Assembly (NCBI GenBank): GCA_017458065.1 | Contig: JAFTGD010000012.1 | Coordinates: 1-64,000, forward strand | Source of the DNA: Oscillospiraceae bacterium | GTDB taxonomy: Bacteria > Bacillota > Clostridia > Oscillospirales > Oscillospiraceae | Length of the DNA stretch: 64,000 nt | Direction of reading: 5' to 3' | Shown: piece by piece, positions 1 to 64,000 of the stretch | Layout: each line of letters begins with the position of its first letter | How positions within the stretch are numbered: the first letter of the stretch is position 1 | Program-made: the position numbers and the translations under genes | The notes under the pieces: model-generated | Seen by the model: only the letters and a program-made list of their open reading frames with translations | What the model was told of the DNA's origin: nothing | Databases searched by the model: none

Positions 1-1
1 C

Positions 2-3000
2 GACCATTACTTCGGTATGGAAATGGAAGCCAGCTTTATGCAGAGCGCGAGCGGTCTTGATGACTGGGGACATGACCTGATCTTTGAGTTTTCCGGAGAC
101 GATGACTTCTGGCTGTATGTTGACGGCAAGCTGGTCCTGGACTTGGGCGGCGTTCACTCCGCCTGTGACGGCAGCGTCAACTTCCGGACGGGAGACGTCA
201 ACATCAACGGAAAGAAGACGACCCTCAGGGCGCTATATAAAGAAGCTTATCTGGAAGAGAATCCCGGGGCTTCTGATACAGCGGTCAACGAATACCTGGA
301 TGGCTTTTTCAAAGACGGCGGGACGGTGTTTAAGGACTATTCCGGCCACACGATGAAGATGTTCTACATGGAGCGCGGCGCCGGCGCTTCCAACCTGCAT
401 ATGCGTTTCAACCTGGCGCCATACGTAGATGGGGAAGTCCAGTTGGAAAAAGAAGTCAGCGGAACAGATGCGGTCAGCACGCCATTCCCGTTCCAGATCT
501 GGTATGAGGATAAGACGAGTGCTCGGTTTGTCCAGGTAGGAAGTGAAGGACACGATCTCTCGGTACGGGACGTTAGTACCGGTGATCCGATTAGCCATAA
601 GAATACTGATACGATAGATGGGGTGACTTATAACCATGTTTACTTCCTGACCCCAGGACAAACTGCGGCAATTCAGCTGCCTGCAGAAGATACGAAATAC
701 TACTTCGTGGAATGCGGGATCGACCCCAACACATTTGACCGTGTGACGGCGAACGGGGAGGAGCTTGAAGGAAACGTTGCAGCTTCCGGCAGCCTGAAGG
801 ACTACCAGATTGCTGTAGATACCGTTACCGGGCGCAAGAAGGTCATTTACAATAATCATGTTTCCGACAGCGCCCAGAAGACGCTGACGGTGACAAAGCG
901 CCTGTGGCGAGATTTCGATAAGACCGAGGAAATCCATAGCGGAGCAGAGAGCGATGCGGATAACACCGAATTCCGTTTCAGAATCTATATCGGTTCCGGC
1001 ACGGACAAGACGGTCAACGGCGTCGGCTATGCCGTGTATAACACAGGCAAGTACTATGTAAAGAACAGTGTCGGCGAATACTGCATCTGGCAGGATGGCG
1101 GATTCGTGTCCACCGGGACATCGGACTTCTCACTGCTGAGTACTGTGCGGGCAGAGGGCGAGTGGAAGAGCGAGGCGGAGCAGGCAACCTTCTACAGTTC
1201 TCCCGGCGGTGCGATTGACAACATCAAAGCGGGATACAGTGTTGAAATCCCCGGTCTTATGAGTGGAACACCCTACTATATCGAGGAGCGAGGGGATGAA
1301 ATTCCTTCGGGATACAACCTGATTGGGTACACCACAACGGAAGGTGCTTATTCAGACGATGTACCAGGCATTGCGGCCAACAGCGGGACGATTGATGCCA
1401 CAGATGAAAACAGAACTGTCTCAGTGCATAACCAGCACGGATATGGCCTGGTTGCAAACAAGGTTTGGTCTGATGCGCCTTTCATGGCTTCCCATGACGA
1501 CATCTACTTTGGCGTGTATCTGGACGGAGAACTGATTTCAGACTCCGTGCGTCAGCTTCATCATCCGGCGACCTCCATCAGTTGGTTCTTCCCGGAGCTG
1601 GTTGAGAACAAGACATTGAACAATTACCAGGTTTACGAACTGGAGCTGACGAAGAATGGCGAAGCAATTACTGCCGGGGATATTACCGTAGACCCTGATA
1701 CCGGTAAGGTGACCTGGACATCTGATTCAGGGGTCACTGCAACAAAAAAAGAAGCCAACGACTCAATCAATGTAGGCGGCATATCCAACGAGCACGGATA
1801 CTCTGTAAGCTATTCCTATACGGTCGGTTATAAAAGACAGGAACTGTCGCAGGAAGACATTGCGAATAAAGTTCATTCGCGCACGGATACCATATCGAAC
1901 TCCAGACCGGGTATCAAATTCGTGAAGACGGATCTCGCTGGAAGCCCGCTTGCCGGGGCAAAGTTTGTGCTGACTGACGACAGTAAAACAGTCAAGAAGA
2001 CCTTCACCTCCACCGAAGACGGCCTTATTGTGGTTTCCTATCTGGAGAACGAAAAGGTCTATACGCTTACTGAAACCTCCGCGCCCTACGGCTACCAGAC
2101 GCTGATTTCTTCAATTACGATTAAAAAAGTAGTAGGTGAGGATGGAAAAACGAGTGTTTTTGTGAATGATGAGCGGATAGTTGGATCGGTGAAGGATCCC
2201 ACAAACAACTATGAGCTCTACTACGTGACACAGGTAGATGACCCGACTGCCGACAACATGCCGACCATCACGATCCGGAATAAGGATTATACGCTCAAGG
2301 CTGTGAAGGTGGATGCGTATTCAAGCGAGCCGATAAAAGACGTGACATTCGCATTGTACAAAGAAGTGTACGAGACTGTAGACGGCGTCCCCAATCACGA
2401 TTATCCGATGCCGGATTATAATCCCATGAGCGGATATGAGAATCTGGTGACAGATGAAGATGGTGTGATCCCCGGAATCTTTATGAAGAATTCCGAAACA
2501 CCTGGTGGCCTGACGGCAGGGACCTATTACCTTCGCGAAGAAACACCGTCCGGCTATAATTCTCTGGGCTTTGATATCAGAATTACGATTTCGGATACGG
2601 GAGAGGTGACGCTGCAAAGCGCCACCCGTCCCGCACAGTCCGGACACTGGACATTTGGCAGTGTTTCAGAAAGCATAGCAACAGTAGAATACAGCGAAGG
2701 AATTATGCAGATCACGGTAAAGAACACGCCGAAGGATCCGGTGCGTATCAAGAAGCTGGAGATGCTTTCTGAGAATAAGGTTCTCCAGGGCGTAGGCTTC
2801 GCATTGTACAAGATTGGGCAAATTGATGATAAAGGCCTACCAAGAGAAGGCGAAGAACCGATAAAATCTGAAAGCACAGATGACAATGGCATTCTGTTGC
2901 TGGGTGGGCTGGAAGAGAACACTTCATATTACCTGTTTGAAACAGAGCCTCTCCCTGGGTATAATATGCTCACCGGACCCGTGGTGATTACAACGGCTGG

Positions 3001-3226
3001 TCCCAATACGATCAACGCTTCTTTGAATGGCACTCCACTTTCTTGCAATAGAATTCAGGATAAAAACGGAGACTATGTCTGGGAGATCACAGTCTACAAC
3101 TCTACCGGGTATGAACTCCCGCAGACCGGCGGCGTCGGAACAACGATGTTCTATTTGATCGGCGGGACCTGGGTGTTGCTCGCACTGGCGGTCCTGGTTG
3201 CAAAAAAGCGCCTGGACACAGAATAA
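2..3226 (+). CDS. LPXTG-anchored adhesin with fibro-slime/PA14-like and Cna-B domains (5' end missing)
   Basis: Cell-wall surface protein that is cut by the left edge of the window. The frame is open from base 2, so the ATG at 17 is probably internal. The first ~140 visible residues have the DDWGHDL..FSGDDDFWLYVDG..LDLGGVH pattern of fibro-slime (PA14-like) carbohydrate-binding domains. At least three Cna-B/SpaA-type modules follow (about residues 630, 758 and 908 counted from base 17), each with a Lys near its start and an E-x-xAPxGY-like closing strand, as expected for intramolecular isopeptide bonds. The C-terminus is LPQTGG, a hydrophobic segment and a KKRLDTE tail, a textbook sortase signal closely resembling that of the 2,246-residue protein downstream. 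Inferred role: adhesin or pilus subunit anchored by a sortase. The upstream part, including any signal peptide, lies outside the window. Confidence 0.9.
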   Translation, partial: DHYFGMEMEASFMQSASGLDDWGHDLIFEFSGDDDFWLYVDGKLVLDLGGVHSACDGSVNFRTGDVNINGKKTTLRALYKEAYLEENPGASDTAVNEYLDGFFKDGGTVFKDYSGHTMKMFYMERGAGASNLHMRFNLAPYVDGEVQLEKEVSGTDAVSTPFPFQIWYEDKTSARFVQVGSEGHDLSVRDVSTGDPISHKNTDTIDGVTYNHVYFLTPGQTAAIQLPAEDTKYYFVECGIDPNTFDRVTANGEELEGNVAASGSLKDYQIAVDTVTGRKKVIYNNHVSDSAQKTLTVTKRLWRDFDKTEEIHSGAESDADNTEFRFRIYIGSGTDKTVNGVGYAVYNTGKYYVKNSVGEYCIWQDGGFVSTGTSDFSLLSTVRAEGEWKSEAEQATFYSSPGGAIDNIKAGYSVEIPGLMSGTPYYIEERGDEIPSGYNLIGYTTTEGAYSDDVPGIAANSGTIDATDENRTVSVHNQHGYGLVANKVWSDAPFMASHDDIYFGVYLDGELISDSVRQLHHPATSISWFFPELVENKTLNNYQVYELELTKNGEAITAGDITVDPDTGKVTWTSDSGVTATKKEANDSINVGGISNEHGYSVSYSYTVGYKRQELSQEDIANKVHSRTDTISNSRPGIKFVKTDLAGSPLAGAKFVLTDDSKTVKKTFTSTEDGLIVVSYLENEKVYTLTETSAPYGYQTLISSITIKKVVGEDGKTSVFVNDERIVGSVKDPTNNYELYYVTQVDDPTADNMPTITIRNKDYTLKAVKVDAYSSEPIKDVTFALYKEVYETVDGVPNHDYPMPDYNPMSGYENLVTDEDGVIPGIFMKNSETPGGLTAGTYYLREETPSGYNSLGFDIRITISDTGEVTLQSATRPAQSGHWTFGSVSESIATVEYSEGIMQITVKNTPKDPVRIKKLEMLSENKVLQGVGFALYKIGQIDDKGLPREGEEPIKSESTDDNGILLLGGLEENTSYYLFETEPLPGYNMLTGPVVITTAGPNTINASLNGTPLSCNRIQDKNGDYVWEITVYNSTGYELPQTGGVGTTMFYLIGGTWVLLALAVLVAKKRLDTE

Positions 3227-3241
3227 GCGAATAGAGAATAC

Positions 3242-3275
3242 TTTGAGAGCCTTGGCTGTTGCCAAGGCTCTCAAA
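3242..3275 (+). terminator. Hairpin after the first adhesin gene
   Basis: A perfect 15-bp inverted repeat (arms 3242-3256 and 3261-3275, loop TGTT) starts 15 bases after the stop codon. It has no U-tract on either strand, so termination is likely but unproven. An equivalent hairpin follows the second adhesin. Confidence 0.55.
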
Positions 3276-3544
3276 AACGTTATCGACTTTCTGCCACCTC
3301 TGCCATCAAGTGCGTCTGCCAGTTTCAAGCCCGGCCGCTTCTATTTCTGCTATTCTACTGTCAACTCCCGGAGACATTTGGCAAGTAATATTGACATGCA
3401 CCCGAGTATAGAAAGGCAAAGCAAGGTAATATGACACAATCCGGTGACGAGCGGAAACAAGGTCGTGAAGGAAAAACAGAGAAAAACAAATGTGACCTGA
3501 CAGTAAATTCGCGGCCTTTAAGCAATATTTAAGAAAAAATTAAG

Positions 3545-3572
3545 TTGACATAAAGGAAATTTTCGTCATAAT
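3545..3572 (+). promoter_or_regulatory. Promoter for the signal peptidase-adhesin pair
   Basis: TTGACA (3545-3550), a 16-base spacer and CATAAT (3567-3572) lie in an AT-rich stretch. They are the best promoter in the 520-base gene-free region 3227-3746. Apart from this promoter and the hairpin at 3242, I see nothing else in that region. Confidence 0.55.
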
Positions 3573-3746
3573 ATATTATATTCAATAATAGGTGTATTAT
3601 GCCCTTTTTGTATCCAGGCGGACGGATCGGACTACGAAAACCGGTACTGCAAGATCGCCTAAAACGGGTGACGCGGGGAAAAAAGAGAAGCGCATAGCAG
3701 GAGAACGGAAGATGGCGGCAAAAGAACGGAAGGCACTGGAGACCGA

Positions 3747-4349
3747 ATGAGCGACGAAAAGAAAACGCGCGGCGTCTCCAAAATACAGTTCCCTTCCATA
3801 GAGATGCTGGAGAAGGAAATCAGCCGAATCCGACAGCGGCAGCGGCGCGGCACCACCGCCCGCAGCACAGCCTATTCGCTGCTGATCGTCGCGGCGGCGG
3901 CGGTGATCCTCGTGATTCTGGTTGTGCCGGTACTCAGCATCAAGGGCGTCTCCATGGAGCAAACGCTCTATGACGGGGACATCGTGATCGCCCTGAACAA
4001 CCACAAGTACAAAACGGGTGACGTGATCGGCTTTTACTACAACAATGAGGTCCTCATCAAACGCGTGATCGCCACCGAGACGGACTGGGTCGACATTGAC
4101 AAGGACGGCAACGTCTACGTCAACAACGTGAGGCTGGACGAGCCGTATGTGACGGAGAAAGCCTTTGGCGACTGCAACATCCGCCTGCCCTACCAGGTGC
4201 CGGAGGGAACCTGTTTTGTGCTGGGGGACCACCGGGCTACCAGCATCGACAGCCGAAATAAGTCCGTCGGCTGTATCTCTAACGGCGCGGTCATCGGCAG
4301 ACTGCTGTTGCGCATCTGGCCACTGGACTCGATCGGCGGCATCCACTGA
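3747..4349 (+). CDS. Type I signal peptidase
   Basis: Membrane serine protease that removes signal peptides from exported proteins. The 200-residue protein has one N-terminal membrane segment (about residues 42-62). It then has the box with catalytic Ser69 (GVSMEQTL), the box with catalytic Lys105 (LIKRVIA), and the C-terminal GDHR..SxDSR box. The Ser/Lys dyad marks the bacterial P-type enzyme. GGAG five bases upstream supports the ATG at 3747. The gene lies 72 bases ahead of the giant adhesin and is very similar to the peptidase at 18074, so a dedicated role in exporting the adhesins is plausible. No gene symbol is assigned because two paralogues are present. Confidence 0.93.
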   Translation: MSDEKKTRGVSKIQFPSIEMLEKEISRIRQRQRRGTTARSTAYSLLIVAAAAVILVILVVPVLSIKGVSMEQTLYDGDIVIALNNHKYKTGDVIGFYYNNEVLIKRVIATETDWVDIDKDGNVYVNNVRLDEPYVTEKAFGDCNIRLPYQVPEGTCFVLGDHRATSIDSRNKSVGCISNGAVIGRLLLRIWPLDSIGGIH

Positions 4350-4421
4350 AGAAACCAGAAAAGTATCTCAGAGTAACCGGATCGGGATGATCCATCGCAA
4401 GAACAGGAGCAAAGACAAGCA

Positions 4422-7400
4422 ATGGGTGAAAGAATGACAAAACAGGCGGCAGCCATCCTGAATGCGCGCAGAAAGCGTGCACAATGGGTGGCAGTGTTCC
4501 TGCGCCTTGCCGTCCTGGTGATCGCCGCCACCGGGGGGATCTTTCACCTTACAGCCATTACAAAAACGCATCAGAAGAAGGTGCTCACCTGCACAACCCA
4601 GCCGCAGTACGGCGAGGGCTATGCCGGGTACTTTATCCATACCCATAACGACGACTGCTTCGACGAGGACCGGAACCTGATTTGTCCGCTTCCGGAAATC
4701 AGCGCGCATGAACACAGCGACAGCTGTTATACGACGTACCGGACGCTGACCTGCACGGTCCCCGAATCCGACGACCATCAGCACAGCGACGAGTGCTATG
4801 AGACCGGCACTGAACTCACCTGCCACCAGCCCGTCCTCCACACCCATGACGCCTCCTGCTATGACAATGGCATTCTTGTCTGCGGCCTGCTGGAGCTCAC
4901 CGTGCATGTTCACGGACCGGAGTGCTTCACCATGGTGGAGATGACGGAGGAAGAGGTCGCAGAACTGGTCGAAGATACGCAGGAGAAGACCGAGGTCATC
5001 GACGAGCCGGCTATGCAGGAAGCCCCTGCCGAGGGCCCCACGGTTGACGATGGAGCGGCCGGCACAGACAATACAGAGACGGAGACTCCGGATAATCCTG
5101 AGAACGAGAACCCCGAGAACGAAAATCCCGAGAGCGGGAAGCCCGTCAAGGAGGCGGAGAATACTTCCGACCGGAGCACTGAGGAGGAAAGCGCCGAGAG
5201 CGTCGGCGACACAGGAACCGAGGAACAGGTTGAATACCTGGACGGCAGCCTGCCGGAGAGCGACCCGAACGCCGACGTCCAGACTGCGGCCGACTGGACG
5301 CAGAGCTTCGCCGATGTCGAGCTCACCGGCCACTGGGGAGCGGACGTAGTTCTGATTGCGGAGAGCCAGCTGGGCTACACCGAGAGCGGCTTGAACTTTA
5401 TTGTCGATGCCGACGGAACCCTGCACGGCTATACCCGCTACGGCGCCAAGTACGGCGCTCCCTATATCCCCTGGGACGCGGCCTTCGCCTCCTTCTGCAT
5501 CGAGTATGCCAAGGTGGCCGACTGGGCCTTCCCGCTGAACACGGATACCGGGTTCTGGGTCGACGCCCTCAGCCAGGTCGGGAAGTTCGCATTCCCCCGG
5601 GACTACACACCCGGAGCCGGCGACCTGATCTTCTTCGACGATGACGAGGACGGCAAGACGGAGCACTGCGGCATTGTCACAGCTTACGGCGAGGACGAAA
5701 ACGGAGCTCTCGTGGTTGTGACCATCGAGGGCGACCGCGATGCCTGGGTCGAGAGCTACATCTACAACGCGGACGAGTCCGCAATCTTCGGTTACGGCAA
5801 GCTGCCGGAGAACCCCAACGCGCCAGTGGAAGAAGCACCGGAGGAAGAACCGGAAGCACTGCCTTCGGCGCTGCCCACGGAGAAGCCGGATACAGAGAAT
5901 ACAGAAGCAGATAATACGGCGGACGAAGAGCCCACCGGCGTCAGCATGCCCGCGCAGAGCTTCTACGGCGAGACCTCCGAAGTAGCTGTCTATGTCGAGG
6001 CTCCAGAAGGCGCTTTCCCCGCCTGGAGCTATATGACTGTCGCCCCGGTGCATGATGCCGAGATCCTCAACGCCGCCGCGGACACCGTGAAAACGGAAGT
6101 AAACAGCCTTTGCGCAGTGGATATCTGCTTCTTTGACAGTCAGGGACAGGAGATCGAGCCGCTGCTCCCGATCCGCGTCACCATGACATCTTCCCTCGTC
6201 ATCGAGTCGGAGGACACCGTCGTGGTACACGTCGACGACGAGGGCGCCGCTTCCCAGGTCGAGAATACCGAGACCGGCGAACGGGACGTCACTTTTGAGG
6301 CGGACAACTTCTCCGTCTATGTCCTGATCGGCACCACCATCGAGAAGCGCGTGATCACCGCCGACGGGCAGAGCTACATGATCAACGTGAATTACGGACC
6401 CGAGACCGGCATCCCTGCGGATGCCGAGCTCGATGTGGCGGAGGTCCTCGCCGGCTCCGAACAGTACGAGACCTATGTTGCCATGACAGAGAACGCCCTT
6501 GGTATGGAAGAAGGCAGCGCGGGGTATATCCGGCTGTTCGACATCAAAATCGTGGACAAGGACGATCACAGCGTAAAGTACCAGCCGAAGGAAGGCACGA
6601 CTGTTGACGTGCGCATTGAGCTGGCAGATAAAGATTCCAGTGAAGAAGCCGCAGCGAGTACGCAGGTGGTGCATTTTGCTGACGGCAGTGCGAAAGGTGA
6701 TGCCATAGAGGCCATAACTGATGGGCAGATTGTGAGCTTTGAGACATCTGGTTTTAGTATTTACGCAATTGTCGATTCCGCTAAGCGTCTTCAGTATAAT
6801 TTTTACGATGGTACAAATCTTCTTGTTTCTGAGTATATCAAGAAGCAGGATAATGTTTTACAGGAACTCTACGATCCAGGTGTGGAACCGGAATATGGCC
6901 AGACATTTATCGGTTGGGCTTATTCACCGAGCGAAACCAATCCATCGAATATATATACCATTGAAGAGCTTAATCAGCAGGCAGCTGCCAGATATAACAG
7001 TGCGACAGAAGAACTCACAGAGATCAATGTCTACGCGATTTATGACGAAGCCTGGTACCTGCGTTACATGGATCAGGATGCAGAGGGAAATGCGACCGTG
7101 CTCAATGTTGTGCGTGTACGCAAGGATGCAGCCAATAAAAATGTGACGATTGATTATACCTATACTCCTGAAGAGGGCATTGTTTTCGAGGGCTGGATGG
7201 ATGTTGCTACAGGTCAGATTTATCAGCAGGGAGAAATAATTAATCTTGATCACCACGTTGATCTGTATTTGAAAGTGCATGGCCGTAACTGGCTGGTTTT
7301 TGATGCGAATGCAGGAGGCCCTGGCAGCGGCGCGACCTATACGCCTCCTCAGCTTCTGATCGGCAGTGAAGCGACAACCACAAAGCCGGCTGATCCCACT

Positions 7401-10400
7401 CGGAGAGGGTATACCTTTACTGGCTGGAACACAAAAGCTGATGGAACAGGAACCTGGTGGTATAAGCCGGATAACAGCGTAAACCTATTTGGTGATTCTC
7501 TTTCGACAGACACAACGCTCTATGCTCAGTGGGAAGCGGATGATACGGATTACTATGTGGTTTTTTGGAAGCAGAAAGCTGATGCAACTGGAACAGATCC
7601 GGCAGAGGATTATGATTATATTTCGAGCGAGCGTAGAACAGAAAAAACTGGCGAGACCGTCAGCACAACTACTGCGGACAGACAGAAGGGCGGAAATGTA
7701 AATCAGGAGTATGGTTATTATTATATATATAATGCGGATATTTCTGATACCACAGCCACCGTGGATGCTAATGGAACTACTATCCTGAATGTATATTACG
7801 ACCGCAGGGAGATTACTTATAATTTCACAAGAGACGTTTACATATATACACAAACAACGAACAACACCGGTAATCAATTTGGCATTATTAATGGTGAATA
7901 TGTGGAATTGGTTAGATCGGGCAACAGATGGAATTATTATCAGTATACTCCAACAACGTCTAATTCTAATAATTCTACACAATATGCATTAGTAGATGGT
8001 GAGTATGTTCAACTTACCAGATATACTCAATATGGCCAATATGTTTGGTCATATGATGGTCGAACAATCTACACGGGCACAAGATACACTCGTAGTCAGC
8101 AACCGTATAATAATGGATTACGTTATTATCGTACAGAAAGTACTGAAACTCAGTCTTTTTCAGGCCTATATGGTTCTTCGTTTGCAGACTGGCCAGATCC
8201 TGGAAATGGAAGGGTTTGGACATATGGAGGATATCTTTTCCCTTTAGCGCTTACAGTATACGATCCACTTGCAGCATATAACGGGAATAGTCCTAATACT
8301 TTTACAGACACAACCATTACGTTTACTTCAACAACATACTCTTCAGGAAATACGCTATATATTTATGTTCAAACAGAAGATGGCTCATGGAGTTATTCAG
8401 ATGACTATCTTTTAACTACTGCTTCTATTGGCTCGAATAGTACGTGGTATCCAACAGAAACATTTGCAGGATATGCTATATCTGGATATCAGGTTGGAAC
8501 AGTACTAAATGAAAGTGGTACTTGGATGCCGATAACAACGAGCGGGAGTATTCAGTATACAGATGAGAATATCTATCTCAGATATACGCGAAACCAACAC
8601 AAGATTCACTTTATTTCACAGGGCAGTCACGTTACTGGACGAACCGAACATATAATTGATGAGGTTTATTTCGATTCAAGTATCAGCAATTACGAGGAAG
8701 GTGGACCAGATTATTACGAACCAGACAATGGTGTAGAAGGATATTATTTCGCGGGATGGTATTCAGACCCGGATTGCCAGATTCCCTTCGATTTCAATAC
8801 CAAAATGCCGGATTCTGATATTACCGTTTACGCCAAATGGGATACTTATCGTGTTCGTACAGTTCTGGTTCCTACACCGAATAACACTCATAATGATGAG
8901 GTTGAGTTTGCAAACAATCAGGCTCTATCTTTCCGTCTTGATTACAACGAGCAAGTTGACGACACGAATATTAAGTCATCTGTAGCGAAAAGACCCGGAT
9001 ATAAACTGATTGGGTGGTATTATTCCCCGGACTTTGATCCTGCCACGGAAGTTCATTTCCCTGTGCTGATCAACAACAATACTCCTGGAGTTGACATGAA
9101 TTATCAGTCAGGGGAGGATTGGAGCAAATATGGAGACAATGACGGAAGCCATGATAATGTTCGTGGTATTCTGAAGTTGTATGCCAAGTGGGAACTGGAT
9201 GTTGATGAGAACAGTGTCTATGTCGAATATGATGTAGATGATGTTTACCGCACATATGATACGGCCGGAATGCTCCAGACCACCATCCCGGTTGATGACA
9301 ACAAATACGCTTTGACCAACAACAATGTCACGTTCCAGGTGGCAGAAGCGCCTACAGAATATACGTCAGGGTTTGAATTCTACAGGTGGGTGCTTTTGAA
9401 TCCGGATGGATCCGAATCAGATATAATGTATAACCCCGCCGATACGGCTTCAGAGGTTCCGAGCAGCTTTATCTACGAAGAGACGATCACGGATGATCTG
9501 GGCCAAACGGCAACGATCAAAAAGATTCGTCTGAAAGCAAAGTTCAATATTGAAACGGAAAAGGTGACTACAGTAACCTTTGACGGAAACGGCGGTGTAA
9601 CAAACGATAGTGCACAGCAGGAAAGTGTAACAGAATCCTATCCGATTAATAAAGATTTTCTCATGAAAGATGGCGATTCCTTCGTGCGGGAAGGATACAA
9701 ACTGCTTGGCTGGGCGTTTGAAAGAGAAGATGGCAGTAAGATTACACCGGAGGCGTTCAAACAGGCTGTTTCTGAAAAGACAGCTGATGAGCTCATTCAG
9801 GCTGGTATATACCAGCTTGGGCAGAAGGTCGCAGCAGATAATCTTGAAGTCAGCGATGAGAACAACTGGAATCCGCTGGAGAATACTGTATACGCTGTAT
9901 GGGAAATTAATACTTACACTGTTACAGTAAAGAAGATCGTGGATGGAGAGATTGAAGAACAAAAGACCTTTGACTTCACTGCAACTGCTTTGGGAGACTA
10001 TACATTGTCTGATACTGATGCCAGTTTTGCGCTTCTTCATGGTGAAACGAAAACAATTGTAAATGTTCCTTATGGCACAGAATTGACTTTCATGGAGACA
10101 CCAGCTCCTGGGTATACCATTAAGAGTGTGGAAGCCAAGCAGACGACAAAACCGGATAATACGCCTTTATCGGAATCCGAATATATTGACGTTGATGCTG
10201 AAGACGGACGGCCGATTTCCATCAAAGGCGATACCGTTATCACCTATACGAACGAAAAGGCGAAAGAGCAAAAACTTCGCATCAAAAAGATCGGGGACGA
10301 TGAAGAAGCTTCAGGTGGCCTTGCTGGCGCAGAGTTCAGCTTGACCAGTACGAATGTCCCGGGATTTGATAATAAAACGGGCCTTGTATCTATGGATGGC

Positions 10401-11162
10401 ACTGTCCCAGCAAATCTGGGATTTCTGCCAAGCGGCGATACGGCAGCCCCGACAGTGTATACGCTTCCGGAGGGAACGTATACGCTAAGTGAAACAACCC
10501 CCCCTGACCGTTATTATGGCGTTCAAAATGTTACGATTACAGTAAGTGCCACAGATGTTACTTTTACCAAAGGTAATGATACTGATACAGTAGCCATAAG
10601 TGGACCTGACACAGATAATATATACACGCTAACGGTGACGGATGTCCTAAAGACCGTTCCGGTAAAGGTTCTGAAAGTGGACCAGACTGGAGCGACACCG
10701 GTGGAAGGCGCTGTGTTTTACTTTGTTGGCAAGGGATTTGATGGAAACGAAGAGGAAGATGTTTCGGAAAAAGAAAGATATACCTCCACAAAATCGTCCT
10801 CAGAAAGTACGGAAGCGGTTATTATAAGCCATGAGGCAGTTCCAATTGGCACCTATATCTTGCATGAAGAAACCGCGCCTGCCGGATATCATTATCTGGA
10901 AGGCGATGTAGAGATAACCATTTCTTCCGGGGTAGATGGGACTGTGAATGCAGCCTTGAAAGTTGGCGGAACAACGGTTGTGAGTCCAACCTTTATCCAT
11001 TTTGAAAATGGTACCTGGGTGATCAAAATCATGAACACCACCGGTTACGAGCTCCCGTCCACCGGCGGTGTCGGCACGACGATCTTCTATGTGGTCGGCG
11101 GAGTGATGGCGCTGGCTGCGCTGGTGATCCTTGTGACCAAAAAGCGCATGGACCGCGACTGA
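4422..11162 (+). CDS. Giant LPXTG adhesin: Cys/His repeats, CHAP-like domain, B-repeats, Cna-B domains
   Basis: A 2,246-residue cell-wall protein. It has a hydrophobic export segment at about residues 24-42. Cys/His-rich repeats follow (about 57-170, units like HxHxxxCY....LxC), then an acidic Pro/Glu linker. A CHAP-type amidase/peptidase-like domain (about 290-463) has candidate catalytic Cys359 and His415. Listeria-Bacteroides-type B-repeats with GYxxxGW motifs are scattered over about 820-1,800. Two Cna-B/SpaA domains (about 1,950-2,050 and 2,080-2,190) precede LPSTGG at 2,211, a membrane segment and the KKRMDRD tail. An AGGAG 12 bases upstream supports 4422; an ATG at 4434 is possible. 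Third-position GC drops sharply after about 6,650, and a Tyr/Asn/Thr-rich segment (about 1,127-1,400) is very AT-rich, which suggests a mosaic origin. Whether the CHAP domain is active is unknown. Confidence 0.92.
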   Translation: MGERMTKQAAAILNARRKRAQWVAVFLRLAVLVIAATGGIFHLTAITKTHQKKVLTCTTQPQYGEGYAGYFIHTHNDDCFDEDRNLICPLPEISAHEHSDSCYTTYRTLTCTVPESDDHQHSDECYETGTELTCHQPVLHTHDASCYDNGILVCGLLELTVHVHGPECFTMVEMTEEEVAELVEDTQEKTEVIDEPAMQEAPAEGPTVDDGAAGTDNTETETPDNPENENPENENPESGKPVKEAENTSDRSTEEESAESVGDTGTEEQVEYLDGSLPESDPNADVQTAADWTQSFADVELTGHWGADVVLIAESQLGYTESGLNFIVDADGTLHGYTRYGAKYGAPYIPWDAAFASFCIEYAKVADWAFPLNTDTGFWVDALSQVGKFAFPRDYTPGAGDLIFFDDDEDGKTEHCGIVTAYGEDENGALVVVTIEGDRDAWVESYIYNADESAIFGYGKLPENPNAPVEEAPEEEPEALPSALPTEKPDTENTEADNTADEEPTGVSMPAQSFYGETSEVAVYVEAPEGAFPAWSYMTVAPVHDAEILNAAADTVKTEVNSLCAVDICFFDSQGQEIEPLLPIRVTMTSSLVIESEDTVVVHVDDEGAASQVENTETGERDVTFEADNFSVYVLIGTTIEKRVITADGQSYMINVNYGPETGIPADAELDVAEVLAGSEQYETYVAMTENALGMEEGSAGYIRLFDIKIVDKDDHSVKYQPKEGTTVDVRIELADKDSSEEAAASTQVVHFADGSAKGDAIEAITDGQIVSFETSGFSIYAIVDSAKRLQYNFYDGTNLLVSEYIKKQDNVLQELYDPGVEPEYGQTFIGWAYSPSETNPSNIYTIEELNQQAAARYNSATEELTEINVYAIYDEAWYLRYMDQDAEGNATVLNVVRVRKDAANKNVTIDYTYTPEEGIVFEGWMDVATGQIYQQGEIINLDHHVDLYLKVHGRNWLVFDANAGGPGSGATYTPPQLLIGSEATTTKPADPTRRGYTFTGWNTKADGTGTWWYKPDNSVNLFGDSLSTDTTLYAQWEADDTDYYVVFWKQKADATGTDPAEDYDYISSERRTEKTGETVSTTTADRQKGGNVNQEYGYYYIYNADISDTTATVDANGTTILNVYYDRREITYNFTRDVYIYTQTTNNTGNQFGIINGEYVELVRSGNRWNYYQYTPTTSNSNNSTQYALVDGEYVQLTRYTQYGQYVWSYDGRTIYTGTRYTRSQQPYNNGLRYYRTESTETQSFSGLYGSSFADWPDPGNGRVWTYGGYLFPLALTVYDPLAAYNGNSPNTFTDTTITFTSTTYSSGNTLYIYVQTEDGSWSYSDDYLLTTASIGSNSTWYPTETFAGYAISGYQVGTVLNESGTWMPITTSGSIQYTDENIYLRYTRNQHKIHFISQGSHVTGRTEHIIDEVYFDSSISNYEEGGPDYYEPDNGVEGYYFAGWYSDPDCQIPFDFNTKMPDSDITVYAKWDTYRVRTVLVPTPNNTHNDEVEFANNQALSFRLDYNEQVDDTNIKSSVAKRPGYKLIGWYYSPDFDPATEVHFPVLINNNTPGVDMNYQSGEDWSKYGDNDGSHDNVRGILKLYAKWELDVDENSVYVEYDVDDVYRTYDTAGMLQTTIPVDDNKYALTNNNVTFQVAEAPTEYTSGFEFYRWVLLNPDGSESDIMYNPADTASEVPSSFIYEETITDDLGQTATIKKIRLKAKFNIETEKVTTVTFDGNGGVTNDSAQQESVTESYPINKDFLMKDGDSFVREGYKLLGWAFEREDGSKITPEAFKQAVSEKTADELIQAGIYQLGQKVAADNLEVSDENNWNPLENTVYAVWEINTYTVTVKKIVDGEIEEQKTFDFTATALGDYTLSDTDASFALLHGETKTIVNVPYGTELTFMETPAPGYTIKSVEAKQTTKPDNTPLSESEYIDVDAEDGRPISIKGDTVITYTNEKAKEQKLRIKKIGDDEEASGGLAGAEFSLTSTNVPGFDNKTGLVSMDGTVPANLGFLPSGDTAAPTVYTLPEGTYTLSETTPPDRYYGVQNVTITVSATDVTFTKGNDTDTVAISGPDTDNIYTLTVTDVLKTVPVKVLKVDQTGATPVEGAVFYFVGKGFDGNEEEDVSEKERYTSTKSSSESTEAVIISHEAVPIGTYILHEETAPAGYHYLEGDVEITISSGVDGTVNAALKVGGTTVVSPTFIHFENGTWVIKIMNTTGYELPSTGGVGTTIFYVVGGVMALAALVILVTKKRMDRD

Positions 11163-11196
11163 GCACACGCTTTGCCTTCCAGGTGACAAAACAGAG

Positions 11197-11224
11197 AGAG
11201 CCCTGGCCTTTCGGCCGGGGCTCT
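11197..11224 (+). terminator. Hairpin after the giant adhesin gene
   Basis: Twelve-base arms with one T-G wobble (11197-11208 and 11213-11224, loop TTTC) begin 35 bases after the stop. There is no U-tract. The position and design match the hairpin at 3242. Confidence 0.5.
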
Positions 11225-11390
11225 TGGAGAATGAAAAGGACGCAACCGATATTCTGCAAATCTCTAAAAAAAGAGCGGCCTGACGCACGTTTTGTAAAGT
11301 TATTGATTCTTTTCTTGATTCCGCCTGTGATAAAATTCGTTATAGAATAAAAAGTACTGCATTTTTAGACTATTTTGGTTGACCATAACC

Positions 11391-11419
11391 TTGAGATTTA
11401 CTGAAAAATATGATATACT
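11391..11419 (+). promoter_or_regulatory. Promoter of the sortase-SipW operon
   Basis: TTGAGA (11391-11396), a 17-base spacer and TATACT (11414-11419) preceded by the extended -10 element TGn. It lies 37 bases before the srtC start. The -35 with its TTT extension and the TGATATA block are repeated in the promoter at 17524. Confidence 0.65.
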
Positions 11420-11455
11420 AAATTGCTTAAAGTGTAAACATCTGCGGAGTCATGA

Positions 11456-12490
11456 ATGAAGAAATCAAAAAAACCTCTTTCTGAAAAGGAAAAGAGAAAA
11501 AAAAGAAGATCTGCGCTGGGGACCTGGGTCCTGGTCCTGATCATGCTGATCGGCCTCGGGATCATGGCTTATCCGACGGTGAGCGACTGGTGGAACTCCT
11601 TCCACGCCTCCCGTGCCATCGCGTCCTACTCCAGCACGGTCGAGAGCGTGGATAAGGAAAAGCTGGACGCCATGATCGAGGCGGCGCACGAATACAACCG
11701 GCGCCTGCTGCGGAAGGACAATCCCTATGCCATGACGGACGAGGAGCTGGAGGAATATAATTCTCTGCTGGATCTGTCCGGTACCGGCATCATGGGCTAT
11801 ATCACCATCAAGTCCATCGGCGTGTATATCCCGATCTACCACGGCGTGGAGGAATCCGTCCTCCAGATCGCCATCGGCCACATTGACTGGACCTCGCTCC
11901 CGGTAGGCGGCGAGAGCACCCACGCGGTGGTGTCCGGACACCGGGGCCTGCCCAGTGCCAAGCTCTTTACCGACCTTGATCAGATGAAGGAAGGCGACAC
12001 CTTCACCATCACGGTGCTGAACCAGATGATCAGCTACGAGGTGGACCAGATCCGCATCGTGGAACCCGGGGATATCTCCGAGCTGGCTGTTGTTCCGGGC
12101 GAGGACTACTGCACACTGGTCACCTGTACGCCCTACGGCATCAACACCCACCGTCTGCTGATCCGCGGACACCGTGTCGTCAATGAGGGCGGCGAGCTGG
12201 TGGTGCCGGCGGAGGCCTTCCGGATCCCGAACTACATCACCATCCCGGCGATCGGCATTCCGCTGCTGTTCCTGTTCCTGATCGTCATGCTGATTGTCTA
12301 CAGCAGCAGGAAACCGCGACTGAAGAACGCCGAGCTCTACCGCATGATCGAGGAAGCAACAGAGCCAAATTATACCCCCAGAAAAAAACCGGTAAAACCG
12401 GCACAGAATATGAAACCAACGACAGAGAACTCTGAGAACGCCGCGGAGGACGCTCCGGCGGACGAGAAAGAAGGAGAGGATGTCCCATGA
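11456..12490 (+). CDS. Class C sortase
   Basis: Membrane transpeptidase that polymerises pilin-type LPXTG proteins. The 344-residue protein has a Lys-rich cytoplasmic start, membrane segments at about 22-38 and 248-283, and the sortase fold between them. His162 (VSGHRG), Cys224 (TLVTCTPYG) and Arg233 (NTHRLLIRGHR) form the catalytic set. The TLVTCTPYGxNTHRL signature and the C-terminal membrane helix are typical of class C. A D-N-P-Y stretch near residue 88 could be the active-site lid. It is the first gene of an operon whose next genes overlap by four bases. Likely substrates are the LPXTG adhesins upstream and the APKTGD protein at 15089. Confidence 0.93.
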   Translation: MKKSKKPLSEKEKRKKRRSALGTWVLVLIMLIGLGIMAYPTVSDWWNSFHASRAIASYSSTVESVDKEKLDAMIEAAHEYNRRLLRKDNPYAMTDEELEEYNSLLDLSGTGIMGYITIKSIGVYIPIYHGVEESVLQIAIGHIDWTSLPVGGESTHAVVSGHRGLPSAKLFTDLDQMKEGDTFTITVLNQMISYEVDQIRIVEPGDISELAVVPGEDYCTLVTCTPYGINTHRLLIRGHRVVNEGGELVVPAEAFRIPNYITIPAIGIPLLFLFLIVMLIVYSSRKPRLKNAELYRMIEEATEPNYTPRKKPVKPAQNMKPTTENSENAAEDAPADEKEGEDVP

Positions 12491-13767
12491 GAAGAGATAA
12501 GCAGCGAATCCTTGCTACACTGCTTGCCCTGGTGCTGCTGCTGGCGCTTGCACCGGCAGGATTGGCAGAAGGCGAGATAGAGGTCAGCCCCGGTGGAGCT
12601 GTTTCACTGCCTGCGGCAGGTATGGTAATTACACCCGGTGCTTATTCCGTTACGGTCAATCTGGCGCCGTCAGATAAACCTCAGGAATTTGCCGATGAGG
12701 TGAAAAATGCCAAAGTCCAGGCGGATCTCTACCTGGTTGCCAAAGCGGTAAAGGATCCTCAGTACGACACTTACTCCTATGATTTTACAGGGTCTGCATT
12801 TGCGTCATTGGAGACCGACATCAAAACTGCTTTGGTTGCGGATCCCGAGAAACAGAACGATCAGGACACCATGCTCAAGAAGTTTGCGCCGATTGCGCAG
12901 GGAGCAATTAAGATTGTGAAAGCCGGCAGCGCGACGGTGAATAAAAGTTCTGAAGCGACAACGACGACTTCTATTTCTGTTTCTGGGCTGGACGGCGGAA
13001 TGTATCTGCTTGTCCTGCGTGGCTCAGATCTGAAACCGGATGACAGCGACGAGGGCTATTTTAAGACGGTCGAAAAGGAACAAGGCGAGTCGATGGGAGA
13101 GAGCGGTGAAGAGGCGTCTGATCTAATTGTCACCAGAGCTCTGACGGACAGCTATGAGTTTGTCTTTGAGCCACAGCTGATCACACTGCCGACCAAGATG
13201 CTGGATGGAAAGCAGTCTTACAATACGGCTTATGGCACATGGGAAAACGATCTGAGTATAACGGCCAAACCGGATTGGAAAGAGCGCAACGGCATCCTGA
13301 AGATCACCAAGACGCTTACAAACTATGTGGATCTGAGCAAAGACGGCGAATACTTTGAGCCGGCCACGTTCTCCTTCTCCATCGAGGGAAAGAATAAGGA
13401 CGGCAAGGTTGTTTATCAGAGAGAGGTTTCCCTCAGTGTAACAAGCAATGTGAGTGAGAAGGAAGTTGTAACGCTGGATGATATCCCGATCGGGACTGTG
13501 GTAACAATCACAGAGTCCTATACCGGCTCGCACTACGATATAAACGGAAGCGCCACCCGGGAAGTCACGATCCAGGCACCCAAAACAGAGATCGGGACTG
13601 ACGGAACGGAAGTAGTGACCGGAGACGAAGTCAACTTCTCAAACAGCGGAAACAACACGCACAGAGGCGGACACGGAGTTGAGAACAAATTTGAGTTCCA
13701 TGAATCCGAGTGGCAATGGGTTGTAGACGGTGAAGTACAGGCTCCCGATGCAGAGGTAGAGAGATGA
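12487..13767 (+). CDS. Secreted Cna-B-like surface protein without a sortase signal
   Basis: A 426-residue exported protein with a Sec signal peptide (hydrophobic residues about 9-26, ending in AGLAEG). A first globular part of about 220 residues is followed by a region resembling pilin/DUF5979-type beta-sandwiches (KITKTLTNYVD...FSFSIEG...TLDDIPIGTVVTITE), in which the alternating strands and T-E closing motif suggest a Cna-B-related fold. It ends in a hydrophilic tail with no LPXTG motif or membrane anchor, so it is either released or incorporated by another route. Its ATG overlaps the sortase stop (ATGA). Function is unknown; a fibre or pilus component is inferred from the context only. 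Confidence 0.75.
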   Translation: MRRDKQRILATLLALVLLLALAPAGLAEGEIEVSPGGAVSLPAAGMVITPGAYSVTVNLAPSDKPQEFADEVKNAKVQADLYLVAKAVKDPQYDTYSYDFTGSAFASLETDIKTALVADPEKQNDQDTMLKKFAPIAQGAIKIVKAGSATVNKSSEATTTTSISVSGLDGGMYLLVLRGSDLKPDDSDEGYFKTVEKEQGESMGESGEEASDLIVTRALTDSYEFVFEPQLITLPTKMLDGKQSYNTAYGTWENDLSITAKPDWKERNGILKITKTLTNYVDLSKDGEYFEPATFSFSIEGKNKDGKVVYQREVSLSVTSNVSEKEVVTLDDIPIGTVVTITESYTGSHYDINGSATREVTIQAPKTEIGTDGTEVVTGDEVNFSNSGNNTHRGGHGVENKFEFHESEWQWVVDGEVQAPDAEVER

Positions 13768-14291
13768 AAAAAAGACATATTTTACTGATTGTTCTGACTT
13801 TTGCATTGATCATCAGTGCCAACATCCAGCCGGCGATCGCGTATTTTACAACCTTTGTACGGGCTCAGGGCGGATATCAAATCACGGTTGGAGATACGAC
13901 AAAGATAAAAGAGAAAATAAAAGGCAAAGATAAAGAGGTCGTGATCCACAGCGAAGAAGGTTCTGAACCGGTATATGTTCGGGCAAAAGTTTTGTACACC
14001 GGACCGTATGACTTGACAGTATCCGGTGAAAACTGGACCGGGCCAACAGATGATTACTATTATTACACGCCGATACTCAAGGCCGGAGAGGACACTACAA
14101 CGTTGAAGGTGACGATTGAAGCGCTTTTGACCGGAGAGGATGCGACAAAGGATTTGAAGGACGGAGACAGCTTCAGTGTCGTTGTTGTTTACGAAACCAC
14201 TCCGGTAAGATACGCTGCGGACGGGAAGGAATATGCAGACTGGGATGCGCAGGTCATTCAAGTTGGCAGCACGACAGGAGGAAACGGCTGA
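13764..14291 (+). CDS. CalY/TasA-like protein with SipW-type signal peptide
   Basis: A 175-residue secreted protein. The N-terminus (KKRH, hydrophobic stretch, PAIAYFTTFVRAQGGY) resembles signal peptides cut by SipW-type peptidases, where the A-Y-F-T box marks the cleavage area. The mature part is a beta-rich domain (EPVYVRAKVLYTGPYDLTV...) like those of camelysin/TasA-family fibre proteins. It overlaps the preceding gene by ATGA and is co-encoded with a SipW peptidase at 16859, which supports the assignment. The family link rests on signal-peptide style and context, not on strong motif identity. Inferred role: a fibre or matrix subunit. Confidence 0.7.
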   Translation: MKKRHILLIVLTFALIISANIQPAIAYFTTFVRAQGGYQITVGDTTKIKEKIKGKDKEVVIHSEEGSEPVYVRAKVLYTGPYDLTVSGENWTGPTDDYYYYTPILKAGEDTTTLKVTIEALLTGEDATKDLKDGDSFSVVVVYETTPVRYAADGKEYADWDAQVIQVGSTTGGNG

Positions 14292-15067
14292 TGAAAAAGA
14301 TCAAATCGTTTTCCCGCTCCCCGATGGGAACGATGCTTATGTTTATGCTGGCGGTGCTGCTCCTGATGACAGGCACCATCGGCGGCGTTCGTGCTGCCCC
14401 GCAGATCTTCAACCCGGACTTTGCCTACAGCGGTGTTGAGTTGGATCAGATCGGCATCACGTTGAGAGAAAACGGAAAAGACATCAGTTCCCGGGATTAT
14501 GATCGCGAAACGGAATCGTTTAGCACCAAGCAGGGGGTTCTTCTCCAGAACTTACTTGGTACTGACGAAGAGCTTAAAATTGGGAAAAGCTATAATGAAG
14601 CGCTCTCAGTCTACAACAGCGGCAGCATTCCGGAATATGTGCGAGTAACGGTTTATAAGTATTGGATCGACAAAAACGGCAATCGTTTTGATGCCTATAA
14701 TACAGCCGGAGAGGATATTTTAAACAAGCTGATCGAACTCAATTTCCTGGAGACCAACGGCTGGAAAATTGATCACAATGCAGATACCAAAGAGCGTACG
14801 GTGCTCTATTATCAAAATGTGCTGAACAGTAGAAGTGAAACACCAGCTTTCACAGATACATTGAAGATCAATAAAGATGTGATCGACTATGCAACTGTCA
14901 CAACCACAACGTCCGGCAGTACTGTGACTTGGGTGGCAGACGGTTTGACCTTCCAGATAGAAGCGGAAGCGGACGGCGTCCAAAATCACAATGCGAGAGC
15001 GGCGGTCAAGAGCGCATGGGGACTGACGGATGCTGACATCGCAAGGCTCGGTCTCAATCTTGGTTAA
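14291..15067 (+). CDS. Secreted CalY/TasA-like protein
   Basis: A 258-residue exported protein with a long hydrophobic signal (about residues 12-32) ending in a TGTIGG..RAA box like SipW-type substrates. The mature part contains LxxIGITLRENGKDIS, YNEALSVYNSGSIPEYVRVTVYKYW and a YYQNVL segment. These features are common in TasA-like clostridial proteins, in which the NSGSxPEYVRV strand is characteristic. There is no anchor at the C-terminus. The gene starts one base inside the stop of the preceding gene (TGATG), so the two are probably translationally coupled. The larger size suggests a paralogue with a different place in the same structure. Exact function is unknown. Confidence 0.7.
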   Translation: MKKIKSFSRSPMGTMLMFMLAVLLLMTGTIGGVRAAPQIFNPDFAYSGVELDQIGITLRENGKDISSRDYDRETESFSTKQGVLLQNLLGTDEELKIGKSYNEALSVYNSGSIPEYVRVTVYKYWIDKNGNRFDAYNTAGEDILNKLIELNFLETNGWKIDHNADTKERTVLYYQNVLNSRSETPAFTDTLKINKDVIDYATVTTTTSGSTVTWVADGLTFQIEAEADGVQNHNARAAVKSAWGLTDADIARLGLNLG

Positions 15068-15088
15068 GAAAAGGGAGAGTGAATCACG

Positions 15089-15856
15089 ATGAATAAAAAA
15101 ATAATCAGTATCATCTGCTTGCTCTGCCTGTTCTGCAGCATCTCGGTAATAGCGTTTGCAAATTCTTACACCAATGAGGTTGGCACGGTCTGGTTCAACT
15201 CGGACGGCAAAACGATGGACAACGACTTCCAGAAGAACTTGACGGACAAAAATGTCGAGACTGCGCTGAAGGAGCGCATGAGACAGCTCCAGCCGGGCGA
15301 TGACGTCACCTTCGTGATCAACCTGCGCAACGATTACAGCAAGGCCACCAACTGGTATATGACCAGCAAAATTGTGGACTCTCTGGAGGAAGGCACGGCA
15401 AAAGACGGCGCCTATACCTACTATCTGCGCTATGTGAACAACACCAACAGCTCGAAGAACAGAGACATCTTCCGCAGCGAAGCGGTCGGCGGCGATTCTT
15501 CCTCCGGTTTGATGGGCGTGAACAGCGCGCTGAAAGAAGACTACTCCAGAAACGGAGAGAAATATTTCTACCTGGATAACCTTGCAAAGGGACAGGGAGG
15601 GCAGGTGCTGCTGACGGTTGCGCTGGACGGAGAGACTCAGGGCAATGCCTATCAGGACCGCCTGGCGGATCTGAAGATGAACTTCGCTGTGCAGATCGAA
15701 GATCAGAAGACACCTTCCAACAGCAACGCACCCAAGACAGGTGATGAGAACAACCTGCTTCCCTACTATATCATTATGGTGATCAGCGGGCTGCTGTTCC
15801 TCTACTTTGCACTGGATTCCTATACGGACAGGCTGTATAAGAAAGGCAAGGGTTAA
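15089..15856 (+). CDS. Surface protein with atypical sortase-like signal APKTGD
   Basis: A 255-residue protein with an N-terminal signal peptide (about residues 5-25, cleavage near AFANS) and a single extracellular domain. The C-terminus has APKTGD, a hydrophobic helix (about 225-245) and a basic tail (RLYKKGKG). This has the order of a cell-wall sorting signal, but with A in place of the usual L of LPXTG. Either a sortase with relaxed specificity anchors it, or it stays in the membrane. It contains VTFVINLRNDYSKATNWYMTSKI, a strand pattern also seen in TasA-like proteins. It sits between two other secreted-protein genes in the operon. Function is inferred from context. Confidence 0.7.
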   Translation: MNKKIISIICLLCLFCSISVIAFANSYTNEVGTVWFNSDGKTMDNDFQKNLTDKNVETALKERMRQLQPGDDVTFVINLRNDYSKATNWYMTSKIVDSLEEGTAKDGAYTYYLRYVNNTNSSKNRDIFRSEAVGGDSSSGLMGVNSALKEDYSRNGEKYFYLDNLAKGQGGQVLLTVALDGETQGNAYQDRLADLKMNFAVQIEDQKTPSNSNAPKTGDENNLLPYYIIMVISGLLFLYFALDSYTDRLYKKGKG

Positions 15857-15858
15857 AC

Positions 15859-16845
15859 ATGAAGCATGTTAAAAGACTGTTTGCCCTTCTGATGATGACT
15901 TGTGTACTGATCAGCCTTGCATTGGATGCTTTTGCGGTTGATGATATGTGCACGATCCGTGTTTTTGCAGGCTCTCAGGGGACAGTTCCCGGAGGGACGG
16001 TCTCGGTGTATCAGGTGCCGAGAGGCAGCACATTCTCCTCGATCGGAACCTCTGTCAGCAGCTATGCCAAAGCAGCAAGCGGCAGCAAGTATTACCCGAA
16101 AGGCTTGCGTGAGAGCGGCAAAGAAGAGACGCACCCGCTTTCCTTTACGGTTGAGAAGGACCAGGATTTTGTCATCACTTACGGCATCAAAGGCACACAG
16201 ATAACCTATTATGTCCGTTACGTGGACGCCAACGGGAATGACCTGCGGACCAGAAGCGGCCCCTTTACCGCGAACGCCGGCGACAGAGTGTATGTTGCCT
16301 ATATCGAGATTGCAGGCTATCAGCCTGATGCCTACAATAAGGTCAGAACACTGACGGAGGATTACACGTTTTCCTTTGTCTACACACGCACAACGACTCC
16401 GACGACTCCGACGACCCCGACCACCCCGGCGGCCGGTGGCGGCGGCGGGGCAGCCGGCGCGGCGAATGCGAATGCGAATACCGGCGCAAATGCTGCAGGG
16501 ACGAATCCGACAGGGGTCAATGCTGCCGGGACAAATACAGCGGGGGACAATGTCGATACTGAGCCGGTAGACATCATCGATGAAGATGTGCCTCTGGCTG
16601 CGCCAGACTTTAGTGGCGTCGGTTCCGGATCCGGAACAACACTGATCCCGCAGGTTCCCACTGTCATCGAGCCGAACCAGAGCAGCCGGATTCCTTCCTG
16701 GGCGTTGATTGTCGGCGCCGTCATCCTGATGGGACTGATCGCATTGCTGTACTGGTATCTGCTCTTCTACCGGAAAAAGAGAAAGTATGCGAGTGTCGGA
16801 GACGAGATCGAGATATTCGATTTTAATGACGATGATGAGTTCTGA
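15859..16845 (+). CDS. Membrane-anchored surface protein with MucBP-like region and TP-repeat stalk
   Basis: A 328-residue exported protein. The signal peptide ends near ALDAFAVDD. A first domain is followed by a MucBP-like strand set (ITYYVRYVDANGNDLR...AGYQPDAYNK...YTFSFVYT). A low-complexity stalk made of TTPTTP repeats and a Gly/Ala/Asn/Thr-rich stretch (about 178-235) leads to a C-terminal membrane helix (about 277-299). The short tail is cytoplasmic and very acidic (DFNDDDEF). The tail lacks LPXTG, so anchoring is probably by the helix. An AAGGG precedes the ATG at 15859, and only 13 bases separate it from sipW. Possible roles are base or anchor of a surface fibre; this is inference. 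Confidence 0.72.
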   Translation: MKHVKRLFALLMMTCVLISLALDAFAVDDMCTIRVFAGSQGTVPGGTVSVYQVPRGSTFSSIGTSVSSYAKAASGSKYYPKGLRESGKEETHPLSFTVEKDQDFVITYGIKGTQITYYVRYVDANGNDLRTRSGPFTANAGDRVYVAYIEIAGYQPDAYNKVRTLTEDYTFSFVYTRTTTPTTPTTPTTPAAGGGGGAAGAANANANTGANAAGTNPTGVNAAGTNTAGDNVDTEPVDIIDEDVPLAAPDFSGVGSGSGTTLIPQVPTVIEPNQSSRIPSWALIVGAVILMGLIALLYWYLLFYRKKRKYASVGDEIEIFDFNDDDEF

Positions 16846-16858
16846 GGATAACTGACCA

Positions 16859-17476
16859 ATGGCAGATAACAGGTCGTCATCCTCGCGGCGCCCGATCAAA
16901 AAGGGCGGGAAGTTTTTTCCCGCCCTTTGCAATGTGATTGGGACGCTGATCCTTTTAGCTGTGATCCTCACGAGCATCCCGCTGGCAATCCCGAGACTGC
17001 TGGGCTATGAAACCTACAATGTTACAAGCGGCAGCATGGAGCCGGCTCTTCCGGTCGGCAGTGTGATTTATGTTGAAGCAGTAGAACCAGACAAGGTACA
17101 GGTCGGGGATATCATTGCGTATTATGTGGATTCCACAGTAGTCACACACCGTGTTGTTGAAAACAGAATCATCGGCGGTGAATATATCACCAAAGGCGAC
17201 GCCAATGAGATGGAAGACTTTTCCAGCGTTCAGTATCGTGATCTGGTCGGAAGAGTCAGATATCACGTACCTCTGTTGGGCGGTTATCTGATGATCTTCT
17301 CCAGCCAGGTGACCAAGATCTATCTCCTGGTTCTCGCGTTCTGCGGCGTGATGTTCAACATGCTGGCGGGACGTATGCGCAGACGCCAGAATGAAAAGTT
17401 CCGCGAGCAGCTGGAACGCTGGGAGCGCCACCAGGCGGCCAAAAGAAAAGCGGAGCTTGAAGAGATTCGGAAGTAG
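16859..17476 (+). CDS. sipW: SipW-type (ER-type) signal peptidase I
   Basis: Membrane endopeptidase specialised for CalY/TasA-type preproteins. The 205 residues contain an N-terminal membrane helix (about 24-46), catalytic Ser59 (TSGSMEP) and His97 (VVTHRVV) in place of the Lys of ordinary bacterial enzymes, the GDAN box, and a second membrane segment (about 139-165) before a basic coiled tail. The Ser/His dyad defines the ER/SipW type. As the last gene of the operon it lies 13 bases after the stalk protein, and its probable substrates are encoded at 13764 and 14291. Confidence in the family is high; the substrates are inferred. Confidence 0.93.
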   Translation: MADNRSSSSRRPIKKGGKFFPALCNVIGTLILLAVILTSIPLAIPRLLGYETYNVTSGSMEPALPVGSVIYVEAVEPDKVQVGDIIAYYVDSTVVTHRVVENRIIGGEYITKGDANEMEDFSSVQYRDLVGRVRYHVPLLGGYLMIFSSQVTKIYLLVLAFCGVMFNMLAGRMRRRQNEKFREQLERWERHQAAKRKAELEEIRK

Positions 17477-17523
17477 AACGAACAGGAACGATCATTATAC
17501 GAATTCAGCGCCGTGGAAATCCG

Positions 17524-17552
17524 TTGAGATTTTCAGTCGCTTGTGATATAAA
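17524..17552 (+). promoter_or_regulatory. Promoter of the coiled-coil/signal peptidase pair
   Basis: TTGAGA (17524-17529), 17 bases, then TATAAA (17547-17552) with an extended TGn. It shares TTGAGATTT and TGATATA with the promoter at 11391, suggesting parallel expression. Confidence 0.55.
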
Positions 17553-17591
17553 TATAAGGTACGCTATTATGTTGAGGGAGGAATAAACTCC

Positions 17592-18077
17592 GTGACAGAA
17601 AAAGAACTGCACAAGCTGAGCAGACAGGATCTGCTGCAGCTGCTCCTTGCGCAGAGCAAGGAGGTTTCACGTCAGAGAACTCTGATTGAAGAACTGAAAA
17701 ACAATGTTGAGCAGGAGCGCGAGCTCACGGACCGTCTAAAGGCAAAGCTGGACGAGAAGGATGAGACCATCGAGCATCTGAAGCACCGCCTCGACGCCAA
17801 GGACGAGACTATGAACAAGATGAAGGCCGAGGTGGAAGAGAAGACCACGGCAATGGAAGCGCTCCGCACCCGTTTGGACGAGAAGGACGCCCTGCTGGAT
17901 GCAACAAGGGCAAGATTGGATCGGCTGGAGGGCTATCCATCGGCTCAGACTCCGTCTCGTGCTGCGACGTCTGACACGGAGAATGCGGTGGATCCGGAAG
18001 AACGGCTGCGCCGACTGAAAGATATGCTGGCTCAGAGTGAGGCCATGGCGGATACGCTTCGGAAGGGAGAAGCATGA
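17592..18077 (+). CDS. Coiled-coil protein of unknown function
   Basis: A 161-residue soluble protein with a GTG start; GGGAGGAA lies a few bases upstream. The N-terminal LHKLSRQDLLQLLLAQSKE is a helical motif. It is followed by a continuous heptad-patterned coiled coil (about residues 25-120) rich in Lys, Glu and Asp with repeated LDEKDET / LDAKDET units. The C-terminal part is a short helix (ERLRRLKDMLAQSEAMADTLRKGEA). There is no signal peptide or membrane segment, so it probably acts in the cytoplasm. Its stop overlaps the start of a signal peptidase gene (ATGA), so a link to secretion, for example as scaffold, is possible but unproven. Confidence 0.75.
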   Translation: MTEKELHKLSRQDLLQLLLAQSKEVSRQRTLIEELKNNVEQERELTDRLKAKLDEKDETIEHLKHRLDAKDETMNKMKAEVEEKTTAMEALRTRLDEKDALLDATRARLDRLEGYPSAQTPSRAATSDTENAVDPEERLRRLKDMLAQSEAMADTLRKGEA

Positions 18078-18664
18078 GCGATACCAATCTGAAGCAGATC
18101 GAGATGCCCTCTGTTGAGCTGCTGGAAGGCGAGCTGAGACGGACGCAGTACAACCGCCGTTACCGCAGGACGCTGCGGACGACGTTGTTTTCGCTGCTGG
18201 TTGTGGCGGCCGTCGCGGTCATCATCGCGGTGCTGCTGATGCCGGTACTGCAGATCAGCGGCAGCTCTATGGAGGATACTTTGATGGATGGCGACCTCGT
18301 GGTCGCGCTGAACAACGGGAAATACAAGACCGGCGACGTCATCGGCTTTTACTTCAACAACGGCATCCTCATCAAACGCGTGATTGCCGTGACCGGAGAC
18401 TGGGTCGACATCGACGACGATGGAACCGTCTATGTCAACGGTGTCAAGCTGGACGAGCCCTATATCACCGAGAAGTCCATCGGCGAGTGCAACATCACGC
18501 TGCCCTACCAGGTGCCGGAGGGGAAGTGCTTTGTGATGGGCGATCACCGCGCCACCAGCCTGGACAGCCGCAACACCGCGGTAGGCTGCATCTCCAACGA
18601 CGTGGTCGTGGGCAAGCTGCTGATCCGCTTCTGGCCGATCCGGAGCTTCGGCACAGTTTCCTGA
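18074..18664 (+). CDS. Type I signal peptidase (second copy)
   Basis: A 196-residue membrane peptidase with one N-terminal helix (about 37-57), catalytic Ser65 (GSSMEDTL), Lys101 (LIKRVIAV) and the GDHRATSLDSRN box. It is a clear paralogue of the enzyme at 3747: the stretch from GDVIGFY to the end aligns with no obvious gap and differs mainly by conservative changes. The pair flanks the surface-protein locus, as expected for a duplication kept for a large secretion load. It is translationally coupled to the coiled-coil gene by an ATGA overlap. It could be the general housekeeping enzyme, since no third copy is seen here. Confidence 0.92.
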   Translation: MSDTNLKQIEMPSVELLEGELRRTQYNRRYRRTLRTTLFSLLVVAAVAVIIAVLLMPVLQISGSSMEDTLMDGDLVVALNNGKYKTGDVIGFYFNNGILIKRVIAVTGDWVDIDDDGTVYVNGVKLDEPYITEKSIGECNITLPYQVPEGKCFVMGDHRATSLDSRNTAVGCISNDVVVGKLLIRFWPIRSFGTVS

Positions 18665-18725
18665 GGATTCGTCTCGGTTTAGGCGGAGAAGGAAGACAAA
18701 ATGTGGAGAAATCCTAAAAAAGAAC

Positions 18726-18754
18726 TTGCTTTTCTGCCTCCGGTCTGCTATTAT
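18726..18754 (+). promoter_or_regulatory. Promoter of rpmB
   Basis: TTGCTT (18726-18731), a 17-base spacer and TATTAT (18749-18754), 48 bases before the rpmB start. Confidence 0.55.
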
Positions 18755-18802
18755 ATCTAAGCTGTCTTTTTCAGCTAACACAAGCAAGGAGGTGCTTCAG
18801 CT

Positions 18803-18991
18803 ATGGCAAAGTGCCAGTTCTGTGACAAGGATGTGGCTTTCGGCATTCAGGTCAGCCACTCTCATAGACGCTCCAACCGTACATGGAAGCCGAACGTGAA
18901 GCGCGTCAAGGCCATCGTTGACGGAACGCCCAAGCATGTTTACGTCTGCACGCGCTGCCTGCGCAGCGGAAAGGTCACCCGCGCTGTGTAA
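18803..18991 (+). CDS. rpmB: Ribosomal protein bL28
   Basis: A 62-residue protein of the large ribosomal subunit. It carries the usual N-terminal MAKCxxCxK, the SHSHRRSNRTWKPN block and a second CTRCLRSGK pair, so this is the zinc-binding four-Cys form of L28. AAGGAGG precedes the ATG. It is monocistronic, with its own promoter and a strong intrinsic terminator. It acts as a housekeeping boundary between the surface locus and the metabolic genes. Confidence 0.97.
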   Translation: MAKCQFCDKDVAFGIQVSHSHRRSNRTWKPNVKRVKAIVDGTPKHVYVCTRCLRSGKVTRAV

Positions 18992-19007
18992 TTGAACATT
19001 ACCCGAT

Positions 19008-19043
19008 AAAGCCTGTCGTAGAGTTTCCGCGACGGGCTTTTTC
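19008..19043 (+). terminator. Intrinsic terminator of rpmB
   Basis: AAAGCCTGTCG pairs with CGACGGGCTTT across an 11-base loop and is followed by a short T-run. The right arm is also the first element of the 81-bp repeat array that starts at 19029. Confidence 0.85.
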
Positions 19044-19287
19044 GGTATTGGCACTATGAAGAAGGTTCCCCCGCCCTCCGGGCGGGGGGAAGAAAAACTG
19101 TGGTAGAGCCGCGACGGGCTTTTTCGGTATTGGTACCATGAAAAGGGTTCCCCCGCCCTCCGGGCGGGGGCCAAAAGCCGCAGCAGAAAAGCGACGGGCT
19201 TTTTCGGTATTGGTACCATGAAGAGGGTTCCTCCGCCCTCCGGGCGGGGGAAGAAAACCTGCAGTAGAGCCGCGACGGGCTTTTTTG
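19029..19287. repeat. Three 80-82-bp tandem repeats plus a partial fourth, terminator-derived
   Basis: Units start at 19029, 19111 and 19191, and a partial one at 19272. Each opens with GCGACGGGCTTTTTCGG, the right half of the rpmB terminator, and the three full units continue with a nine-bp G/C hairpin (CCGCCCTCCGGGCGG core). The last, partial copy lies just before xpt. No coding potential is seen. The array looks like a local tandem duplication of a terminator plus a REP-like palindrome. Confidence 0.85.
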
Positions 19288-19314
19288 GATTTTTACCGCT
19301 TTGGAGGATAGACA

Positions 19315-19887
19315 ATGGAAGCATTGGAACAGAGAATTTTGAACGAAGGCGAGCTTCGCCCGGGCGGCATCCTGAAGGTGGACGGTTTTTTGAACCACCG
19401 CATCGATGCGCAGCTGAGCTACGACATGGCAGTGGAGCTGAAGCGTCTCTACGAAGGGGAAGAGATCAACAAGATCCTGACTATCGAGGCTTCGGGCATC
19501 GCCATGGCCTGTATGGCGGCCTATGTATTCGGCTGCCCGCTGGTCTTCGCCAAGAAGAGCAAGACGAAGAACATCTCTTCCGATGTCTGGTCTGTGGAGG
19601 TCGAGTCCTTCACCCACGGCAACACCAACACCGTGGTCGTGTCCAAGGAATACCTCGGGCCGGAGGACAAAGTCCTGATCATCGACGACTTCCTTGCGAC
19701 CGGCGCTGCGCTGAAAGGGCTGAAGGCGCTGGTGGAGCAGGCGGGCGGCACCGTTGTCGGAGCCGGCATCGCGATTGAGAAGGCTTTCCAGGGCGGCGGA
19801 GATGAGCTGCGCAGTGCAGGGATGCGGGTAGAGTCCCTCGCACGGATCGCCAGCATGACCGACGACAGCATCGAGTTCGTGCGCTGA
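19315..19887 (+). CDS. xpt: Xanthine phosphoribosyltransferase
   Basis: Purine salvage enzyme that converts xanthine and PRPP to XMP. The 190 residues match the family length. The N-terminal MEALEQRILNEGELRPG..LKVDGFLNHRID is characteristic of Xpt, and the PRPP-binding loop is DKVLIIDDFLATGAALKGL (about 121-139). GGAGG precedes the start. No purine riboswitch is visible in the short leader, which is instead made of the terminator-derived repeat. An intrinsic terminator follows, so the gene is probably expressed alone. Confidence 0.96.
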   Translation: MEALEQRILNEGELRPGGILKVDGFLNHRIDAQLSYDMAVELKRLYEGEEINKILTIEASGIAMACMAAYVFGCPLVFAKKSKTKNISSDVWSVEVESFTHGNTNTVVVSKEYLGPEDKVLIIDDFLATGAALKGLKALVEQAGGTVVGAGIAIEKAFQGGGDELRSAGMRVESLARIASMTDDSIEFVR

Positions 19888-19918
19888 ATCACAACAGCAT
19901 ACAGCAAATCAACAAATA

Positions 19919-19958
19919 AACGTTCTGTCTTCCTTCGCAGGAGAACAGAACGTTTTTT
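19919..19958 (+). terminator. Intrinsic terminator after xpt
   Basis: AACGTTCTGT pairs with ACAGAACGTT around a small inner hairpin and is followed by TTTTTT. It can also serve the convergent sortase gene. Confidence 0.85.
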
Positions 19959-19989
19959 GCCTCATTGGTTCGGTTTTGCGGATTGCCGC

Positions 19990-20832
19990 TTATTCCATCG
20001 GGATGCCGCCTGCGCTCATGACCGGCAGCAGCTTCCCGTGCAGCACGGAGCGCGCGTCCTCAAACACATACGCGCAGGTCGACATCACGATATAATGCGC
20101 GTTCGGGTCCAGGTCAACGCCGATGTGATAAGGAGAATACGACTCCACATTCCACAGGTAGGAGAGGAAGTCTCCGCCGGAGTACGGGGGAATCTCATAG
20201 GTGTCGGAATAAGCGGAGGTGTCATAGGCGCTGTAGAGCTGGACCTTGTAGTCCTGCTCCGGCGTCAGCAGCCACATCACCGGATGCTCGTCGAGGTAGC
20301 TCTTCATCTGCCACCAGCCTATCGTAGCAAACATGGAGCCGCTCGCCATGTGGTGGCCGTAGAGAATGGAGATCGGATCGGCAAAGTTCCGCTGGTTCCG
20401 CTCGTCGACAAAGATCGAGCCGGAGGCGTTGTAGGTCCCGTCATAGCTGTGGTGGAGGTAGGTGTCGTTGGACAGGCCGTGCATGACCGGGTAATCGATG
20501 ACCGTATCCGGGCAGTAGATCCAGCCGTCCACATCCGGGTTGACCTTTTTCAGTGCTTCAAAATTGACCTTGATCGGGGCGACCTCCGGCAGACGGTAGA
20601 TGCCGTCGTTCAGCCTGGAAGGTTTCTTCTCTCCGCTGGAATCCGAGGGGACCGCTTCGGGCACTTTTGCACCGAGCGCTGTGGGCTCGGTAAAGGTCGA
20701 GGACGCGGCGCGGTACAGGCGCTTGTTGGCGGCGTACTGGTACTGCACCACGGCGACCGTCCCGCCGCAGAACAGAAAAACCGCCGCCAGTATGATCATC
20801 AATACTCTTCTGATACGCTTCCACATGGGCAT
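19990..20832 (-). CDS. srtB: Class B sortase
   Basis: Membrane transpeptidase that attaches proteins to peptidoglycan. The 280 residues have a single N-terminal membrane helix (about 9-30), a linker, then the class B fold with DGWIYCPDTVIDYPV, His160 (LYGHHM), Cys253 (MSTCAY) and Arg261. The YGHHM and STCAY..xxARxxxxGKL motifs separate it from the class C enzyme at 11456. Either the first or the third codon (MPMWKR) could be the start; GAGG lies closer to optimal for the third. It is convergent with xpt and has its own promoter. Substrates are not obvious; the APKTGD protein at 15089 is one candidate. Confidence 0.92.
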   Translation of the reverse strand: MPMWKRIRRVLMIILAAVFLFCGGTVAVVQYQYAANKRLYRAASSTFTEPTALGAKVPEAVPSDSSGEKKPSRLNDGIYRLPEVAPIKVNFEALKKVNPDVDGWIYCPDTVIDYPVMHGLSNDTYLHHSYDGTYNASGSIFVDERNQRNFADPISILYGHHMASGSMFATIGWWQMKSYLDEHPVMWLLTPEQDYKVQLYSAYDTSAYSDTYEIPPYSGGDFLSYLWNVESYSPYHIGVDLDPNAHYIVMSTCAYVFEDARSVLHGKLLPVMSAGGIPME

Positions 20833-20867
20833 TCTACCTCAAATCATCCGGACTTGTTGTGATCCTT

Positions 20868-20896
20868 ATTATACCGGAGGCTTATGAACAATTCAA
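20868..20896 (-). promoter_or_regulatory. Promoter of the class B sortase
   Basis: On the minus strand, TTGAAT (20896-20891) and TATAAT (20873-20868) are separated by 17 bases, 36 bases before the start. Confidence 0.6.
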
Positions 20897-21054
20897 GCGA
20901 GTTTCTTGCAAGAATGACGGAATGAGAGGACCGGGAAAATCCTCCCCGCGTTTAACGATGTTAAATGCGAAGTTAAACAAGCTAAAATTCTAATCCCGGA
21001 AGAAGAGGGGTATAATAAAGACGTTAAAACAATATTTTGAAGGAGGAACTTATC

Positions 21055-22749
21055 ATGAGCAAGAACATTTCCCGTCGGGACTTTCTGAAGGGCTCTGCAG
21101 CCGGCGCAGCGGCCATGGCAGCGGCCGGCGTGCTCGGCGGCTTTGGCGTGACCGCTTTTGCGGCGGACGAAGCGGCAGAGGAAGCGCTGGAGACCAAGTA
21201 CTGCAACGGCTATGACAATGCAGCCGGGATCGGTATCGTGTCCGAGCCGGATTCCAAAGAGGATGCGGACATTGTCGTCGTCGGCTCCGGTATTGCGGGC
21301 TTTATGGCTTCGATGATCGCCAAGGAGCAGGGACCGGATCTCAAGGTCGTCCTCCTGGAAAAGAACGGCTTCTGGGGCGGCTCCACACTGTTTGCGGAAT
21401 GCAACGGTCCTGCCACGCTGAAGACTCCCGAAGAGGCGCGTCAGGTTGCGGCTTCTCACCTGAAGAGCACCAATTATATCGCAAACCCCATGCTGTGGTA
21501 TGAGCAGGCCATCGATGCCGGGTACAACTCCGCATGGCTGTTCGGCAAGCACAATGTCGGCTGGTATCAGGGGATGGGCCCCGCGTTTTACGAGGGCGGC
21601 AACGGCAGCAGCGCCATCAACAAGTACCTGGCGCCGGATGCCGAAGCGCTTGGCATCGACATGCGCAAGAACGCCCGCGCCAAGGCGCTGGTGATGGCGG
21701 ATGAGTACACCTGCACCGGCGTGCAGTACATCGACGCGGACGGAAAGATCGTCGAGATCGACGCCAAGGCCGTCATCCTCTGCACCGGCGGCATGTCCAC
21801 CAACAAGGCCCTTCTGTCCTATTACTCCTCTCAGGATATGGACAAGATCATCGGCTGGGGCGCCGGACAGGACGGCGACGGCCACCTGATGGCGGAGCAG
21901 ACCGCACACGGCCGCGCCAACCACCTGACGGTCTCCTCCCTGTTCAACAATGTCGCGGGCTTTGCCTATGACTCCCCGCTCGGCGTTGCGGCGACCATGC
22001 AGTACACCGACCTCTTTGTCAACGAGGACGGCGTCCGCTTCGCGGATGAGTCCCAGGGCGGCGGTCTCGGCACCTCCGAGTCCGGCAAGCTGATCGAGGG
22101 CGAAGGCTATGTCTGGAGCATTCTGGACCAGTCCATGATCGCGAAGTACGAAGCCGGCGGATGCACCCGTCATTATTCCGGCTTTGCCGATGCCTGCGTC
22201 GGTGCCGAGCTTGACCTCCAGACCGAACTGGACGCGGCACTGGCGGACGAGAATCTCTCCAAGGTTGTGTTCAAAGCGGACACCATCGAAGAGCTGGCCG
22301 AGCTGATCGGCGTGGATCCCGCGACTCTGAAGGAGACCGTGGAGAACTACAACCGCTATGCCGAGTCCGGCGTGGACGAGGAATGGGGCAAGGCCGCCGA
22401 GAACCTCTGGGCCTGCGACACGGCTCCGTTCTATGCCATGTGCGTCTCCTCCGGCATGCTGAACACCAACGGCGGTATCCGCATCAACCGCAATGCCCAG
22501 GTCGTGGATGCCCGCTTCAAGCCCGTTGTCGGCCTCTATGCCGCCGGTGTCTGCACCTCCGGCTGGGACGGTGAGCTTTACGGAGGCGGTTCCTGCCAGA
22601 CCGTCGGCATGTGGGCGGGTTCCAAGGCCGCACGCCATGCGCTGGAGACCCTCTGCGGCGTGACGGTTGCCGAAGACTGGTACGGCGAGCTCCTGGAGAA
22701 CGACAAGGACGCCGCCCCCAGCGCTGAGAACCTCCATAACGAGGGCTGA
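21055..22749 (+). CDS. Tat-exported FAD-dependent reductase (fumarate reductase/flavocytochrome c-like)
   Basis: An exported flavoprotein of 564 residues. The twin-arginine motif SRRDFLKG and an Ala-rich signal precede mature sequence, and the FAD dinucleotide fold starts at about residue 73 (DIVVVGSGIAGF). The C-terminal GLYAAG...GGGSCQTVGMWAGSKAARHALE closes the FAD domain. AGGAGG eight bases before 21055 fixes this start over an upstream ATG. Family members reduce fumarate, urocanate, cinnamates or similar acceptors. Here the usual GAxRLGGN block is replaced by ELYGGGSCQ, and no FMN-binding or haem domain is present, so the acceptor is unknown. It may use an external electron donor. Confidence 0.85.
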   Translation: MSKNISRRDFLKGSAAGAAAMAAAGVLGGFGVTAFAADEAAEEALETKYCNGYDNAAGIGIVSEPDSKEDADIVVVGSGIAGFMASMIAKEQGPDLKVVLLEKNGFWGGSTLFAECNGPATLKTPEEARQVAASHLKSTNYIANPMLWYEQAIDAGYNSAWLFGKHNVGWYQGMGPAFYEGGNGSSAINKYLAPDAEALGIDMRKNARAKALVMADEYTCTGVQYIDADGKIVEIDAKAVILCTGGMSTNKALLSYYSSQDMDKIIGWGAGQDGDGHLMAEQTAHGRANHLTVSSLFNNVAGFAYDSPLGVAATMQYTDLFVNEDGVRFADESQGGGLGTSESGKLIEGEGYVWSILDQSMIAKYEAGGCTRHYSGFADACVGAELDLQTELDAALADENLSKVVFKADTIEELAELIGVDPATLKETVENYNRYAESGVDEEWGKAAENLWACDTAPFYAMCVSSGMLNTNGGIRINRNAQVVDARFKPVVGLYAAGVCTSGWDGELYGGGSCQTVGMWAGSKAARHALETLCGVTVAEDWYGELLENDKDAAPSAENLHNEG

Positions 22750-22784
22750 TTCTGCAAAAAACGGAATAGAAGCATAAACAACAG

Positions 22785-22817
22785 GGACCGCGCTGCCGGA
22801 CATCGGCAGCGCGGTCC
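22785..22817 (+). terminator. Hairpin after the Tat flavoprotein gene
   Basis: A perfect 14-bp inverted repeat (22785-22798 and 22804-22817, loop GACAT) is followed by TTCTC, a weak U-tract. Confidence 0.7.
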
Positions 22818-22918
22818 TTCTCAGGTTTGGGGAGGTTTTCTCACGACGGAAAAGCGCTGGTAGGACGCCGCAGGGAATGGGATTCCCAGCCCTTGCGCCG
22901 GACTTTGATCGGATCTGC

Positions 22919-22947
22919 TTGACAAAATATGCATCTTGACGTAAATT
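22919..22947 (+). promoter_or_regulatory. Promoter of the Ldh2-family gene
   Basis: TTGACA (22919-22924), 17 bases and TAAATT (22942-22947), 55 bases before the start codon. Confidence 0.5.
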
Positions 22948-23002
22948 GGTGTAAAATGAAGAAAACTCATGGAACACAAGATCAATAAAGGAGGTACTCA
23001 CC

Positions 23003-24061
23003 ATGATGCATCTTTCCTACGACCAGGAAATCACCCTGATTAAGCGCCTGGTTGCGCCCCTGAACGTCGCCGAGATCGACGCCGGCTATCTGGCCGCCGT
23101 CGTCACCCACTCGGACTTCACCGGCACCTATTCCCACGGCCTGTCCCGTCTGTGCATCTATCTGCGCCAGTACATGGCCGGCGCCCTGGTGGCGCAGCCC
23201 GACTTCCGCTGTGTGAAGGAAGATCAGGCTGCCCTCGCCTTTGACTGCGGCGGCGGATCCGGCATCGCGGCGGTGAACCGCGTGTACGATGCGGTGCTGG
23301 AGCGCGCCCGCAAGTACGGCGTCGCCGCCGGCGTCGGCCGCAACAGCGCGAATATCGGCTGCGGCGGTTATTACGGACACCGCATGGCCGAGGACAACAT
23401 GATCGGCATTGTGGTGAGCAACACCTACCCCTGCCAGGCCCCCTTCGGCGGCGCGGACCGCCTCATCGGCACCAACCCCATCATCCTCGGCTGCCCCACG
23501 ACAAATCCGAACCGCCCCATCGTCATCGACGTCTCCACCAGCGGCGTCGCCATCGGCAAGGTGCAGGCCTACCGCCGTGAGAACAAGCAGATGCCGCCCG
23601 ACTGGGCCAACGACTACGACGGCAACCCGACCACCGACCCGCATGTCGCCTACTGCGTCCGTCCCATGGGCGGGCACAAGGGCTACGGCCTCGCCGTGTT
23701 TGTCGACATGTTCGGCGGCGTCCTGTCCGATGCCCTCACCAGCCCCGAAATCCCCTTCGTGGAGGACATGAGACCCGAGGAGACCGGCTTTGCGGTGATC
23801 CTGCTGGATATTGCGCACTTCCTGGATGTCGAACGTTTCAAGGAGCATGCCTCGCTGTACGCGTCCATGATCAAGAACAGCCGCACAGCCACCGGCGTAA
23901 AAGAAATTTTCATGCCCGGCGAGATCGAAGCCCGCCTCATTGAGGAGCGGAAAGTCACCGGCCTTGATTTTTCCGACGCGCTCGAAGCGGAGCTGACCGA
24001 GCTTGGACGCAAGTGCGGCGCTCTCGGAGAGAATGACGAGCTGATGAGCCTGCTCGCCTGA
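23003..24061 (+). CDS. Malate/L-lactate dehydrogenase (Ldh2/AllD) family oxidoreductase
   Basis: Cytoplasmic NAD(P)-dependent 2-hydroxyacid dehydrogenase of the Ldh2 fold. The 352 residues carry the SHGLSRL block, the nucleotide-site APFGGADRLIGTNP, DVSTSGVAIGKVQ, and GGHKGYGLAVFVDM, all standard for the family. In the block that normally reads SxHFGxxGYY, this protein has SANIGCGGYY, so the conserved His is Asn. That may alter substrate or catalysis. AGGAGG lies nine bases upstream. Family members act on malate, lactate, sulfolactate, ureidoglycolate or diketogulonate, and the substrate here cannot be told. The preceding Tat flavoprotein has a separate promoter and terminator. Confidence 0.85.
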   Translation: MMHLSYDQEITLIKRLVAPLNVAEIDAGYLAAVVTHSDFTGTYSHGLSRLCIYLRQYMAGALVAQPDFRCVKEDQAALAFDCGGGSGIAAVNRVYDAVLERARKYGVAAGVGRNSANIGCGGYYGHRMAEDNMIGIVVSNTYPCQAPFGGADRLIGTNPIILGCPTTNPNRPIVIDVSTSGVAIGKVQAYRRENKQMPPDWANDYDGNPTTDPHVAYCVRPMGGHKGYGLAVFVDMFGGVLSDALTSPEIPFVEDMRPEETGFAVILLDIAHFLDVERFKEHASLYASMIKNSRTATGVKEIFMPGEIEARLIEERKVTGLDFSDALEAELTELGRKCGALGENDELMSLLA

Positions 24062-24075
24062 TTGAGACACATGCC

Positions 24076-24106
24076 TGACCGAACCTGCATCGCGCGGGTT
24101 CGGTCA
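24076..24106 (+). terminator. Hairpin after the Ldh2-family gene
   Basis: TGACCGAACC (24076-24085) pairs perfectly with GGTTCGGTCA (24097-24106). It is followed by AATC, so there is no real U-tract. Confidence 0.6.
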
Positions 24107-24137
24107 AATCATATCTGATATCGTCTGGAGGATGGAT

Positions 24138-24434
24138 ATGGCAGTTTACAACAGGATTACGCCAGAAATTATACAGGTTATCCCTCACAGGGATTTTACG
24201 GTTTCCGTATACTTTGTTGACGGCAAAATTGTCTTGTATGATGTAAAACCAAAACTGGGAAAGGGTGTATTCAAAGCACTTGCAGATCCGGATACATTTG
24301 TAGACTGCTGTAAGATTATGAATGACACCTTGGCGTGGGACATTGAGAGAAACAACGATCCGGCAAGTTGTATTGATATAGACCCGGATACCCTCTACGC
24401 TTTAGAGCATGTAGGAGAGCTTAAAGCAGGGTAA
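24138..24434 (+). CDS. DUF2442 family small protein
   Basis: A 98-residue protein matching the DUF2442 pattern: I-P-H-R-D-F-T-V-SVYFVDGKIVLYDVKP near the start and a C-terminal IDIDPDTLYAL. A GGAGG centred about seven bases before 24138 makes this ATG preferable to the one at 24132. DUF2442 proteins are often found with DUF4160 partners or in toxin-antitoxin-like pairs, but no partner is adjacent here. Base composition is more AT-rich than the neighbours, which hints at recent acquisition. Function is unknown. Confidence 0.75.
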   Translation: MAVYNRITPEIIQVIPHRDFTVSVYFVDGKIVLYDVKPKLGKGVFKALADPDTFVDCCKIMNDTLAWDIERNNDPASCIDIDPDTLYALEHVGELKAG

Positions 24435-24448
24435 TAATTGCCTAAAAA

Positions 24449-24479
24449 ATCGCCGCTGTCTGAGGACGACAGCGGCGAT
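24449..24479. terminator. Bidirectional terminator between the DUF2442 gene and fchA
   Basis: A perfect 12-bp inverted repeat (24449-24460 and 24468-24479) lies between convergent genes. The plus-strand left flank is AAAAAA, which gives a U-run on the minus strand. Confidence 0.8.
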
Positions 24480-24481
24480 GA

Positions 24482-25117
24482 TTACTTCTTCGGAGTCTGC
24501 AGATATTCCATCACGGAATCGGCGACGGTCTGGGCGCGGGGGATGTAATCCCGGAGCATGGCTCCGGCTCGGGCGCTGAGGTCATCTGCTTCGGCGCAGC
24601 CCGGGAGCATCCTGGTGTTCACAAAGACATTCATCGAGGCGGCCTCCAGCGCGCAGCGTGCGGCGAGAGCGGCGCAGCCGACGTCGGAGAGCAGCAGCAC
24701 GCTGCACTTGTCCCGGAGCTCTTCCAGGATCTTAATCAGCCTGCAGCAGCGTTCCATCATCTCAAACGGAGCCTTACAGGCATCCAGCGTTGCCGTCTCC
24801 AGCTTCTCCGCGTAGCCGGGGCTGGTTTTGTCCAGCGAATAGATCCGGGAGAGCGGCTCAAAGGCGGCGGCATCCTCATCCATCAGCTCCAGCAGCCGCA
24901 GACGGAGCGCCTCTGTCTCCTCAATCATACGGCGGTGATCCTCTTCGTAAGGGAGAAACTTTTTCTTCCCGATGGTCAGACCGGCCGCCATCCCGCCGAG
25001 CGCGGAAGCGAGTGCGCCGATCAAAGCCGCGGCGCCGCCTCCGCCGGGGACAGGCGCTTTGGAGATGAGCTCCTGTGTAAACGCGGAGATCTGAAGGGAG
25101 GACAGCTGATCCTTCAT
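24482..25117 (-). CDS. fchA: Methenyltetrahydrofolate cyclohydrolase / cyclodeaminase family (FchA)
   Basis: Cytoplasmic enzyme of folate one-carbon metabolism, 211 residues. It belongs to the FTCD-C/FchA family, whose members either hydrolyse 5,10-methenyl-THF to 10-formyl-THF (FchA) or deaminate formimino-THF. The N-terminal APVPGGGGAAALIGALASALGGMA block is diagnostic. The cyclohydrolase role is favoured because the FolD encoded at 28492 lacks its own cyclohydrolase residues, fhs is nearby, and no histidine-degradation genes are seen. Its ATG overlaps the stop of the folC fusion (ATGA), making it the third gene of the THF-riboswitch operon. A cyclodeaminase role cannot be excluded from sequence alone. 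Confidence 0.85.
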   Translation of the reverse strand: MKDQLSSLQISAFTQELISKAPVPGGGGAAALIGALASALGGMAAGLTIGKKKFLPYEEDHRRMIEETEALRLRLLELMDEDAAAFEPLSRIYSLDKTSPGYAEKLETATLDACKAPFEMMERCCRLIKILEELRDKCSVLLLSDVGCAALAARCALEAASMNVFVNTRMLPGCAEADDLSARAGAMLRDYIPRAQTVADSVMEYLQTPKK

Positions 25118-26922
25118 AGAAATTGAATCCTTTCTTCCGTAACAATGGCGTCCATCGGAACGTCGAAGCCCTCCGTGCAGACCTGATCAAGCCGCTGCGC
25201 CTCAAAGGCGATCAGCGCCTTGAATGCATGGCCGCACAGCGGGAGAAAGCGGTCGTAGTACCCGGCGCCCATCCCGAGCCGCCCGCCCTCGCTGTCAAAG
25301 CCGGCGCAGGGGCAGAGCACGAGGTCGATCTCCGCCGGGTTACAGACTGTGGTATCGGACAGCACCGGGACCTGAATCCCGAAGCGGTCCGTCTCCCAGT
25401 GATCGCCCGGTTCGACGGCCAGCATCCGGCTGCGGTCGACGCAATAGGGATAGACCAGCGTCTTCCCGTCGAGTACAGCCTGCTTGGCAAATGCGCTGAG
25501 GTCCGGTTCGCTCCGGAAAGGCCGGAACAGGAAAACGGTCCTGGCGTTTTTGTATACGTCCATCGAGAGCAGCTTTTCGCAGACGGTGCGGGAGGCTGCT
25601 TCACGCTGTTCCGGGGGTAGCGCGTCCCGCTTCTGCAGGACGGAGGCGCGCTGGAACTTCTTCAGCTGCTTCGGAAAGACGGTGCGGACGTGCCCTGCGA
25701 GGTAGAGCGAGCCGAAGGCCATCACCGGCAGTTCGGAAGCGAGCGCATCGAGGATCCCTTCCTCAATGCTGCCGCAGGCAAGTGCGGGGATCCCCAACTC
25801 CTCCCGGATGACCTCGGCGAGGGACTCCGCCTGCAGGGCGCGGGGGCTGTCGGGCGTGACGCAGACAAAGCGCGCGGCATAGGGCGTGATCAGGCGGAGG
25901 ATCCGCCGGTAGTCTTTATCCGCCAGTACCCCGAGCAGGAAGCAGAACTTCTGCCCCGGCAGATAGTCCTGCAGGTTCCGGGCCAGCGCCTCGGCGCACT
26001 GGGGGTTATGCCCGCCGTCGAGGATGAACAGGGGATCCCGCCGGAGGATCTCGAACCGGGCCGGCCAGCGGACATCCCGGAGGCCCGTGACAACCGCCTC
26101 ATCGGGAATCGTCCAGCCGCGCTCCCGCAGGGCATCCAGTGTCTCAAGCACGACGGCGGCGTTGCGCAGCTGGTGTGCGCCCAGAAGGGAGAGAAGGTAT
26201 TCCCGCCCCTTCCAGAGAAAACGCTGACCGTCCAGATTGTGGGAGAGGCTTTTAATGTCACTCTCCCGCGAGATGCGGTATTCGACATCCTGCTCGCGGC
26301 AGATCCGCCGCAGGGTCGCCATGGTCTCAGGCTCGGACTCGTACAGTACGGCGGTGCAGCCCGGCTTGATGATGCCGCCCTTGGCCTCGGCGATCAGGGA
26401 GAGCGTATTGCCCAGATATTCGGTGTGCTCCAGGCCGATGTTGGTGATGACGGCGGCCTCGGGGCAGTCGATGACGTTGGTGGAGTCCAGCGTGCCGCCC
26501 ATCCCGACTTCCAGCACGACGATGTCGCAGTGCTCTTCCAGAAAGTACTGCATCGCAATGGCAGTGACCAGCTCAAACTGGCTGGGGTGATCCTCCATGG
26601 CATCGGCATTGCGGCGGACCTCTTCGGTGATCCGGGCGAGGTCTTCCCCGGGGATGTTCCGGCCGTTCACCTGCATGCGCTCGCAGAAGTCCTGGATATA
26701 CGGGGAGGTATAGAGCCCGGTCCGATAGCCCGAATGCCGCAGAATCGCGTCCAGCATCGCGCAGGTCGAGCCCTTGCCGTTGCTTCCGGCGACGTGGATG
26801 AACTTCAGCTTCCTCTGAGGATCACCGATCGCGTGCAGCAGCTCGCGCGTCCGGTCAAGACCGAGGCGCGTGGTGCTCCAGGTGTAGTTTTCGATATACG
26901 AAATGGCTTCCTGCGGGGTCAT
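25114..26922 (-). CDS. Folylpolyglutamate synthase fused to 5-formyl-THF cyclo-ligase
   Basis: A 602-residue bifunctional protein. Residues 1 to about 420 are a full-length FolC (Mur ligase fold) with LGLDRTRELL, the P-loop HVAGSNGKGSTCAML, the GMGGTLDSTNVID block and ILDGGHNPQ. It adds glutamates to folates. Residues about 425-602 are a full-length 5-formyl-THF cyclo-ligase (MTHFS) with its helical start and the RLGMGAGYYDRFL signature. That domain recycles 5-formyl-THF to 5,10-methenyl-THF. The start at 26922 (MTPQEAISYIE) overlaps the folT stop by ATGA, and the stop overlaps fchA. There is no stop or frameshift at the junction. The fused MTHFS product is the substrate of the next enzyme, FchA. 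Confidence 0.93.
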   Translation of the reverse strand: MTPQEAISYIENYTWSTTRLGLDRTRELLHAIGDPQRKLKFIHVAGSNGKGSTCAMLDAILRHSGYRTGLYTSPYIQDFCERMQVNGRNIPGEDLARITEEVRRNADAMEDHPSQFELVTAIAMQYFLEEHCDIVVLEVGMGGTLDSTNVIDCPEAAVITNIGLEHTEYLGNTLSLIAEAKGGIIKPGCTAVLYESEPETMATLRRICREQDVEYRISRESDIKSLSHNLDGQRFLWKGREYLLSLLGAHQLRNAAVVLETLDALRERGWTIPDEAVVTGLRDVRWPARFEILRRDPLFILDGGHNPQCAEALARNLQDYLPGQKFCFLLGVLADKDYRRILRLITPYAARFVCVTPDSPRALQAESLAEVIREELGIPALACGSIEEGILDALASELPVMAFGSLYLAGHVRTVFPKQLKKFQRASVLQKRDALPPEQREAASRTVCEKLLSMDVYKNARTVFLFRPFRSEPDLSAFAKQAVLDGKTLVYPYCVDRSRMLAVEPGDHWETDRFGIQVPVLSDTTVCNPAEIDLVLCPCAGFDSEGGRLGMGAGYYDRFLPLCGHAFKALIAFEAQRLDQVCTEGFDVPMDAIVTEERIQFL

Positions 26923-27434
26923 GCGGCAGAGACCTTCTTCCCGTACCGGTTCAGGACCGGAACAATCAGCTGGATGCAGACCACCTGCACCACGGTGAGG
27001 ATCGCGCTTTGGATCACGCGTGTGGCCAGCAGCGGCACAAAGGGGGAGCCGTAGAGCACCGAGATCCAGAAGGTATTCAGAAAGAGCCCGAGGATAAACT
27101 GGTTGATGCCCACAGCGGCAAGATTCCGGACCAGGTTCTGCTTCGGATGCAGAAGCAGGCCGAAGACCATGCCCATCAGAAAGGCCGTGAGCGTGAAGCC
27201 CGGGAAGTAGGCGCCGATGGGGAAGAGGATTGCCCCGATAAAATCGGCCAGGGCGCCGACAATCCCCGCCTCCAGCGGTCCGTAGAGGATCGCCGCGACG
27301 ACGATCGGGATAAAGCTGAACCCGATTTTGATGTTCCAGGCGCTGATGGAGAGAAAGCGGGAGAGGACGATTTCGACAGCGGTGAGAAGTGCGAGCGTGG
27401 TGAGGGTGCGGGTAGTGAATTTGGATTTGGACAT
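26919..27434 (-). CDS. folT: ECF transporter folate-specific S component
   Basis: Integral membrane vitamin-binding subunit of an energy-coupling-factor importer; the shared energising module is encoded elsewhere. The 171 residues, starting at MSKSKFTTRTL, hold about six membrane helices. The LSRFLSISAWNIKIGFSFIP block and the GPLEAGIVGALADFIGAILFP..AYFPGFTLTAFLMG stretch are typical of FolT. AAAGGAG lies nine bases upstream and sits within a hairpin, and a THF riboswitch precedes it, which independently supports the folate assignment. It is the first gene of the operon with the folC fusion and fchA. Confidence 0.93.
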   Translation of the reverse strand: MSKSKFTTRTLTTLALLTAVEIVLSRFLSISAWNIKIGFSFIPIVVAAILYGPLEAGIVGALADFIGAILFPIGAYFPGFTLTAFLMGMVFGLLLHPKQNLVRNLAAVGINQFILGLFLNTFWISVLYGSPFVPLLATRVIQSAILTVVQVVCIQLIVPVLNRYGKKVSAA

Positions 27435-27438
27435 AAGA

Positions 27439-27475
27439 CAACTCCTTTCGTGACGGAGTGCCACAAAAGGAGCTG
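27439..27475 (-). promoter_or_regulatory. SD-sequestering hairpin (expression platform of the THF riboswitch)
   Basis: On the minus strand, CAGCTCCTTT (27475-27466) pairs with AAAGGAGTTG (27448-27439), with one G-U wobble, so the folT Shine-Dalgarno is buried. An inner GTG/CAC extends the stem. This suggests control of translation initiation rather than termination. Confidence 0.7.
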
Positions 27476-27498
27476 TTTTGGACAGATTCCTCTGGTGG

Positions 27499-27588
27499 CA
27501 GCGGATGCGGGCAAGCACCGCGGGCAGATGCCCTTCGTCCGACGGCGACCTCCCATCCGCCGGCACTTAACGCGCTTACCCTACTCTG
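27499..27588 (-). promoter_or_regulatory. Tetrahydrofolate (THF-I) riboswitch
   Basis: Read on the minus strand, the segment has the conserved order AGTAG, GCGTTAAGTG, GGATGGGA, a stem, ACGAAG, a small hairpin (GGGCATCTGCCC), GCGGTG and CATCCGCTG. The terminal P1 pairs CAG with CTG (27588-27586 and 27501-27499). These blocks match the THF-I riboswitch consensus closely, and it lies 65 bases before folT. Confidence 0.93.
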
Positions 27589-27765
27589 ACAACAAACGAA
27601 CAATGGATTTTATTCTAACGGACATCCCGCCGTTGGCGGGATGCCGGGAACAACGGCATTACACCACTGACAACAAACGAACAATAGACTTTATTCTAAC
27701 GGACATCCCGCCGTTGGCGGGATGCCGGGAACAACGGCATTACGGCTCTGACAACAAACGAACAT
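27588..27765. repeat. 81-bp tandem repeat upstream of the THF riboswitch
   Basis: Two full units (27588-27668 and 27669-27749) and the first ~15 bases of a third (27750 on) each begin with GACAACAAACGAACA. Each full unit contains a perfect nine-bp hairpin (CATCCCGCC / GGCGGGATG) and, on the minus strand, a TAGAATAAA -10-like stretch. The -35 regions are poor, so the folT promoter could not be placed with confidence. No gene is seen in 27600-27874. Confidence 0.9.
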
Positions 27766-27874
27766 CGAAGGATGCATATTTCGCGGATCATTCCTGCAAG
27801 AGCAGATTGCTGATCATAACGATTTGAAAACCCTGTCGTTCAGAATGCGGAAACCATAAGATATTTGATTTGAC

Positions 27875-28495
27875 TCAGCTTGCGATCACACTGCGCAGCA
27901 GCGGGAGCAGGACGCCGCCCAGTGCGTTGCCGAGAGAAATCACAAGGACGCATACAATGGCTCTTCCGCTCCACGCGCCGGCGATCCAGAAGTAGAACAT
28001 GTCCGCCACGCAGTGTTCGGTGCCGCTGAGGATAAAGACCATGACGCCGAAGAACAGGGAAAGATACTTGCCGAGCTCGTGGGGATTGCGTGCATAGCCC
28101 TCCACAGCGATGTGGATCAGAATGTTGCAGAAGATACCGAGGATAAACAGGCTGAGCAGACCGTCGTCCAGCTTGACCTGGCACATGTTCAGGGCTTTTT
28201 CGCTGAGCCCGGCGGCATTGCGGGTCAGACATGCGAGCCCCGCCATGATTCCGGTGCCGACGAGGTTCCCCAGCCAGATGACCGGTAGATCCAGGGCATA
28301 ATCCCGGTCGTTTTGAAAGACATAACAGACCTTGCCCGTAAAGAGGTGAAAGCCGAAGGTGCAGATCACGAAGAGACCGACGGTAAAGAGAGCCGATCCG
28401 ACAATGCGGTTGTCCACAGAGAGAAAGACCAGACCGCCGAGCCCGACGCACATCCCGGCGAGGATGCCGGAGAGAAAGACCTTCGCACGTTTCAT
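27875..28495 (-). CDS. Formate/nitrite transporter (FNT) family channel
   Basis: Membrane channel for formate or related small anions, 206 residues. This is short for the family (FocA is ~285), with about six hydrophobic segments and little else. Family features visible: the helix-breaking LFTGK near residue 52, CNILIHIAV, and SGTEHCVADMFYF, which corresponds to the conserved EHxxANMF region with its pore His. The gene starts inside the folD stop (ATGA), so the two are co-translated. Linkage to folD and proximity to fhs make formate the likely cargo, but nitrite or hydrosulfide cannot be excluded by sequence. Confidence 0.82.
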   Translation of the reverse strand: MKRAKVFLSGILAGMCVGLGGLVFLSVDNRIVGSALFTVGLFVICTFGFHLFTGKVCYVFQNDRDYALDLPVIWLGNLVGTGIMAGLACLTRNAAGLSEKALNMCQVKLDDGLLSLFILGIFCNILIHIAVEGYARNPHELGKYLSLFFGVMVFILSGTEHCVADMFYFWIAGAWSGRAIVCVLVISLGNALGGVLLPLLRSVIAS

Positions 28496-29343
28496 GAAAC
28501 AGACGCCTCCGCAGCTTCGATAGTATGTTTACACAGGACTGCCGTGGTGACGGAGCCCACGCCTCCCGGGACGGGAGAGATGGCCCGGACCTTCGACGCC
28601 ACCGTGTCGAACAGTACGTCGCCGCAGATCCCGCCGCCGGGGGCCGCATTGACGCCGACATCGATGACGATCTGATCGGGATTCGTATAGCGCCCGTCCA
28701 CAACGCCGGCCTTCCCGGCGGCGACCACAAGGATGTCGGCCCGGCGGCAGATCGCATCAGTGTCCACGGTCTTTGTGTGGCACACGGTGACGGTGGCGTT
28801 CCGGTTCTGCAGCAGCATCGAGACGGGCTTGCCGATCACCGTGCTGCGGCCGATGACGGCGATATTCTTGCCGCTGAGCGGGATCCCGTAGTAATCCAGC
28901 AGCTCAATACAGGCCTGAGCGGTGCAGGGGGCGAAGCCCTTGCCCTTGCCCGAATAGACCGCGGCCATGCAGCGGGGCGTCATGCAGTCGATATCCTTTT
29001 CCGGCAGCAGCGCGTCGCAGGCGGCCAGCTCATCCAGGTGCCGGGGCAGAGGACGGAACATCAGGCAGCCGTGGATGCTGCTGTCGCGGTTGATGCCGTC
29101 AATAGCGGCAATCAGCTCCGCCTGGGTGCAGGATTCCGGCAGCGTGACGCACACGGTACGGATGCCGACCTTTTCGCAGCGCTTCAGAGCGGTGCTTTCA
29201 TAGCTCATGTCGTCGACGCGCTCGCCTACGCGCAGGATCGCAAGACAGGGTTCCACGGAGCGAGCCTTCAACGCCTGCGTGCGGAGGATCAGATCCTCCG
29301 TGATCGCAGTGGCGGCCGGCGCGCCTTTTAATATCTCAGCCAT
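28492..29343 (-). CDS. folD: Methylenetetrahydrofolate dehydrogenase (FolD family), cyclohydrolase residues replaced
   Basis: A 283-residue cytoplasmic enzyme with the two-domain FolD fold: substrate Tyr retained (SYESTALKRCEKVGI), RPLPRHLD, EKDIDC, the NAD(P) site GRSTVIGKPVSMLL, and PVPGGVGSVTT. Ungapped comparison with remembered E. coli FolD across the VG...VGF segment puts Ala where the catalytic Lys normally is. The usual VQLPLP reads MFRPLP, so the active-site Gln is Phe. These residues serve the cyclohydrolase step in the family, so this is probably a monofunctional dehydrogenase. That activity appears to be supplied by FchA (24482). GGAGGA precedes the start, and the FNT gene is translationally coupled downstream. 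Confidence 0.92.
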   Translation of the reverse strand: MAEILKGAPAATAITEDLILRTQALKARSVEPCLAILRVGERVDDMSYESTALKRCEKVGIRTVCVTLPESCTQAELIAAIDGINRDSSIHGCLMFRPLPRHLDELAACDALLPEKDIDCMTPRCMAAVYSGKGKGFAPCTAQACIELLDYYGIPLSGKNIAVIGRSTVIGKPVSMLLQNRNATVTVCHTKTVDTDAICRRADILVVAAGKAGVVDGRYTNPDQIVIDVGVNAAPGGGICGDVLFDTVASKVRAISPVPGGVGSVTTAVLCKHTIEAAEASVS

Positions 29344-29380
29344 TATTCCTCCTCCGGCAGGCGGATAAACTTACCAAACT

Positions 29381-29409
29381 ATTTTATCATCTGATAAGGG
29401 CCAGTGCAA
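29381..29409 (-). promoter_or_regulatory. folD promoter with overlapping palindromic operator
   Basis: On the minus strand, TTGCAC (29409-29404), 17 bases and TAAAAT (29386-29381). The palindrome TTATCA-N2-TGATAA (29384-29397) covers the -10 edge and half the spacer. The panB promoter has the same arrangement. Confidence 0.75.
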
Positions 29410-29769
29410 GCAATAATTGCAATTTCGAAAACGTTCGGTGCAATTTCGAAATTCGTTGGAAGGCGCTGAGGGAATACCTTCAGGACGCAGATCAGATGCT
29501 TCAAAATCTCCGGAAGATTTATGAAATTGGCAATGGGAATCAATACAGCGGCCTGAAGCATATGCTGTAGAACACTTCCGGGATGGCAAGAATCTCCCTG
29601 TCGCTGCTAATCTTGAAAAAACGGCCGTCTTCCAGCACGAAAGCATGACACAGGGGGGAACTCTCCGGTATACACACGTCCATTGTAAAAAAACGTTTTC
29701 AATTTTTTGCTTTTTCCGATGAAATACTGTCAGAGATCATTCAGGTCAACAAAAAGAGAGAGAGACCAG
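29410..29769. other. Gene-free spacer upstream of folD
   Basis: About 360 bases without a supportable gene. Short open stretches on both strands (for example 29446-29568 on plus) look faintly coding but lack starts or are interrupted, so they may be remnants of a decayed gene. No hairpin terminator or RNA motif was recognised. Confidence 0.4.
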
Positions 29770-31605
29770 CTACTCAGTCCTCACCGAAATCTCTTTCCCG
29801 CGGAACGCTATGCCGATTTTGAGAATCTCATGAACACCTGCGGAACGCATTTCGGTTTCATAGTGTTTTTCATCGATCTGACGAAGTGCCTCTGCTGAGA
29901 GTTTTTCCAGGCTTTCATCACTCCTCTTTGAGGCTTTTAGCTCAAATATCAGGCCTGGCAAACTTTTCTCAAGGGGGCATAGCTGGATATCAAACCGCCC
30001 AAGCCCGGATTCCCGGTTCGAGCGCACCGTGTAGCGGTTGTTGAGGATAGCACACAGACCTATCATCAACCCCTGATAGAAGGCTTCGCTGCCGGTGTCG
30101 TAGACGCTGATGGTCTCCATCAGATAGGCGGCAATATGCTTTTGCAGGGCATCGGTGCTCCGCTCGAAGATCGCCTGCTGGATCATGACCGCCGTGGATT
30201 CGCCGCGCTCTGGCAACAGCCGGGAAATGATCTCCTTCGCATAGACAAAGGCGATCTCTTTGTTCGGAATCGATACCCGGCACATGAAGTTGCCATCATT
30301 CTGGGGGACGATCTCCTTGCAGCGCAGGTACCCGGCAACCAGCAGAAAGCTGCAGATGCTGGTCGGGTTTTTCTTGACCTCCGGATAGATCACGCCCGTG
30401 TCCACGAAGGTGGTCACGGTTTCGCCCTGCATTAGCTTGCGCAGGTTCTCCGTAATCTCCGGGGTCGCGGCAGCAAGGATGTCGCCGATGATCTCGTTGC
30501 TGCCGGTCGACTGCCAGAACGCCTTGGGGTAGCAGTTCTCATCCACGTAATTGATGACCGACCAGGGGTTGAAGATCTCCGAGCTGCCAAATTGATAACC
30601 GTCGTACCATTCGCAGACCTCGGCCAGCTTGTCCGCGTGGCCGTAGTAAGCCAGCATATGAGCAACTTCTTCCTTGGAGAAACCGAAATATGCGCTGTAG
30701 CGGTCATCCATGATGGTGTTGACCTTCAGGTTGTTCATGCCGCTGAATATACTCTCCTTCGCCACGCGCAGGATGCCGGTCATGAAGCCATAGGCCAGGC
30801 TTGAATTGTCCTTGAACGCGCCGGAGAACAGGTTGCGTACGAAGGCGACGACCTGGTCGTAGTAGCCGCTGGCATAGCCTTGCTGGATTGGCGTATCGTA
30901 TTCATCAATGATGATGACGGTCTCAATGCCGTAATGCTTGTGCAGCATGGCTGAGAGCAGCGTCAATGAGCGGGAGAGCACAACCTCGTCCGCATGGTCG
31001 TCGATGATCATCTGAAATACCTGCTTCTCTACCGCGTTGCAGGCTGTACTGCCCAGCAGTTCGCTGTGGCGGGCATATTCGCTGCGGATGATAGCAGCGA
31101 TGTCCTTAAGTGCGTTTTCCCATGAGGCGTATTTCACGTCTTTGAAGGAAAGGTAGATCACAGGGTATTTGCCCTGGAAGGATCGGTAGTATTCACCGCA
31201 ATTCCAGATGGCTTTGTCCTTAAAATAGACGGAAGTATCCTGCTCGCTGTGCTCAAAGAACACGCGCAGCATGTCCATATTCAGCGTCTTACCGAAACGG
31301 CGTGGGCGGGTGAACAACGAGACCTTCGGCAGCGCGTCGATGAAGTCGCGGATCAGCAGGGTTTTGTCAACGTAATAGTACCGTGTGACCGCCTCCACAT
31401 AGCCGGAGATGCCCACAGGCAGAGGAAGGATGTGAGGCCCTTCAGCGGATTTGGCGCGTACCGGTGACTGCGCCTGAGTTGGAATCCTCCAGGAACGACC
31501 TTCCTTCACGGCTCCGTCAATTGCTCCGTTCTTGCATAGCTGCTGGACTCGCCTGGGAGAGACATTCCATTGCTCCGCTGCTTCCTGAATACTCAGATAC
31601 TTCAT
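29770..31605 (-). CDS. HTH-bearing AAA-ATPase with C-terminal PD-(D/E)XK nuclease-like domain
   Basis: A 611-residue protein in three parts. An N-terminal excisionase/MerR-like helix-turn-helix (about 1-45, SIQEAAEQWNVSPRRVQQLCKNG) is followed by an AAA-ATPase-like domain (about 60-330) opening with VDKTLLIRDFID and LFTRPRRFGKTLNMDML and carrying TVIIIDEYDTPI as Walker B. A C-terminal PD-(D/E)XK-like domain (about 490-600) contains RFDIQLCPL and LIFELKAS. Such ATPases are abundant and variable in gut anaerobes; their function is unsettled. Two TTCGCGAA palindromes in its promoter suggest the HTH regulates its own gene. It separates folD from the panB operon and is likely an accessory insertion. 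Confidence 0.87.
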   Translation of the reverse strand: MKYLSIQEAAEQWNVSPRRVQQLCKNGAIDGAVKEGRSWRIPTQAQSPVRAKSAEGPHILPLPVGISGYVEAVTRYYYVDKTLLIRDFIDALPKVSLFTRPRRFGKTLNMDMLRVFFEHSEQDTSVYFKDKAIWNCGEYYRSFQGKYPVIYLSFKDVKYASWENALKDIAAIIRSEYARHSELLGSTACNAVEKQVFQMIIDDHADEVVLSRSLTLLSAMLHKHYGIETVIIIDEYDTPIQQGYASGYYDQVVAFVRNLFSGAFKDNSSLAYGFMTGILRVAKESIFSGMNNLKVNTIMDDRYSAYFGFSKEEVAHMLAYYGHADKLAEVCEWYDGYQFGSSEIFNPWSVINYVDENCYPKAFWQSTGSNEIIGDILAAATPEITENLRKLMQGETVTTFVDTGVIYPEVKKNPTSICSFLLVAGYLRCKEIVPQNDGNFMCRVSIPNKEIAFVYAKEIISRLLPERGESTAVMIQQAIFERSTDALQKHIAAYLMETISVYDTGSEAFYQGLMIGLCAILNNRYTVRSNRESGLGRFDIQLCPLEKSLPGLIFELKASKRSDESLEKLSAEALRQIDEKHYETEMRSAGVHEILKIGIAFRGKEISVRTE

Positions 31606-31626
31606 ATCCTACACCTCGTTTCGCAT

Positions 31627-31667
31627 ATTCGCGAAATGATATTAGCATATTTCGCGAAATAATGCAA
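31627..31667 (-). promoter_or_regulatory. Promoter with twin TTCGCGAA operators for the HTH-ATPase gene
   Basis: Minus strand TTGCAT (31667-31662), 17 bases and TAATAT (31644-31639). The palindrome ATTTCGCGAAAT (31649-31660) fills the spacer and a second TTCGCGAA (31628-31635) lies just downstream of the -10, centres 23 bases apart. This is a classical repressor arrangement. Confidence 0.75.
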
Positions 31668-31778
31668 GGTGATTTCGCCGTGATGGGATGGCAGCGGAGC
31701 GCATACAACGGTATCGGAACGCAGGCGCCGGAATGCACAGAAAAATGTCTGAAACAGAATCAGAAAAGGCCGGGGCTC

Positions 31779-32975
31779 TTACAGTTTGGATTTGATCAGG
31801 TCGCCGAGACGCTTCATGCCGATTTCTATTTTTTCCGGGGTGACATTGCCGTAGCTGATCCGCATGCAGTTTTTCCCCTCGCCGGTGTTGCCGACAAAGA
31901 AACCGGCGCCGGCAATATAGGCGACCTTATAGGCGGCAGATTCTTTCAGAAGCTCTGTGGTGTCGATGCCGCCCGGAAGCTCGACCCAGGTGAACAGACC
32001 TCCGTCCGGGAAAACCCATTTTGTGCCCTCGGGCATATTCTTTTCCAGTGCGGCCATCATGGCATCGCGGCGCTCCTTATGGACGGCACAGAGCTTTTTC
32101 AGGTGTTCGTCAAAATAGCCGCGGACGAAAAACTCGGCGCAAAGAATCTGGGGAAGCATGGAAGTATGCGAGTTTGTGGCAGACTTGGCGTCAATCAGTT
32201 TGTCGATAATGGCATGGTCGGCATAGACGTATCCGAGACGGCTGCCGGGAGAGAAAATCTTGGAAAAGCTGTTGGCAAGGACAGTATGACCGGTTTTGTC
32301 ATAAGATTTGATAGGCTTCAGTTCCTCGCCGCTGTAGCGTAGATCGCGGTAGGGGTCGTCTTCCAGAATAATCACATCGTATTTGCTTCCGAGTTCGGCA
32401 AGTTTCTGACGGCGGTCGGCGGGGAGCGTTTTGCCGGTTGGATTCTGGAAGGTGGGGATCACATAGACCATCTTCGGATGCAGCTCCCGGATCTTTTCTT
32501 CGACATCCTCTGGCACGATACCGAAATCATCCGTTTTACAGCCGACGCATTTCGCTTCGAACATCTCGAAAATCTCCACACAGTGGACAAAAGTCGGGGA
32601 TTCGCAGAGAATCACGTCGCCGGGATTGATGAAGACCTGGCAGAGCAGATTCATGGTTTCCAGACCGCCGTTTACAATCAGAATGTCATCTGCCGTTGCA
32701 GGGACGCCTTTGGGCGCGAGAAGCTTTTCCGCGACGATGTCACGCAGCTGCTTGACGCCCTGGACCGGGCCGTACTGAAGAGCTTCGACACCGCGGGAGC
32801 CGCGGGTGAGAACGTCGTTGGCAATCTCTCTCAGCTGCTCCACGGGAAGGGCATCCGATGCCGGGGCGCCGCCACCGAAGGAGATGGTTTCCGGATCGTT
32901 CATGGCGCCGAACAGGCCTCTGATGATATCGGCTGAACCGGCCATGTATTCCATGCGTTTTGCGAATGCTGGCAT
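31779..32975 (-). CDS. PLP-dependent aminotransferase, class I/II (LysN/MocR-like fold type I)
   Basis: A 398-residue cytoplasmic transaminase. Visible family blocks: ISFGGGAPASDALPVEQL near the start, YGPVQGVKQLRDIVA, the substrate/PLP region VIPTFQNPTGKTLP, and the Schiff-base lysine in LANSFSKIFSPGSRLGYV. The overall pattern is closest to the 2-aminoadipate/aromatic/branched-chain aminotransferase subgroup. It lies 27 bases after panB with its own AGGAGG. A transaminase that makes 2-oxoisovalerate from valine would directly feed PanB, so this is a reasonable inferred role. Other amino acids are possible. Confidence 0.9.
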   Translation of the reverse strand: MPAFAKRMEYMAGSADIIRGLFGAMNDPETISFGGGAPASDALPVEQLREIANDVLTRGSRGVEALQYGPVQGVKQLRDIVAEKLLAPKGVPATADDILIVNGGLETMNLLCQVFINPGDVILCESPTFVHCVEIFEMFEAKCVGCKTDDFGIVPEDVEEKIRELHPKMVYVIPTFQNPTGKTLPADRRQKLAELGSKYDVIILEDDPYRDLRYSGEELKPIKSYDKTGHTVLANSFSKIFSPGSRLGYVYADHAIIDKLIDAKSATNSHTSMLPQILCAEFFVRGYFDEHLKKLCAVHKERRDAMMAALEKNMPEGTKWVFPDGGLFTWVELPGGIDTTELLKESAAYKVAYIAGAGFFVGNTGEGKNCMRISYGNVTPEKIEIGMKRLGDLIKSKL

Positions 32976-33002
32976 ACTGTTACCTCCTGCTGTGCCGCCG
33001 GA

Positions 33003-33869
33003 TCAAAGGTCCAGCGTCTTCTCGTATTCGGCGAGGAAGGCGTTGAATTCATCCCTGTCGCCGGTGAACTTGTACTTGTGTTCCGGCGCGGGGAAAGCGC
33101 CGGCTTTGACTTCGGCGATATAGTCCTTCATGCCCTGGGTCGCGATTTCACCGAGGTTGCAGTATTTTTTGGCAAACTTCGGCGTAAAGTTCTTATAGAC
33201 GCCGAGCGCGTCCGCGGCGAGAATCACCTGACCGTCGCAGTCTGCGCCGGCGCCGATGCCGTACACGGGAATGGGAAGAATCTTATGAATGAAAGCCGCG
33301 GTTTCCTCAGGTACGCCCTCGAGGAGCAGCGTACGGGCGCCGGCTTTGTATACGGCAATGGCGTCTTCGATGACGGCCTTGGCGGTCGCCGTGTTCTTGC
33401 CCTGGACTTTGAAGCCGCCCATGGCGGCAGAGCTCTGCGGGGTCAGACCGATGTGGCCGAATACAACGATGCCGGCATTGCTGATGGCACGAATCTTATC
33501 CGCGACGGCAACTCCGCCCTCCAACTTGACGGCGTCTACGTTGCCCTCTTTCATAAAGCGAACAGCGTTATTGACGGCATCCTCCGTGCTGGCGTGATAA
33601 GCGCCGAAGGGCATGTCGCCGATCAGATAGGTGTTCGGCGCTCCGCGGCGCACACCCTGGCAGTGGGCAATGGACATATCCATCGTCACCGGAACGGTCC
33701 CTTCATACCCGTAGATGATCATGCCCATGGAATCGCCGATCAGGATCATGTCCATACCGGCCTCTTCCGCAAACGACGCCAGGCAGGAATCATAGATCAC
33801 CATCCATGCGGCCTGTTCGCCCCGTTCCTTCATCTGCTGAAGATCAAGAATTGTCTTTTTCTTTGCCAT
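33003..33869 (-). CDS. panB: 3-methyl-2-oxobutanoate hydroxymethyltransferase
   Basis: First step of pantothenate synthesis: transfers the one-carbon unit of 5,10-methylene-THF to 2-oxoisovalerate to give ketopantoate. The 288-residue protein contains MVIYDSCLASFAEEAGMDMILIGDSMGM, the HCQGVRRGAPNTYLIGDMPFG block, KLEGG and GHIGLTPQS, all standard PanB motifs. AGGAGG eight or nine bases upstream fixes the start at MAKKKTI; a longer reading is open to 33932. It is the first gene of a two-gene operon with the aminotransferase. Its promoter shares a palindrome with that of folD, which makes its methylene-THF cosubstrate. panC and panD are not in the window. Confidence 0.95.
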   Translation of the reverse strand: MAKKKTILDLQQMKERGEQAAWMVIYDSCLASFAEEAGMDMILIGDSMGMIIYGYEGTVPVTMDMSIAHCQGVRRGAPNTYLIGDMPFGAYHASTEDAVNNAVRFMKEGNVDAVKLEGGVAVADKIRAISNAGIVVFGHIGLTPQSSAAMGGFKVQGKNTATAKAVIEDAIAVYKAGARTLLLEGVPEETAAFIHKILPIPVYGIGAGADCDGQVILAADALGVYKNFTPKFAKKYCNLGEIATQGMKDYIAEVKAGAFPAPEHKYKFTGDRDEFNAFLAEYEKTLDL

Positions 33870-34022
33870 TGCGGTTTCCTCCTGTTGATTGTTTTTTCGT
33901 GTCGCATCTGCTTTTGTTTCTGCCGGATTCACTATTTTTCCGGTACCTGTGACCGCAGATTTTCCGACGTGAGAAGGGATATGCAGCTTATGCAGAATGT
34001 AACAGAATAATATGATATAAAT

Positions 34023-34051
34023 ATTCTATCATCTGATAAGTTGCATTGCAA
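34023..34051 (-). promoter_or_regulatory. panB promoter with folD-like palindrome
   Basis: Minus strand TTGCAA (34051-34046), 17 bases and TAGAAT (34028-34023). The palindrome TATCA-N2-TGATA (34027-34038) overlaps the -10 exactly as at folD; the shared minus-strand core is CTTATCAGATGATA. Confidence 0.75.
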
Positions 34052-34458
34052 GCACGAAATACAGAGGAAGCAGATTGGTGATAACGCATAAAAACCCGAA
34101 AAATCGGATGGTTTGTGTATAAAATCCCTGGTTTTATCTGAAATCTAAATTGTAATAACGCACATGTTAACCTGATAAAGAAAATGCTTTGCCGGTACGG
34201 CGGTTCGAGGCAGAAATTGTTCTCAAAGGAAGCTGAGCATGGGGCAATACTCGGAGCGGCACCCTGGGACGGGATGGAGAGAATGTGGGAGCAGTCACCG
34301 ATGAAGCACGCACCGCAGGCCTGGTTCGACCGCTATCTGAAACCGGCAATTTCGATTCATCACGATTCGTCAATCAAAAAACGAATGATGAAAACCATGA
34401 AGCTTGGGATTCTTCATTGAAGGGAACAAGTGGAATCGTCATCCGCGCAAGATGGAAA

Positions 34459-34524
34459 CAACAACATTTTGTCGTACACACACGACAAAATGTTGTTGAT
34501 ATTATCGCGCAAATACGATAAAAT
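34459..34524 (+). promoter_or_regulatory. Promoter with 16-bp inverted-repeat operator for the DUF4143 ATPase gene
   Basis: Perfect 16-base arms (34459-34474 and 34483-34498, eight-base loop TACACACA) run into the -35 box. TTGATA (34496-34501), 17 bases and TAAAAT (34519-34524) form a near-consensus promoter. The palindrome may be a repressor site. The rest of the 697-base gap 33870-34566 holds the panB promoter and no convincing gene. Confidence 0.75.
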
Positions 34525-34566
34525 ATATGCGGCGGAAGGCTTATATATTTTTTAGAAGGTGCTACT

Positions 34567-35829
34567 ATGAATCACAGTATACTTAAGCAGGTAATATTTG
34601 ATCAGCACGAAGTCATTCAGAACGCTGAAATAATCGACAGAGATTACTTTTTTGAAAAGAATCTCAATTATATACTGGTAGGACTAAGAAGGGCAGGGAA
34701 ATCCACTCTCCTGTACAGGATCGTAAAGGATCTGATGAAAGAAGGATGCAGCTGGTCTCAAATCATCTATATCAATTTTGAAGATGACAGGCTACTTGGC
34801 TTCACAAAAGAAGACTTCAATGACATTGTCGAAACAGCACATGAGCTTTCTGATACCCGAGAGATATACTACTTTTTCGATGAGATCCAAATCATCGAGG
34901 GTTGGGAACACTTCGCAAGAAGAATGGCTGATCAGAAGAACCATGTGCATATTACCGGAAGTAATGCGAAGATGCTCAGTTCAGAAATGGCAAGCACTCT
35001 TGGCGGCAGATATATACCCAAGTTAATCATGCCGTTTTCTTTTTCTGAGGTGTTGGATTACAATAATGTGGCTCACAACGAAGCGGCAATGCTGACGACT
35101 TCTAAATCGGCAAAGATAAGAAAAGCGTGCCAGAAATATATTTCTGACGGGGGCTTACCGGAAACATTCAAACTGTCGAATAAACGGGAGTATATAAAGA
35201 GCGTATACGAAAAGGTGCTGCTTGGGGATATCGTTGAACGTGAGAAAGTAAATAACAAAATGGCGCTCAGGCTCATGATAAAGAAGATCGCCGAGACAGT
35301 GAAGAATGAAGTTTCTTTCAATACGCTTGCGGGCAATGTAAAAGCTGCTGGGGTTAAAACCTCAACCGACTCCATAATCGAATATGCTTCTTACGCGGAG
35401 AATGCTTATCTTCTGTTCCGGACAAGAAACTATGTTTCGAAATTTGCTGAAAAAGAGGGCACTCCACGGTTCTACTTTTTCGATAACGGAATACTGTCGT
35501 TATTCCTGGTGGATAAACAATCCTCGCTTCTTGAAAATACAGTAGCGATTCATCTTAGGCGTAAGTATGGTGAGGATATTTATTACTACAAATCCAACAA
35601 AACAGGAATAGATATAGATTTCTATCTCCCGGAGAATAAAACCGCGATTCAGGTTGCGTATGCATTAGGAGAGGCAGAGGAGCGTGAAGTGCGAAGTCTG
35701 TTGTCGTTCGCTGGAAAAACGAACGAACAACACCGGTTGATTCTTGTGACTTATGAAGAAGAAAAAACAATTGAAAAAGATGGATATACAATTGAAGTGA
35801 TTCCGCTGCATAAGTTCCTGCTCAATTAA
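34567..35829 (+). CDS. AAA-ATPase with DUF4143 domain
   Basis: A 420-residue protein of the AAA_14/DUF4143 type. Near the N-terminus, residues 30-50 contain the P-loop GLRRAGKSTLLYRIV. The Walker B region is EIYYFFDEIQIIEGWE, and an arginine-rich ITGSNAKMLSSEMASTLGGRY sensor region follows. The C-terminal DUF4143 part (about 200-420) includes FYFFDNGILSLFL and GIDIDFYLPE, a PD-(D/E)XK-like strand. Codon use is clearly more AT-rich than in the flanking metabolic genes, a sign of transfer. The gene is monocistronic behind a strong promoter with a 16-bp palindrome. The family is very common in anaerobes, with no settled function. Confidence 0.88.
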   Translation: MNHSILKQVIFDQHEVIQNAEIIDRDYFFEKNLNYILVGLRRAGKSTLLYRIVKDLMKEGCSWSQIIYINFEDDRLLGFTKEDFNDIVETAHELSDTREIYYFFDEIQIIEGWEHFARRMADQKNHVHITGSNAKMLSSEMASTLGGRYIPKLIMPFSFSEVLDYNNVAHNEAAMLTTSKSAKIRKACQKYISDGGLPETFKLSNKREYIKSVYEKVLLGDIVEREKVNNKMALRLMIKKIAETVKNEVSFNTLAGNVKAAGVKTSTDSIIEYASYAENAYLLFRTRNYVSKFAEKEGTPRFYFFDNGILSLFLVDKQSSLLENTVAIHLRRKYGEDIYYYKSNKTGIDIDFYLPENKTAIQVAYALGEAEEREVRSLLSFAGKTNEQHRLILVTYEEEKTIEKDGYTIEVIPLHKFLLN

Positions 35830-35989
35830 TTCTTTGTTGCCATATGTTATGATCACGGGATATTGAGAGAATAGGAGAGCGTGCCAAAGTCTGATCTTTT
35901 GAAACAAATTGATGCTCGTGTTTCCGGATCCTGTGAACCAATACAGACAAGAGATCGTGCAGCATTTTCATGAATGACATACACGAGGA

Positions 35990-36026
35990 AACCCCGGGAG
36001 GTGCTGATCATGCATCTCCCGGGGTT
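35990..36026. terminator. Hairpin between the DUF4143 gene and fhs
   Basis: AACCCCGGGAG (35990-36000) pairs perfectly with CTCCCGGGGTT (36016-36026) between convergent genes. There is no U-tract. Nothing else is seen in 35830-36184. Confidence 0.55.
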
Positions 36027-36184
36027 CTGCCTTAGTATATGGCGGTCAACGGGTAAAAACCACTCTATAGCTGATTTCTGTAAACGTCAGGTAAGACAGC
36101 AAGTTGTCCTCTTCCTGTAAGACTGAGCATGGCGCCCACGAAAAACGAGTAAAGGAACTGTCTGTTCTTTCATGAAGACCGGCA

Positions 36185-37855
36185 TCAGAACAAACCGGTG
36201 ATTTTGCCGTCCGCATCCACGTCGATCTTCTCGGCGGCGGGAACCTTCGGCAGACCGGGCATGGTCATGATATCGCCGGTCAGGGCCACGATGAACCCGG
36301 CGCCGGCCGAGACCTTCAGGTTCCGGACCGTCACGGTGAAGCCCTTGGGCGCGCCCAGGAGCGCCGCGTCGTCGGAGAAGGAATACTGGGTCTTGGCCAT
36401 GCAGATGGGGAGACCGCCGAAGCCGAGTTCCGTCAGCTGCTGGGCCTGCTTCTTCGCGTTCGGGGTCAGGGCGACGCCGTCTGCGTGGTAGACGCGCCTG
36501 CAGATCATGTCCAGCTTCTCCTCGATGCTGATGTCCAGCGGATAGCTGAAGCTGAAATTGCCCGGCTGCTCGCAGAGACGGACTACCTCCTCGGCCAGCG
36601 CCTTTCCGCCTTCGCCGCCCTTGGCCCAGACTTCGCTGAGGGCCACATTGACGCCCAGCTCGTTGCACCTGGCTTCGACCAGGTCAAGCTCGGCTTTCGT
36701 ATCCGTGGGGAAGGCGTTGATGGCCACCACGCAGGGCAGGCCGAAGACATCGCGGATGTTGCCGACGTGCTGCAGCAGGTTGGGCAGACCCTTCTCCAGA
36801 GCCTCGAGGTTCTCGGTGTTGAGCTCGGCCTTGGGGACACCGCCGTGGTACTTCAGCGCACGGACCGTAGCCACCACGACGACCGCGGATGGACACAGGC
36901 CGGTCATGCGGCACTTGATGTCGAAGAACTTCTCCGCGCCGAGGTCGGCGGCGAAGCCTGCTTCCGTGACCACATAGTCCGCCAGCTTCAGCGCGGTGCG
37001 GGTGGCGGTGACGGAGTTGCAGCCGTGGGCGATATTGGCGAAGGGACCGCCGTGGATGAAAGCGGGGGTACCCTCCAGCGTCTGGACGAGGTTGGGTTTG
37101 ATCGTGTCCTTGAGGAGCGCCGCCATGGCGCCTTCCGCTTTGAGGTCATGGGCGGTGACGGGCTTGCCGTCATAGGTGTAGGCGACGATGATGCGGGCGA
37201 GACGGGCCTTCAGATCCATGAGATCCGCGGACAGACACAGCACAGCCATGATCTCGCTTGCGACGGTGATGTCGAAGCCGTCCTCACGCGGGACGCCCTG
37301 GGCCTTCCCGCCGAGGCCGTCCACGATATGGCGGAGCTGGCGGTCGTTCATGTCTACGGCGCGCTTCCAGGTGATCTGCTTCGGATCAATACCGAGGCTG
37401 TTGCCCTGCTGAATGTGGTTATCGAGCATGGCGGCCAGCAGGTTGTTGGCGGCGCCGATGGCGTGGAAGTCGCCGGTGAAGTGGAGGTTGATGTCCTCCA
37501 TGGGGACAACTTGGGCATAGCCGCCGCCGGCGGCGCCGCCCTTGATGCCGAACACGGGACCGAGAGAGGGCTCGCGCAGGGCGACCACGGCGTTCTTGCC
37601 GATTTTGCGCAGGCCGTCGGTGAGGCCGACGGAGGTGGTCGTCTTGCCCTCGCCGGCAGGGGTCGGGGTGATGGCGGTGACGAGAATGAGCTTGCCCTTT
37701 TCGGGCAGATCCTTCAAGGCGTGGAGATCCAGTTTCGCCTTATACTTGCCGTAGTTTTCAACGGCGTCGGCGGGGATGCCGAGAGAGGCGGCGATGGCGT
37801 TGACAGGCTGAAGCTTTGCTTCCTGGGCGATTTCAATATCGGTTTTGTAGGTCAT
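36185..37855 (-). CDS. fhs: Formate-tetrahydrofolate ligase
   Basis: Cytoplasmic ATP-dependent enzyme that makes 10-formyl-THF from formate. The 556 residues are the normal length. Motifs seen include [21 protein letters not shown] (ATP site), [42 protein letters not shown], and near the C-terminus [17 protein letters not shown]. It is monocistronic, with its own promoter about 80 bases upstream. Together with FchA and FolD it forms the complete formate-to-methylene-THF route, although the three genes lie in separate transcription units here. No acetyl-CoA synthase genes are present in the window, so a Wood-Ljungdahl pathway cannot be claimed. Confidence 0.97.
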
Positions 37856-37934
37856 TCCATTCTCCTTTTACGGTACATCCTGGCTGTTTTTTAGAATCGG
37901 ATCAGATTTGGTGCTTTGTCCTGTTCAATTTACC

Positions 37935-37962
37935 ATTATAACGGAGGGATTGCAAGCCCCAA
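37935..37962 (-). promoter_or_regulatory. Promoter of fhs
   Basis: Minus strand TTGGGG (37962-37957), a 16-base spacer and TATAAT (37940-37935). The folD/panB palindrome is absent here. Confidence 0.5.
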
Positions 37963-38211
37963 TGCGCGGTACGGAAAAAACTTTGCATTTATATGCCGCA
38001 CCGCGTCAGAAACAGGTCAGCGGAAATCCCTTTAACCCTGCATACAACAGGTTAATTGAGCGAAAACAGGGAAATGCTGAAGGAATTTAAAAAAAATTTA
38101 AAAAAGAATTGGAAATTTCACAGGAGAAACCGTCATTTTTTCAGAATTACTTCAGAGATAAGGTATATAATGCAAGCGATATGAATAATTATTTTGAAAT
38201 TGGTTGTTTCT

Positions 38212-38889
38212 ATGCGAATTTTGATTGTATCTGAAAACAGCTCCTTGATCGAGAAGACGGAGCGCCTCATGAAGGCAAAGAATCTGGAGACCGAATCGGT
38301 CAGCGACGGTGAGATCGGAGGAGAATATGCGGAACTCGGCATCTATGATGTGATGCTTCTGGATGACACGATTTCCGGCAAGTCCTGTTTTGAGATCGTC
38401 CGTTCTCTCCGGCAGAAGCACTGCAGAGTCCCGGTCGTACTGCTGACGGAAAAGTACGATGTGGAGGACCGCATCAAAGGCCTGAAGGCCGGCGTGGACT
38501 ATATCATGTGCATGCCCTATGACAACCGCGAGCTTCTTGCCTGCGTGGACGCCCTGCTCCAGCGCATTACCGACAGCACCGAGGAACCCTTCTACGGCAA
38601 CACCAGGCTGGTGCTGGCCTCCGGCAAGCTGGTGTGCGAGGACCGCAGTGTGCGCCTCTCGGCAAAGGAGTTTGAGGTGATGCGTCTCCTGCTCCAGGCG
38701 AAGGACCGCCTCCTCTCCAAGGAAGTGATCCTGGCCCGGGTCTGGGGTTACGATTCCAACGCGGTGGAAAACCATGTGGAGGTCTATGTGGGCTTCCTGC
38801 GGAAGAAACTGCGCAGCATCGGCTCCAATGTCGAGATCAAGGCGGTGCGCCGCATGGGCTATACGCTGGAGCTCAGAGAAGAAGCGTAA
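38212..38889 (+). CDS. OmpR-family response regulator with degenerate receiver (orphan)
   Basis: A 225-residue DNA-binding regulator. Residues 1-115 form a receiver: the phosphate-accepting position is present (DVMLLDD) and so is the Thr of VVLLTEK. The N-terminal acidic pair is reduced (LIVSENS instead of VDDE-like), and the conserved KP motif reads CMPYD, so the Lys is Met. Residues about 125-225 are a winged helix with RVWGYDSNAVENHVEVYVGFLRKKL and RRMGYTL. No histidine kinase gene is adjacent. A TTG at 38194 could add six residues; the ATG at 38212 is preferred, although no good ribosome site is seen. Phosphorylation-independent action is possible. Confidence 0.85.
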   Translation: MRILIVSENSSLIEKTERLMKAKNLETESVSDGEIGGEYAELGIYDVMLLDDTISGKSCFEIVRSLRQKHCRVPVVLLTEKYDVEDRIKGLKAGVDYIMCMPYDNRELLACVDALLQRITDSTEEPFYGNTRLVLASGKLVCEDRSVRLSAKEFEVMRLLLQAKDRLLSKEVILARVWGYDSNAVENHVEVYVGFLRKKLRSIGSNVEIKAVRRMGYTLELREEA

Positions 38890-38914
38890 GAACAAAGTAG
38901 TATTGAATAAGATA

Positions 38915-38960
38915 AACAGCATCCCTGACCTGATGAAATGATCGGGTCAGGGATGCTGTT
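38915..38960. terminator. Bidirectional terminator between the response regulator and the alcohol dehydrogenase
   Basis: A perfect 16-bp inverted repeat (38915-38930 and 38945-38960) with a 14-base loop lies between convergent genes and is flanked by A- and T-rich bases. Confidence 0.8.
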
Positions 38961-38966
38961 GTTTGC

Positions 38967-40172
38967 TCAGGCCTCGCTGATGATGCGGCGGATGACTTTT
39001 TCGCAGCGCTTTTTGTTGTAGACGACGGGAACGGGATAGACGGGGTTTGCCTCGGCGAGGGCCCACTTGATCATCTGGGGGATGTCCTCTTCCTTGATGA
39101 AGTCAAAGCCGGTGGGGATCTCCATCCGGCGGTTCATGGCGCGGATCTCCGCGATGAAGGCTTTGGCCTTCTCTTCGTCGCTGCCGGTGAATTTCACCCC
39201 GGTGAGCTCGGCCAGATGGGCCAGTTTTTCATAGACGGCTTCGCCGTAGTCCTCCAGCACGATGGGCAGGATCACGGCGTTGGCCAGACCGTGCGGCGTG
39301 TTGTAGAGCCCGCCGAGCGTGTGGGCGATGGCATGGACGTTGCCGACGCCGGCGCGGGTGAAGGCAAAGCCGGCCTTGTAGGAGGCAATCAGCATCTGGG
39401 TGCGGGCCTCCATGTCGTTGCCGTCGCGGTAGGCGCGCTCCAGATAGCGGAAAATCTCGCAGACCGCCTCTTCGGCGAGGCGGATGCTCTCATTGGTGTT
39501 GTAGGTCCAGCAGACGTAGGCTTCCACAGCGTGGGTCAGCGCGTCCATGCCGGTGGTGGAGGTGATTTTAGGCGGGAGTTCGCGGGTCATCTCCGGATCG
39601 AGCACGGCATATTTCGGGATGAGATGCAGATCCATAAGCGCATACTTGTGGTGGGTGTCGCTGTCGGTGATGACGGCGGCGATGGTCGTCTCGGAGCCGG
39701 TGCCGGCCGTGGTGGGGACGGCGATGAAGGGCGGGATCTTTTTCATGACCTTCAGAAGGCCTGCCATCTGGCCGACCTGTGTGCGCGGACGGACGACGCG
39801 GGCCGCGGCAGCCTTTGCCGCGTCCATGGGAGAGCCTCCGCCGATGGCGATGAAGCCGTCGCAGGCGTTGTCGAGATAGAGCTTCTGGATTTTGTTTACC
39901 GTGTTGACGGAGGGGTTGGACTCCACTTCCGTAAAGAGCACATAGGGGATCCCGGCCGCGTCCAGCTCGGTCAGAATCTTCGGCGCCAGCTTCTTCCCGA
40001 TGGTGGGGCCGGTGACGACCATGGCTTTTGTGACCTTTTCTTTTTTCAGGAGCTCGGGGATCTTACGGATGCTGCCGATGCCGGAGACAGGGATCGGGCG
40101 GCGCCAGTACAGAAACCGGGCGCCCACGTTGAACACCGCCTGGAAAGAGCGGTAGTATGCTTTTTTCACCAT
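38967..40172 (-). CDS. Iron-containing alcohol dehydrogenase
   Basis: A 401-residue cytoplasmic NAD(P)-dependent alcohol dehydrogenase of the Fe-ADH superfamily. It has the GGGSPMDAAKAAA nucleotide site (about 105-118), TTAGTGSETT, and metal-ligand region DALTHAVEAYV plus GNVHAIAHTLGGLYNTPHGLANAV. The start at 40172 is supported by GGAGG about ten bases upstream; a longer frame is open to 40214. The substrate is unknown. It is transcribed divergently from the aldehyde oxidoreductase at 40330, so interconverting an alcohol and the aldehyde handled by that enzyme is a sensible but unproven role. Confidence 0.92.
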   Translation of the reverse strand: MVKKAYYRSFQAVFNVGARFLYWRRPIPVSGIGSIRKIPELLKKEKVTKAMVVTGPTIGKKLAPKILTELDAAGIPYVLFTEVESNPSVNTVNKIQKLYLDNACDGFIAIGGGSPMDAAKAAAARVVRPRTQVGQMAGLLKVMKKIPPFIAVPTTAGTGSETTIAAVITDSDTHHKYALMDLHLIPKYAVLDPEMTRELPPKITSTTGMDALTHAVEAYVCWTYNTNESIRLAEEAVCEIFRYLERAYRDGNDMEARTQMLIASYKAGFAFTRAGVGNVHAIAHTLGGLYNTPHGLANAVILPIVLEDYGEAVYEKLAHLAELTGVKFTGSDEEKAKAFIAEIRAMNRRMEIPTGFDFIKEEDIPQMIKWALAEANPVYPVPVVYNKKRCEKVIRRIISEA

Positions 40173-40329
40173 AGCTGATATCCTCCAAATCCATGATACG
40201 ATATACTTTACCACCTTACGGAGAAATCCGCAAGGATGGATCTTCCGACGGTGTGGGTAAAGGGGGCTTTCTTTTTGCCGCGTTTTGCGGTATGATATTC
40301 CCTACTACAGGATAAAGGACGTCGGAACA

Positions 40330-42249
40330 ATGACGAATTACTGCGGATATATGGGCAAGGTCCTTGTGCTGGACCTGACAACAAAGAAAACAGAAAACTA
40401 TATCTGGACGGATCTGGACCGGGAGAAGTACATCGGCGGCAAGGCCATGGCGTCCAAGATCCTCTATGACAATCTGACCGGGTCGGAGACGCCCTTTGGT
40501 CCGGAGAACCTGATCGTGATCGCGACCGGGCCGCTGACCGGGACGGGTGCGCCCTCTTCCAACCGCTTTGACATCTCCTCGCTCTCCCCGCTGACGGGGA
40601 TAACCTCTTCCTCTAACTGCGGAGGGAACTTCGGCCACTATCTGAAGAAAGCGGGGCTCGATGCCCTGATCATCCGCGGGGCCTGTGAAGAGCTGAACTG
40701 GGTGGAGATCGACAATGGGGAATTTGTCTTTCACGATGCCGCGGATCTTCAAGATCTGAAGTGCGGCGAGACCCAGGATACGCTGCAAAAAAAGCTGAAC
40801 GAGGCGCACGGCAGACAGATCCGCTGCGGCATGGTCTGTATCGGACCGGCGGGAGAAAACCTTGTGCGCTACGCTTCCGTCATCAGCGGGGAGCGCGCCG
40901 CCGGCCGCGCCGGGATGGGTGCGGTCTTCGGCAGCAAGAAGCTGAAGGCCATCACCGCGGCGGGAGACGCGGTCCCGACCGTTTTCGATAAGGAAGGCGC
41001 GGCCGAACACCGGAAAAAGTGGGTGAATTACATCCGCAGCCACCCGCTGACCGGCGACCAGCTGCCGAAGCTGGGGACCGCGGGGCTTGTGAGTTCCATG
41101 CAGGTGCACGGGCTGCTTTCCACACGCAACTACGCGAAAGGTCAGTTTGAGGAATTTGAAAAGGTAAACGGCGAGACCCTGGCCGAAGAACTGAACGTTG
41201 CAAACAACGGCTGCCTCTCCTGCCCGATCCGCTGCACGCGCAGAGTCCCCGTGGAGGGGAAGACGGTCAAGGGACCGGAGCTGGAGACGCTGGGTCTTCT
41301 GGGCGGCAATATCGAGAATGCCGATCTGGAACAGATCTGCCGCTGGAACTATGAGCTGGATGAGCTGGGCATGGACACCATCTCCGCAGCGGGCACGCTG
41401 GCCTGGGCCATGGAGGCCAACGAAAAGGGCATCTGGAAGAGCGGTCTTGCTTTCGGCGAGAGGGAAAAGCTTTCGCAGGTCTTTGACGACATCGCGCACC
41501 GGCGCGGCATCGGCGCCGAGCTGGCCGAGGGCAGCAGACGCCTGAGCAAAAAGTACGGCGGGCAGGACTTTGCCATCCAGTCAAAGGGGATGGAGCTGGC
41601 GGCTTATGAGCCGCGCCGCGCCGTAGGCCAGGGCCTGGGCTATGCGGTCGCCAACCGCGGCGGCTGCCACTTAAACGGCGGGTACCTGGTGGTCCTGGAG
41701 GGCCTCGGCCTGAACATTGACGGGCAGACGCCCAGGGGCAAGGCGGATCTCTGCATGGTGATGCAGGATCTGATGGAAGCTATCAGCTGCGGCGGACAGT
41801 GCCTGTTCACCTCCTATGGGGTCGTACCCGGTTTCATGATCCGCAACCCCAACGGCCTGCTGCAGCGGGCGGTGAACGCGGTTGTGCCTTTCGCGGGGCC
41901 GGCGGTGCGCGTGTACAACAAGATCCCGGAGGTCGCCTGCTTCAACATCCCGCTGATCCCTTACCCGACCGAGCTCTATTACACCACCGGCATGAAGATG
42001 ACGCTGGGACAGTTTACCCGGGCGGGGGAACGGAGCTATAACGTAGAGCGCGCCGTGAATGCCCGCTTTGGCGTCAGCGCCGCCAACGACAAGCTGCCCA
42101 AGCGTCTGACGGACGCGCCCCAGGACCCGAACAACCCGAAGACAAAGGTACCTCTTGAGCAGATGAAAAAGACCTATTACCGCGCCCGCGGCTGGGGCAA
42201 AAACGGTCTACCCGGAGAGAAGAAGCTGAGACGCCTGGGGATCCGCTGA
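40330..42249 (+). CDS. Aldehyde:ferredoxin oxidoreductase family protein (tungstopterin), copy 1
   Basis: A 639-residue enzyme of the AOR family, which oxidises aldehydes to acids with ferredoxin at a bis-pyranopterin tungsten centre. The N-terminal GKVLVLDLTTKKTE..YIGGKAMASKILYDNL, the pterin region (IATGPLTGTGAPSSNRFDISSLSPLTG) and GERAAGRAGMGAVFGSKKLKAI are family hallmarks. The [4Fe-4S] ligands are CLSCPIRC plus a distant Cys in SCGGQCLF. AAGGA ten bases upstream fixes the ATG at 40330. The MoaD-like gene starts on the last base of its stop. No separate iron-sulfur small subunit is adjacent. Metal identity is inferred from the family and the tup genes. Confidence 0.9.
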   Translation: MTNYCGYMGKVLVLDLTTKKTENYIWTDLDREKYIGGKAMASKILYDNLTGSETPFGPENLIVIATGPLTGTGAPSSNRFDISSLSPLTGITSSSNCGGNFGHYLKKAGLDALIIRGACEELNWVEIDNGEFVFHDAADLQDLKCGETQDTLQKKLNEAHGRQIRCGMVCIGPAGENLVRYASVISGERAAGRAGMGAVFGSKKLKAITAAGDAVPTVFDKEGAAEHRKKWVNYIRSHPLTGDQLPKLGTAGLVSSMQVHGLLSTRNYAKGQFEEFEKVNGETLAEELNVANNGCLSCPIRCTRRVPVEGKTVKGPELETLGLLGGNIENADLEQICRWNYELDELGMDTISAAGTLAWAMEANEKGIWKSGLAFGEREKLSQVFDDIAHRRGIGAELAEGSRRLSKKYGGQDFAIQSKGMELAAYEPRRAVGQGLGYAVANRGGCHLNGGYLVVLEGLGLNIDGQTPRGKADLCMVMQDLMEAISCGGQCLFTSYGVVPGFMIRNPNGLLQRAVNAVVPFAGPAVRVYNKIPEVACFNIPLIPYPTELYYTTGMKMTLGQFTRAGERSYNVERAVNARFGVSAANDKLPKRLTDAPQDPNNPKTKVPLEQMKKTYYRARGWGKNGLPGEKKLRRLGIR

Positions 42250-42503
42250 TGGTGACGGTCAAGCTTTTCGGTACGCTGCGGCTGGACAGCGGAGTCAGAG
42301 AATTCACCGCCGAGGCGGACAGCGTGAGAGCCCTGTATCCGCAGGTGCTGGCGGAGATCCGAGCCCGGAAGCCGGACAGCGCCGTCACGGAGAAGACGCT
42401 GCGGGCCTGTCTCGTCGCGGTGAACGGGCAGCAGACTACGCCCCGGGCCAGACTTAAGAACGGGGATGTGGTGTATCTGTTCCCGGCGGTCGCAGGCGGT
42501 TGA
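42249..42503 (+). CDS. MoaD/ThiS-like sulfur carrier, paired with AOR copy 1
   Basis: An 84-residue ubiquitin-fold protein with the MVTVKLFGTLRL start, NGDVVYLFPAV and a C-terminal Gly-Gly, the site that is adenylated and thiocarboxylated to donate sulfur to pyranopterin. It overlaps the AOR stop by one base (TGATG), so the two are translated together. A second such protein follows the other AOR at 53802. It may be a dedicated small molybdopterin-synthase subunit or a partner with another role. The large MoaE subunit is not encoded in the window. Confidence 0.87.
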   Translation: MVTVKLFGTLRLDSGVREFTAEADSVRALYPQVLAEIRARKPDSAVTEKTLRACLVAVNGQQTTPRARLKNGDVVYLFPAVAGG

Positions 42504-42528
42504 AAACAAAGCCAGGAAAAAACAGTAC

Positions 42529-42580
42529 AAAGCCGACAGGGCTGTCCGGAAATGATCTTCCGGGCAGCCCTGTCGGCTTT
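42529..42580. terminator. Bidirectional terminator between moaD-like gene and tupC
   Basis: A long near-perfect inverted repeat (AAAGCCGACAGGGCTG paired with CAGCCCTGTCGGCTTT, plus an inner CCGG stem) lies between convergent genes. Confidence 0.88.
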
Positions 42581-42597
42581 CACAGGATGAAAGACAA

Positions 42598-43251
42598 TCA
42601 GAGACCGTAAAACTCCAGAAATTCTTTCAGTTCCGAGCTCTGCGGAGCAGTGAGCAGCCGGTCGGCAGGGCCCTGTTCACAGAGCTCGCCCCGATGCAGG
42701 AAGAGAACCTCATCGGCGATCCGCCGAGCCTGCTGGAGACTGTGGGTCACGAGAAGGATCGTGGCGCCGGTTTTCTCGCGGTATTCCAGAAGCAGTTTCT
42801 CCGCGGCAAGGGTGGACTCCATGTCCATGGCGGCAGTCGGTTCATCCAGAATAAGCAGCGCATAATCCCGCATCAGGAGCCGGGCGAGGGCCATTTTGGC
42901 GGTCTCCCCGCCGGAGAGCTTTCCGGCGTGCTGGCGCGCAAGCGAATCCAGCTGCAGCGCCTGCAGCAGGCGCTGCATGCGTTCCGGGTCGCTGCCGTTG
43001 AGCCGGAGATTCTTTTCCAGACTCATGCGAAAGGCGTAGTTCTTCTGAGGCATATATCCAAGCTGCAGGGGAGGGAGGGGACTGATATGTCCGTCCGCGC
43101 GCTCCAGCCCGGCGAGCACCTTTGCCAGCGTGGATTTGCCGCTGCCGTTCGGACCGATGACGGCAGTGACGGAGCCCTCCGCCACGGACAAATCCGGAAA
43201 ACGCAAAGCACAGCGGCCGCGGTAGCTCTTGGAAAATGCCGCGATGTTCAT
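42598..43251 (-). CDS. tupC: ABC transporter ATPase for tungstate
   Basis: A 217-residue cytoplasmic ATPase subunit. Walker A is GPNGSGKSTLAKVLAGL (about 33-49), the signature is KLSGGETAKMALARLL, Walker B is ALLILDEPTAAMD, and the switch His is in LLVTHSLQQA. It starts within the stop of the permease gene (ATGA). Assignment to the Tup system follows from the adjacent TupB-like permease and the TTTSVNDSGLL binding protein. It is short and lacks the regulatory C-terminal domain seen in ModC/WtpC-type ATPases, which fits TupC. Confidence 0.88.
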   Translation of the reverse strand: MNIAAFSKSYRGRCALRFPDLSVAEGSVTAVIGPNGSGKSTLAKVLAGLERADGHISPLPPLQLGYMPQKNYAFRMSLEKNLRLNGSDPERMQRLLQALQLDSLARQHAGKLSGGETAKMALARLLMRDYALLILDEPTAAMDMESTLAAEKLLLEYREKTGATILLVTHSLQQARRIADEVLFLHRGELCEQGPADRLLTAPQSSELKEFLEFYGL

Positions 43252-43934
43252 CTGCTCAGCCTCCTCTGCATCAGGGACAGAACCGTATTGACGACGAGGG
43301 AGAGCAGCATCAGGATCATCCCAAGCGCGATGCCCAGCGTAAAATTGCCCCGGTTCGTGTACTGCATGATGGCTGTGGTCATGACGTTGGTCTTCCAGGC
43401 AATGGCGCCGCCCACCATGGACACTGCCCCGACCTCTGCAATGGCTCTGGCAAAGGCCAGCAGATAGACGGAGAAGATCGGATAAACGCACTCGTTGAGC
43501 AGAAGCAGAAAGCGTTTCCCGAGGCCGAAGCCCAGCCCTTTTGCGGTCTCCCGCAGCGGCGGGGCAATCTCGGCGACATAGGTCTCCATGTTCCCGATGA
43601 CGATGGGAGTAATGAGGACTACCTGGGCGATGATCATGAGCTTCACCGTGAAGAGCAGTTTCAAATGGCGGAAGGGGCCGACGCCGGAAAACAGCAGATA
43701 GAAAAGCAGCCCGCAGACCACGGGAGGCATACCCATCAGGGTGCGGTTGACCACCAGAAGAACGCCGCGGCCGGGGAAACGGCCTGCGCCCAGTGCGATC
43801 CCGATAGGAAGCCCGATCAGCAGCGCGAGGACGGAACTTGTCAGGCTGACCCTTGCCGTTGTCGACAGTATGTTCAGAAGCTCCCGGTCTGCCGAGAGGA
43901 TCAGGAGTATGGCTTTGTGTATCGCAGAACCCAT
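43248..43934 (-). CDS. tupB: Tungstate ABC transporter permease
   Basis: A 228-residue integral membrane protein with about five helices. The cytoplasmic coupling (EAA) loop reads RETAKGLGFGLGKRFLLLLNE, and the LARAIAEVGAVSMVGG-like stretch (here AFARAIAEVGAVSMVGGAI) is typical of TupB/ModB permeases. Overlap with tupC is four bases. A hairpin at 43951 separates it from tupA, which allows the binding protein to be made in excess. Confidence 0.9.
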   Translation of the reverse strand: MGSAIHKAILLILSADRELLNILSTTARVSLTSSVLALLIGLPIGIALGAGRFPGRGVLLVVNRTLMGMPPVVCGLLFYLLFSGVGPFRHLKLLFTVKLMIIAQVVLITPIVIGNMETYVAEIAPPLRETAKGLGFGLGKRFLLLLNECVYPIFSVYLLAFARAIAEVGAVSMVGGAIAWKTNVMTTAIMQYTNRGNFTLGIALGMILMLLSLVVNTVLSLMQRRLSR

Positions 43935-43950
43935 CTTGCGCTCCTTATGC

Positions 43951-43982
43951 AGATAGCCTTGGGAATGATCCCAAGGCTATCT
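43951..43982 (-). terminator. Intra-operon hairpin between tupA and tupB
   Basis: A perfect 13-bp inverted repeat (43951-43963 and 43970-43982, loop AATGAT). There is no U-tract on the minus strand, so it is more likely to be an mRNA-stabilising or attenuating structure than a full terminator. Confidence 0.65.
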
Positions 43983-44010
43983 TACTAAAACTTGAGGCTT
44001 TGGTCAAGGT

Positions 44011-44988
44011 TTACATGACGCCGTCGTTGGCCACAAAGGTGAGGAAGGTGGCCTTGTCCGTGAGAATGTAAGCGCCCATCTCCTCGGCCATGACCAGGCA
44101 GGCGCCCATACCGGCGTTGGCGGAGACATACCAGTCGGTATAGTCGGCAAAGGACTCGGCATCCGCGGTGATCCCCAGATCCTCCGGCCAGAGAGCAAGC
44201 TCCTTGCTGTGGGTGCCGGAGCCGTCGCCGCGGGAGATGAAGGTGTACTTTCCGTCGGCAATGGCCTTGAAAGCGGCGAGGACGTCTTCGGCGTCCTTTA
44301 CGCCTGCAGGATCCTCAGAGGGGCCGCAGAGCACGAAGAAGTTGTACATATAGGTCATGCGCTCCGCTTCCATGCCGTCCAGCACATAGGCGAAGCCGTC
44401 TTCTACAAAAGCCTCTTCCTGGGCCTTGGCGTGGACCAGGATCAGGTCGGCGTTGCCCATCTTGGCGTTGGCGATGGCCTTGCCGGTGCCGGCGGAGTAG
44501 ACCTCGGTCTCATAGCCGTACTTCTCTTCAAAGATCGGCAGCAGATAGCCGAGCAGACCGGAATCGTTCACAGAGGTGGTGGTGGAAAGACGGATCAGTT
44601 TGGTCTCTTCGGTGGCCTCCAGGATCTCAGCCGTGGAAACAGGGCGCTCGTCCTTCAGATAGAAAAGATACTCGCCGTAGTCGGCATAGCCATAGTTGGC
44701 GGCGGCCTCTTCACCCTCTTCGGAGAGCAGCCAGTTGATCAGCGCGGCAGCGCCAACCGTGTTGAGCTCCACATCCTCGACCGCGTTGCCGTCGGCGTCC
44801 ACAAAGGGAGCGTCGGGGTTCACGGCGAGAAGGGTGTAGTTGTTGATCATGTTGTCGTCGGCTTCCTTCAGGATCATGGTATCGACGACCAGGGCGTCGG
44901 TCTCCTCCGCTGCCTCTGCAAAGGCGGCGACCGAACCGAGCGCAAAGAGCATGACGACGCAGAGCAGCAGGGAAATGGGCTTTTTCAT
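44011..44988 (-). CDS. tupA: Tungstate-binding protein, apparently circularly permuted
   Basis: Extracytoplasmic binding protein, 325 residues, with a Sec signal (about 5-27). Residues 132-325 match the start and middle of TupA proteins: IRLSTTTSVNDSGLL, YSAGTGKAIANAKMGNADLILVHA, FISRGDGSGTHSKELALW, GMGACLVMAEEMGAYILTDKATFL. The segment that normally follows (LxIxVEGD..L.N.Y.V.AVNP, then A..FI.WL.S.EGQ) is missing at the C-terminus. A corresponding stretch instead lies ahead of the domain (residues 33-110: VVDTMILKEADDNMINNYTLLAVNPDA, ALINWLLSEEGEE). Only 76 bases separate its stop from tupB, so there is no room for a lost tail. GGAGGA precedes the ATG at 44988. Confidence 0.88.
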   Translation of the reverse strand: MKKPISLLLCVVMLFALGSVAAFAEAAEETDALVVDTMILKEADDNMINNYTLLAVNPDAPFVDADGNAVEDVELNTVGAAALINWLLSEEGEEAAANYGYADYGEYLFYLKDERPVSTAEILEATEETKLIRLSTTTSVNDSGLLGYLLPIFEEKYGYETEVYSAGTGKAIANAKMGNADLILVHAKAQEEAFVEDGFAYVLDGMEAERMTYMYNFFVLCGPSEDPAGVKDAEDVLAAFKAIADGKYTFISRGDGSGTHSKELALWPEDLGITADAESFADYTDWYVSANAGMGACLVMAEEMGAYILTDKATFLTFVANDGVM

Positions 44989-45250
44989 AATGGTTCCTCC
45001 TACAATAAAAAATCCCCCTCTCCCGACACAAAACCGACACAGCACCGCTGCGCCTGCTCTGCTTCAGGGAAAGAGGCTCGTCCACCGCTTCCGAAAAGCG
45101 TATGAAATTAAAAGAATATTATCACCCGCACCATTATAATGCAATCGCCAACGGACGGTTTTGTGCCAAATAGGATGAAAACAGACGAAAGTGAATATAT
45201 CTGCGCCAAATCCGCTGATCATGACGATCGGAAAAAGGAACGCCGGAACA

Positions 45251-46132
45251 TCACGCAATGGCAGCTCCGACGCTCCTCGCCTCCTGAACAGCGGAGTCCA
45301 CCAGCTCATGGACATGGTGACAGTTCCCGGCAAGGTGAAGCCATTCAGGACGGCCCAGCCTGCGGATCAGCGCCTGATCAGGGACAAGCCCGACAGCGGT
45401 GATCAGGATATTGCAGTCAAGATTAATGGTCTTACCGGTATCAAGCTGCCTGAGCTTTACACCCGTAAGCCGCCCCTGCCCGCAGACCTCCGTGACAGTT
45501 GTGCGCAGCATCAGGGGGATGCCCGTGGGCTCCAGAAAGCGATGATAGTTGCGGGAAAGCCCGCCGCAGCGTCCACTCTGCTCCACAACGGCGACGACGT
45601 CACAGCCGGCGTCATGGAGCTGTCCCGCCATGATGAGGCCAAGGTCGCCGCTGCCGAGAATAAGAATTCTGCCGGAGGGTCGGCGCTGCCGGAGATTCAG
45701 CTGTTCCTGGATCTGTCCTGCGGTGAAGATACCCGCCGGACGGGAACCGCAAACCGGCAGTTCGCCGATGCTGCGCTCCCGGCAGCCCGTGGCGAGGATC
45801 AAATGCTCAAAACCCGTTTCCCGCAGCCCGCCTCTGGAAGAGAGCAGGGCGGTCCGATCCGGTGAGACGGAGAGCACGTCGGTTTCAGGCAGAAACGGGA
45901 CGCCTGATTCCGTGAGCTGCGATGAGAGAAAAGCGGCGTATTCCGGACCGGTTTTCTCTTCGCCGAAGAGCGCTTTCCCAAATCCGCGATGGCTGCACTG
46001 GGGAAGAATTCCCCCGGGACAGGCTCTGGAATCGACGAGGAGAATGTCCCGAATGCCGTGCTCCCAGGCGGAATGGGCGGCGCTCATTCCCGCGGCGCCG
46101 GCGCCGATGATCAGCAGCTTACAGTGTTCCAT
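45251..46132 (-). CDS. NAD(P)/FAD-dependent oxidoreductase, GlpB-like partner subunit
   Basis: A 293-residue flavoprotein with two dinucleotide folds: LLIIGAGAAGMSAAHSA at the start and RILILGSGDLGLIMAGQL (about 154-171). The signatures GGILPQCSHRGFG, LATGCRERSIGELP and GSRPAGIFTAGQIQ match the clostridial FAD protein usually encoded right after a GlpA-like dehydrogenase. It is shorter than the ~420 residues common for that partner. It overlaps the preceding gene by 14 bases. It may pass electrons between the GlpA-like protein and NAD or ferredoxin. It is the last gene of a five-gene operon that starts at the regulator at 51639. Confidence 0.82.
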   Translation of the reverse strand: MEHCKLLIIGAGAAGMSAAHSAWEHGIRDILLVDSRACPGGILPQCSHRGFGKALFGEEKTGPEYAAFLSSQLTESGVPFLPETDVLSVSPDRTALLSSRGGLRETGFEHLILATGCRERSIGELPVCGSRPAGIFTAGQIQEQLNLRQRRPSGRILILGSGDLGLIMAGQLHDAGCDVVAVVEQSGRCGGLSRNYHRFLEPTGIPLMLRTTVTEVCGQGRLTGVKLRQLDTGKTINLDCNILITAVGLVPDQALIRRLGRPEWLHLAGNCHHVHELVDSAVQEARSVGAAIA

Positions 46133-47558
46133 GAAAGCCTCCGTAAACGGCGGAGTCTCCGCCGGAGCATGTCACCTGTTCTTCCGTGAGGTCCAGTTCC
46201 CGGGCTAAAAGCGCTGTGAGCTTCTGCCGGCAGCGTGCCCCCTGACAGGCGCCCATACCCGTGCCGAGGCGATGTTTGAGCCCGTCGAGAGTGACGGCAC
46301 CGCGCCGGACTGCCTCCAGGACTTCCGCCCGTGTGATGTCTTCACAGCGGCACAGAACTTCGCCATAATCGGGGTCCTGCTCCACAAGGCGCCTTCGCTG
46401 GGCAGGGCTCAGCAGCTTTGCTCGCGTGATCCCGGCGCGGCGGGGAGAGAAGGCCGCGTTGGCTTCTGCCTGCAGAAAGGATGCGGCCTGGGCGGCAACG
46501 TGTGCGCCGAGCGCATCGGCGCAGGTCATGCCGGGCGTCTTGACGCCGATCAGGCTCCAGAAGTTCGGAGCGGGCTGTTCGATGACAAAACTGCGGATGC
46601 TGCTGCCATCCGGACGCTGCGGATTGGGCCGCAGCGCGGCGAAGGACCGGATGGTGTCCCCAATGGAGAGCTGCGGAAACACCCGGGAAGCATAACGGCG
46701 GACAAAATCAAGGCCTTCTGCCGCAGTAGCATAGTCTGTTGTGTTGTCGCGCTCGGACGGTCCCAGAAGCAGACTGCCCTCCACGGTCGGGACGGCCGTC
46801 AGGCCCTTCCCGGCATCCTCCGGCTCCGCCTGGATGATGTGTGAGGGCACGCCGGATGCGTTCGGGTCCAGGACCAGATAATCCCCCGCGTTCGGGACGA
46901 CCGTCACCGGGCACGGAAAGGCGAGCGCCTGGATGCTGTGGGCGCATATCCCGGCACAGTTGATCACCGCGCTGCAGGTATAGGAGCCGGCGCTCGTCTC
47001 CAGCCGGTAGCCGCCGGAGAGAGGGACGATGTTCTGCACTTCGGCGCTGAGAACGGACTCGGCCCCGTTCTGCAGGGCGTTTTCATAGGCGGCGATGCAC
47101 AGCTCCCAGGTATTCACAGTCCCGGCAGAGGGAGCAAAAAGCGCGCTGGAGACACCCGGCGCGACGGCGGGCTCCAGCTGGCAGGCCTCCCGGCCGGAAA
47201 TCAGCCGGAGATCCGGAACACCGTTCTCCAGACCGTGGGCATATTTCCTGCGCAGGACTGCATCCGCGTTCGGACCGTAACTCAGCATAAGAGATCCGCA
47301 GCGCGAGAAGGGGACGTCCAGTTCTTCGCACAGGCGGCTGAAGGCCGCGTTGGACCAAACGGTCATCTCGGCCTTCACAGTGCCCGGTTTGTGGTCATAG
47401 CCGGGATAAACAATGGCGGAATTGGCCCGGGAGATGCCGGTGCAGACATCCTCCCGGGCTTCGACAAGCAGAACAGAGCAGTGCCATCGGCGGAGGTTGC
47501 GCGCGGCAAAACAGCCGAGCAGTCCTCCGCCGATGACGCAGACGTCAAAATGCCGCAT
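46119..47558 (-). CDS. GlpA-like FAD-dependent dehydrogenase with C-terminal [2Fe-2S] (BFD-like) domain
   Basis: A 479-residue flavoprotein. The DAO-type FAD fold begins at residue 5 (VCVIGGGLLGCFAARNL), and a C-terminal BFD-like domain (about 400-460) carries CRC and GACQGARC, four Cys for a [2Fe-2S] cluster. In clostridia such proteins are annotated as anaerobic glycerol-3-phosphate or 2-hydroxyacid dehydrogenases. The substrate here is not defined by sequence. It sits two bases from the MoeA-PBP stop and overlaps the partner flavoprotein, inside a pterin-cofactor operon. That is odd for glycerol metabolism, and a role as redox partner to the aldehyde oxidoreductases is possible. Confidence 0.82.
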   Translation of the reverse strand: MRHFDVCVIGGGLLGCFAARNLRRWHCSVLLVEAREDVCTGISRANSAIVYPGYDHKPGTVKAEMTVWSNAAFSRLCEELDVPFSRCGSLMLSYGPNADAVLRRKYAHGLENGVPDLRLISGREACQLEPAVAPGVSSALFAPSAGTVNTWELCIAAYENALQNGAESVLSAEVQNIVPLSGGYRLETSAGSYTCSAVINCAGICAHSIQALAFPCPVTVVPNAGDYLVLDPNASGVPSHIIQAEPEDAGKGLTAVPTVEGSLLLGPSERDNTTDYATAAEGLDFVRRYASRVFPQLSIGDTIRSFAALRPNPQRPDGSSIRSFVIEQPAPNFWSLIGVKTPGMTCADALGAHVAAQAASFLQAEANAAFSPRRAGITRAKLLSPAQRRRLVEQDPDYGEVLCRCEDITRAEVLEAVRRGAVTLDGLKHRLGTGMGACQGARCRQKLTALLARELDLTEEQVTCSGGDSAVYGGFHGTL

Positions 47559-47560
47559 CG

Positions 47561-49471
47561 TCAGACAAGGTCGATGATCTCGCCGGGATGATCCAGCGTA
47601 TAGCCGCCCATGGCATTGATGCGCGCGGCAAAAGCAGGGCTCTGCAGGGTGGCGATCAGCTGGCGGACTGCGGCGTTGTGCCAGGCGTCGCCCGGGATGA
47701 GCAGGTCATATTCCTCGACGCAAATCGGCAGGAAGTCCAGATCGTAGAGCTTCGCCGTGGAATAGATCCCCATGCCCGCGTCTGCGGAATCGCTGGCAAT
47801 CTGGACGGCAACGGCGTTGTGGGTCATCTCCTCCCGCTCATAGCCGTAGATCTTCTCCGCGGGCACGTTGTGCTTTGCACAGAGATAGTCCATCAGCACG
47901 CGAGTGCCGGAACCCTTCTGCCGGTTGACATAACGCAGACCCTCCTTCGTGATGTCCTCAAAGGAACGGAGGGAGAGGGGGTTGCCCTTCTGCAGCATCA
48001 GGCCCTGCTGCCGTCCGACGCAGCGGACCAGGTATACGCCGCCGCGCGGAAAATACTTGCGGATATAGCTGCGGTTGTAGACGCCGGTCTCCGTGTCCAG
48101 CAGGTGGATACCGGCGGCATGGGCCTCTCCGCGGCGCACAGCCATGATGCCGCCCATGGAGCCGACGTGCGCGGAGCTTACATAGAGACTGTGGTTTTCC
48201 ATGTGGATCAGATCCGCCAGCTCATCCAGCAGCGGGTCATGGCTGCCGATGACAACGAGGGTGTTTTTGAGCTTCTTTTTGGGGTTCAGCAGCCGGACGC
48301 GTACTTCCTCGCCGGACTGATAGCCCTCAGTGCCCTGGGGTACTTCAATGATGCCGTCGGCCTTCATAAAGGAAGAGACCACGCCGCTCCCCCTCGGAAG
48401 CGGGGAGGCGGTCAGCCGGTCGCCCACATAGCCCATGCGCACGCGGACATACTCCTGGTATTTGAGCCCTGAGACCACAGGTCTTGTCAGCGTCGCTCTG
48501 GTGCGGCTGCGGATGTCGCTCTCGCGGCCAAACCAGACATCCACCAGAGGCCGCAGCAGTTCTTCAATGACGATGATACCGGAAACGGGATAGCCGGGTA
48601 CCCCGAGGATGGGCTTGCTGCCGCGGCAGCCGAGGATGGCCGGCTTGCCCGGCTTGATGGCGATGCCGTGATAGAGGACCTCGCCGACCTCCCGGATGGC
48701 GGAGGTGGAGTAGTCGTCCCGACCAGCGGAGGAACCCGCGTTGAGGATCACCATGTCGCATTCTTCCGAGGCCGTCAGAAGCATGTCCCGGATCGCCTCA
48801 AAACGGTCGGGCACAATGGGGTAGGTTTTGGGAACGGCGCCCCAGTCCTGCAGCATGGCCGAAAAGATGGAGGAGTTGAACTCCAGGATATCTCCGGGCT
48901 TCGGGTCGGAGCAGGGCGGGATGATTTCATCCCCGGTGGGAATGATGCCGACGACCGGTCTGCGGAGGACCTCAAGCTCGGTGACGCCGCCGGCAATCAT
49001 GGCGCCGATGGCGGCGGGGGTGATCTCGTAGTATGAGGGGAGAATCATCTCCCCGGCGCAGATGTCCTCTCCGATCTGGCGGATATGCTGCCAGGGCGCC
49101 GCGGCAGCCCGGATGGTGACGGTGCCGTCGTCGTTCCGGACGGTGTCTTCCACCATGATGACGGCATCGCAGCCCTCCGGGACGGGATCGCCCGTATCGA
49201 CGACGACGTAACGGTCCGTTTCCAGCGTCACAGGGGTCGTCTCGGTTGCGCCGAAGCTGTCCCTGGCCCGAAGGGCGATGCCGTCCATGGCGCTGGCCGC
49301 ATAATGCGGGGCGTTGATGCGCGCGTATACGGCGCGGCAGGTGATCCGCCCGTAAGATTCCCGGACGGGAATGCATTCGGAGCAGGAGGCAAAGCCGTGC
49401 CGGCGGAGCAGTTCCATATAGTCTTTTTTTGCCTGGTCCAGAGGGACGTTGGTCAGATATTCAAAGCTCAT
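47561..49471 (-). CDS. MoeA fused to a periplasmic-binding-protein-like domain
   Basis: A 636-residue protein. Residues 1 to about 405 are MoeA, which inserts molybdate or tungstate into adenylylated pyranopterin: APHYAASAMDGIALRA, VDTGDPVPEGCDAVIMVED, GIIPTGDEI, NAGSSAGRDDYS and GVPGYPVSGIIV are the expected blocks. Residues about 412-630 form a binding-protein-like domain (LVVIGSHDPLLDELADLI...HLLDTETGVYN...RQKGSGTRVLMDYL). GGAGG precedes the start. Gaps to its neighbours are 11 and 2 bases, so it is in one operon with a plain MoeA. The C-terminal domain may sense the oxyanion or cofactor; this is inference. Confidence 0.92.
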   Translation of the reverse strand: MSFEYLTNVPLDQAKKDYMELLRRHGFASCSECIPVRESYGRITCRAVYARINAPHYAASAMDGIALRARDSFGATETTPVTLETDRYVVVDTGDPVPEGCDAVIMVEDTVRNDDGTVTIRAAAAPWQHIRQIGEDICAGEMILPSYYEITPAAIGAMIAGGVTELEVLRRPVVGIIPTGDEIIPPCSDPKPGDILEFNSSIFSAMLQDWGAVPKTYPIVPDRFEAIRDMLLTASEECDMVILNAGSSAGRDDYSTSAIREVGEVLYHGIAIKPGKPAILGCRGSKPILGVPGYPVSGIIVIEELLRPLVDVWFGRESDIRSRTRATLTRPVVSGLKYQEYVRVRMGYVGDRLTASPLPRGSGVVSSFMKADGIIEVPQGTEGYQSGEEVRVRLLNPKKKLKNTLVVIGSHDPLLDELADLIHMENHSLYVSSAHVGSMGGIMAVRRGEAHAAGIHLLDTETGVYNRSYIRKYFPRGGVYLVRCVGRQQGLMLQKGNPLSLRSFEDITKEGLRYVNRQKGSGTRVLMDYLCAKHNVPAEKIYGYEREEMTHNAVAVQIASDSADAGMGIYSTAKLYDLDFLPICVEEYDLLIPGDAWHNAAVRQLIATLQSPAFAARINAMGGYTLDHPGEIIDLV

Positions 49472-49482
49472 CGTTATCCTCC

Positions 49483-50694
49483 TTAGTGAAGAAAGACCTG
49501 GACAGGGGCCCCTTTTGGAAGCCCTTCACAGTCGCGTTCGATGCAGAACCAGCCGTCTGCGCCGGCAAGCTGAGTAATCAGTCCGGATTTGGAATGGATC
49601 GGCACGGCGACGACTTTGCCCTCGCGATGCTCCAGCCGGCAGGCGTTAAGCTGGGCGCGGCCATGATTTGCCCCTACGCTTTCGCTCAGCTCCGCGGTCA
49701 CGGAATAGAGCGGCTTTTCCCGGCCGGACAGGCGGTCCAGCAGCGGCAGAACGAACAGCTGAGAGACAAAGTATGCCGCCACCGGGTGACCGGGCAGACC
49801 GACCAGAGGCTTGTTGCCGGCTCTGCCAAGGATGGTGGGCTTGCCGGGCTTCAAGGCGATCCCGTGAAAGAGCAGCTCTCCCATCGACTCGATGATCCGG
49901 CAGGCGGCGTCCTTGACACCGACGCTGCTGCCGCCGGAGAGCAGCACAGCGTCGCACTCCCGCAGGGCCTGTTCTGTTTTGGCGCGCAGGAGGGCTTCAT
50001 CATCCACAACGATGCCGTAGGAGCGCACCTCTGCCCCATGGGCGTATAAAAGAGCGCTCAGCAGGGGAGAGTTGACATCACGCACCTGTCCGGGTCCCGG
50101 CGTTTCATCAGGGGGGACCAGTTCGTCCCCGGTGGAAATCACGCCGACGGTCAGACGGGGACAGACGGCGATTTGCGCCTTCCCAATGGCGGCCAGCGCT
50201 CCGATGTCCGGAACAGTCAGAACATGACCGGCCGGAAGCAGCAGCTTGCCTGGGTAAACGTCGTCCCCGCGGAAAATCACGTTCATACCGGGAGCCGCCG
50301 GTTTCAGAATGCCGACGGTGCCGTCGCCGTAATCCTCGGTATACTCGATCATAACAGCGCTGTCGGCGCCCCGGGGCAGCGCTCCGCCGGTGGGGACATA
50401 GGCGCAGCCCTCTTTGGGGAGGTCAAAATCGGCGCCTTTGCCCATATAAACTTCTCCGCAGACAGAGAAAATTGCCGGGATGGCGTCGGAACAGCCGAAG
50501 GTGTCGGCGGCACGGACGGCATAGCCGTCCACGGTCGAACGGTCAAAGTCCGGCACATATTCTTCCGCGTACACAGCCTCAGCCAGAACCCGGCCGAGCG
50601 CCTCAGAGAGGGGGACGGCCTCTGTCCGTTCCAGCGGTACAAAGGTTTTTCGTATCAGTTCCAACACTTCATCGGGAGTCAATACCTGCAGCAT
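49483..50694 (-). CDS. moeA: Molybdopterin molybdotransferase MoeA
   Basis: A 403-residue MoeA of normal length. It has ALGRVLAEAVYA, the PDFDRSTVDGYAVRA substrate block, MIEYTEDYG, GVISTGDELVPP, LLSGGSSVGVKDAA and GLPGHPVAAYFV. It converts adenylyl-molybdopterin plus oxyanion to the metal cofactor. GGAGG lies nine bases before the ATG, and only three bases separate it from the regulator gene. Two MoeA-type proteins side by side recall organisms that load both molybdenum and tungsten, but metal preference cannot be read from sequence. Confidence 0.95.
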   Translation of the reverse strand: MLQVLTPDEVLELIRKTFVPLERTEAVPLSEALGRVLAEAVYAEEYVPDFDRSTVDGYAVRAADTFGCSDAIPAIFSVCGEVYMGKGADFDLPKEGCAYVPTGGALPRGADSAVMIEYTEDYGDGTVGILKPAAPGMNVIFRGDDVYPGKLLLPAGHVLTVPDIGALAAIGKAQIAVCPRLTVGVISTGDELVPPDETPGPGQVRDVNSPLLSALLYAHGAEVRSYGIVVDDEALLRAKTEQALRECDAVLLSGGSSVGVKDAACRIIESMGELLFHGIALKPGKPTILGRAGNKPLVGLPGHPVAAYFVSQLFVLPLLDRLSGREKPLYSVTAELSESVGANHGRAQLNACRLEHREGKVVAVPIHSKSGLITQLAGADGWFCIERDCEGLPKGAPVQVFLH

Positions 50695-50697
50695 GGC

Positions 50698-51639
50698 TTA
50701 TACCTCCGCAATGACTTTGCCGATATCCCGGTAGTTGTTGCCGGTAAAGTGGCGGATTTCTTTCTGATAGGCTTCGGAACGCAGGATGCGGAGCAGAGCC
50801 TGGCCCTCCTCGGTTTCCAGAAACTGCTTCCGCAGGACCAGGTCGAAGCGCTCCTCCAGCAGAGGGATAAAGTCCAGACCCTCGATCTGGCGGGAGATGC
50901 GCTCTGTGCCGATGGCAAGGTCCGCCTCGCCGCCGGCAATGGCGGCCGCCATGGTGAGATGGGAACGCATCTCACGGTCATAACCGTTTACCAGGCGGGA
51001 ATCCAGGCCGATCCGATGCAGCTGCCCGTCCAGCAGAATGCGGGCGCTGGAACCGGGGCTGCGGTTCAGAATGGAGATATCCTTGCGGGCGAGATCGCGC
51101 CAGCCGCGGATCTCCTTCGGGTTGCCGGCCGCAACGTAAAAACCTTGCGTGCGGTAGGAGATGTTGACGAGGACGGCGGGGATCCCGGGCAGCAGCGTTT
51201 TGACAAAAGGCGTGTTAAAAGCCTTTTCCTCCACGGAATAGAGGTGGCAGGCCGCCGCGTGCACCCGTCCCTCATACAGGGAGAGCAGGCCCTCAAAGCT
51301 GTTGAGATAGCAGCGCTGTGCGGGGATGCGGAGCTGGTGCAGATAGTTGGAGAGAATGTCCAGTACCACGTCCTGGCCGGAAATGATCAGGGAGGGAGGC
51401 TCGTCCGCCGGAGGGTTGAGAAGGCTGCTGCGCACGTCGACCTGCCTTACCGGCTGTACGCTCTGCTCGTGGCGGGAACGGGCAATGTAGCTGTCCACAT
51501 CGTCCTGTGTAAAGCGGACTTTGCGCCCGATTTTATAAGAGTTGATCTCGCCCCTGCGGATAAGATCATAGATCGTGGATTTGCTCACATGAAGGATGTC
51601 CGCGACTTCCTGTGTCGATAGAGATTTGTTCTGAGCCAT
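50698..51639 (-). CDS. HTH regulator with periplasmic-binding-protein-like sensor domain
   Basis: A 313-residue protein. The N-terminus is an excisionase-type helix-turn-helix (LSTQEVADILHVSKSTIYDLIRRGEIN, about 4-55). The rest (about 85-310) is a binding-protein-like domain related in layout to the C-terminal part of the MoeA fusion: AAACHLYSVEEKAFN, a N-R-x-x-GSSARILLDGQL loop, and AAAIAGGEADLAIGTERI. AGGTGAAG precedes the ATG at 51639; a GTG nine bases upstream is an alternative. It heads the moeA operon and is divergent from AOR copy 2, so it probably senses tungstate, molybdate or the cofactor and controls both. Palindromes lie between the two. Confidence 0.88.
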   Translation of the reverse strand: MAQNKSLSTQEVADILHVSKSTIYDLIRRGEINSYKIGRKVRFTQDDVDSYIARSRHEQSVQPVRQVDVRSSLLNPPADEPPSLIISGQDVVLDILSNYLHQLRIPAQRCYLNSFEGLLSLYEGRVHAAACHLYSVEEKAFNTPFVKTLLPGIPAVLVNISYRTQGFYVAAGNPKEIRGWRDLARKDISILNRSPGSSARILLDGQLHRIGLDSRLVNGYDREMRSHLTMAAAIAGGEADLAIGTERISRQIEGLDFIPLLEERFDLVLRKQFLETEEGQALLRILRSEAYQKEIRHFTGNNYRDIGKVIAEV

Positions 51640-51730
51640 GGGCTTCACCTGCCGATGATGGATTGCCTTATTATATCTTTTTTTACACGGCGATACAAGA
51701 GTTAGACTTCTCGAATATATAATCGGATTC

Positions 51731-51806
51731 GTGCGGATTCATCCCGTTTCGCACAGGGAATGGTTTGCGGAGCGTCCGGAATGATATCAGTTCATGCGAG
51801 TTCGCA
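51731..51806. promoter_or_regulatory. Candidate operators between the HTH-PBP regulator and AOR copy 2
   Basis: Within the 274-base divergent gap, GTGCG...CGCAC (51731-51735 and 51750-51754) and TGCGA-GT-TCGCA (51795-51806) form inverted repeats that share TTCGCAC-like half-sites. They lie 20-95 bases upstream of the AOR promoter. Binding by the adjacent regulator is inferred. Confidence 0.4.
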
Positions 51807-51825
51807 CGGAAATCTCCTCGAAACC

Positions 51826-51854
51826 TTGTCTTGGAAGAGGTCTCAAAATATAAT
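51826..51854 (+). promoter_or_regulatory. Promoter of AOR copy 2
   Basis: TTGTCT (51826-51831), 17 bases and TATAAT (51849-51854), 59 bases before the start codon. Confidence 0.65.
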
Positions 51855-51913
51855 ACAGTCAGGAGTATAGAACAATATGATTCAATTCCGTATGAAAAAA
51901 CAGGAGGTATTTT

Positions 51914-53731
51914 ATGAGCGGTGCATATTATGAAAAAATTGCGCGCATCAACCTGACCACCGGCGAGATCAAGACAGAGCAGCTGGATCTGGACCTGGCC
52001 CACAAGTTTATCGGCGGCCGAGGCCTCGGCACCAAGATCCTCTACGATGAGGGTGTCGCCACGGTGGATCCGCTGTCCCCTGAGAACAAACTGGTCTACA
52101 TTACCGGGCCGATGACCGGGTCTAACTCCCCGTCCTCGGGACGCTACATGGTTGTGACCAAGTCGCCTCTGACCGGCATGATCGCCTGCGCCAACTCCGG
52201 CGGCATCTGGGGCGCGAAGCTGAAGTTTGCCGGCTGGGACGCGCTGATTGTCGAGGGCGTGGCCCCCGACTGGACCTATATCAACATTGTGGACGACAAG
52301 ATCGAACTGCTGGATGCCAGAGAGTATCTGGGCGTGCTCAGCGAGGAGATTGACGACCGGCTGAAGGAGAAGCACGGCGCGGACGCCTCCGTCCTGAACA
52401 TCGGCCCCGCCGGCGAGAAGCAGGTGCTGCTGGCCGCGGTCATGAACGACAAGGACCGCGCGGCCGGCCGTTCCGGCACGGGCGCTGTCATGGGCAGCAA
52501 GAAGCTGAAGGCGATCGTCGTCAAGGCCACGCGCAAGCAGCTGGATATCATTGCCGATGTGGAGGCCCTCAAGGAGGCCAACAAGAACTGCCTCAAGATC
52601 ATGAGCGGCAACGCCCTCACCGGGGAAGGCCTGCGCGCCCTCGGCACTGCGTCGCTGGTCAACATCATCAACGGCATCGGCGCTCTGCCCACCAAGAACT
52701 GGCAGGAGAGCTATTGCCCCACCGCGGATGAATTCTCCGGCGAGACGCTGGCGGAGAAGTATCTGGTCAAGCCCGGCGCCTGCTATCACTGCCCGATCGC
52801 CTGCGGACGCATCATCAAACACGATGACAAGGTCATCGGCGGCCCGGAGTACGAGCCTCTGTGGGCCTACGGCAGCGACTGCGGCAATGACGACCTTTAC
52901 ACCATCAACGAGGCCAACCGTCTCTGCAACGAGTACGGTCTGGACGCTATCGGCGTGCCCTGCACCATTGCGGCTGCCATGGAACTCTATCAGCGCGGCT
53001 ACATCAAGGAAGAGGACTGCGGCGGTGTGCCGCTGGAGTGGGGCAGCAAAGAGGCCCTGACCGAGTGGACCAAACGCATGGGCGATCCTCAGACTGAGCT
53101 GGAGTGGTTGATGAGCTCCGGTTCCGCCCGTCTCTGCGAGGCCTACGGTCACCCCGAGTATTCCATGAGCGTCAAGAAGCAGGAGATCCCGGCTTACGAC
53201 GCCCGCGCCATCCAGGGCATCGGCATCAACTATGCCACCGCCAACTGCGGCGCCGCCCACGTCCGCGGCTACATGATCGCCCCGGAGGTCGTCGGCATCC
53301 CGGTTCAGTTGGACCGCACCGTCACCGAGGAGAAGGCAGTCTGGGCCAAGACCTTCCAAGATCTGACCTCCGTCATCGATTCCATGGGCACCTGCCTCTT
53401 CACCTCCTTTGCCCTGGGCGCTCCGGAGTATGCGTCCCTGCTGAACGCTGCCACCGGTACCGCCTGGACGCCGGAAGAGCTGCTCGAAATCGGCGACAGA
53501 ATCTTCAACATCGAGCGTATGTTCAACAAGGCCGCCGGTATGAAGCCGGAGGACGACCGCCTGCCCAAGCGGCTTCTGGAAGAGCCCATCTCCAACGGCC
53601 CCTCCAAGGGCATGGTCAATAAGCTTTCCGTCACCCTTCCTCAGTACTATGAGGCGCGCGGCTGGGTCAACGCTTTCCCGACCGACGAGACGCTGAAGAA
53701 GCTCGGCCTTGACGAGTGCGTAGGAAAATAA
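51914..53731 (+). CDS. Aldehyde:ferredoxin oxidoreductase family protein (tungstopterin), copy 2
   Basis: A 605-residue AOR-family enzyme. It carries YYEKIARINLTTGEIK, KFIGGRGLGTKILYDEG, the pterin-binding ITGPMTGSNSPSSGRYMVVTKSPLTG, and AAGRSGTGAVMGSKKLKAIVVK. The cluster ligands are CYHCPIAC and a Cys in MGTCLFTSF; GGPEYEPLWAYGSDCG holds the usual active-site Glu. It is closer to the canonical AOR length than copy 1 and has clearly diverged from it, so the substrates probably differ. GGAGG precedes the ATG. MoaD-like and ThiF-like genes follow, a self-contained cofactor-sulfur module. Electron acceptor is presumed ferredoxin. Confidence 0.93.
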   Translation: MSGAYYEKIARINLTTGEIKTEQLDLDLAHKFIGGRGLGTKILYDEGVATVDPLSPENKLVYITGPMTGSNSPSSGRYMVVTKSPLTGMIACANSGGIWGAKLKFAGWDALIVEGVAPDWTYINIVDDKIELLDAREYLGVLSEEIDDRLKEKHGADASVLNIGPAGEKQVLLAAVMNDKDRAAGRSGTGAVMGSKKLKAIVVKATRKQLDIIADVEALKEANKNCLKIMSGNALTGEGLRALGTASLVNIINGIGALPTKNWQESYCPTADEFSGETLAEKYLVKPGACYHCPIACGRIIKHDDKVIGGPEYEPLWAYGSDCGNDDLYTINEANRLCNEYGLDAIGVPCTIAAAMELYQRGYIKEEDCGGVPLEWGSKEALTEWTKRMGDPQTELEWLMSSGSARLCEAYGHPEYSMSVKKQEIPAYDARAIQGIGINYATANCGAAHVRGYMIAPEVVGIPVQLDRTVTEEKAVWAKTFQDLTSVIDSMGTCLFTSFALGAPEYASLLNAATGTAWTPEELLEIGDRIFNIERMFNKAAGMKPEDDRLPKRLLEEPISNGPSKGMVNKLSVTLPQYYEARGWVNAFPTDETLKKLGLDECVGK

Positions 53732-53747
53732 GTATAATACCGGACAA

Positions 53748-53768
53748 GGGGAGGCAGCTCGCCTCCCC
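53748..53768 (+). terminator. Hairpin between AOR copy 2 and the moaD-like gene
   Basis: GGGGAGGC pairs with GCCTCCCC over a five-base loop and is followed by GTTTCATTTT, so partial termination would lower expression of the downstream moaD-like and thiF-like genes. Confidence 0.7.
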
Positions 53769-53801
53769 GTTTCATTTTATGAGAGATAAGGATGTGATTT
53801 C

Positions 53802-54023
53802 ATGATTGAAGTGCGTCTCTTTGCCACTTTGCGGGACGGCCGCGGAAAAGTCCTTCAGATGGATCCGGCTGTGATATCCACTGCCGGAGATATTCTGCAG
53901 AAGCTGGAGATCCCGGCTGAGACGGTAGCCATCCTGCTGATCAACGGCTTCCACTCCAAGCCGGAGAACCCTGTTCAGGACGGGGATGTCGTCTCGCTGT
54001 TTCCTCCGGTGGGCGGAGGCTGA
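53802..54023 (+). CDS. MoaD/ThiS-like sulfur carrier, paired with AOR copy 2
   Basis: A 73-residue ubiquitin-fold protein with MIEVRLFATLRDGRG, DGDVVSLFPPV and a C-terminal Gly-Gly-Gly, so the thiocarboxylate site is intact. It lies 70 bases after AOR copy 2 and two bases before a ThiF/MoeB-like gene whose product could adenylate it. It differs strongly in sequence from the copy at 42249. Confidence 0.87.
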   Translation: MIEVRLFATLRDGRGKVLQMDPAVISTAGDILQKLEIPAETVAILLINGFHSKPENPVQDGDVVSLFPPVGGG

Positions 54024-54025
54024 GC

Positions 54026-54691
54026 GTGGAGGAACGGTATATCCGCAATCTGGGAGCGTTGACGGAAGAAGAGTGCGCCGCACTCAGGGGCAAACGCGTG
54101 TTTGTGGCCGGCTGCGGCGGTCTGGGCGGATATTTGATCGAGATGCTGCTGCGTATCGGCGTGGGGAGCATCCGGGCGGCGGACGGAGACGCCTTCGAGG
54201 CCTCCAACCTGAACCGACAGCTGCTGTCCGCGCCTACGCTCCTGGGGGAGAAAAAGGCCGCGGCCGCGGCAGAGCGGGCGGCGGCAGTCAACCCGGAGGT
54301 GCGGTTTGAAGCGGTTGAGGAGTTTGTGACCGAAGAGAACGCCCGGAGCCTGGTCCGGGGCTGCGACGCCGTCCTGGACGCGCTGGACAACATCCCCTCC
54401 CGCCGCATTCTGGCACAGGCCTGCGCCGATGAAGGGATCCCCCTGGTCCACGGGGCGATCTGCGGCTGGGTCGCCCAGGCGGCCGTATTCATGCCGGGAG
54501 ACGGGCTTCTCGATACAATCTACCCGGAGGGCGTCAACCTCGGCAGCAAAGCGTCCCTTTCCTTCACGCCGCCTTTCTGCGCGGCCATGCAGACGGCGCT
54601 CTGCGTGAGACTGCTGACCGGCCGCCCTGTCGAGACGGGGAAACTCTATTACGCGGATCTGCTCACCATGGACTTTGAGAGCGTCCGCTGA
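54026..54691 (+). CDS. ThiF/MoeB/HesA-family adenylyltransferase
   Basis: A 221-residue E1-like enzyme that activates the C-terminal glycine of MoaD-type carriers. It starts with GTG after a GGCGGAGG ribosome site. The nucleotide site is VAGCGGLGGYLIEMLLRIGVG (about 30-50), followed by the ADGDAFEASNLNRQLL block and DAVLDALDNIPSRRIL. The zinc-binding CxxC pairs seen in many MoeB proteins are not evident, so it is a short form. Immediate linkage to the moaD-like gene indicates that protein as partner. Transcripts end at the hairpin at 54735. Confidence 0.9.
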   Translation: MEERYIRNLGALTEEECAALRGKRVFVAGCGGLGGYLIEMLLRIGVGSIRAADGDAFEASNLNRQLLSAPTLLGEKKAAAAAERAAAVNPEVRFEAVEEFVTEENARSLVRGCDAVLDALDNIPSRRILAQACADEGIPLVHGAICGWVAQAAVFMPGDGLLDTIYPEGVNLGSKASLSFTPPFCAAMQTALCVRLLTGRPVETGKLYYADLLTMDFESVR

Positions 54692-54734
54692 ATCAGTCCG
54701 GCGGATCAGGACTCTCTCTACACTGATATAAACA

Positions 54735-54772
54735 TTCAGGGCGGTACGGCATTTCGGCTGTACCGCCCTGAA
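54735..54772 (+). terminator. Terminator after the thiF-like gene
   Basis: A perfect 13-bp inverted repeat (54735-54747 and 54760-54772) with a 12-base loop. The downstream U-tract is weak. Confidence 0.75.
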
Positions 54773-54792
54773 CGTCAGGAGTGAAAAGGATA

Positions 54793-54954
54793 TACTAATA
54801 TCTGATAGAAATCTTTAAAGTCTTTCGGCCAGAATTGTGCCATATATCGTTGGCTTTCTTGACCATATATCTCCATTATGCTCTGCGAAAGCCGCCTCAT
54901 CTGGCGCAATTCTGACTCGAAAGCTTTTTTAAATCTTCTTATCAGGTATTAGTA
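54793..54954. mobile_element. MITE-like element, copy 1 (162 bp)
   Basis: A non-coding element bounded by TACTAATA and TATTAGTA. The outer ~50 bases of each end form imperfect terminal inverted repeats. An inverted copy about 93% identical by eye lies at 59778-59938. Its right end directly abuts the stop codon of the CoA-transferase gene (TTA at 54955-54957). A TA target duplication is possible. The folded RNA could also act as a terminator. Confidence 0.85.
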
Positions 54955-56151
54955 TTAAATAACGGCTGCTTCTTTCAGACGGGCGAGATCTTCCTCGCTC
55001 AGGCCGAGCAGCTCTCCGTAGATCTCAGCGTTGTGCTGGCCGAGTTCCGGAGCGGGGGCTTTCAGGGTGGGCATGTCGTCCATCAGCTTGACCGGGTTGC
55101 CGTTGACCTTGATCTTCCCCGCAACGGGATGGTCGCAGTCCAGGAACATCTCGCGGGCTCCGGCGATATGCTCGTTTTCCATGACGGCTTTGATGTTATA
55201 GATGGGAGCGGCGGGGACGCCTGCGCCGAGAATCAGAGAGACAGCGTCTTCGATGGTGTGGTTTGCGGACCAGGCTTCGATGATCTTTTTCAGTTCAGCC
55301 TGATTCTCAAGGCGGTGCGCTACGGAATCATATTTCGGGTCGAGAGGGAGCTCCGGCTGATTCAGGACCTGTTCGCAGAGAAGCGTGAAGAGCTTGTTGT
55401 TGCCGCAGCCGATGACAAACTCGCCGTCGCTGGCCTTGAAGGAATCATAAGGAGCAGCGGAAGGATAACGGTTGCCCATGCGCTCGGGCTGGACGCCGTT
55501 GACCTGATAACGAAGGGTGTTGTTCTCCAGGAAGGAGACCAGACCGTCCACCAGCGCGATGTCCACACGCTGCCCTTTTCCGGTGAGATTGCGGGCGTTC
55601 AGTGCGGCAAGGATGCCGATGGTGCAGTTCTGTCCGGCGACCAGATCGCCGATGGCGGAGCCGGTGCGCAGAGGACCGCCGCCCTCCACGCCGGTCAGAC
55701 TCATCAGGCCGGACATGGCCTGGGCAATGATGTCATAGCCGGGGCGCTTAAAGTAAGGGCCGTAGCTGCCGAAGCCCGAAATTGCCGCGTAGACGATACC
55801 GGGGTTGACTTCTTTCAGCGTGTCATAACCGACGCCGAGCTTGTCCATGACGCCGGGGCGGTAGTTCTCTACGACGACGTCTGCTTTTTTGACCATCTCC
55901 AGGAACATCTGCTTGCCTTCTTCGGCTTTCAGGTTCAGCGTGATGCCCTTCTTGTTGCGGTTGATATTGGCAAAATAGAGGCTCTGACCGTTTTTAAACG
56001 GAGGGAAGACACGGGTGTCGTCGCCGCCCTTCGGATTCTCAATTTTAATGACGTTGGCGCCGAGGTCTGCCAGAAACATGGTGCAGTAGGGGCCTGCCAT
56101 AACACGGGTCAGGTCGAGAACGGTAATGTTGCTCAGTGCATTGGAAGCCAT
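54955..56151 (-). CDS. CaiB/BaiF-type CoA-transferase (family III)
   Basis: A 398-residue cytoplasmic enzyme that moves CoA between carboxylic acids. The N-terminal LSNITVLDLTRVMAGPYCTMFLADLGANVIKIENP block is diagnostic. DVVVENYRPGVMDKLGVGYDTL follows, and NRNKKGITLNLK contains the region before the catalytic Asp. It is the last gene of a minus-strand operon with a MatC-type carrier (52-base gap) and an HMG-CoA-lyase-like enzyme, so it probably activates an imported dicarboxylate to its CoA ester. Its stop codon is immediately followed by the MITE-like element. Confidence 0.93.
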   Translation of the reverse strand: MASNALSNITVLDLTRVMAGPYCTMFLADLGANVIKIENPKGGDDTRVFPPFKNGQSLYFANINRNKKGITLNLKAEEGKQMFLEMVKKADVVVENYRPGVMDKLGVGYDTLKEVNPGIVYAAISGFGSYGPYFKRPGYDIIAQAMSGLMSLTGVEGGGPLRTGSAIGDLVAGQNCTIGILAALNARNLTGKGQRVDIALVDGLVSFLENNTLRYQVNGVQPERMGNRYPSAAPYDSFKASDGEFVIGCGNNKLFTLLCEQVLNQPELPLDPKYDSVAHRLENQAELKKIIEAWSANHTIEDAVSLILGAGVPAAPIYNIKAVMENEHIAGAREMFLDCDHPVAGKIKVNGNPVKLMDDMPTLKAPAPELGQHNAEIYGELLGLSEEDLARLKEAAVI

Positions 56152-56203
56152 GATTTTTTCTCCTTTTCGTCAGTAATGATGGATTTGAAACAGCATGGGA
56201 TGA

Positions 56204-57478
56204 TCAGCCGTGGAGGAGGTTTGCAACAGGGTTATAGAGCAGAGCGGAGACAACGATGATGCAGACGAGAGAGACGCCGCAGTAGACGAGCAGCTTCATG
56301 AATGCTTTGCTCTCTTTTTCCTTGTCCCAGTCCTTGACGCTGGTGCCGAGAGCGGCGAGGATCAGCGCGCCGCCGGTGGACATCGGAGAGATGCCGGCCA
56401 GAGAGCCGCCTGCACCGACCGCGGCCATCATGGCGACCGGATTGACATTGCCGCCGACCTGGGCCGCAATATCGGGGGCCATGGGCATCATGGTGGGATA
56501 CACAACACCGAGGGCGGAGGAGACGAGGCTCAGGAAGCCCGCGGAGACGCCCATGATCGGCGTTGCGGTGGCGGGGGTCATCACTTTGGAGATGCCGGTG
56601 GAGAGAAGATCGATACCGCCGACAGCATTTACGACATCCAACAGAGCGCCGACACCGAGAACCATGCAGATGGTGCCCCAGGGGAGCTTCTTGATGCAGA
56701 CGCCGTCATCCGCGACACGGAAGACGATCAGGAGTGCCGCGACGAAGAGAGCGGCGAGGCCGATGTTGACATTCACGAAGATGATGAGGATCAGCATGGC
56801 AAGGATGCCGCAGAGCGCAACGATCTGCTTGGTGCTGAACTTCTCGGTCTGCGCTTTGGCAGCGGAGTCCAGGGGTGCTTTGACCTTGTGCCCTTTGAAA
56901 GCAAACCAGGTTACACAGGCGAAAATCACGGTCACCAAGGTCTGACAGGCCAGAATCGTGGGCATGACATTGCTGATGCCGGCGCCTTCTGCGGCGGCCT
57001 CAATGATGGCGGCCTCCGGCGTGATCGGAGTCATACGGCCGGCCATCAGGCCAGCCTCGCCGATCAGACCGAGCATAATCGGGTCAAAACCGATCTGAAG
57101 CGCGACAGCAACGCCGAGTGCCGGGATGATGGCAAGCGCGGGGACTGCCCCGGGGCCAACGCCCGAAACGACAAAGCCTGCGATGTAAAGCGCGATGGGA
57201 ACCAGCCAGAGCTTGTTGCCCGCAAGACCGACGATCTTTTTGGCCATCAGATCCAGCGCGCCGGTCTGATTGATCACTTCAAAGAGAAGCGTGATGCCGA
57301 ACAGCGTCACAAACATGGAGGAGCTGACGCCGCTGAGAAGGTTTTTGTCGGATAAACCGAAGAGACGGACGGCAATGATACCGACTGCCAGGGCGAGAAC
57401 GCCGATGTTGTTCTTACGGACGAACGCCAGGATGATAACTGCGATGAAAATAATCAGAGAGAGAATGTCTGCACGCAT
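56204..57478 (-). CDS. MatC-type dicarboxylate carrier
   Basis: A 424-residue integral membrane protein with about 11-12 hydrophobic segments. The start (MRADILSLIIFIAVIILAFVRKNNIGVLAL) and the following ~150 residues, including SGVSSSMFVTLFGITLLFEVINQTGALDLM, match the MatC N-terminal domain of malonate/dicarboxylate carriers in the ion-transporter superfamily. GEAGLMAGRMTPITPEAAI and GGSLAGISPMSTGGALILAA look like the paired substrate-binding loops. It lies between the HMGL-like and CoA-transferase genes. The cargo is likely a C4-C6 dicarboxylate. Confidence 0.87.
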   Translation of the reverse strand: MRADILSLIIFIAVIILAFVRKNNIGVLALAVGIIAVRLFGLSDKNLLSGVSSSMFVTLFGITLLFEVINQTGALDLMAKKIVGLAGNKLWLVPIALYIAGFVVSGVGPGAVPALAIIPALGVAVALQIGFDPIMLGLIGEAGLMAGRMTPITPEAAIIEAAAEGAGISNVMPTILACQTLVTVIFACVTWFAFKGHKVKAPLDSAAKAQTEKFSTKQIVALCGILAMLILIIFVNVNIGLAALFVAALLIVFRVADDGVCIKKLPWGTICMVLGVGALLDVVNAVGGIDLLSTGISKVMTPATATPIMGVSAGFLSLVSSALGVVYPTMMPMAPDIAAQVGGNVNPVAMMAAVGAGGSLAGISPMSTGGALILAALGTSVKDWDKEKESKAFMKLLVYCGVSLVCIIVVSALLYNPVANLLHG

Positions 57479-57533
57479 GATACGAACCTGCCTTTCATTT
57501 TTTTGTTTTTTATTTCAGCCTTTGGGGAAGGGA

Positions 57534-58433
57534 TCAGGAGCAGGGAGGATTGTTCGTCTGGATGTTCATCTGGTGGCCGGAATAGATGCCGTCGACAAAG
57601 CTCTTCTGATACTTGGAAGCTTCCAGCAGCTTGTCAAAGTTGATGCCGGTCTCGTAACCCATGCGTTCCAGCATGTAAACCAGATCTTCGGTTGCGGTGT
57701 TCCCGGAGGCGCCGGGGGCAAAGGGGCAGCCGCCCAGGCCGCCGAGAGTGGACTGGACCTTGGTGATGCCGCATTCGATGGCGGCCAGCGTGTTGGTCAT
57801 GCCCATGTTCCGGGTGTCGTGGATATGGACCTGCCATTCCACATCCGGGAACTGTTCCAGGCAGGCCTTGACGGTCTCGCGGGTCTGGCGGGGATCGGCA
57901 ATGCCGATGGTGTCGGCCAGATACAGGGACCGGCAGCCGATGTCATAGAGACGCTGCGTGAATGCGAGGACCTTTTCCAGCGGGAGAATCCCTTCAAAGG
58001 GACAGCCGAGAGCGGTCGCCATGCCGATGCACACTTCCGCATCCGGATAGGTCTCCAGGATCTGGGAGAGCTCGGAAAGGGACTCTTCATGTGTCCGGCG
58101 AACATTTGCCTTGTTGTGCGTCTCGCTGACAGAAACGACATAGGAGATGTGACGGATGCCGGCGTTGTATGCGTTCTGAACACCGCGGAAATTCGGCGCA
58201 AGAGCATAGAACTTGACGTCCGGGTATTTTTCCAGGACGTAAGCGGCAAGCTGGGCTGCGTCCGCCATCTGGGGGATTGCCTTGGGACTTACGAAGGAGG
58301 TGACTTCCATCTCCTGAACACCGGCCTGAATCATCCGATCAATCAGGTCGGTTTTCTGCTCGAAGGTGAGCATCTGCTTCAGATTCTGCCAGCCGTCTCT
58401 CGGACCGACTTCGACCACGGTAATTTTCGACAT
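57534..58433 (-). CDS. Hydroxymethylglutaryl-CoA lyase family protein
   Basis: A 299-residue TIM-barrel lyase. EVGPRDGWQN at the start (metal and active-site Arg-Asp), MEVTSFVSPKAIPQMAD, CIGMATALGCPFEG, ADTIGIADP, VHIHDTRNMG (metal-binding His pair) and GGLGGCPFAPGASGNTATEDLVYML with the loop Cys are all as in HMG-CoA lyases. The reaction would cleave a 3-hydroxy-3-methylacyl-CoA into acetyl-CoA plus a ketoacid. GGAGCG lies upstream of the start. First gene of the operon, directly behind a strong promoter and repeated TTAA-rich operators. Confidence 0.93.
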   Translation of the reverse strand: MSKITVVEVGPRDGWQNLKQMLTFEQKTDLIDRMIQAGVQEMEVTSFVSPKAIPQMADAAQLAAYVLEKYPDVKFYALAPNFRGVQNAYNAGIRHISYVVSVSETHNKANVRRTHEESLSELSQILETYPDAEVCIGMATALGCPFEGILPLEKVLAFTQRLYDIGCRSLYLADTIGIADPRQTRETVKACLEQFPDVEWQVHIHDTRNMGMTNTLAAIECGITKVQSTLGGLGGCPFAPGASGNTATEDLVYMLERMGYETGINFDKLLEASKYQKSFVDGIYSGHQMNIQTNNPPCS

Positions 58434-58484
58434 GTTTAAGCGCTCCTTTCAATAATTAAGTTAATTTTAACTTAAGACAAGTTA

Positions 58485-58513
58485 AGTATAAGTCAAACAA
58501 GCAGAGCCGTCAA
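58485..58513 (-). promoter_or_regulatory. Promoter of the HMGL-MatC-CoA-transferase operon, with TTAA-rich operator
   Basis: Minus strand TTGACG (58513-58508), 17 bases and TATACT (58490-58485). Between it and the gene, 58457-58484 holds repeated TTAAC/GTTAA and CTTAA units (for example CTTAAGTTAA) that suggest a downstream repressor site. Confidence 0.65.
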
Positions 58514-58614
58514 AGCTTAAAATCACTTAATATTTATTTTGGGGAATGCGCACAATTTTAAGTTATAAAAGTTGGGCAGAATGACAAAGGAACACTCCCG
58601 CGAGCAACAAAAAA

Positions 58615-58658
58615 TGCTTAAACAGACGGTTGTTTAAGCAGAAAAATCATGGTATACT
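58615..58658 (+). promoter_or_regulatory. LacI-family gene promoter with 10-bp inverted-repeat operator
   Basis: TGCTTAAACA (58615-58624) and TGTTTAAGCA (58631-58640) are perfect arms around six bases. The right arm overlaps the -35 TTGTTT (58630-58635). TATACT (58653-58658) follows after 17 bases. It probably mediates autoregulation by the LacI-type protein. Confidence 0.7.
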
Positions 58659-58691
58659 GTTTTCACCTTGGAATAGGCTGGGGGAGAAACA

Positions 58692-59681
58692 ATGGCGACG
58701 TTAAAGGATATCGCGGAGTTATGCCGGACATCGACAGCGACGGTTTCCTATGTGCTGTCGGGGCGCGGAGAGGAAAAAAGAATTTCCGCCGAGATGCAGA
58801 AACGGGTCCGGCAGATCGCGGATGAGATGGGGTATCAGTATTCCCTGAAGAACAGGCAGCACTCCGTTACAACGATCGGGGTTTTCTGGCCGCGTCAGCA
58901 TCTGGAGATGATGCTGAGCTCTTTTGTGAACGGGATGAACACGGCGCTGGCGCTCTCAACCAGGCCGGCTGAGGCAAGTATCTGCCCGTTTGAGCGAGGA
59001 TATCTGGAGAGGCAGCCCTATCTGTGGTCGAAAGGACGCTTTGACGCGGCGATCATCGTCTCGCCCAACCGGCATGACATGGAAGTGCTGGCCCGAAGAG
59101 AAACCGGGATCCCGACTGTGCTCTACAACCGCCGTCTGCCGGGCTACTTCTCTGTCAGCATCGATCACGACGAGGTTGCCGGACTGGCAGTCGACAGGGC
59201 CATGGAGCTGGGCGGGGATGACATTGTGCTGATCCCGCCTGAGGCAAATCTGTACGGTGCGGATGCCCGTGTAAAAAAGTTTTTGGAACTGTATGCGCAG
59301 AAAGGATATGATATCCGGGATAAACTGATCTCCAGCGCCAATGACATCGACTCCGGCTATGAGGTCGGACAGCGCCTGCTGCTGGAAAAAAGGCTGGGAA
59401 AAGTGATCGTATGCATCTATGATGTTGTGGCGCTTGGCGTGGTGAGTGCGCTCCGCAACTCCGGCATACAGGTCGGGCGGGATGTGCAGGTCATCGCGAT
59501 GAGCTCCATCTATAAGCCTATGGTGCACAGGATATGCCCGGAGATCCAAATGATTGACATGCGCCTTACAGAGGTTGCAACCCTGACCGTGAACATGGCG
59601 ATCGACGCGGGCAACCGCACCCAGTCGGGACCCAGAGAACTTGTGCTTCAGCCCGCATGGAGCACAGGGAGCGGGTATTAA
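58692..59681 (+). CDS. LacI-family transcriptional regulator
   Basis: A 329-residue repressor. The N-terminal helix-turn-helix and hinge are clear (MATLKDIAELCRTSTATVSYVLSGRG...RVRQIADEMGYQ). The C-terminal part (about 60-329) is a periplasmic-binding-type sensor with AIIVSPNRHD, VLYNRRLPGYFSVSIDHDEVAGLAVDRAMELG and YDVVALGVVSALRNSG. It is transcribed away from the HMGL operon across a 258-base gap with matching TTAA-rich palindromes, so it is the likely regulator of that operon. Its inducer is probably the dicarboxylate or a CoA derivative. GGGGGAGA precedes the ATG. Confidence 0.92.
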   Translation: MATLKDIAELCRTSTATVSYVLSGRGEEKRISAEMQKRVRQIADEMGYQYSLKNRQHSVTTIGVFWPRQHLEMMLSSFVNGMNTALALSTRPAEASICPFERGYLERQPYLWSKGRFDAAIIVSPNRHDMEVLARRETGIPTVLYNRRLPGYFSVSIDHDEVAGLAVDRAMELGGDDIVLIPPEANLYGADARVKKFLELYAQKGYDIRDKLISSANDIDSGYEVGQRLLLEKRLGKVIVCIYDVVALGVVSALRNSGIQVGRDVQVIAMSSIYKPMVHRICPEIQMIDMRLTEVATLTVNMAIDAGNRTQSGPRELVLQPAWSTGSGY

Positions 59682-59695
59682 TGCATAATATAAAA

Positions 59696-59727
59696 AGCCG
59701 CTGAGGAGTGTCAGATCCTCAGCGGTT
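59696..59727 (+). terminator. Terminator after the LacI-family gene
   Basis: CCGCTGAGGA pairs with TCCTCAGCGG over an eight-base loop, with AAAA before and TTCC after the stem. Confidence 0.75.
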
Positions 59728-59777
59728 CCATATTTGGGGGGCGCTTGATCAAGGGATAAAAAACAGCGGGCAGCTTA

Positions 59778-59938
59778 TACTAATACCTGATAAGAAGATT
59801 TAAAAAGCTTTTGAGTCAGAATTGCGCCAGATGAGGCGACTTTCGCAGAGCATAATGGAGATATATGGTCAAGAAAGGCAACGATATATAGCACAATTCT
59901 GGCCGAAAGACTTGAAAGGTTTCTATCAGATATTAGTA
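59778..59938. mobile_element. MITE-like element, copy 2 (161 bp, inverted)
   Basis: Reverse-complement relative of 54793-54954, with a few substitutions and one base shorter. It has the same TACTAATA/TATTAGTA termini. It too directly abuts a stop codon (TTA at 59939-59941, threonine aldolase gene). The two copies bracket the LacI-HMGL-MatC-CoA-transferase block. No open reading frame is present. Confidence 0.85.
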
Positions 59939-60973
59939 TTATAGCAGGGCGGTCAGACGGTCGATGTCTTCTTCCGTTGTGGCCCAGCTGGTGACAAAAC
60001 GCATGGTGGTATGCTCCGCGTCCGGTTTGTCCCAGAAGCTCATCTCGACCTTTGCGGAGAGCTCCTCCAGCTTCGCCTGATCCAGCAGGACAAAGATCTG
60101 GTTGGTAGGCGCGTCGAATGCGAGGGTGTAGCCTTTATCGCGCAGGGCCTGGCGGATCCGCTCGGCGGCCGCAATGGCGGTGCGGCCGATCTCGCCGTAA
60201 AGATTGTCGGTGAAGAGCGTGTCAAACTGCAGCCCGGCGACAAAACCCTTCGCCAGGACCGCGCCGTGCTGCTTGGTGATGGAGAAAAAGTGCGGGACGG
60301 CGTTGTGCTTCGGGAAGACGACGGCCTCGCCCAGAAGCGTGCCGCATTTGGTGCCGCCGATGTAGAACACATCGCAGAGCCGCGCAAGATCCGGGAGCGT
60401 GACGTCGTTCTCCGGGCAGGCGAGGGCATAGGCGAGGCGCGCACCGTCCACGTACAGCCTCATGCCGTTTTCACGGCAGACGCGGCTGATTGCCTCCAGC
60501 TCGGCCAGAGAGTAGAGCGTGCCGACCTCTGTGGGATGGGAGAGGTAGACCGCGCCCGGCATCACCACATGGTCGTGGTTTGCGTCGTCGGCCCAGGTGT
60601 TATAGCAGGCCTGAATGTCCTCCGCGCTGATCTTGCCGTCCCGGCCGGGCAGGGAGAGAATCTTGTGCCCGCCGTGCTCAATGGCGCCGGCTTCATGGAT
60701 GCAGATGTGACCGGTAATGACGGAGATCACGCCCTCATAGGGACGCAGGATCGCATCCAAAACCGTAACGTTGGTCTGCGTCCCGCCTACCAGAAACCAG
60801 ACGTCCGCCTCGGGCGCCTGGCAGGCGGCGCGGATTTTTTCTCTGGCGGATTCGGAAAAGACATCTTCTCCGTAGACGCCGGACTTGACAAGGTTGTTTT
60901 CCAGCATCCGGTTCAGGATCGCGGGATGCGCGCCCTGGTTGTAGTCGCAGGCGAGATTCAGCTTGTCGGTCAT
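59939..60973 (-). CDS. ltaE: Low-specificity L-threonine aldolase
   Basis: A 344-residue PLP enzyme that cleaves threonine or allo-threonine to glycine and acetaldehyde. It has DYNQGAHPAILNRM near the start, EDVFSESAREKI, GGTQTNVTVLDAIL and ITGHICIHEAGAIE..GHK. The VYLSHPTEVGTLYSL block, GARLAYALA with the conserved Asp before it, and the Schiff-base Lys in YIGGTKCGTLLGEA complete the set. An AGAGGAA lies upstream, behind a good promoter. It could supply glycine for one-carbon metabolism, and the acetaldehyde product is a possible AOR/ADH substrate. Its stop codon abuts the MITE-like element. Confidence 0.92.
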   Translation of the reverse strand: MTDKLNLACDYNQGAHPAILNRMLENNLVKSGVYGEDVFSESAREKIRAACQAPEADVWFLVGGTQTNVTVLDAILRPYEGVISVITGHICIHEAGAIEHGGHKILSLPGRDGKISAEDIQACYNTWADDANHDHVVMPGAVYLSHPTEVGTLYSLAELEAISRVCRENGMRLYVDGARLAYALACPENDVTLPDLARLCDVFYIGGTKCGTLLGEAVVFPKHNAVPHFFSITKQHGAVLAKGFVAGLQFDTLFTDNLYGEIGRTAIAAAERIRQALRDKGYTLAFDAPTNQIFVLLDQAKLEELSAKVEMSFWDKPDAEHTTMRFVTSWATTEEDIDRLTALL

Positions 60974-61006
60974 TTTTGCATTCCTCTTTTCGTGTTTGAT
61001 GTCCCT

Positions 61007-61035
61007 ATCATAGCATATCGGGAACTTCTTCGCAA
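61007..61035 (-). promoter_or_regulatory. Promoter of ltaE
   Basis: Minus strand TTGCGA (61035-61030), 17 bases and TATGAT (61012-61007). Confidence 0.6.
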
Positions 61036-61110
61036 TGGCGATTGACCGCGGAAAAAAACTGACGTATAATCGGGTAAAATCATTCTTACAAAGCCGGAGG
61101 CAGAAGAACC

Positions 61111-62397
61111 ATGGCGAGGAAAACCGACGTCAATCTGCAGAAGCAGGTGATCTATTCGATCTATGTGCGCGCGCATACCGAAGAGGGGACCTTTCTATCC
61201 GTGATCCCGGACCTGGACCGTATCAAAGCCCTGGGGACGGACATCATATGGCTGATGCCGATCCACCCTATCGGTGTGGAGGGGAAGAAGGGAAGTCTCG
61301 GCTGCCCCTATTCCAACCGGGACTACCGCAGCGTGAATCCGGAATACGGTACCATGGAGGACTTCAGGACCCTGGTGGATGAGATCCACAAACGGGGCAT
61401 GAAGTGCATCATCGACGTGGTCTACAACCACACATCCCCGGATGCGGTCCTGCTGCAGGAGCACCCGGACTATTACTACCATGACGAAAAGGGGAACACC
61501 GGCAACAAGATCGGCGACTGGGCGGACGTGATCGACCTCGACTACAGCGTACCCGGACTCTGGGACTACCAGATCGAAACCCTGATGAGCTGGGCCGGGA
61601 TCGTGGACGGCTTCCGCTGCGATGTGGCGTCCTTTGTACCGGTCAGCTTCTGGGTCATGGCGAGGAGCTTTGTCGAGAAGGTGCGCCCCGGCTGCATCTG
61701 GCTGGCGGAGACGGTGCACCAGAGCTTCGGCAACCTTGCGCGGCGGGAGGGCTTCGGCTGTGACCGGGACACCGAGGTGTACGAGGCTTTCGATATGGAA
61801 TACGAATACGACGTCCGGGAGAGCTTCGACCGCTATGTGAAGGGCGAAGTCGTCCTGAGCCACTGGCTGGATATGCTGAACTTCCAGGAGGCGGTCTACC
61901 CCGCCAACTACAACAAGCTGCGCTTTCTCGAGAACCACGACCAGCCCCGCATCTGTGCGAGCGTCGAGGCGGAGAGCGACCGGGACAACTATACCGCGAT
62001 GCTCTTCTTCCTAAAGGGGACGACGCTGCTCTACGCGGGGCAGGAATTCAGCTGCAGCCACACGCCCAGCCTCTTTGAGAAAGAGGTCTTCCCCCGGGAC
62101 GGGCGGGACATCAGCGCCGCCATCAAACACCTGAGCGACATCCGGCACAGCGTGCTGGATCCGGACGACGCTTTCAATGCCTGGGCGGACGACGAGCACG
62201 ACATCGCCGTGCTGCTGCGGCAGAGCGGGACGCGAAAGAAGATCGGCGTGTTCAGCCTGAAGTCCGAGAGCGCCGTGGTCCCGGTCCCGGCCCCGGACGG
62301 AGAGTACGAGAACCTCATCGACGGCAGCACGGTCTCCGTGAGGGAAGGAAAACTCCTCTGCGAGGGCAGGCCCGTCATCTTCCGCTTTGAGCGCTGA
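61111..62397 (+). CDS. GH13 alpha-amylase-family glycosidase
   Basis: A 428-residue cytoplasmic enzyme (no signal peptide) with the (beta/alpha)8 GH13 regions in order. Region I is DVVYNH. Region II, GFRCDVAS, has nucleophile Asp171, region III WLAETV has acid/base Glu200, and region IV FLENHDQPR has Asp277. The length is shorter than most amylases, with a minimal C-terminal beta domain (about 350-428). It probably acts on short alpha-glucans or glucosides; specificity cannot be read. It stands alone, ended by a strong terminator. Confidence 0.92.
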   Translation: MARKTDVNLQKQVIYSIYVRAHTEEGTFLSVIPDLDRIKALGTDIIWLMPIHPIGVEGKKGSLGCPYSNRDYRSVNPEYGTMEDFRTLVDEIHKRGMKCIIDVVYNHTSPDAVLLQEHPDYYYHDEKGNTGNKIGDWADVIDLDYSVPGLWDYQIETLMSWAGIVDGFRCDVASFVPVSFWVMARSFVEKVRPGCIWLAETVHQSFGNLARREGFGCDRDTEVYEAFDMEYEYDVRESFDRYVKGEVVLSHWLDMLNFQEAVYPANYNKLRFLENHDQPRICASVEAESDRDNYTAMLFFLKGTTLLYAGQEFSCSHTPSLFEKEVFPRDGRDISAAIKHLSDIRHSVLDPDDAFNAWADDEHDIAVLLRQSGTRKKIGVFSLKSESAVVPVPAPDGEYENLIDGSTVSVREGKLLCEGRPVIFRFER

Positions 62398-62440
62398 TCG
62401 CAGCGCGGCCGGAGCGGGACGAGAAAACAGAATCACCCTG

Positions 62441-62477
62441 ACCGCGTGCGGAACGAAGCAGCCGCACGCGGTTTTTT
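62441..62477 (+). terminator. Intrinsic terminator after the GH13 gene
   Basis: ACCGCGTGCGG pairs perfectly with CCGCACGCGGT over a ten-base loop and runs into TTTTTT. Confidence 0.93.
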
Positions 62478-62530
62478 ACTGCCGGAGTTAAATTTTTCTA
62501 TCCCAAATTCGTTTATTTTAACCAAAACTA

Positions 62531-62559
62531 TTGACAAATTAGGTTAGTAGTATTAAACT
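62531..62559 (+). promoter_or_regulatory. feo promoter with DtxR/IdeR-like half-site
   Basis: TTGACA (62531-62536), 17 bases and TAAACT (62554-62559). The spacer contains TTAGGTTAG (62539-62547), which equals one half of the DtxR/IdeR iron-box consensus; the other half is degenerate. Iron-dependent repression is inferred. Confidence 0.65.
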
Positions 62560-62632
62560 GATGAGCTGTTAGAGAATGCTAATAAATGTTCGTATTTTCT
62601 AACGTGAGAGAAAACCGAAGGAGGACACAGCC

Positions 62633-62845
62633 ATGATGCCTCTTCTGCTTGCCGATGTGGGCGAAGATAACATCATCAGAAAGGTCGGCGGAAGCCCCGA
62701 GATGAAAAAGCATCTCGAGGACCTCGGGTTCGTTGTCGGCGGGTCCGTGTCGATCGTCTCCGAAATGAGCGGAAACCTGATCGTGAACGTCAAGGATACC
62801 AGGATTGCGATCAGCCGGGAAATGGCCGGAAAAATCATGGTGTAA
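62633..62845 (+). CDS. feoA: FeoA-domain protein (first)
   Basis: A 70-residue SH3-like protein that assists the FeoB ferrous-iron transporter. The KHLEDLGFVVGGSVSIVSEMSGNLIVNVKDTRIAISREMAGKIMV pattern is typical of FeoA. AGGAGG precedes the first of two Met codons. It is followed 16 bases later by a second FeoA gene and then by feoB, a common clostridial arrangement. Its exact mechanistic contribution to FeoB is not established. Confidence 0.9.
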   Translation: MMPLLLADVGEDNIIRKVGGSPEMKKHLEDLGFVVGGSVSIVSEMSGNLIVNVKDTRIAISREMAGKIMV

Positions 62846-62861
62846 AGGAGAAAGGAACAGG

Positions 62862-63089
62862 ATGAATACTCTCAGAGAAACCAAAATCGGCGATACGGTT
62901 AAAGTCGTAAAACTCCATGGAGAGGGCGCTGTCAAGCGCCGCATCATGGATATGGGCATCACCAAGGGGACCGAGATCTACGTCCGCAAGGTCGCGCCGC
63001 TGGGCGACCCGGTCGAGCTTACCGTCCGCGGCTATGAGCTGAGCCTGCGCAAGGCGGATGCCGAGATGATCGAAGTCGAGCCCGTCTGA
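62862..63089 (+). CDS. feoA: FeoA-domain protein (second)
   Basis: A 75-residue FeoA-fold protein (LRETKIGDTVKVVKLHGEGAVKRRIMDMGITKGTEIYVRKVAPLGDPVELTVRGYELSLRKADAEMIEV). It has the RRIMDMGI..GT and P-x-GDP motifs missing from the first copy. AAGGAG with close spacing supports the ATG at 62862 over an upstream in-frame ATG at 62805 that would overlap the first feoA. It lies 19 bases before feoB. Confidence 0.92.
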   Translation: MNTLRETKIGDTVKVVKLHGEGAVKRRIMDMGITKGTEIYVRKVAPLGDPVELTVRGYELSLRKADAEMIEVEPV

Positions 63090-63108
63090 GGGAAGAAGGA
63101 GACAGAGT

Positions 63109-64000
63109 ATGGACAGACAGATACGCATCGCCCTGGCGGGCAACCCCAACAGCGGCAAGACTACACTCTTCAACGCCCTGACCGGCTCCAACCAGTTCGT
63201 GGGCAACTGGCCGGGCGTCACCGTCGAGAAGAAAGAAGGACGCCTCAAGAACCATAAGGATGTCATCGTCACTGACCTGCCCGGGATCTATTCCCTCTCT
63301 CCCTACACGCTGGAAGAGGTTGTGGCCCGGAACTACCTGATCGACGAGCGGCCCGACGTGCTCCTCAACATCGTCGATGCGACCAACCTGGAGCGCAACC
63401 TCTATCTCACCACACAGCTGGTGGAGATCGGGATCCCGGTGGTCATCGCGCTGAACATGATGGATCTGGTCCGGAGGAAGGGTGACAGCATCAACGTTGC
63501 CGAGCTCAGCCGTCAGCTGGGCTGCAAGGTGGTGGAGATCTCCGCGCTGAAGGGCGAGGGGACAGAGGCCGCCGCGGATGCGGCCGTTGCCGCCGCAAGC
63601 GGCACAAAGACCATCCCCCAGCACACCTTCTCCGGCGCGGTGGAACATGCGCTCGCACATATCGAGGAAGTCACCGTGCACAGCCTGCCGGAAGAGCAGC
63701 AGCGCTGGTACTCGATCAAGATCTTTGAGCGCGATGCCAAGGTGCTGGAGAAGCTCGGGCTCGATCAGAGTGTTCTGGACCATGTGGAGCATGACATCGC
63801 GGCGGCGGAGACAGAGCTGGACGACGACGCGGAGAGCATCATCACCAACGAGCGCTATATCTGGATCGCGAGCGTGATGAAGGGCTGCCACAGGAAGGCC
63901 AAAGCCGGTGCGCTCAGCACCTCGGATAAGATCGACCGTGTGGTGACCAACCGGATTCTCGGTCTGCCGATCTTCGCGCTCGTGATGTGGCTGGTCTACT
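63109..64000 (+). CDS. feoB: Ferrous iron transporter B (3' end outside window)
   Basis: Only the first 297 residues are visible. The N-terminal GTPase domain has G1 GNPNSGKTTLFNALTG, the switch region GNWPGVTVEKKEG, G3 DLPGIYSLSPY, G4 NMMDL and G5 SALKG. A helical GDI-like domain follows, and the first membrane helix begins at ILGLPIFALVMWLVYY at the window edge. AGAAGGAGAC precedes the ATG. It imports Fe2+ under anaerobic conditions and is co-transcribed with the two feoA genes. Confidence 0.97.
   Translation, partial: MDRQIRIALAGNPNSGKTTLFNALTGSNQFVGNWPGVTVEKKEGRLKNHKDVIVTDLPGIYSLSPYTLEEVVARNYLIDERPDVLLNIVDATNLERNLYLTTQLVEIGIPVVIALNMMDLVRRKGDSINVAELSRQLGCKVVEISALKGEGTEAAADAAVAAASGTKTIPQHTFSGAVEHALAHIEEVTVHSLPEEQQRWYSIKIFERDAKVLEKLGLDQSVLDHVEHDIAAAETELDDDAESIITNERYIWIASVMKGCHRKAKAGALSTSDKIDRVVTNRILGLPIFALVMWLVY

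Follow-up and report, generated by a model that had tools for sequence, protein, structure and literature searches.

A gene from an Oscillospiraceae bacterium very probably encodes a naturally circularly permuted TupA, in which the block that normally ends this tungstate-binding protein of the TupABC importer stands ahead of the part that normally begins it. The rearrangement would go back to one event in Clostridia, and the product is predicted to keep the fold, tungstate binding and transport role of the family. The gene lies in a stretch of 64,000 nucleotides (the window), where its open reading frame (ORF) runs from 44988 to 44014 on the minus strand with the stop codon at 44013-44011, giving a product of 325 amino acids. 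It sits with genes for TupB and TupC, the latter named by position. The features discussed below are as follows.

44917..44988, minus strand: signal peptide, residues 1-24, read from the sequence, with cleavage after AFA set by eye and without a lipobox cysteine
44653..44892, minus strand: moved block, residues 33-112 (about 31-112 by matches), equivalent to the C-terminal block of ordinary TupA, from BLASTP, hhalign and alignment
44602..44652, minus strand: linker from old C-terminus to old N-terminus, residues 113-129, from a 72-sequence alignment
44014..44601, minus strand: core, residues 130-325, from matches to solved chains, profile-profile comparison and a doubled profile
43935..44010, minus strand: spacer of 76 bases between tupA and tupB, from ORF coordinates
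43952..43981, no strand assigned: hairpin, GATAGCCTTGGG-loop-CCCAAGGCTATC, from folding against shuffles and spacer comparison
43248..43934, minus strand: tupB, tungstate-type ABC permease, with its ATG at 43934, from the TupB tree and NF041773 (143.4 bits, below its 320-bit cut-off; E 8.8e-42)
42598..43251, minus strand: tupC by position, ABC ATPase, from ABC_tran (1.8e-24) and its ORF, with the start picked by eye at an ATG overlapping the tupB stop
40285..42249, plus strand: aldehyde ferredoxin oxidoreductase (AOR)-type gene, from PF01314 (3.2e-111) and PF02730 (3.4e-65)

Segment order of the window protein

A preliminary description of this DNA had assigned residues 132-325 to the start and middle of TupA and residues 33-110 to its end, and both assignments held in database comparisons. 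Residues from 120-132 to 318-321 matched four solved TupA-type chains (3muq, 3lr1, 5my5 and 3kn3) with E values of 4.4e-42 to 1e-28. In three printed alignments a second stretch of the query, beginning at residue 35-39, matched the C-terminal portion of the respective chain, with scores of 4.9, 2.4 and -0.3 bits that are suggestive only and not significant alone. Stronger matches came from an ordinary-order TupA of another family of the same order (L223). By BLASTP, residues 112-318 of the window protein matched residues 28-221 of L223 (54% identity, E 6.7e-69) and residues 31-111 matched residues 223-290 (46% identity, E 3.9e-12), such that two segments that are neighbours in L223 have changed places in the window protein. 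Aligned globally, the moved block and the L223 block had 36 identities in 70 positions and a score of 130, while 1000 shuffles scored 15.4 +/- 5.9 with a maximum of 44, a match far beyond chance.

Profile comparisons gave the same picture. With hhalign, residues 30-122 aligned to columns 184-265 of the ordinary TupA profile (99.3%, E 2.4e-19) and residues 127-325 to columns 9-191 (100%, E 1.2e-81), and a control with the reversed block was negative (1.2%). Both parts together cover columns 9-265 of 265, so homology extends over the whole length of the family, order aside. A permutation-aware alignment had been proposed as a check, and a profile doubled head to tail spanned the window protein in one pass with 251.9 bits; the single ordinary profile needed two pieces in swapped order, with 218.9 and 29.3 bits. 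The ordinary segment order was thus absent from the window protein by BLASTP, profile-profile comparison and doubled profile alike, and these results, along with the recurrence in 136 ORFs and the phylogeny presented below, bear out the original proposal of a circular permutant. The protein scored 129.8 bits against the TupA model NF041772, below its curated cut-off of 400 bits, but this does not discriminate because no genome among 291 from Clostridia attained it. In this bacterial group, order-dependent profile searches catch TupA only piecewise.

The best binding-protein family in Pfam covers residues 133-318 only, which, like the low-scoring second matches to the solved chains, is compatible with residues 33-110 forming an unrelated N-terminal domain in front of a truncated or decaying TupA core. 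The BLASTP and hhalign matches of the block to the ordinary C-terminal block argue against such an extra domain, as do the similar purifying selection on block and core and a tree of the block that recovers the same sisters as the core (both below), and we give this reading almost no chance of being correct.

Distribution and origin of the permuted order

The preliminary description had called for a search for the same order in related genomes, and this search returned the permuted order in 136 fetched ORFs, of which 103 were distinct. The 136 include the window's own ORF and some genomes drawn from both of two collections; they leave out seven broken or cut ORFs (two pieces each from L110 and L155, and L150, L156 and L157) and the permuted loci fetched later (L220-L222 and L227-L229). 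A profile of the C-terminal block built from 78 ordinary TupAs matched ahead of the core in 135 of the 136 ORFs with E values of 2.9e-13 or better, and in the remaining one, the divergent L216, with an E value of 0.0029. Permuted ORFs had 0-6 residues after the core, compared to 61-152 in ordinary ones. A sequencing or assembly error, already discounted at the outset, is excluded by the number of these ORFs, which include one from a one-contig genome of 4.3 Mb (G610; L200/L268).

Within the genus, 32 of the 61 sampled genomes had a match, 31 of them in a single ORF spanning from residue 29 or earlier to residue 323 or later and one (G017) split in two pieces. Thirty of 200 genomes matched in the family sample, with 21 permuted, eight ordinary and one divergent permutant (G580). 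The order sample gave eight matches in 295 genomes (two not fetched as proteins were classed by span), four permuted and four ordinary only, and one of the permuted genomes (G829) also carried an ordinary copy. In the class sample four of 48 matching genomes, out of 391, were permuted by span and 44 were not. Matches were found in 99 of 199 genomes of the phylum sample, with a permuted span in the window's own genome only; 29 others were ordinary as fetched loci and the rest were classed by span, except for further copies fetched from seven genomes (six outside the 29), which were also ordinary. Three low-identity phylum matches with spans starting inside the moved block (G386, G404 and G431) proved to have ordinary order with long N-terminal extensions, as did several other long-frame phylum matches once fetched. 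Extra regions at either end, SH3-like or LysM-like by eye, were also seen in six ordinary TupAs (L169, L177, L116, L121, L122 and L226).

Permutants occur in five family groups (f1, f6, f30, f73 and f180), which makes it likely that the gene was transferred across families or that some draft genomes contain binning errors. The nearest named relatives, among the best 80 of 98, come from draft genomes that carry the label Oscillospiraceae or Ruminococcaceae, and the ruminant gut is the source of many of them. The TTTS and SRGD motifs have disappeared from the divergent permutant of G580 (L216/L265), which the doubled profile spans in one pass with 69.9 bits; no match to the window TupB or TupC was present in the 6 kb fetched around it, and it is perhaps a repurposed paralogue.

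Phylogenetic trees placed the permutants together. In the careful tree of both parts they formed one clade (100/100) nested inside ordinary TupAs, with two ordinary-order sequences, L208 and L223, as sisters (100/99). The core alone gave the same clade (100/100) and sisters (100/97), and so did the 89 columns of the block alone (99/97 for both). These trees used 26 of 75 permuted and 35 of 53 ordinary sequences, taken as random subsets plus chosen rows. Earlier quick trees, lacking L223 and made in the same manner from 32 permuted and 52 or 51 ordinary sequences, had also shown one permuted clade with L208 as sister (support 91 for both parts, 66 for the core and 90 for the block), with a long-branch warning on the placement of L208 and weak support for the core; L144, which had a very long branch, was removed after the first of them. 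In a quick tree of TupB, 26 permuted operons formed one clade (100) whose sister was the TupB of L223 (99); no TupB was found within the 3.6 kb fetched for L208. The congruence of core, block and TupB trees indicates that both parts of TupA and the permease share one line of descent, which is what an intragenic permutation within a single operon would give.

Fusion of a block from a different gene to a truncated TupA would also place it ahead of the core, and an origin of this kind was considered for Treponema pallidum MglB-2, whose permuted part matches poorly (PMC4990184). Here the agreement of the block-only and core-only trees on L208 and L223 as sisters speaks against such chimerism, to which we assign a very small probability. 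A single intragenic permutation with a single origin appears to account for the trees, as one ancestral event in a Clostridia lineage.

Circular permutation usually arises by tandem duplication with partial loss. This route had been proposed for the window gene from its order, and it is consistent with a single origin and with common ancestry of the two parts; no intermediates were found. None of 78 ordinary TupAs had a C-terminal block ahead of the core at E<1 (best 2.5), and none of 74 distinct spacers behind permuted tupA held a remnant of the block at E<1. In the simplest scheme, tupA would have been duplicated in tandem or fused in frame, after which the front of the first copy and the tail of the second would have been lost. 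This would have connected the old C-terminus with the old N-terminus by way of a conserved linker, about 17 residues long. Across 72 permuted sequences A125 of this linker is invariant, and P116, E121, I122, T126 and T129 are each conserved in at least 90%.

Predicted topology, ligand site and operon

PMC5517513 describes TupA of Desulfovibrio alaskensis as having a lobe A of residues 2-76 and 201-251, a central strand of residues 77-89 and a lobe B of residues 91-200, with a site formed by T9-11, S12, H59, R118, T124 and D170. We mapped the permutant onto this protein through the solved-chain alignments. The end of the permutant (N321) falls a few residues past the equivalent of residue 180, and the start of the moved block (I39) lies near residue 189; the latter position comes from the weak second stretch, in agreement with the profile-profile and L223 alignments. 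The mapping therefore puts the predicted new ends in lobe B, immediately ahead of the strand leading back into lobe A. The core would comprise the N-terminal half of lobe A, the central strand and most of lobe B, and the moved block the last strand of lobe B and the C-terminal half of lobe A, with about 11 residues more than ordinary TupA in the APFVDADGNAVEDV region.

From this mapping, the permutation would have opened the chain in a lobe B loop ahead of the strand back to lobe A, making lobe A one continuous stretch, keeping the two crossovers and placing the export signal or anchor, along with the N-terminus, on lobe B rather than lobe A. The permutant would still fold as the usual two-lobed tungstate trap. 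A domain-swapped dimer, in which two molecules trade moved blocks and complete the fold in trans, would involve the same residues, and sequence comparison alone is compatible with it. D. alaskensis TupA is monomeric by SAXS, according to the same paper (PMC5517513), and the linker is conserved as for an intramolecular join, though less constrained than its flanks (median dN/dS 0.321, about twice the values of 0.167 for the block and 0.154 for the core, with 58-60 of 71 pairs usable in each case). We therefore regard the swapped dimer as improbable and retain the single-chain fold.

All eight published ligand positions are identical in the window protein, where they correspond to TTTS (136-139), H186, R253, T259 and D311. 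In D. alaskensis numbering, T9, T10, S12, H59, R118, T124 and D170 are the same in 72 of 72 permutants and T11 in 71 of 72, in an alignment filtered at 93% identity from which L103 and L216 were left out as short. Tungstate would be held by the same residues as in ordinary TupA, with TTTS on the lobe A side and R, T and D opposite on lobe B. The dN/dS values place both the moved block and the core under purifying selection. A tupB-like gene followed within 400 bp downstream in 124 of the 127 permuted loci with room for one, compared to 50 of 77 ordinary loci, a comparison that favors the permuted group since the query was the window TupB. Recurrence, the adjacent tupB, purifying selection and the conserved ligand positions show that the gene is neither an assembly error nor decaying. 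Most likely the protein still works as TupA and captures tungstate for neighboring enzymes, with the closed form passing it to TupB and TupC.

The AOR-type gene beside the operon is the likely user of the imported tungsten. Of the 136 permuted loci, 28 contained such a gene, as did 17 of the 46 longer than 8.5 kb, and the link of permuted tupA to tungsten enzymes is therefore partial. The source genome, which is 96% complete in 83 contigs, carries two AOR-type genes, both inside the window, and one separate ModA elsewhere; no second TupA was found in it at E<=1e-15. A MoaD-like gene, recognized by eye, also adjoins the operon. Farther along the window (47561-49471), a MoeA-like protein, again by eye, has a long region at its C-terminus, possibly another domain of the binding-protein type. 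In 52 of the 136 permuted-tupA loci a relative of this protein is present.

Known permuted binding proteins, tethering and the intercistronic hairpin

With ordinary TupA (D. alaskensis 5my5, Geobacter sulfurreducens 3lr1 and Vibrio parahaemolyticus 3muq), the permutant shares both blocks, the ligand residues and the adjoining tupBC genes, and it differs in the swapped order, the conserved linker, the extra residues of the block and, by mapping, an N-terminus on lobe B. T. pallidum Tp0684/MglB-2 ("Type Ic / Cluster Bc") is likewise a natural circular permutant of a binding protein; PMC4990184 describes a Type I fold, a glucose ligand, a permuted part with 13% identity and an added fourth crossover. 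In the window TupA, by contrast, the two crossovers would be kept and the moved part is clearly homologous, and its closest solved relatives are TupA-type chains, placing it by sequence outside the MglB-2-like Type Ic group. CPSARST related glycine-betaine-binding proteins by permutation to molybdate-binding proteins and CysB, within the broad fold that contains ModA, a structural relation between families of less than 24% identity (PMC2395249). The TupA permutation, unlike that case, occurs within one family and has ordinary-order sisters at about 50-60% core identity.

Permuted binding proteins are thus already known, and a permuted TupA appears to be new: in line with the preliminary description, which knew of none, no published permuted TupA was found in open-licence full text among the matches listed. 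In the portions of the sources seen, the "TupA" of PMC9557024 is an author name, PMC11980592 does not contain "permut", and PMC9732360 has permuted GFP only. This is a natural permutation inside one narrow transporter family, with sisters close enough to place the breakpoints and with the ligand residues retained. It thereby offers a clean case for the effects of permutation on stability, lobe closure, docking and anchor position in a two-lobed binding protein.

The MglB-2 authors suggested tethering as the reason for that permutation, and in their view members of the group are mostly tethered (PMC4990184). Lipobox counts in permuted TupAs vary with the pattern used, from 69 of 136 ORFs with a strict pattern to 81 of 103 distinct relatives with a simple pattern, the loosest; another pattern gave 97 of 133 permuted and 57 of 78 ordinary sequences. 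The ordinary-order sisters L208 and L223 are also lipoprotein-like by eye and the window protein has no lipobox, and tethering is thus a possible reason for the TupA permutation. Besides the window TupA, 17 other distinct permutants (including L003, L006-L009, L038 and L045) combine a readable signal peptide with the lack of a lipobox cysteine. In ordinary TupA the attachment point is on lobe A, about eight residues ahead of the ligand-binding TTTS (D. alaskensis numbering). That the permutation was retained because it shifts this attachment onto lobe B is a proposal that we consider rather unlikely. If true, T. pallidum MglB-2 would be joined by a second, independent example of a topology altered for a surface-tethered binding protein, and the TupB homodimer would take TupA tethered via either lobe.

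The spacer between the tupA stop and tupB had been described as 76 bases carrying a hairpin; the coordinates were confirmed and the hairpin is strong. A stretch of 90 nt containing it folded with a z-score of -5.85 against 200 shuffles, and no Rfam match reached the gathering threshold near the operon (window 40000-50000). In the source genome, the window hairpin is present once in its exact form. Among 74 distinct spacers of 40-300 bases from the permuted clade, 63 had a stem of at least nine pairs, compared to two of 74 base-shuffled spacers, and paired changes were visible by eye among relatives (AGCCTTGG/CCAAGGCT, AGCCGCGG/CCGCGGCT and AGCCGTGG/CCACGGCT). The hairpin perhaps stabilizes the tupA mRNA or curbs read-through into tupB.
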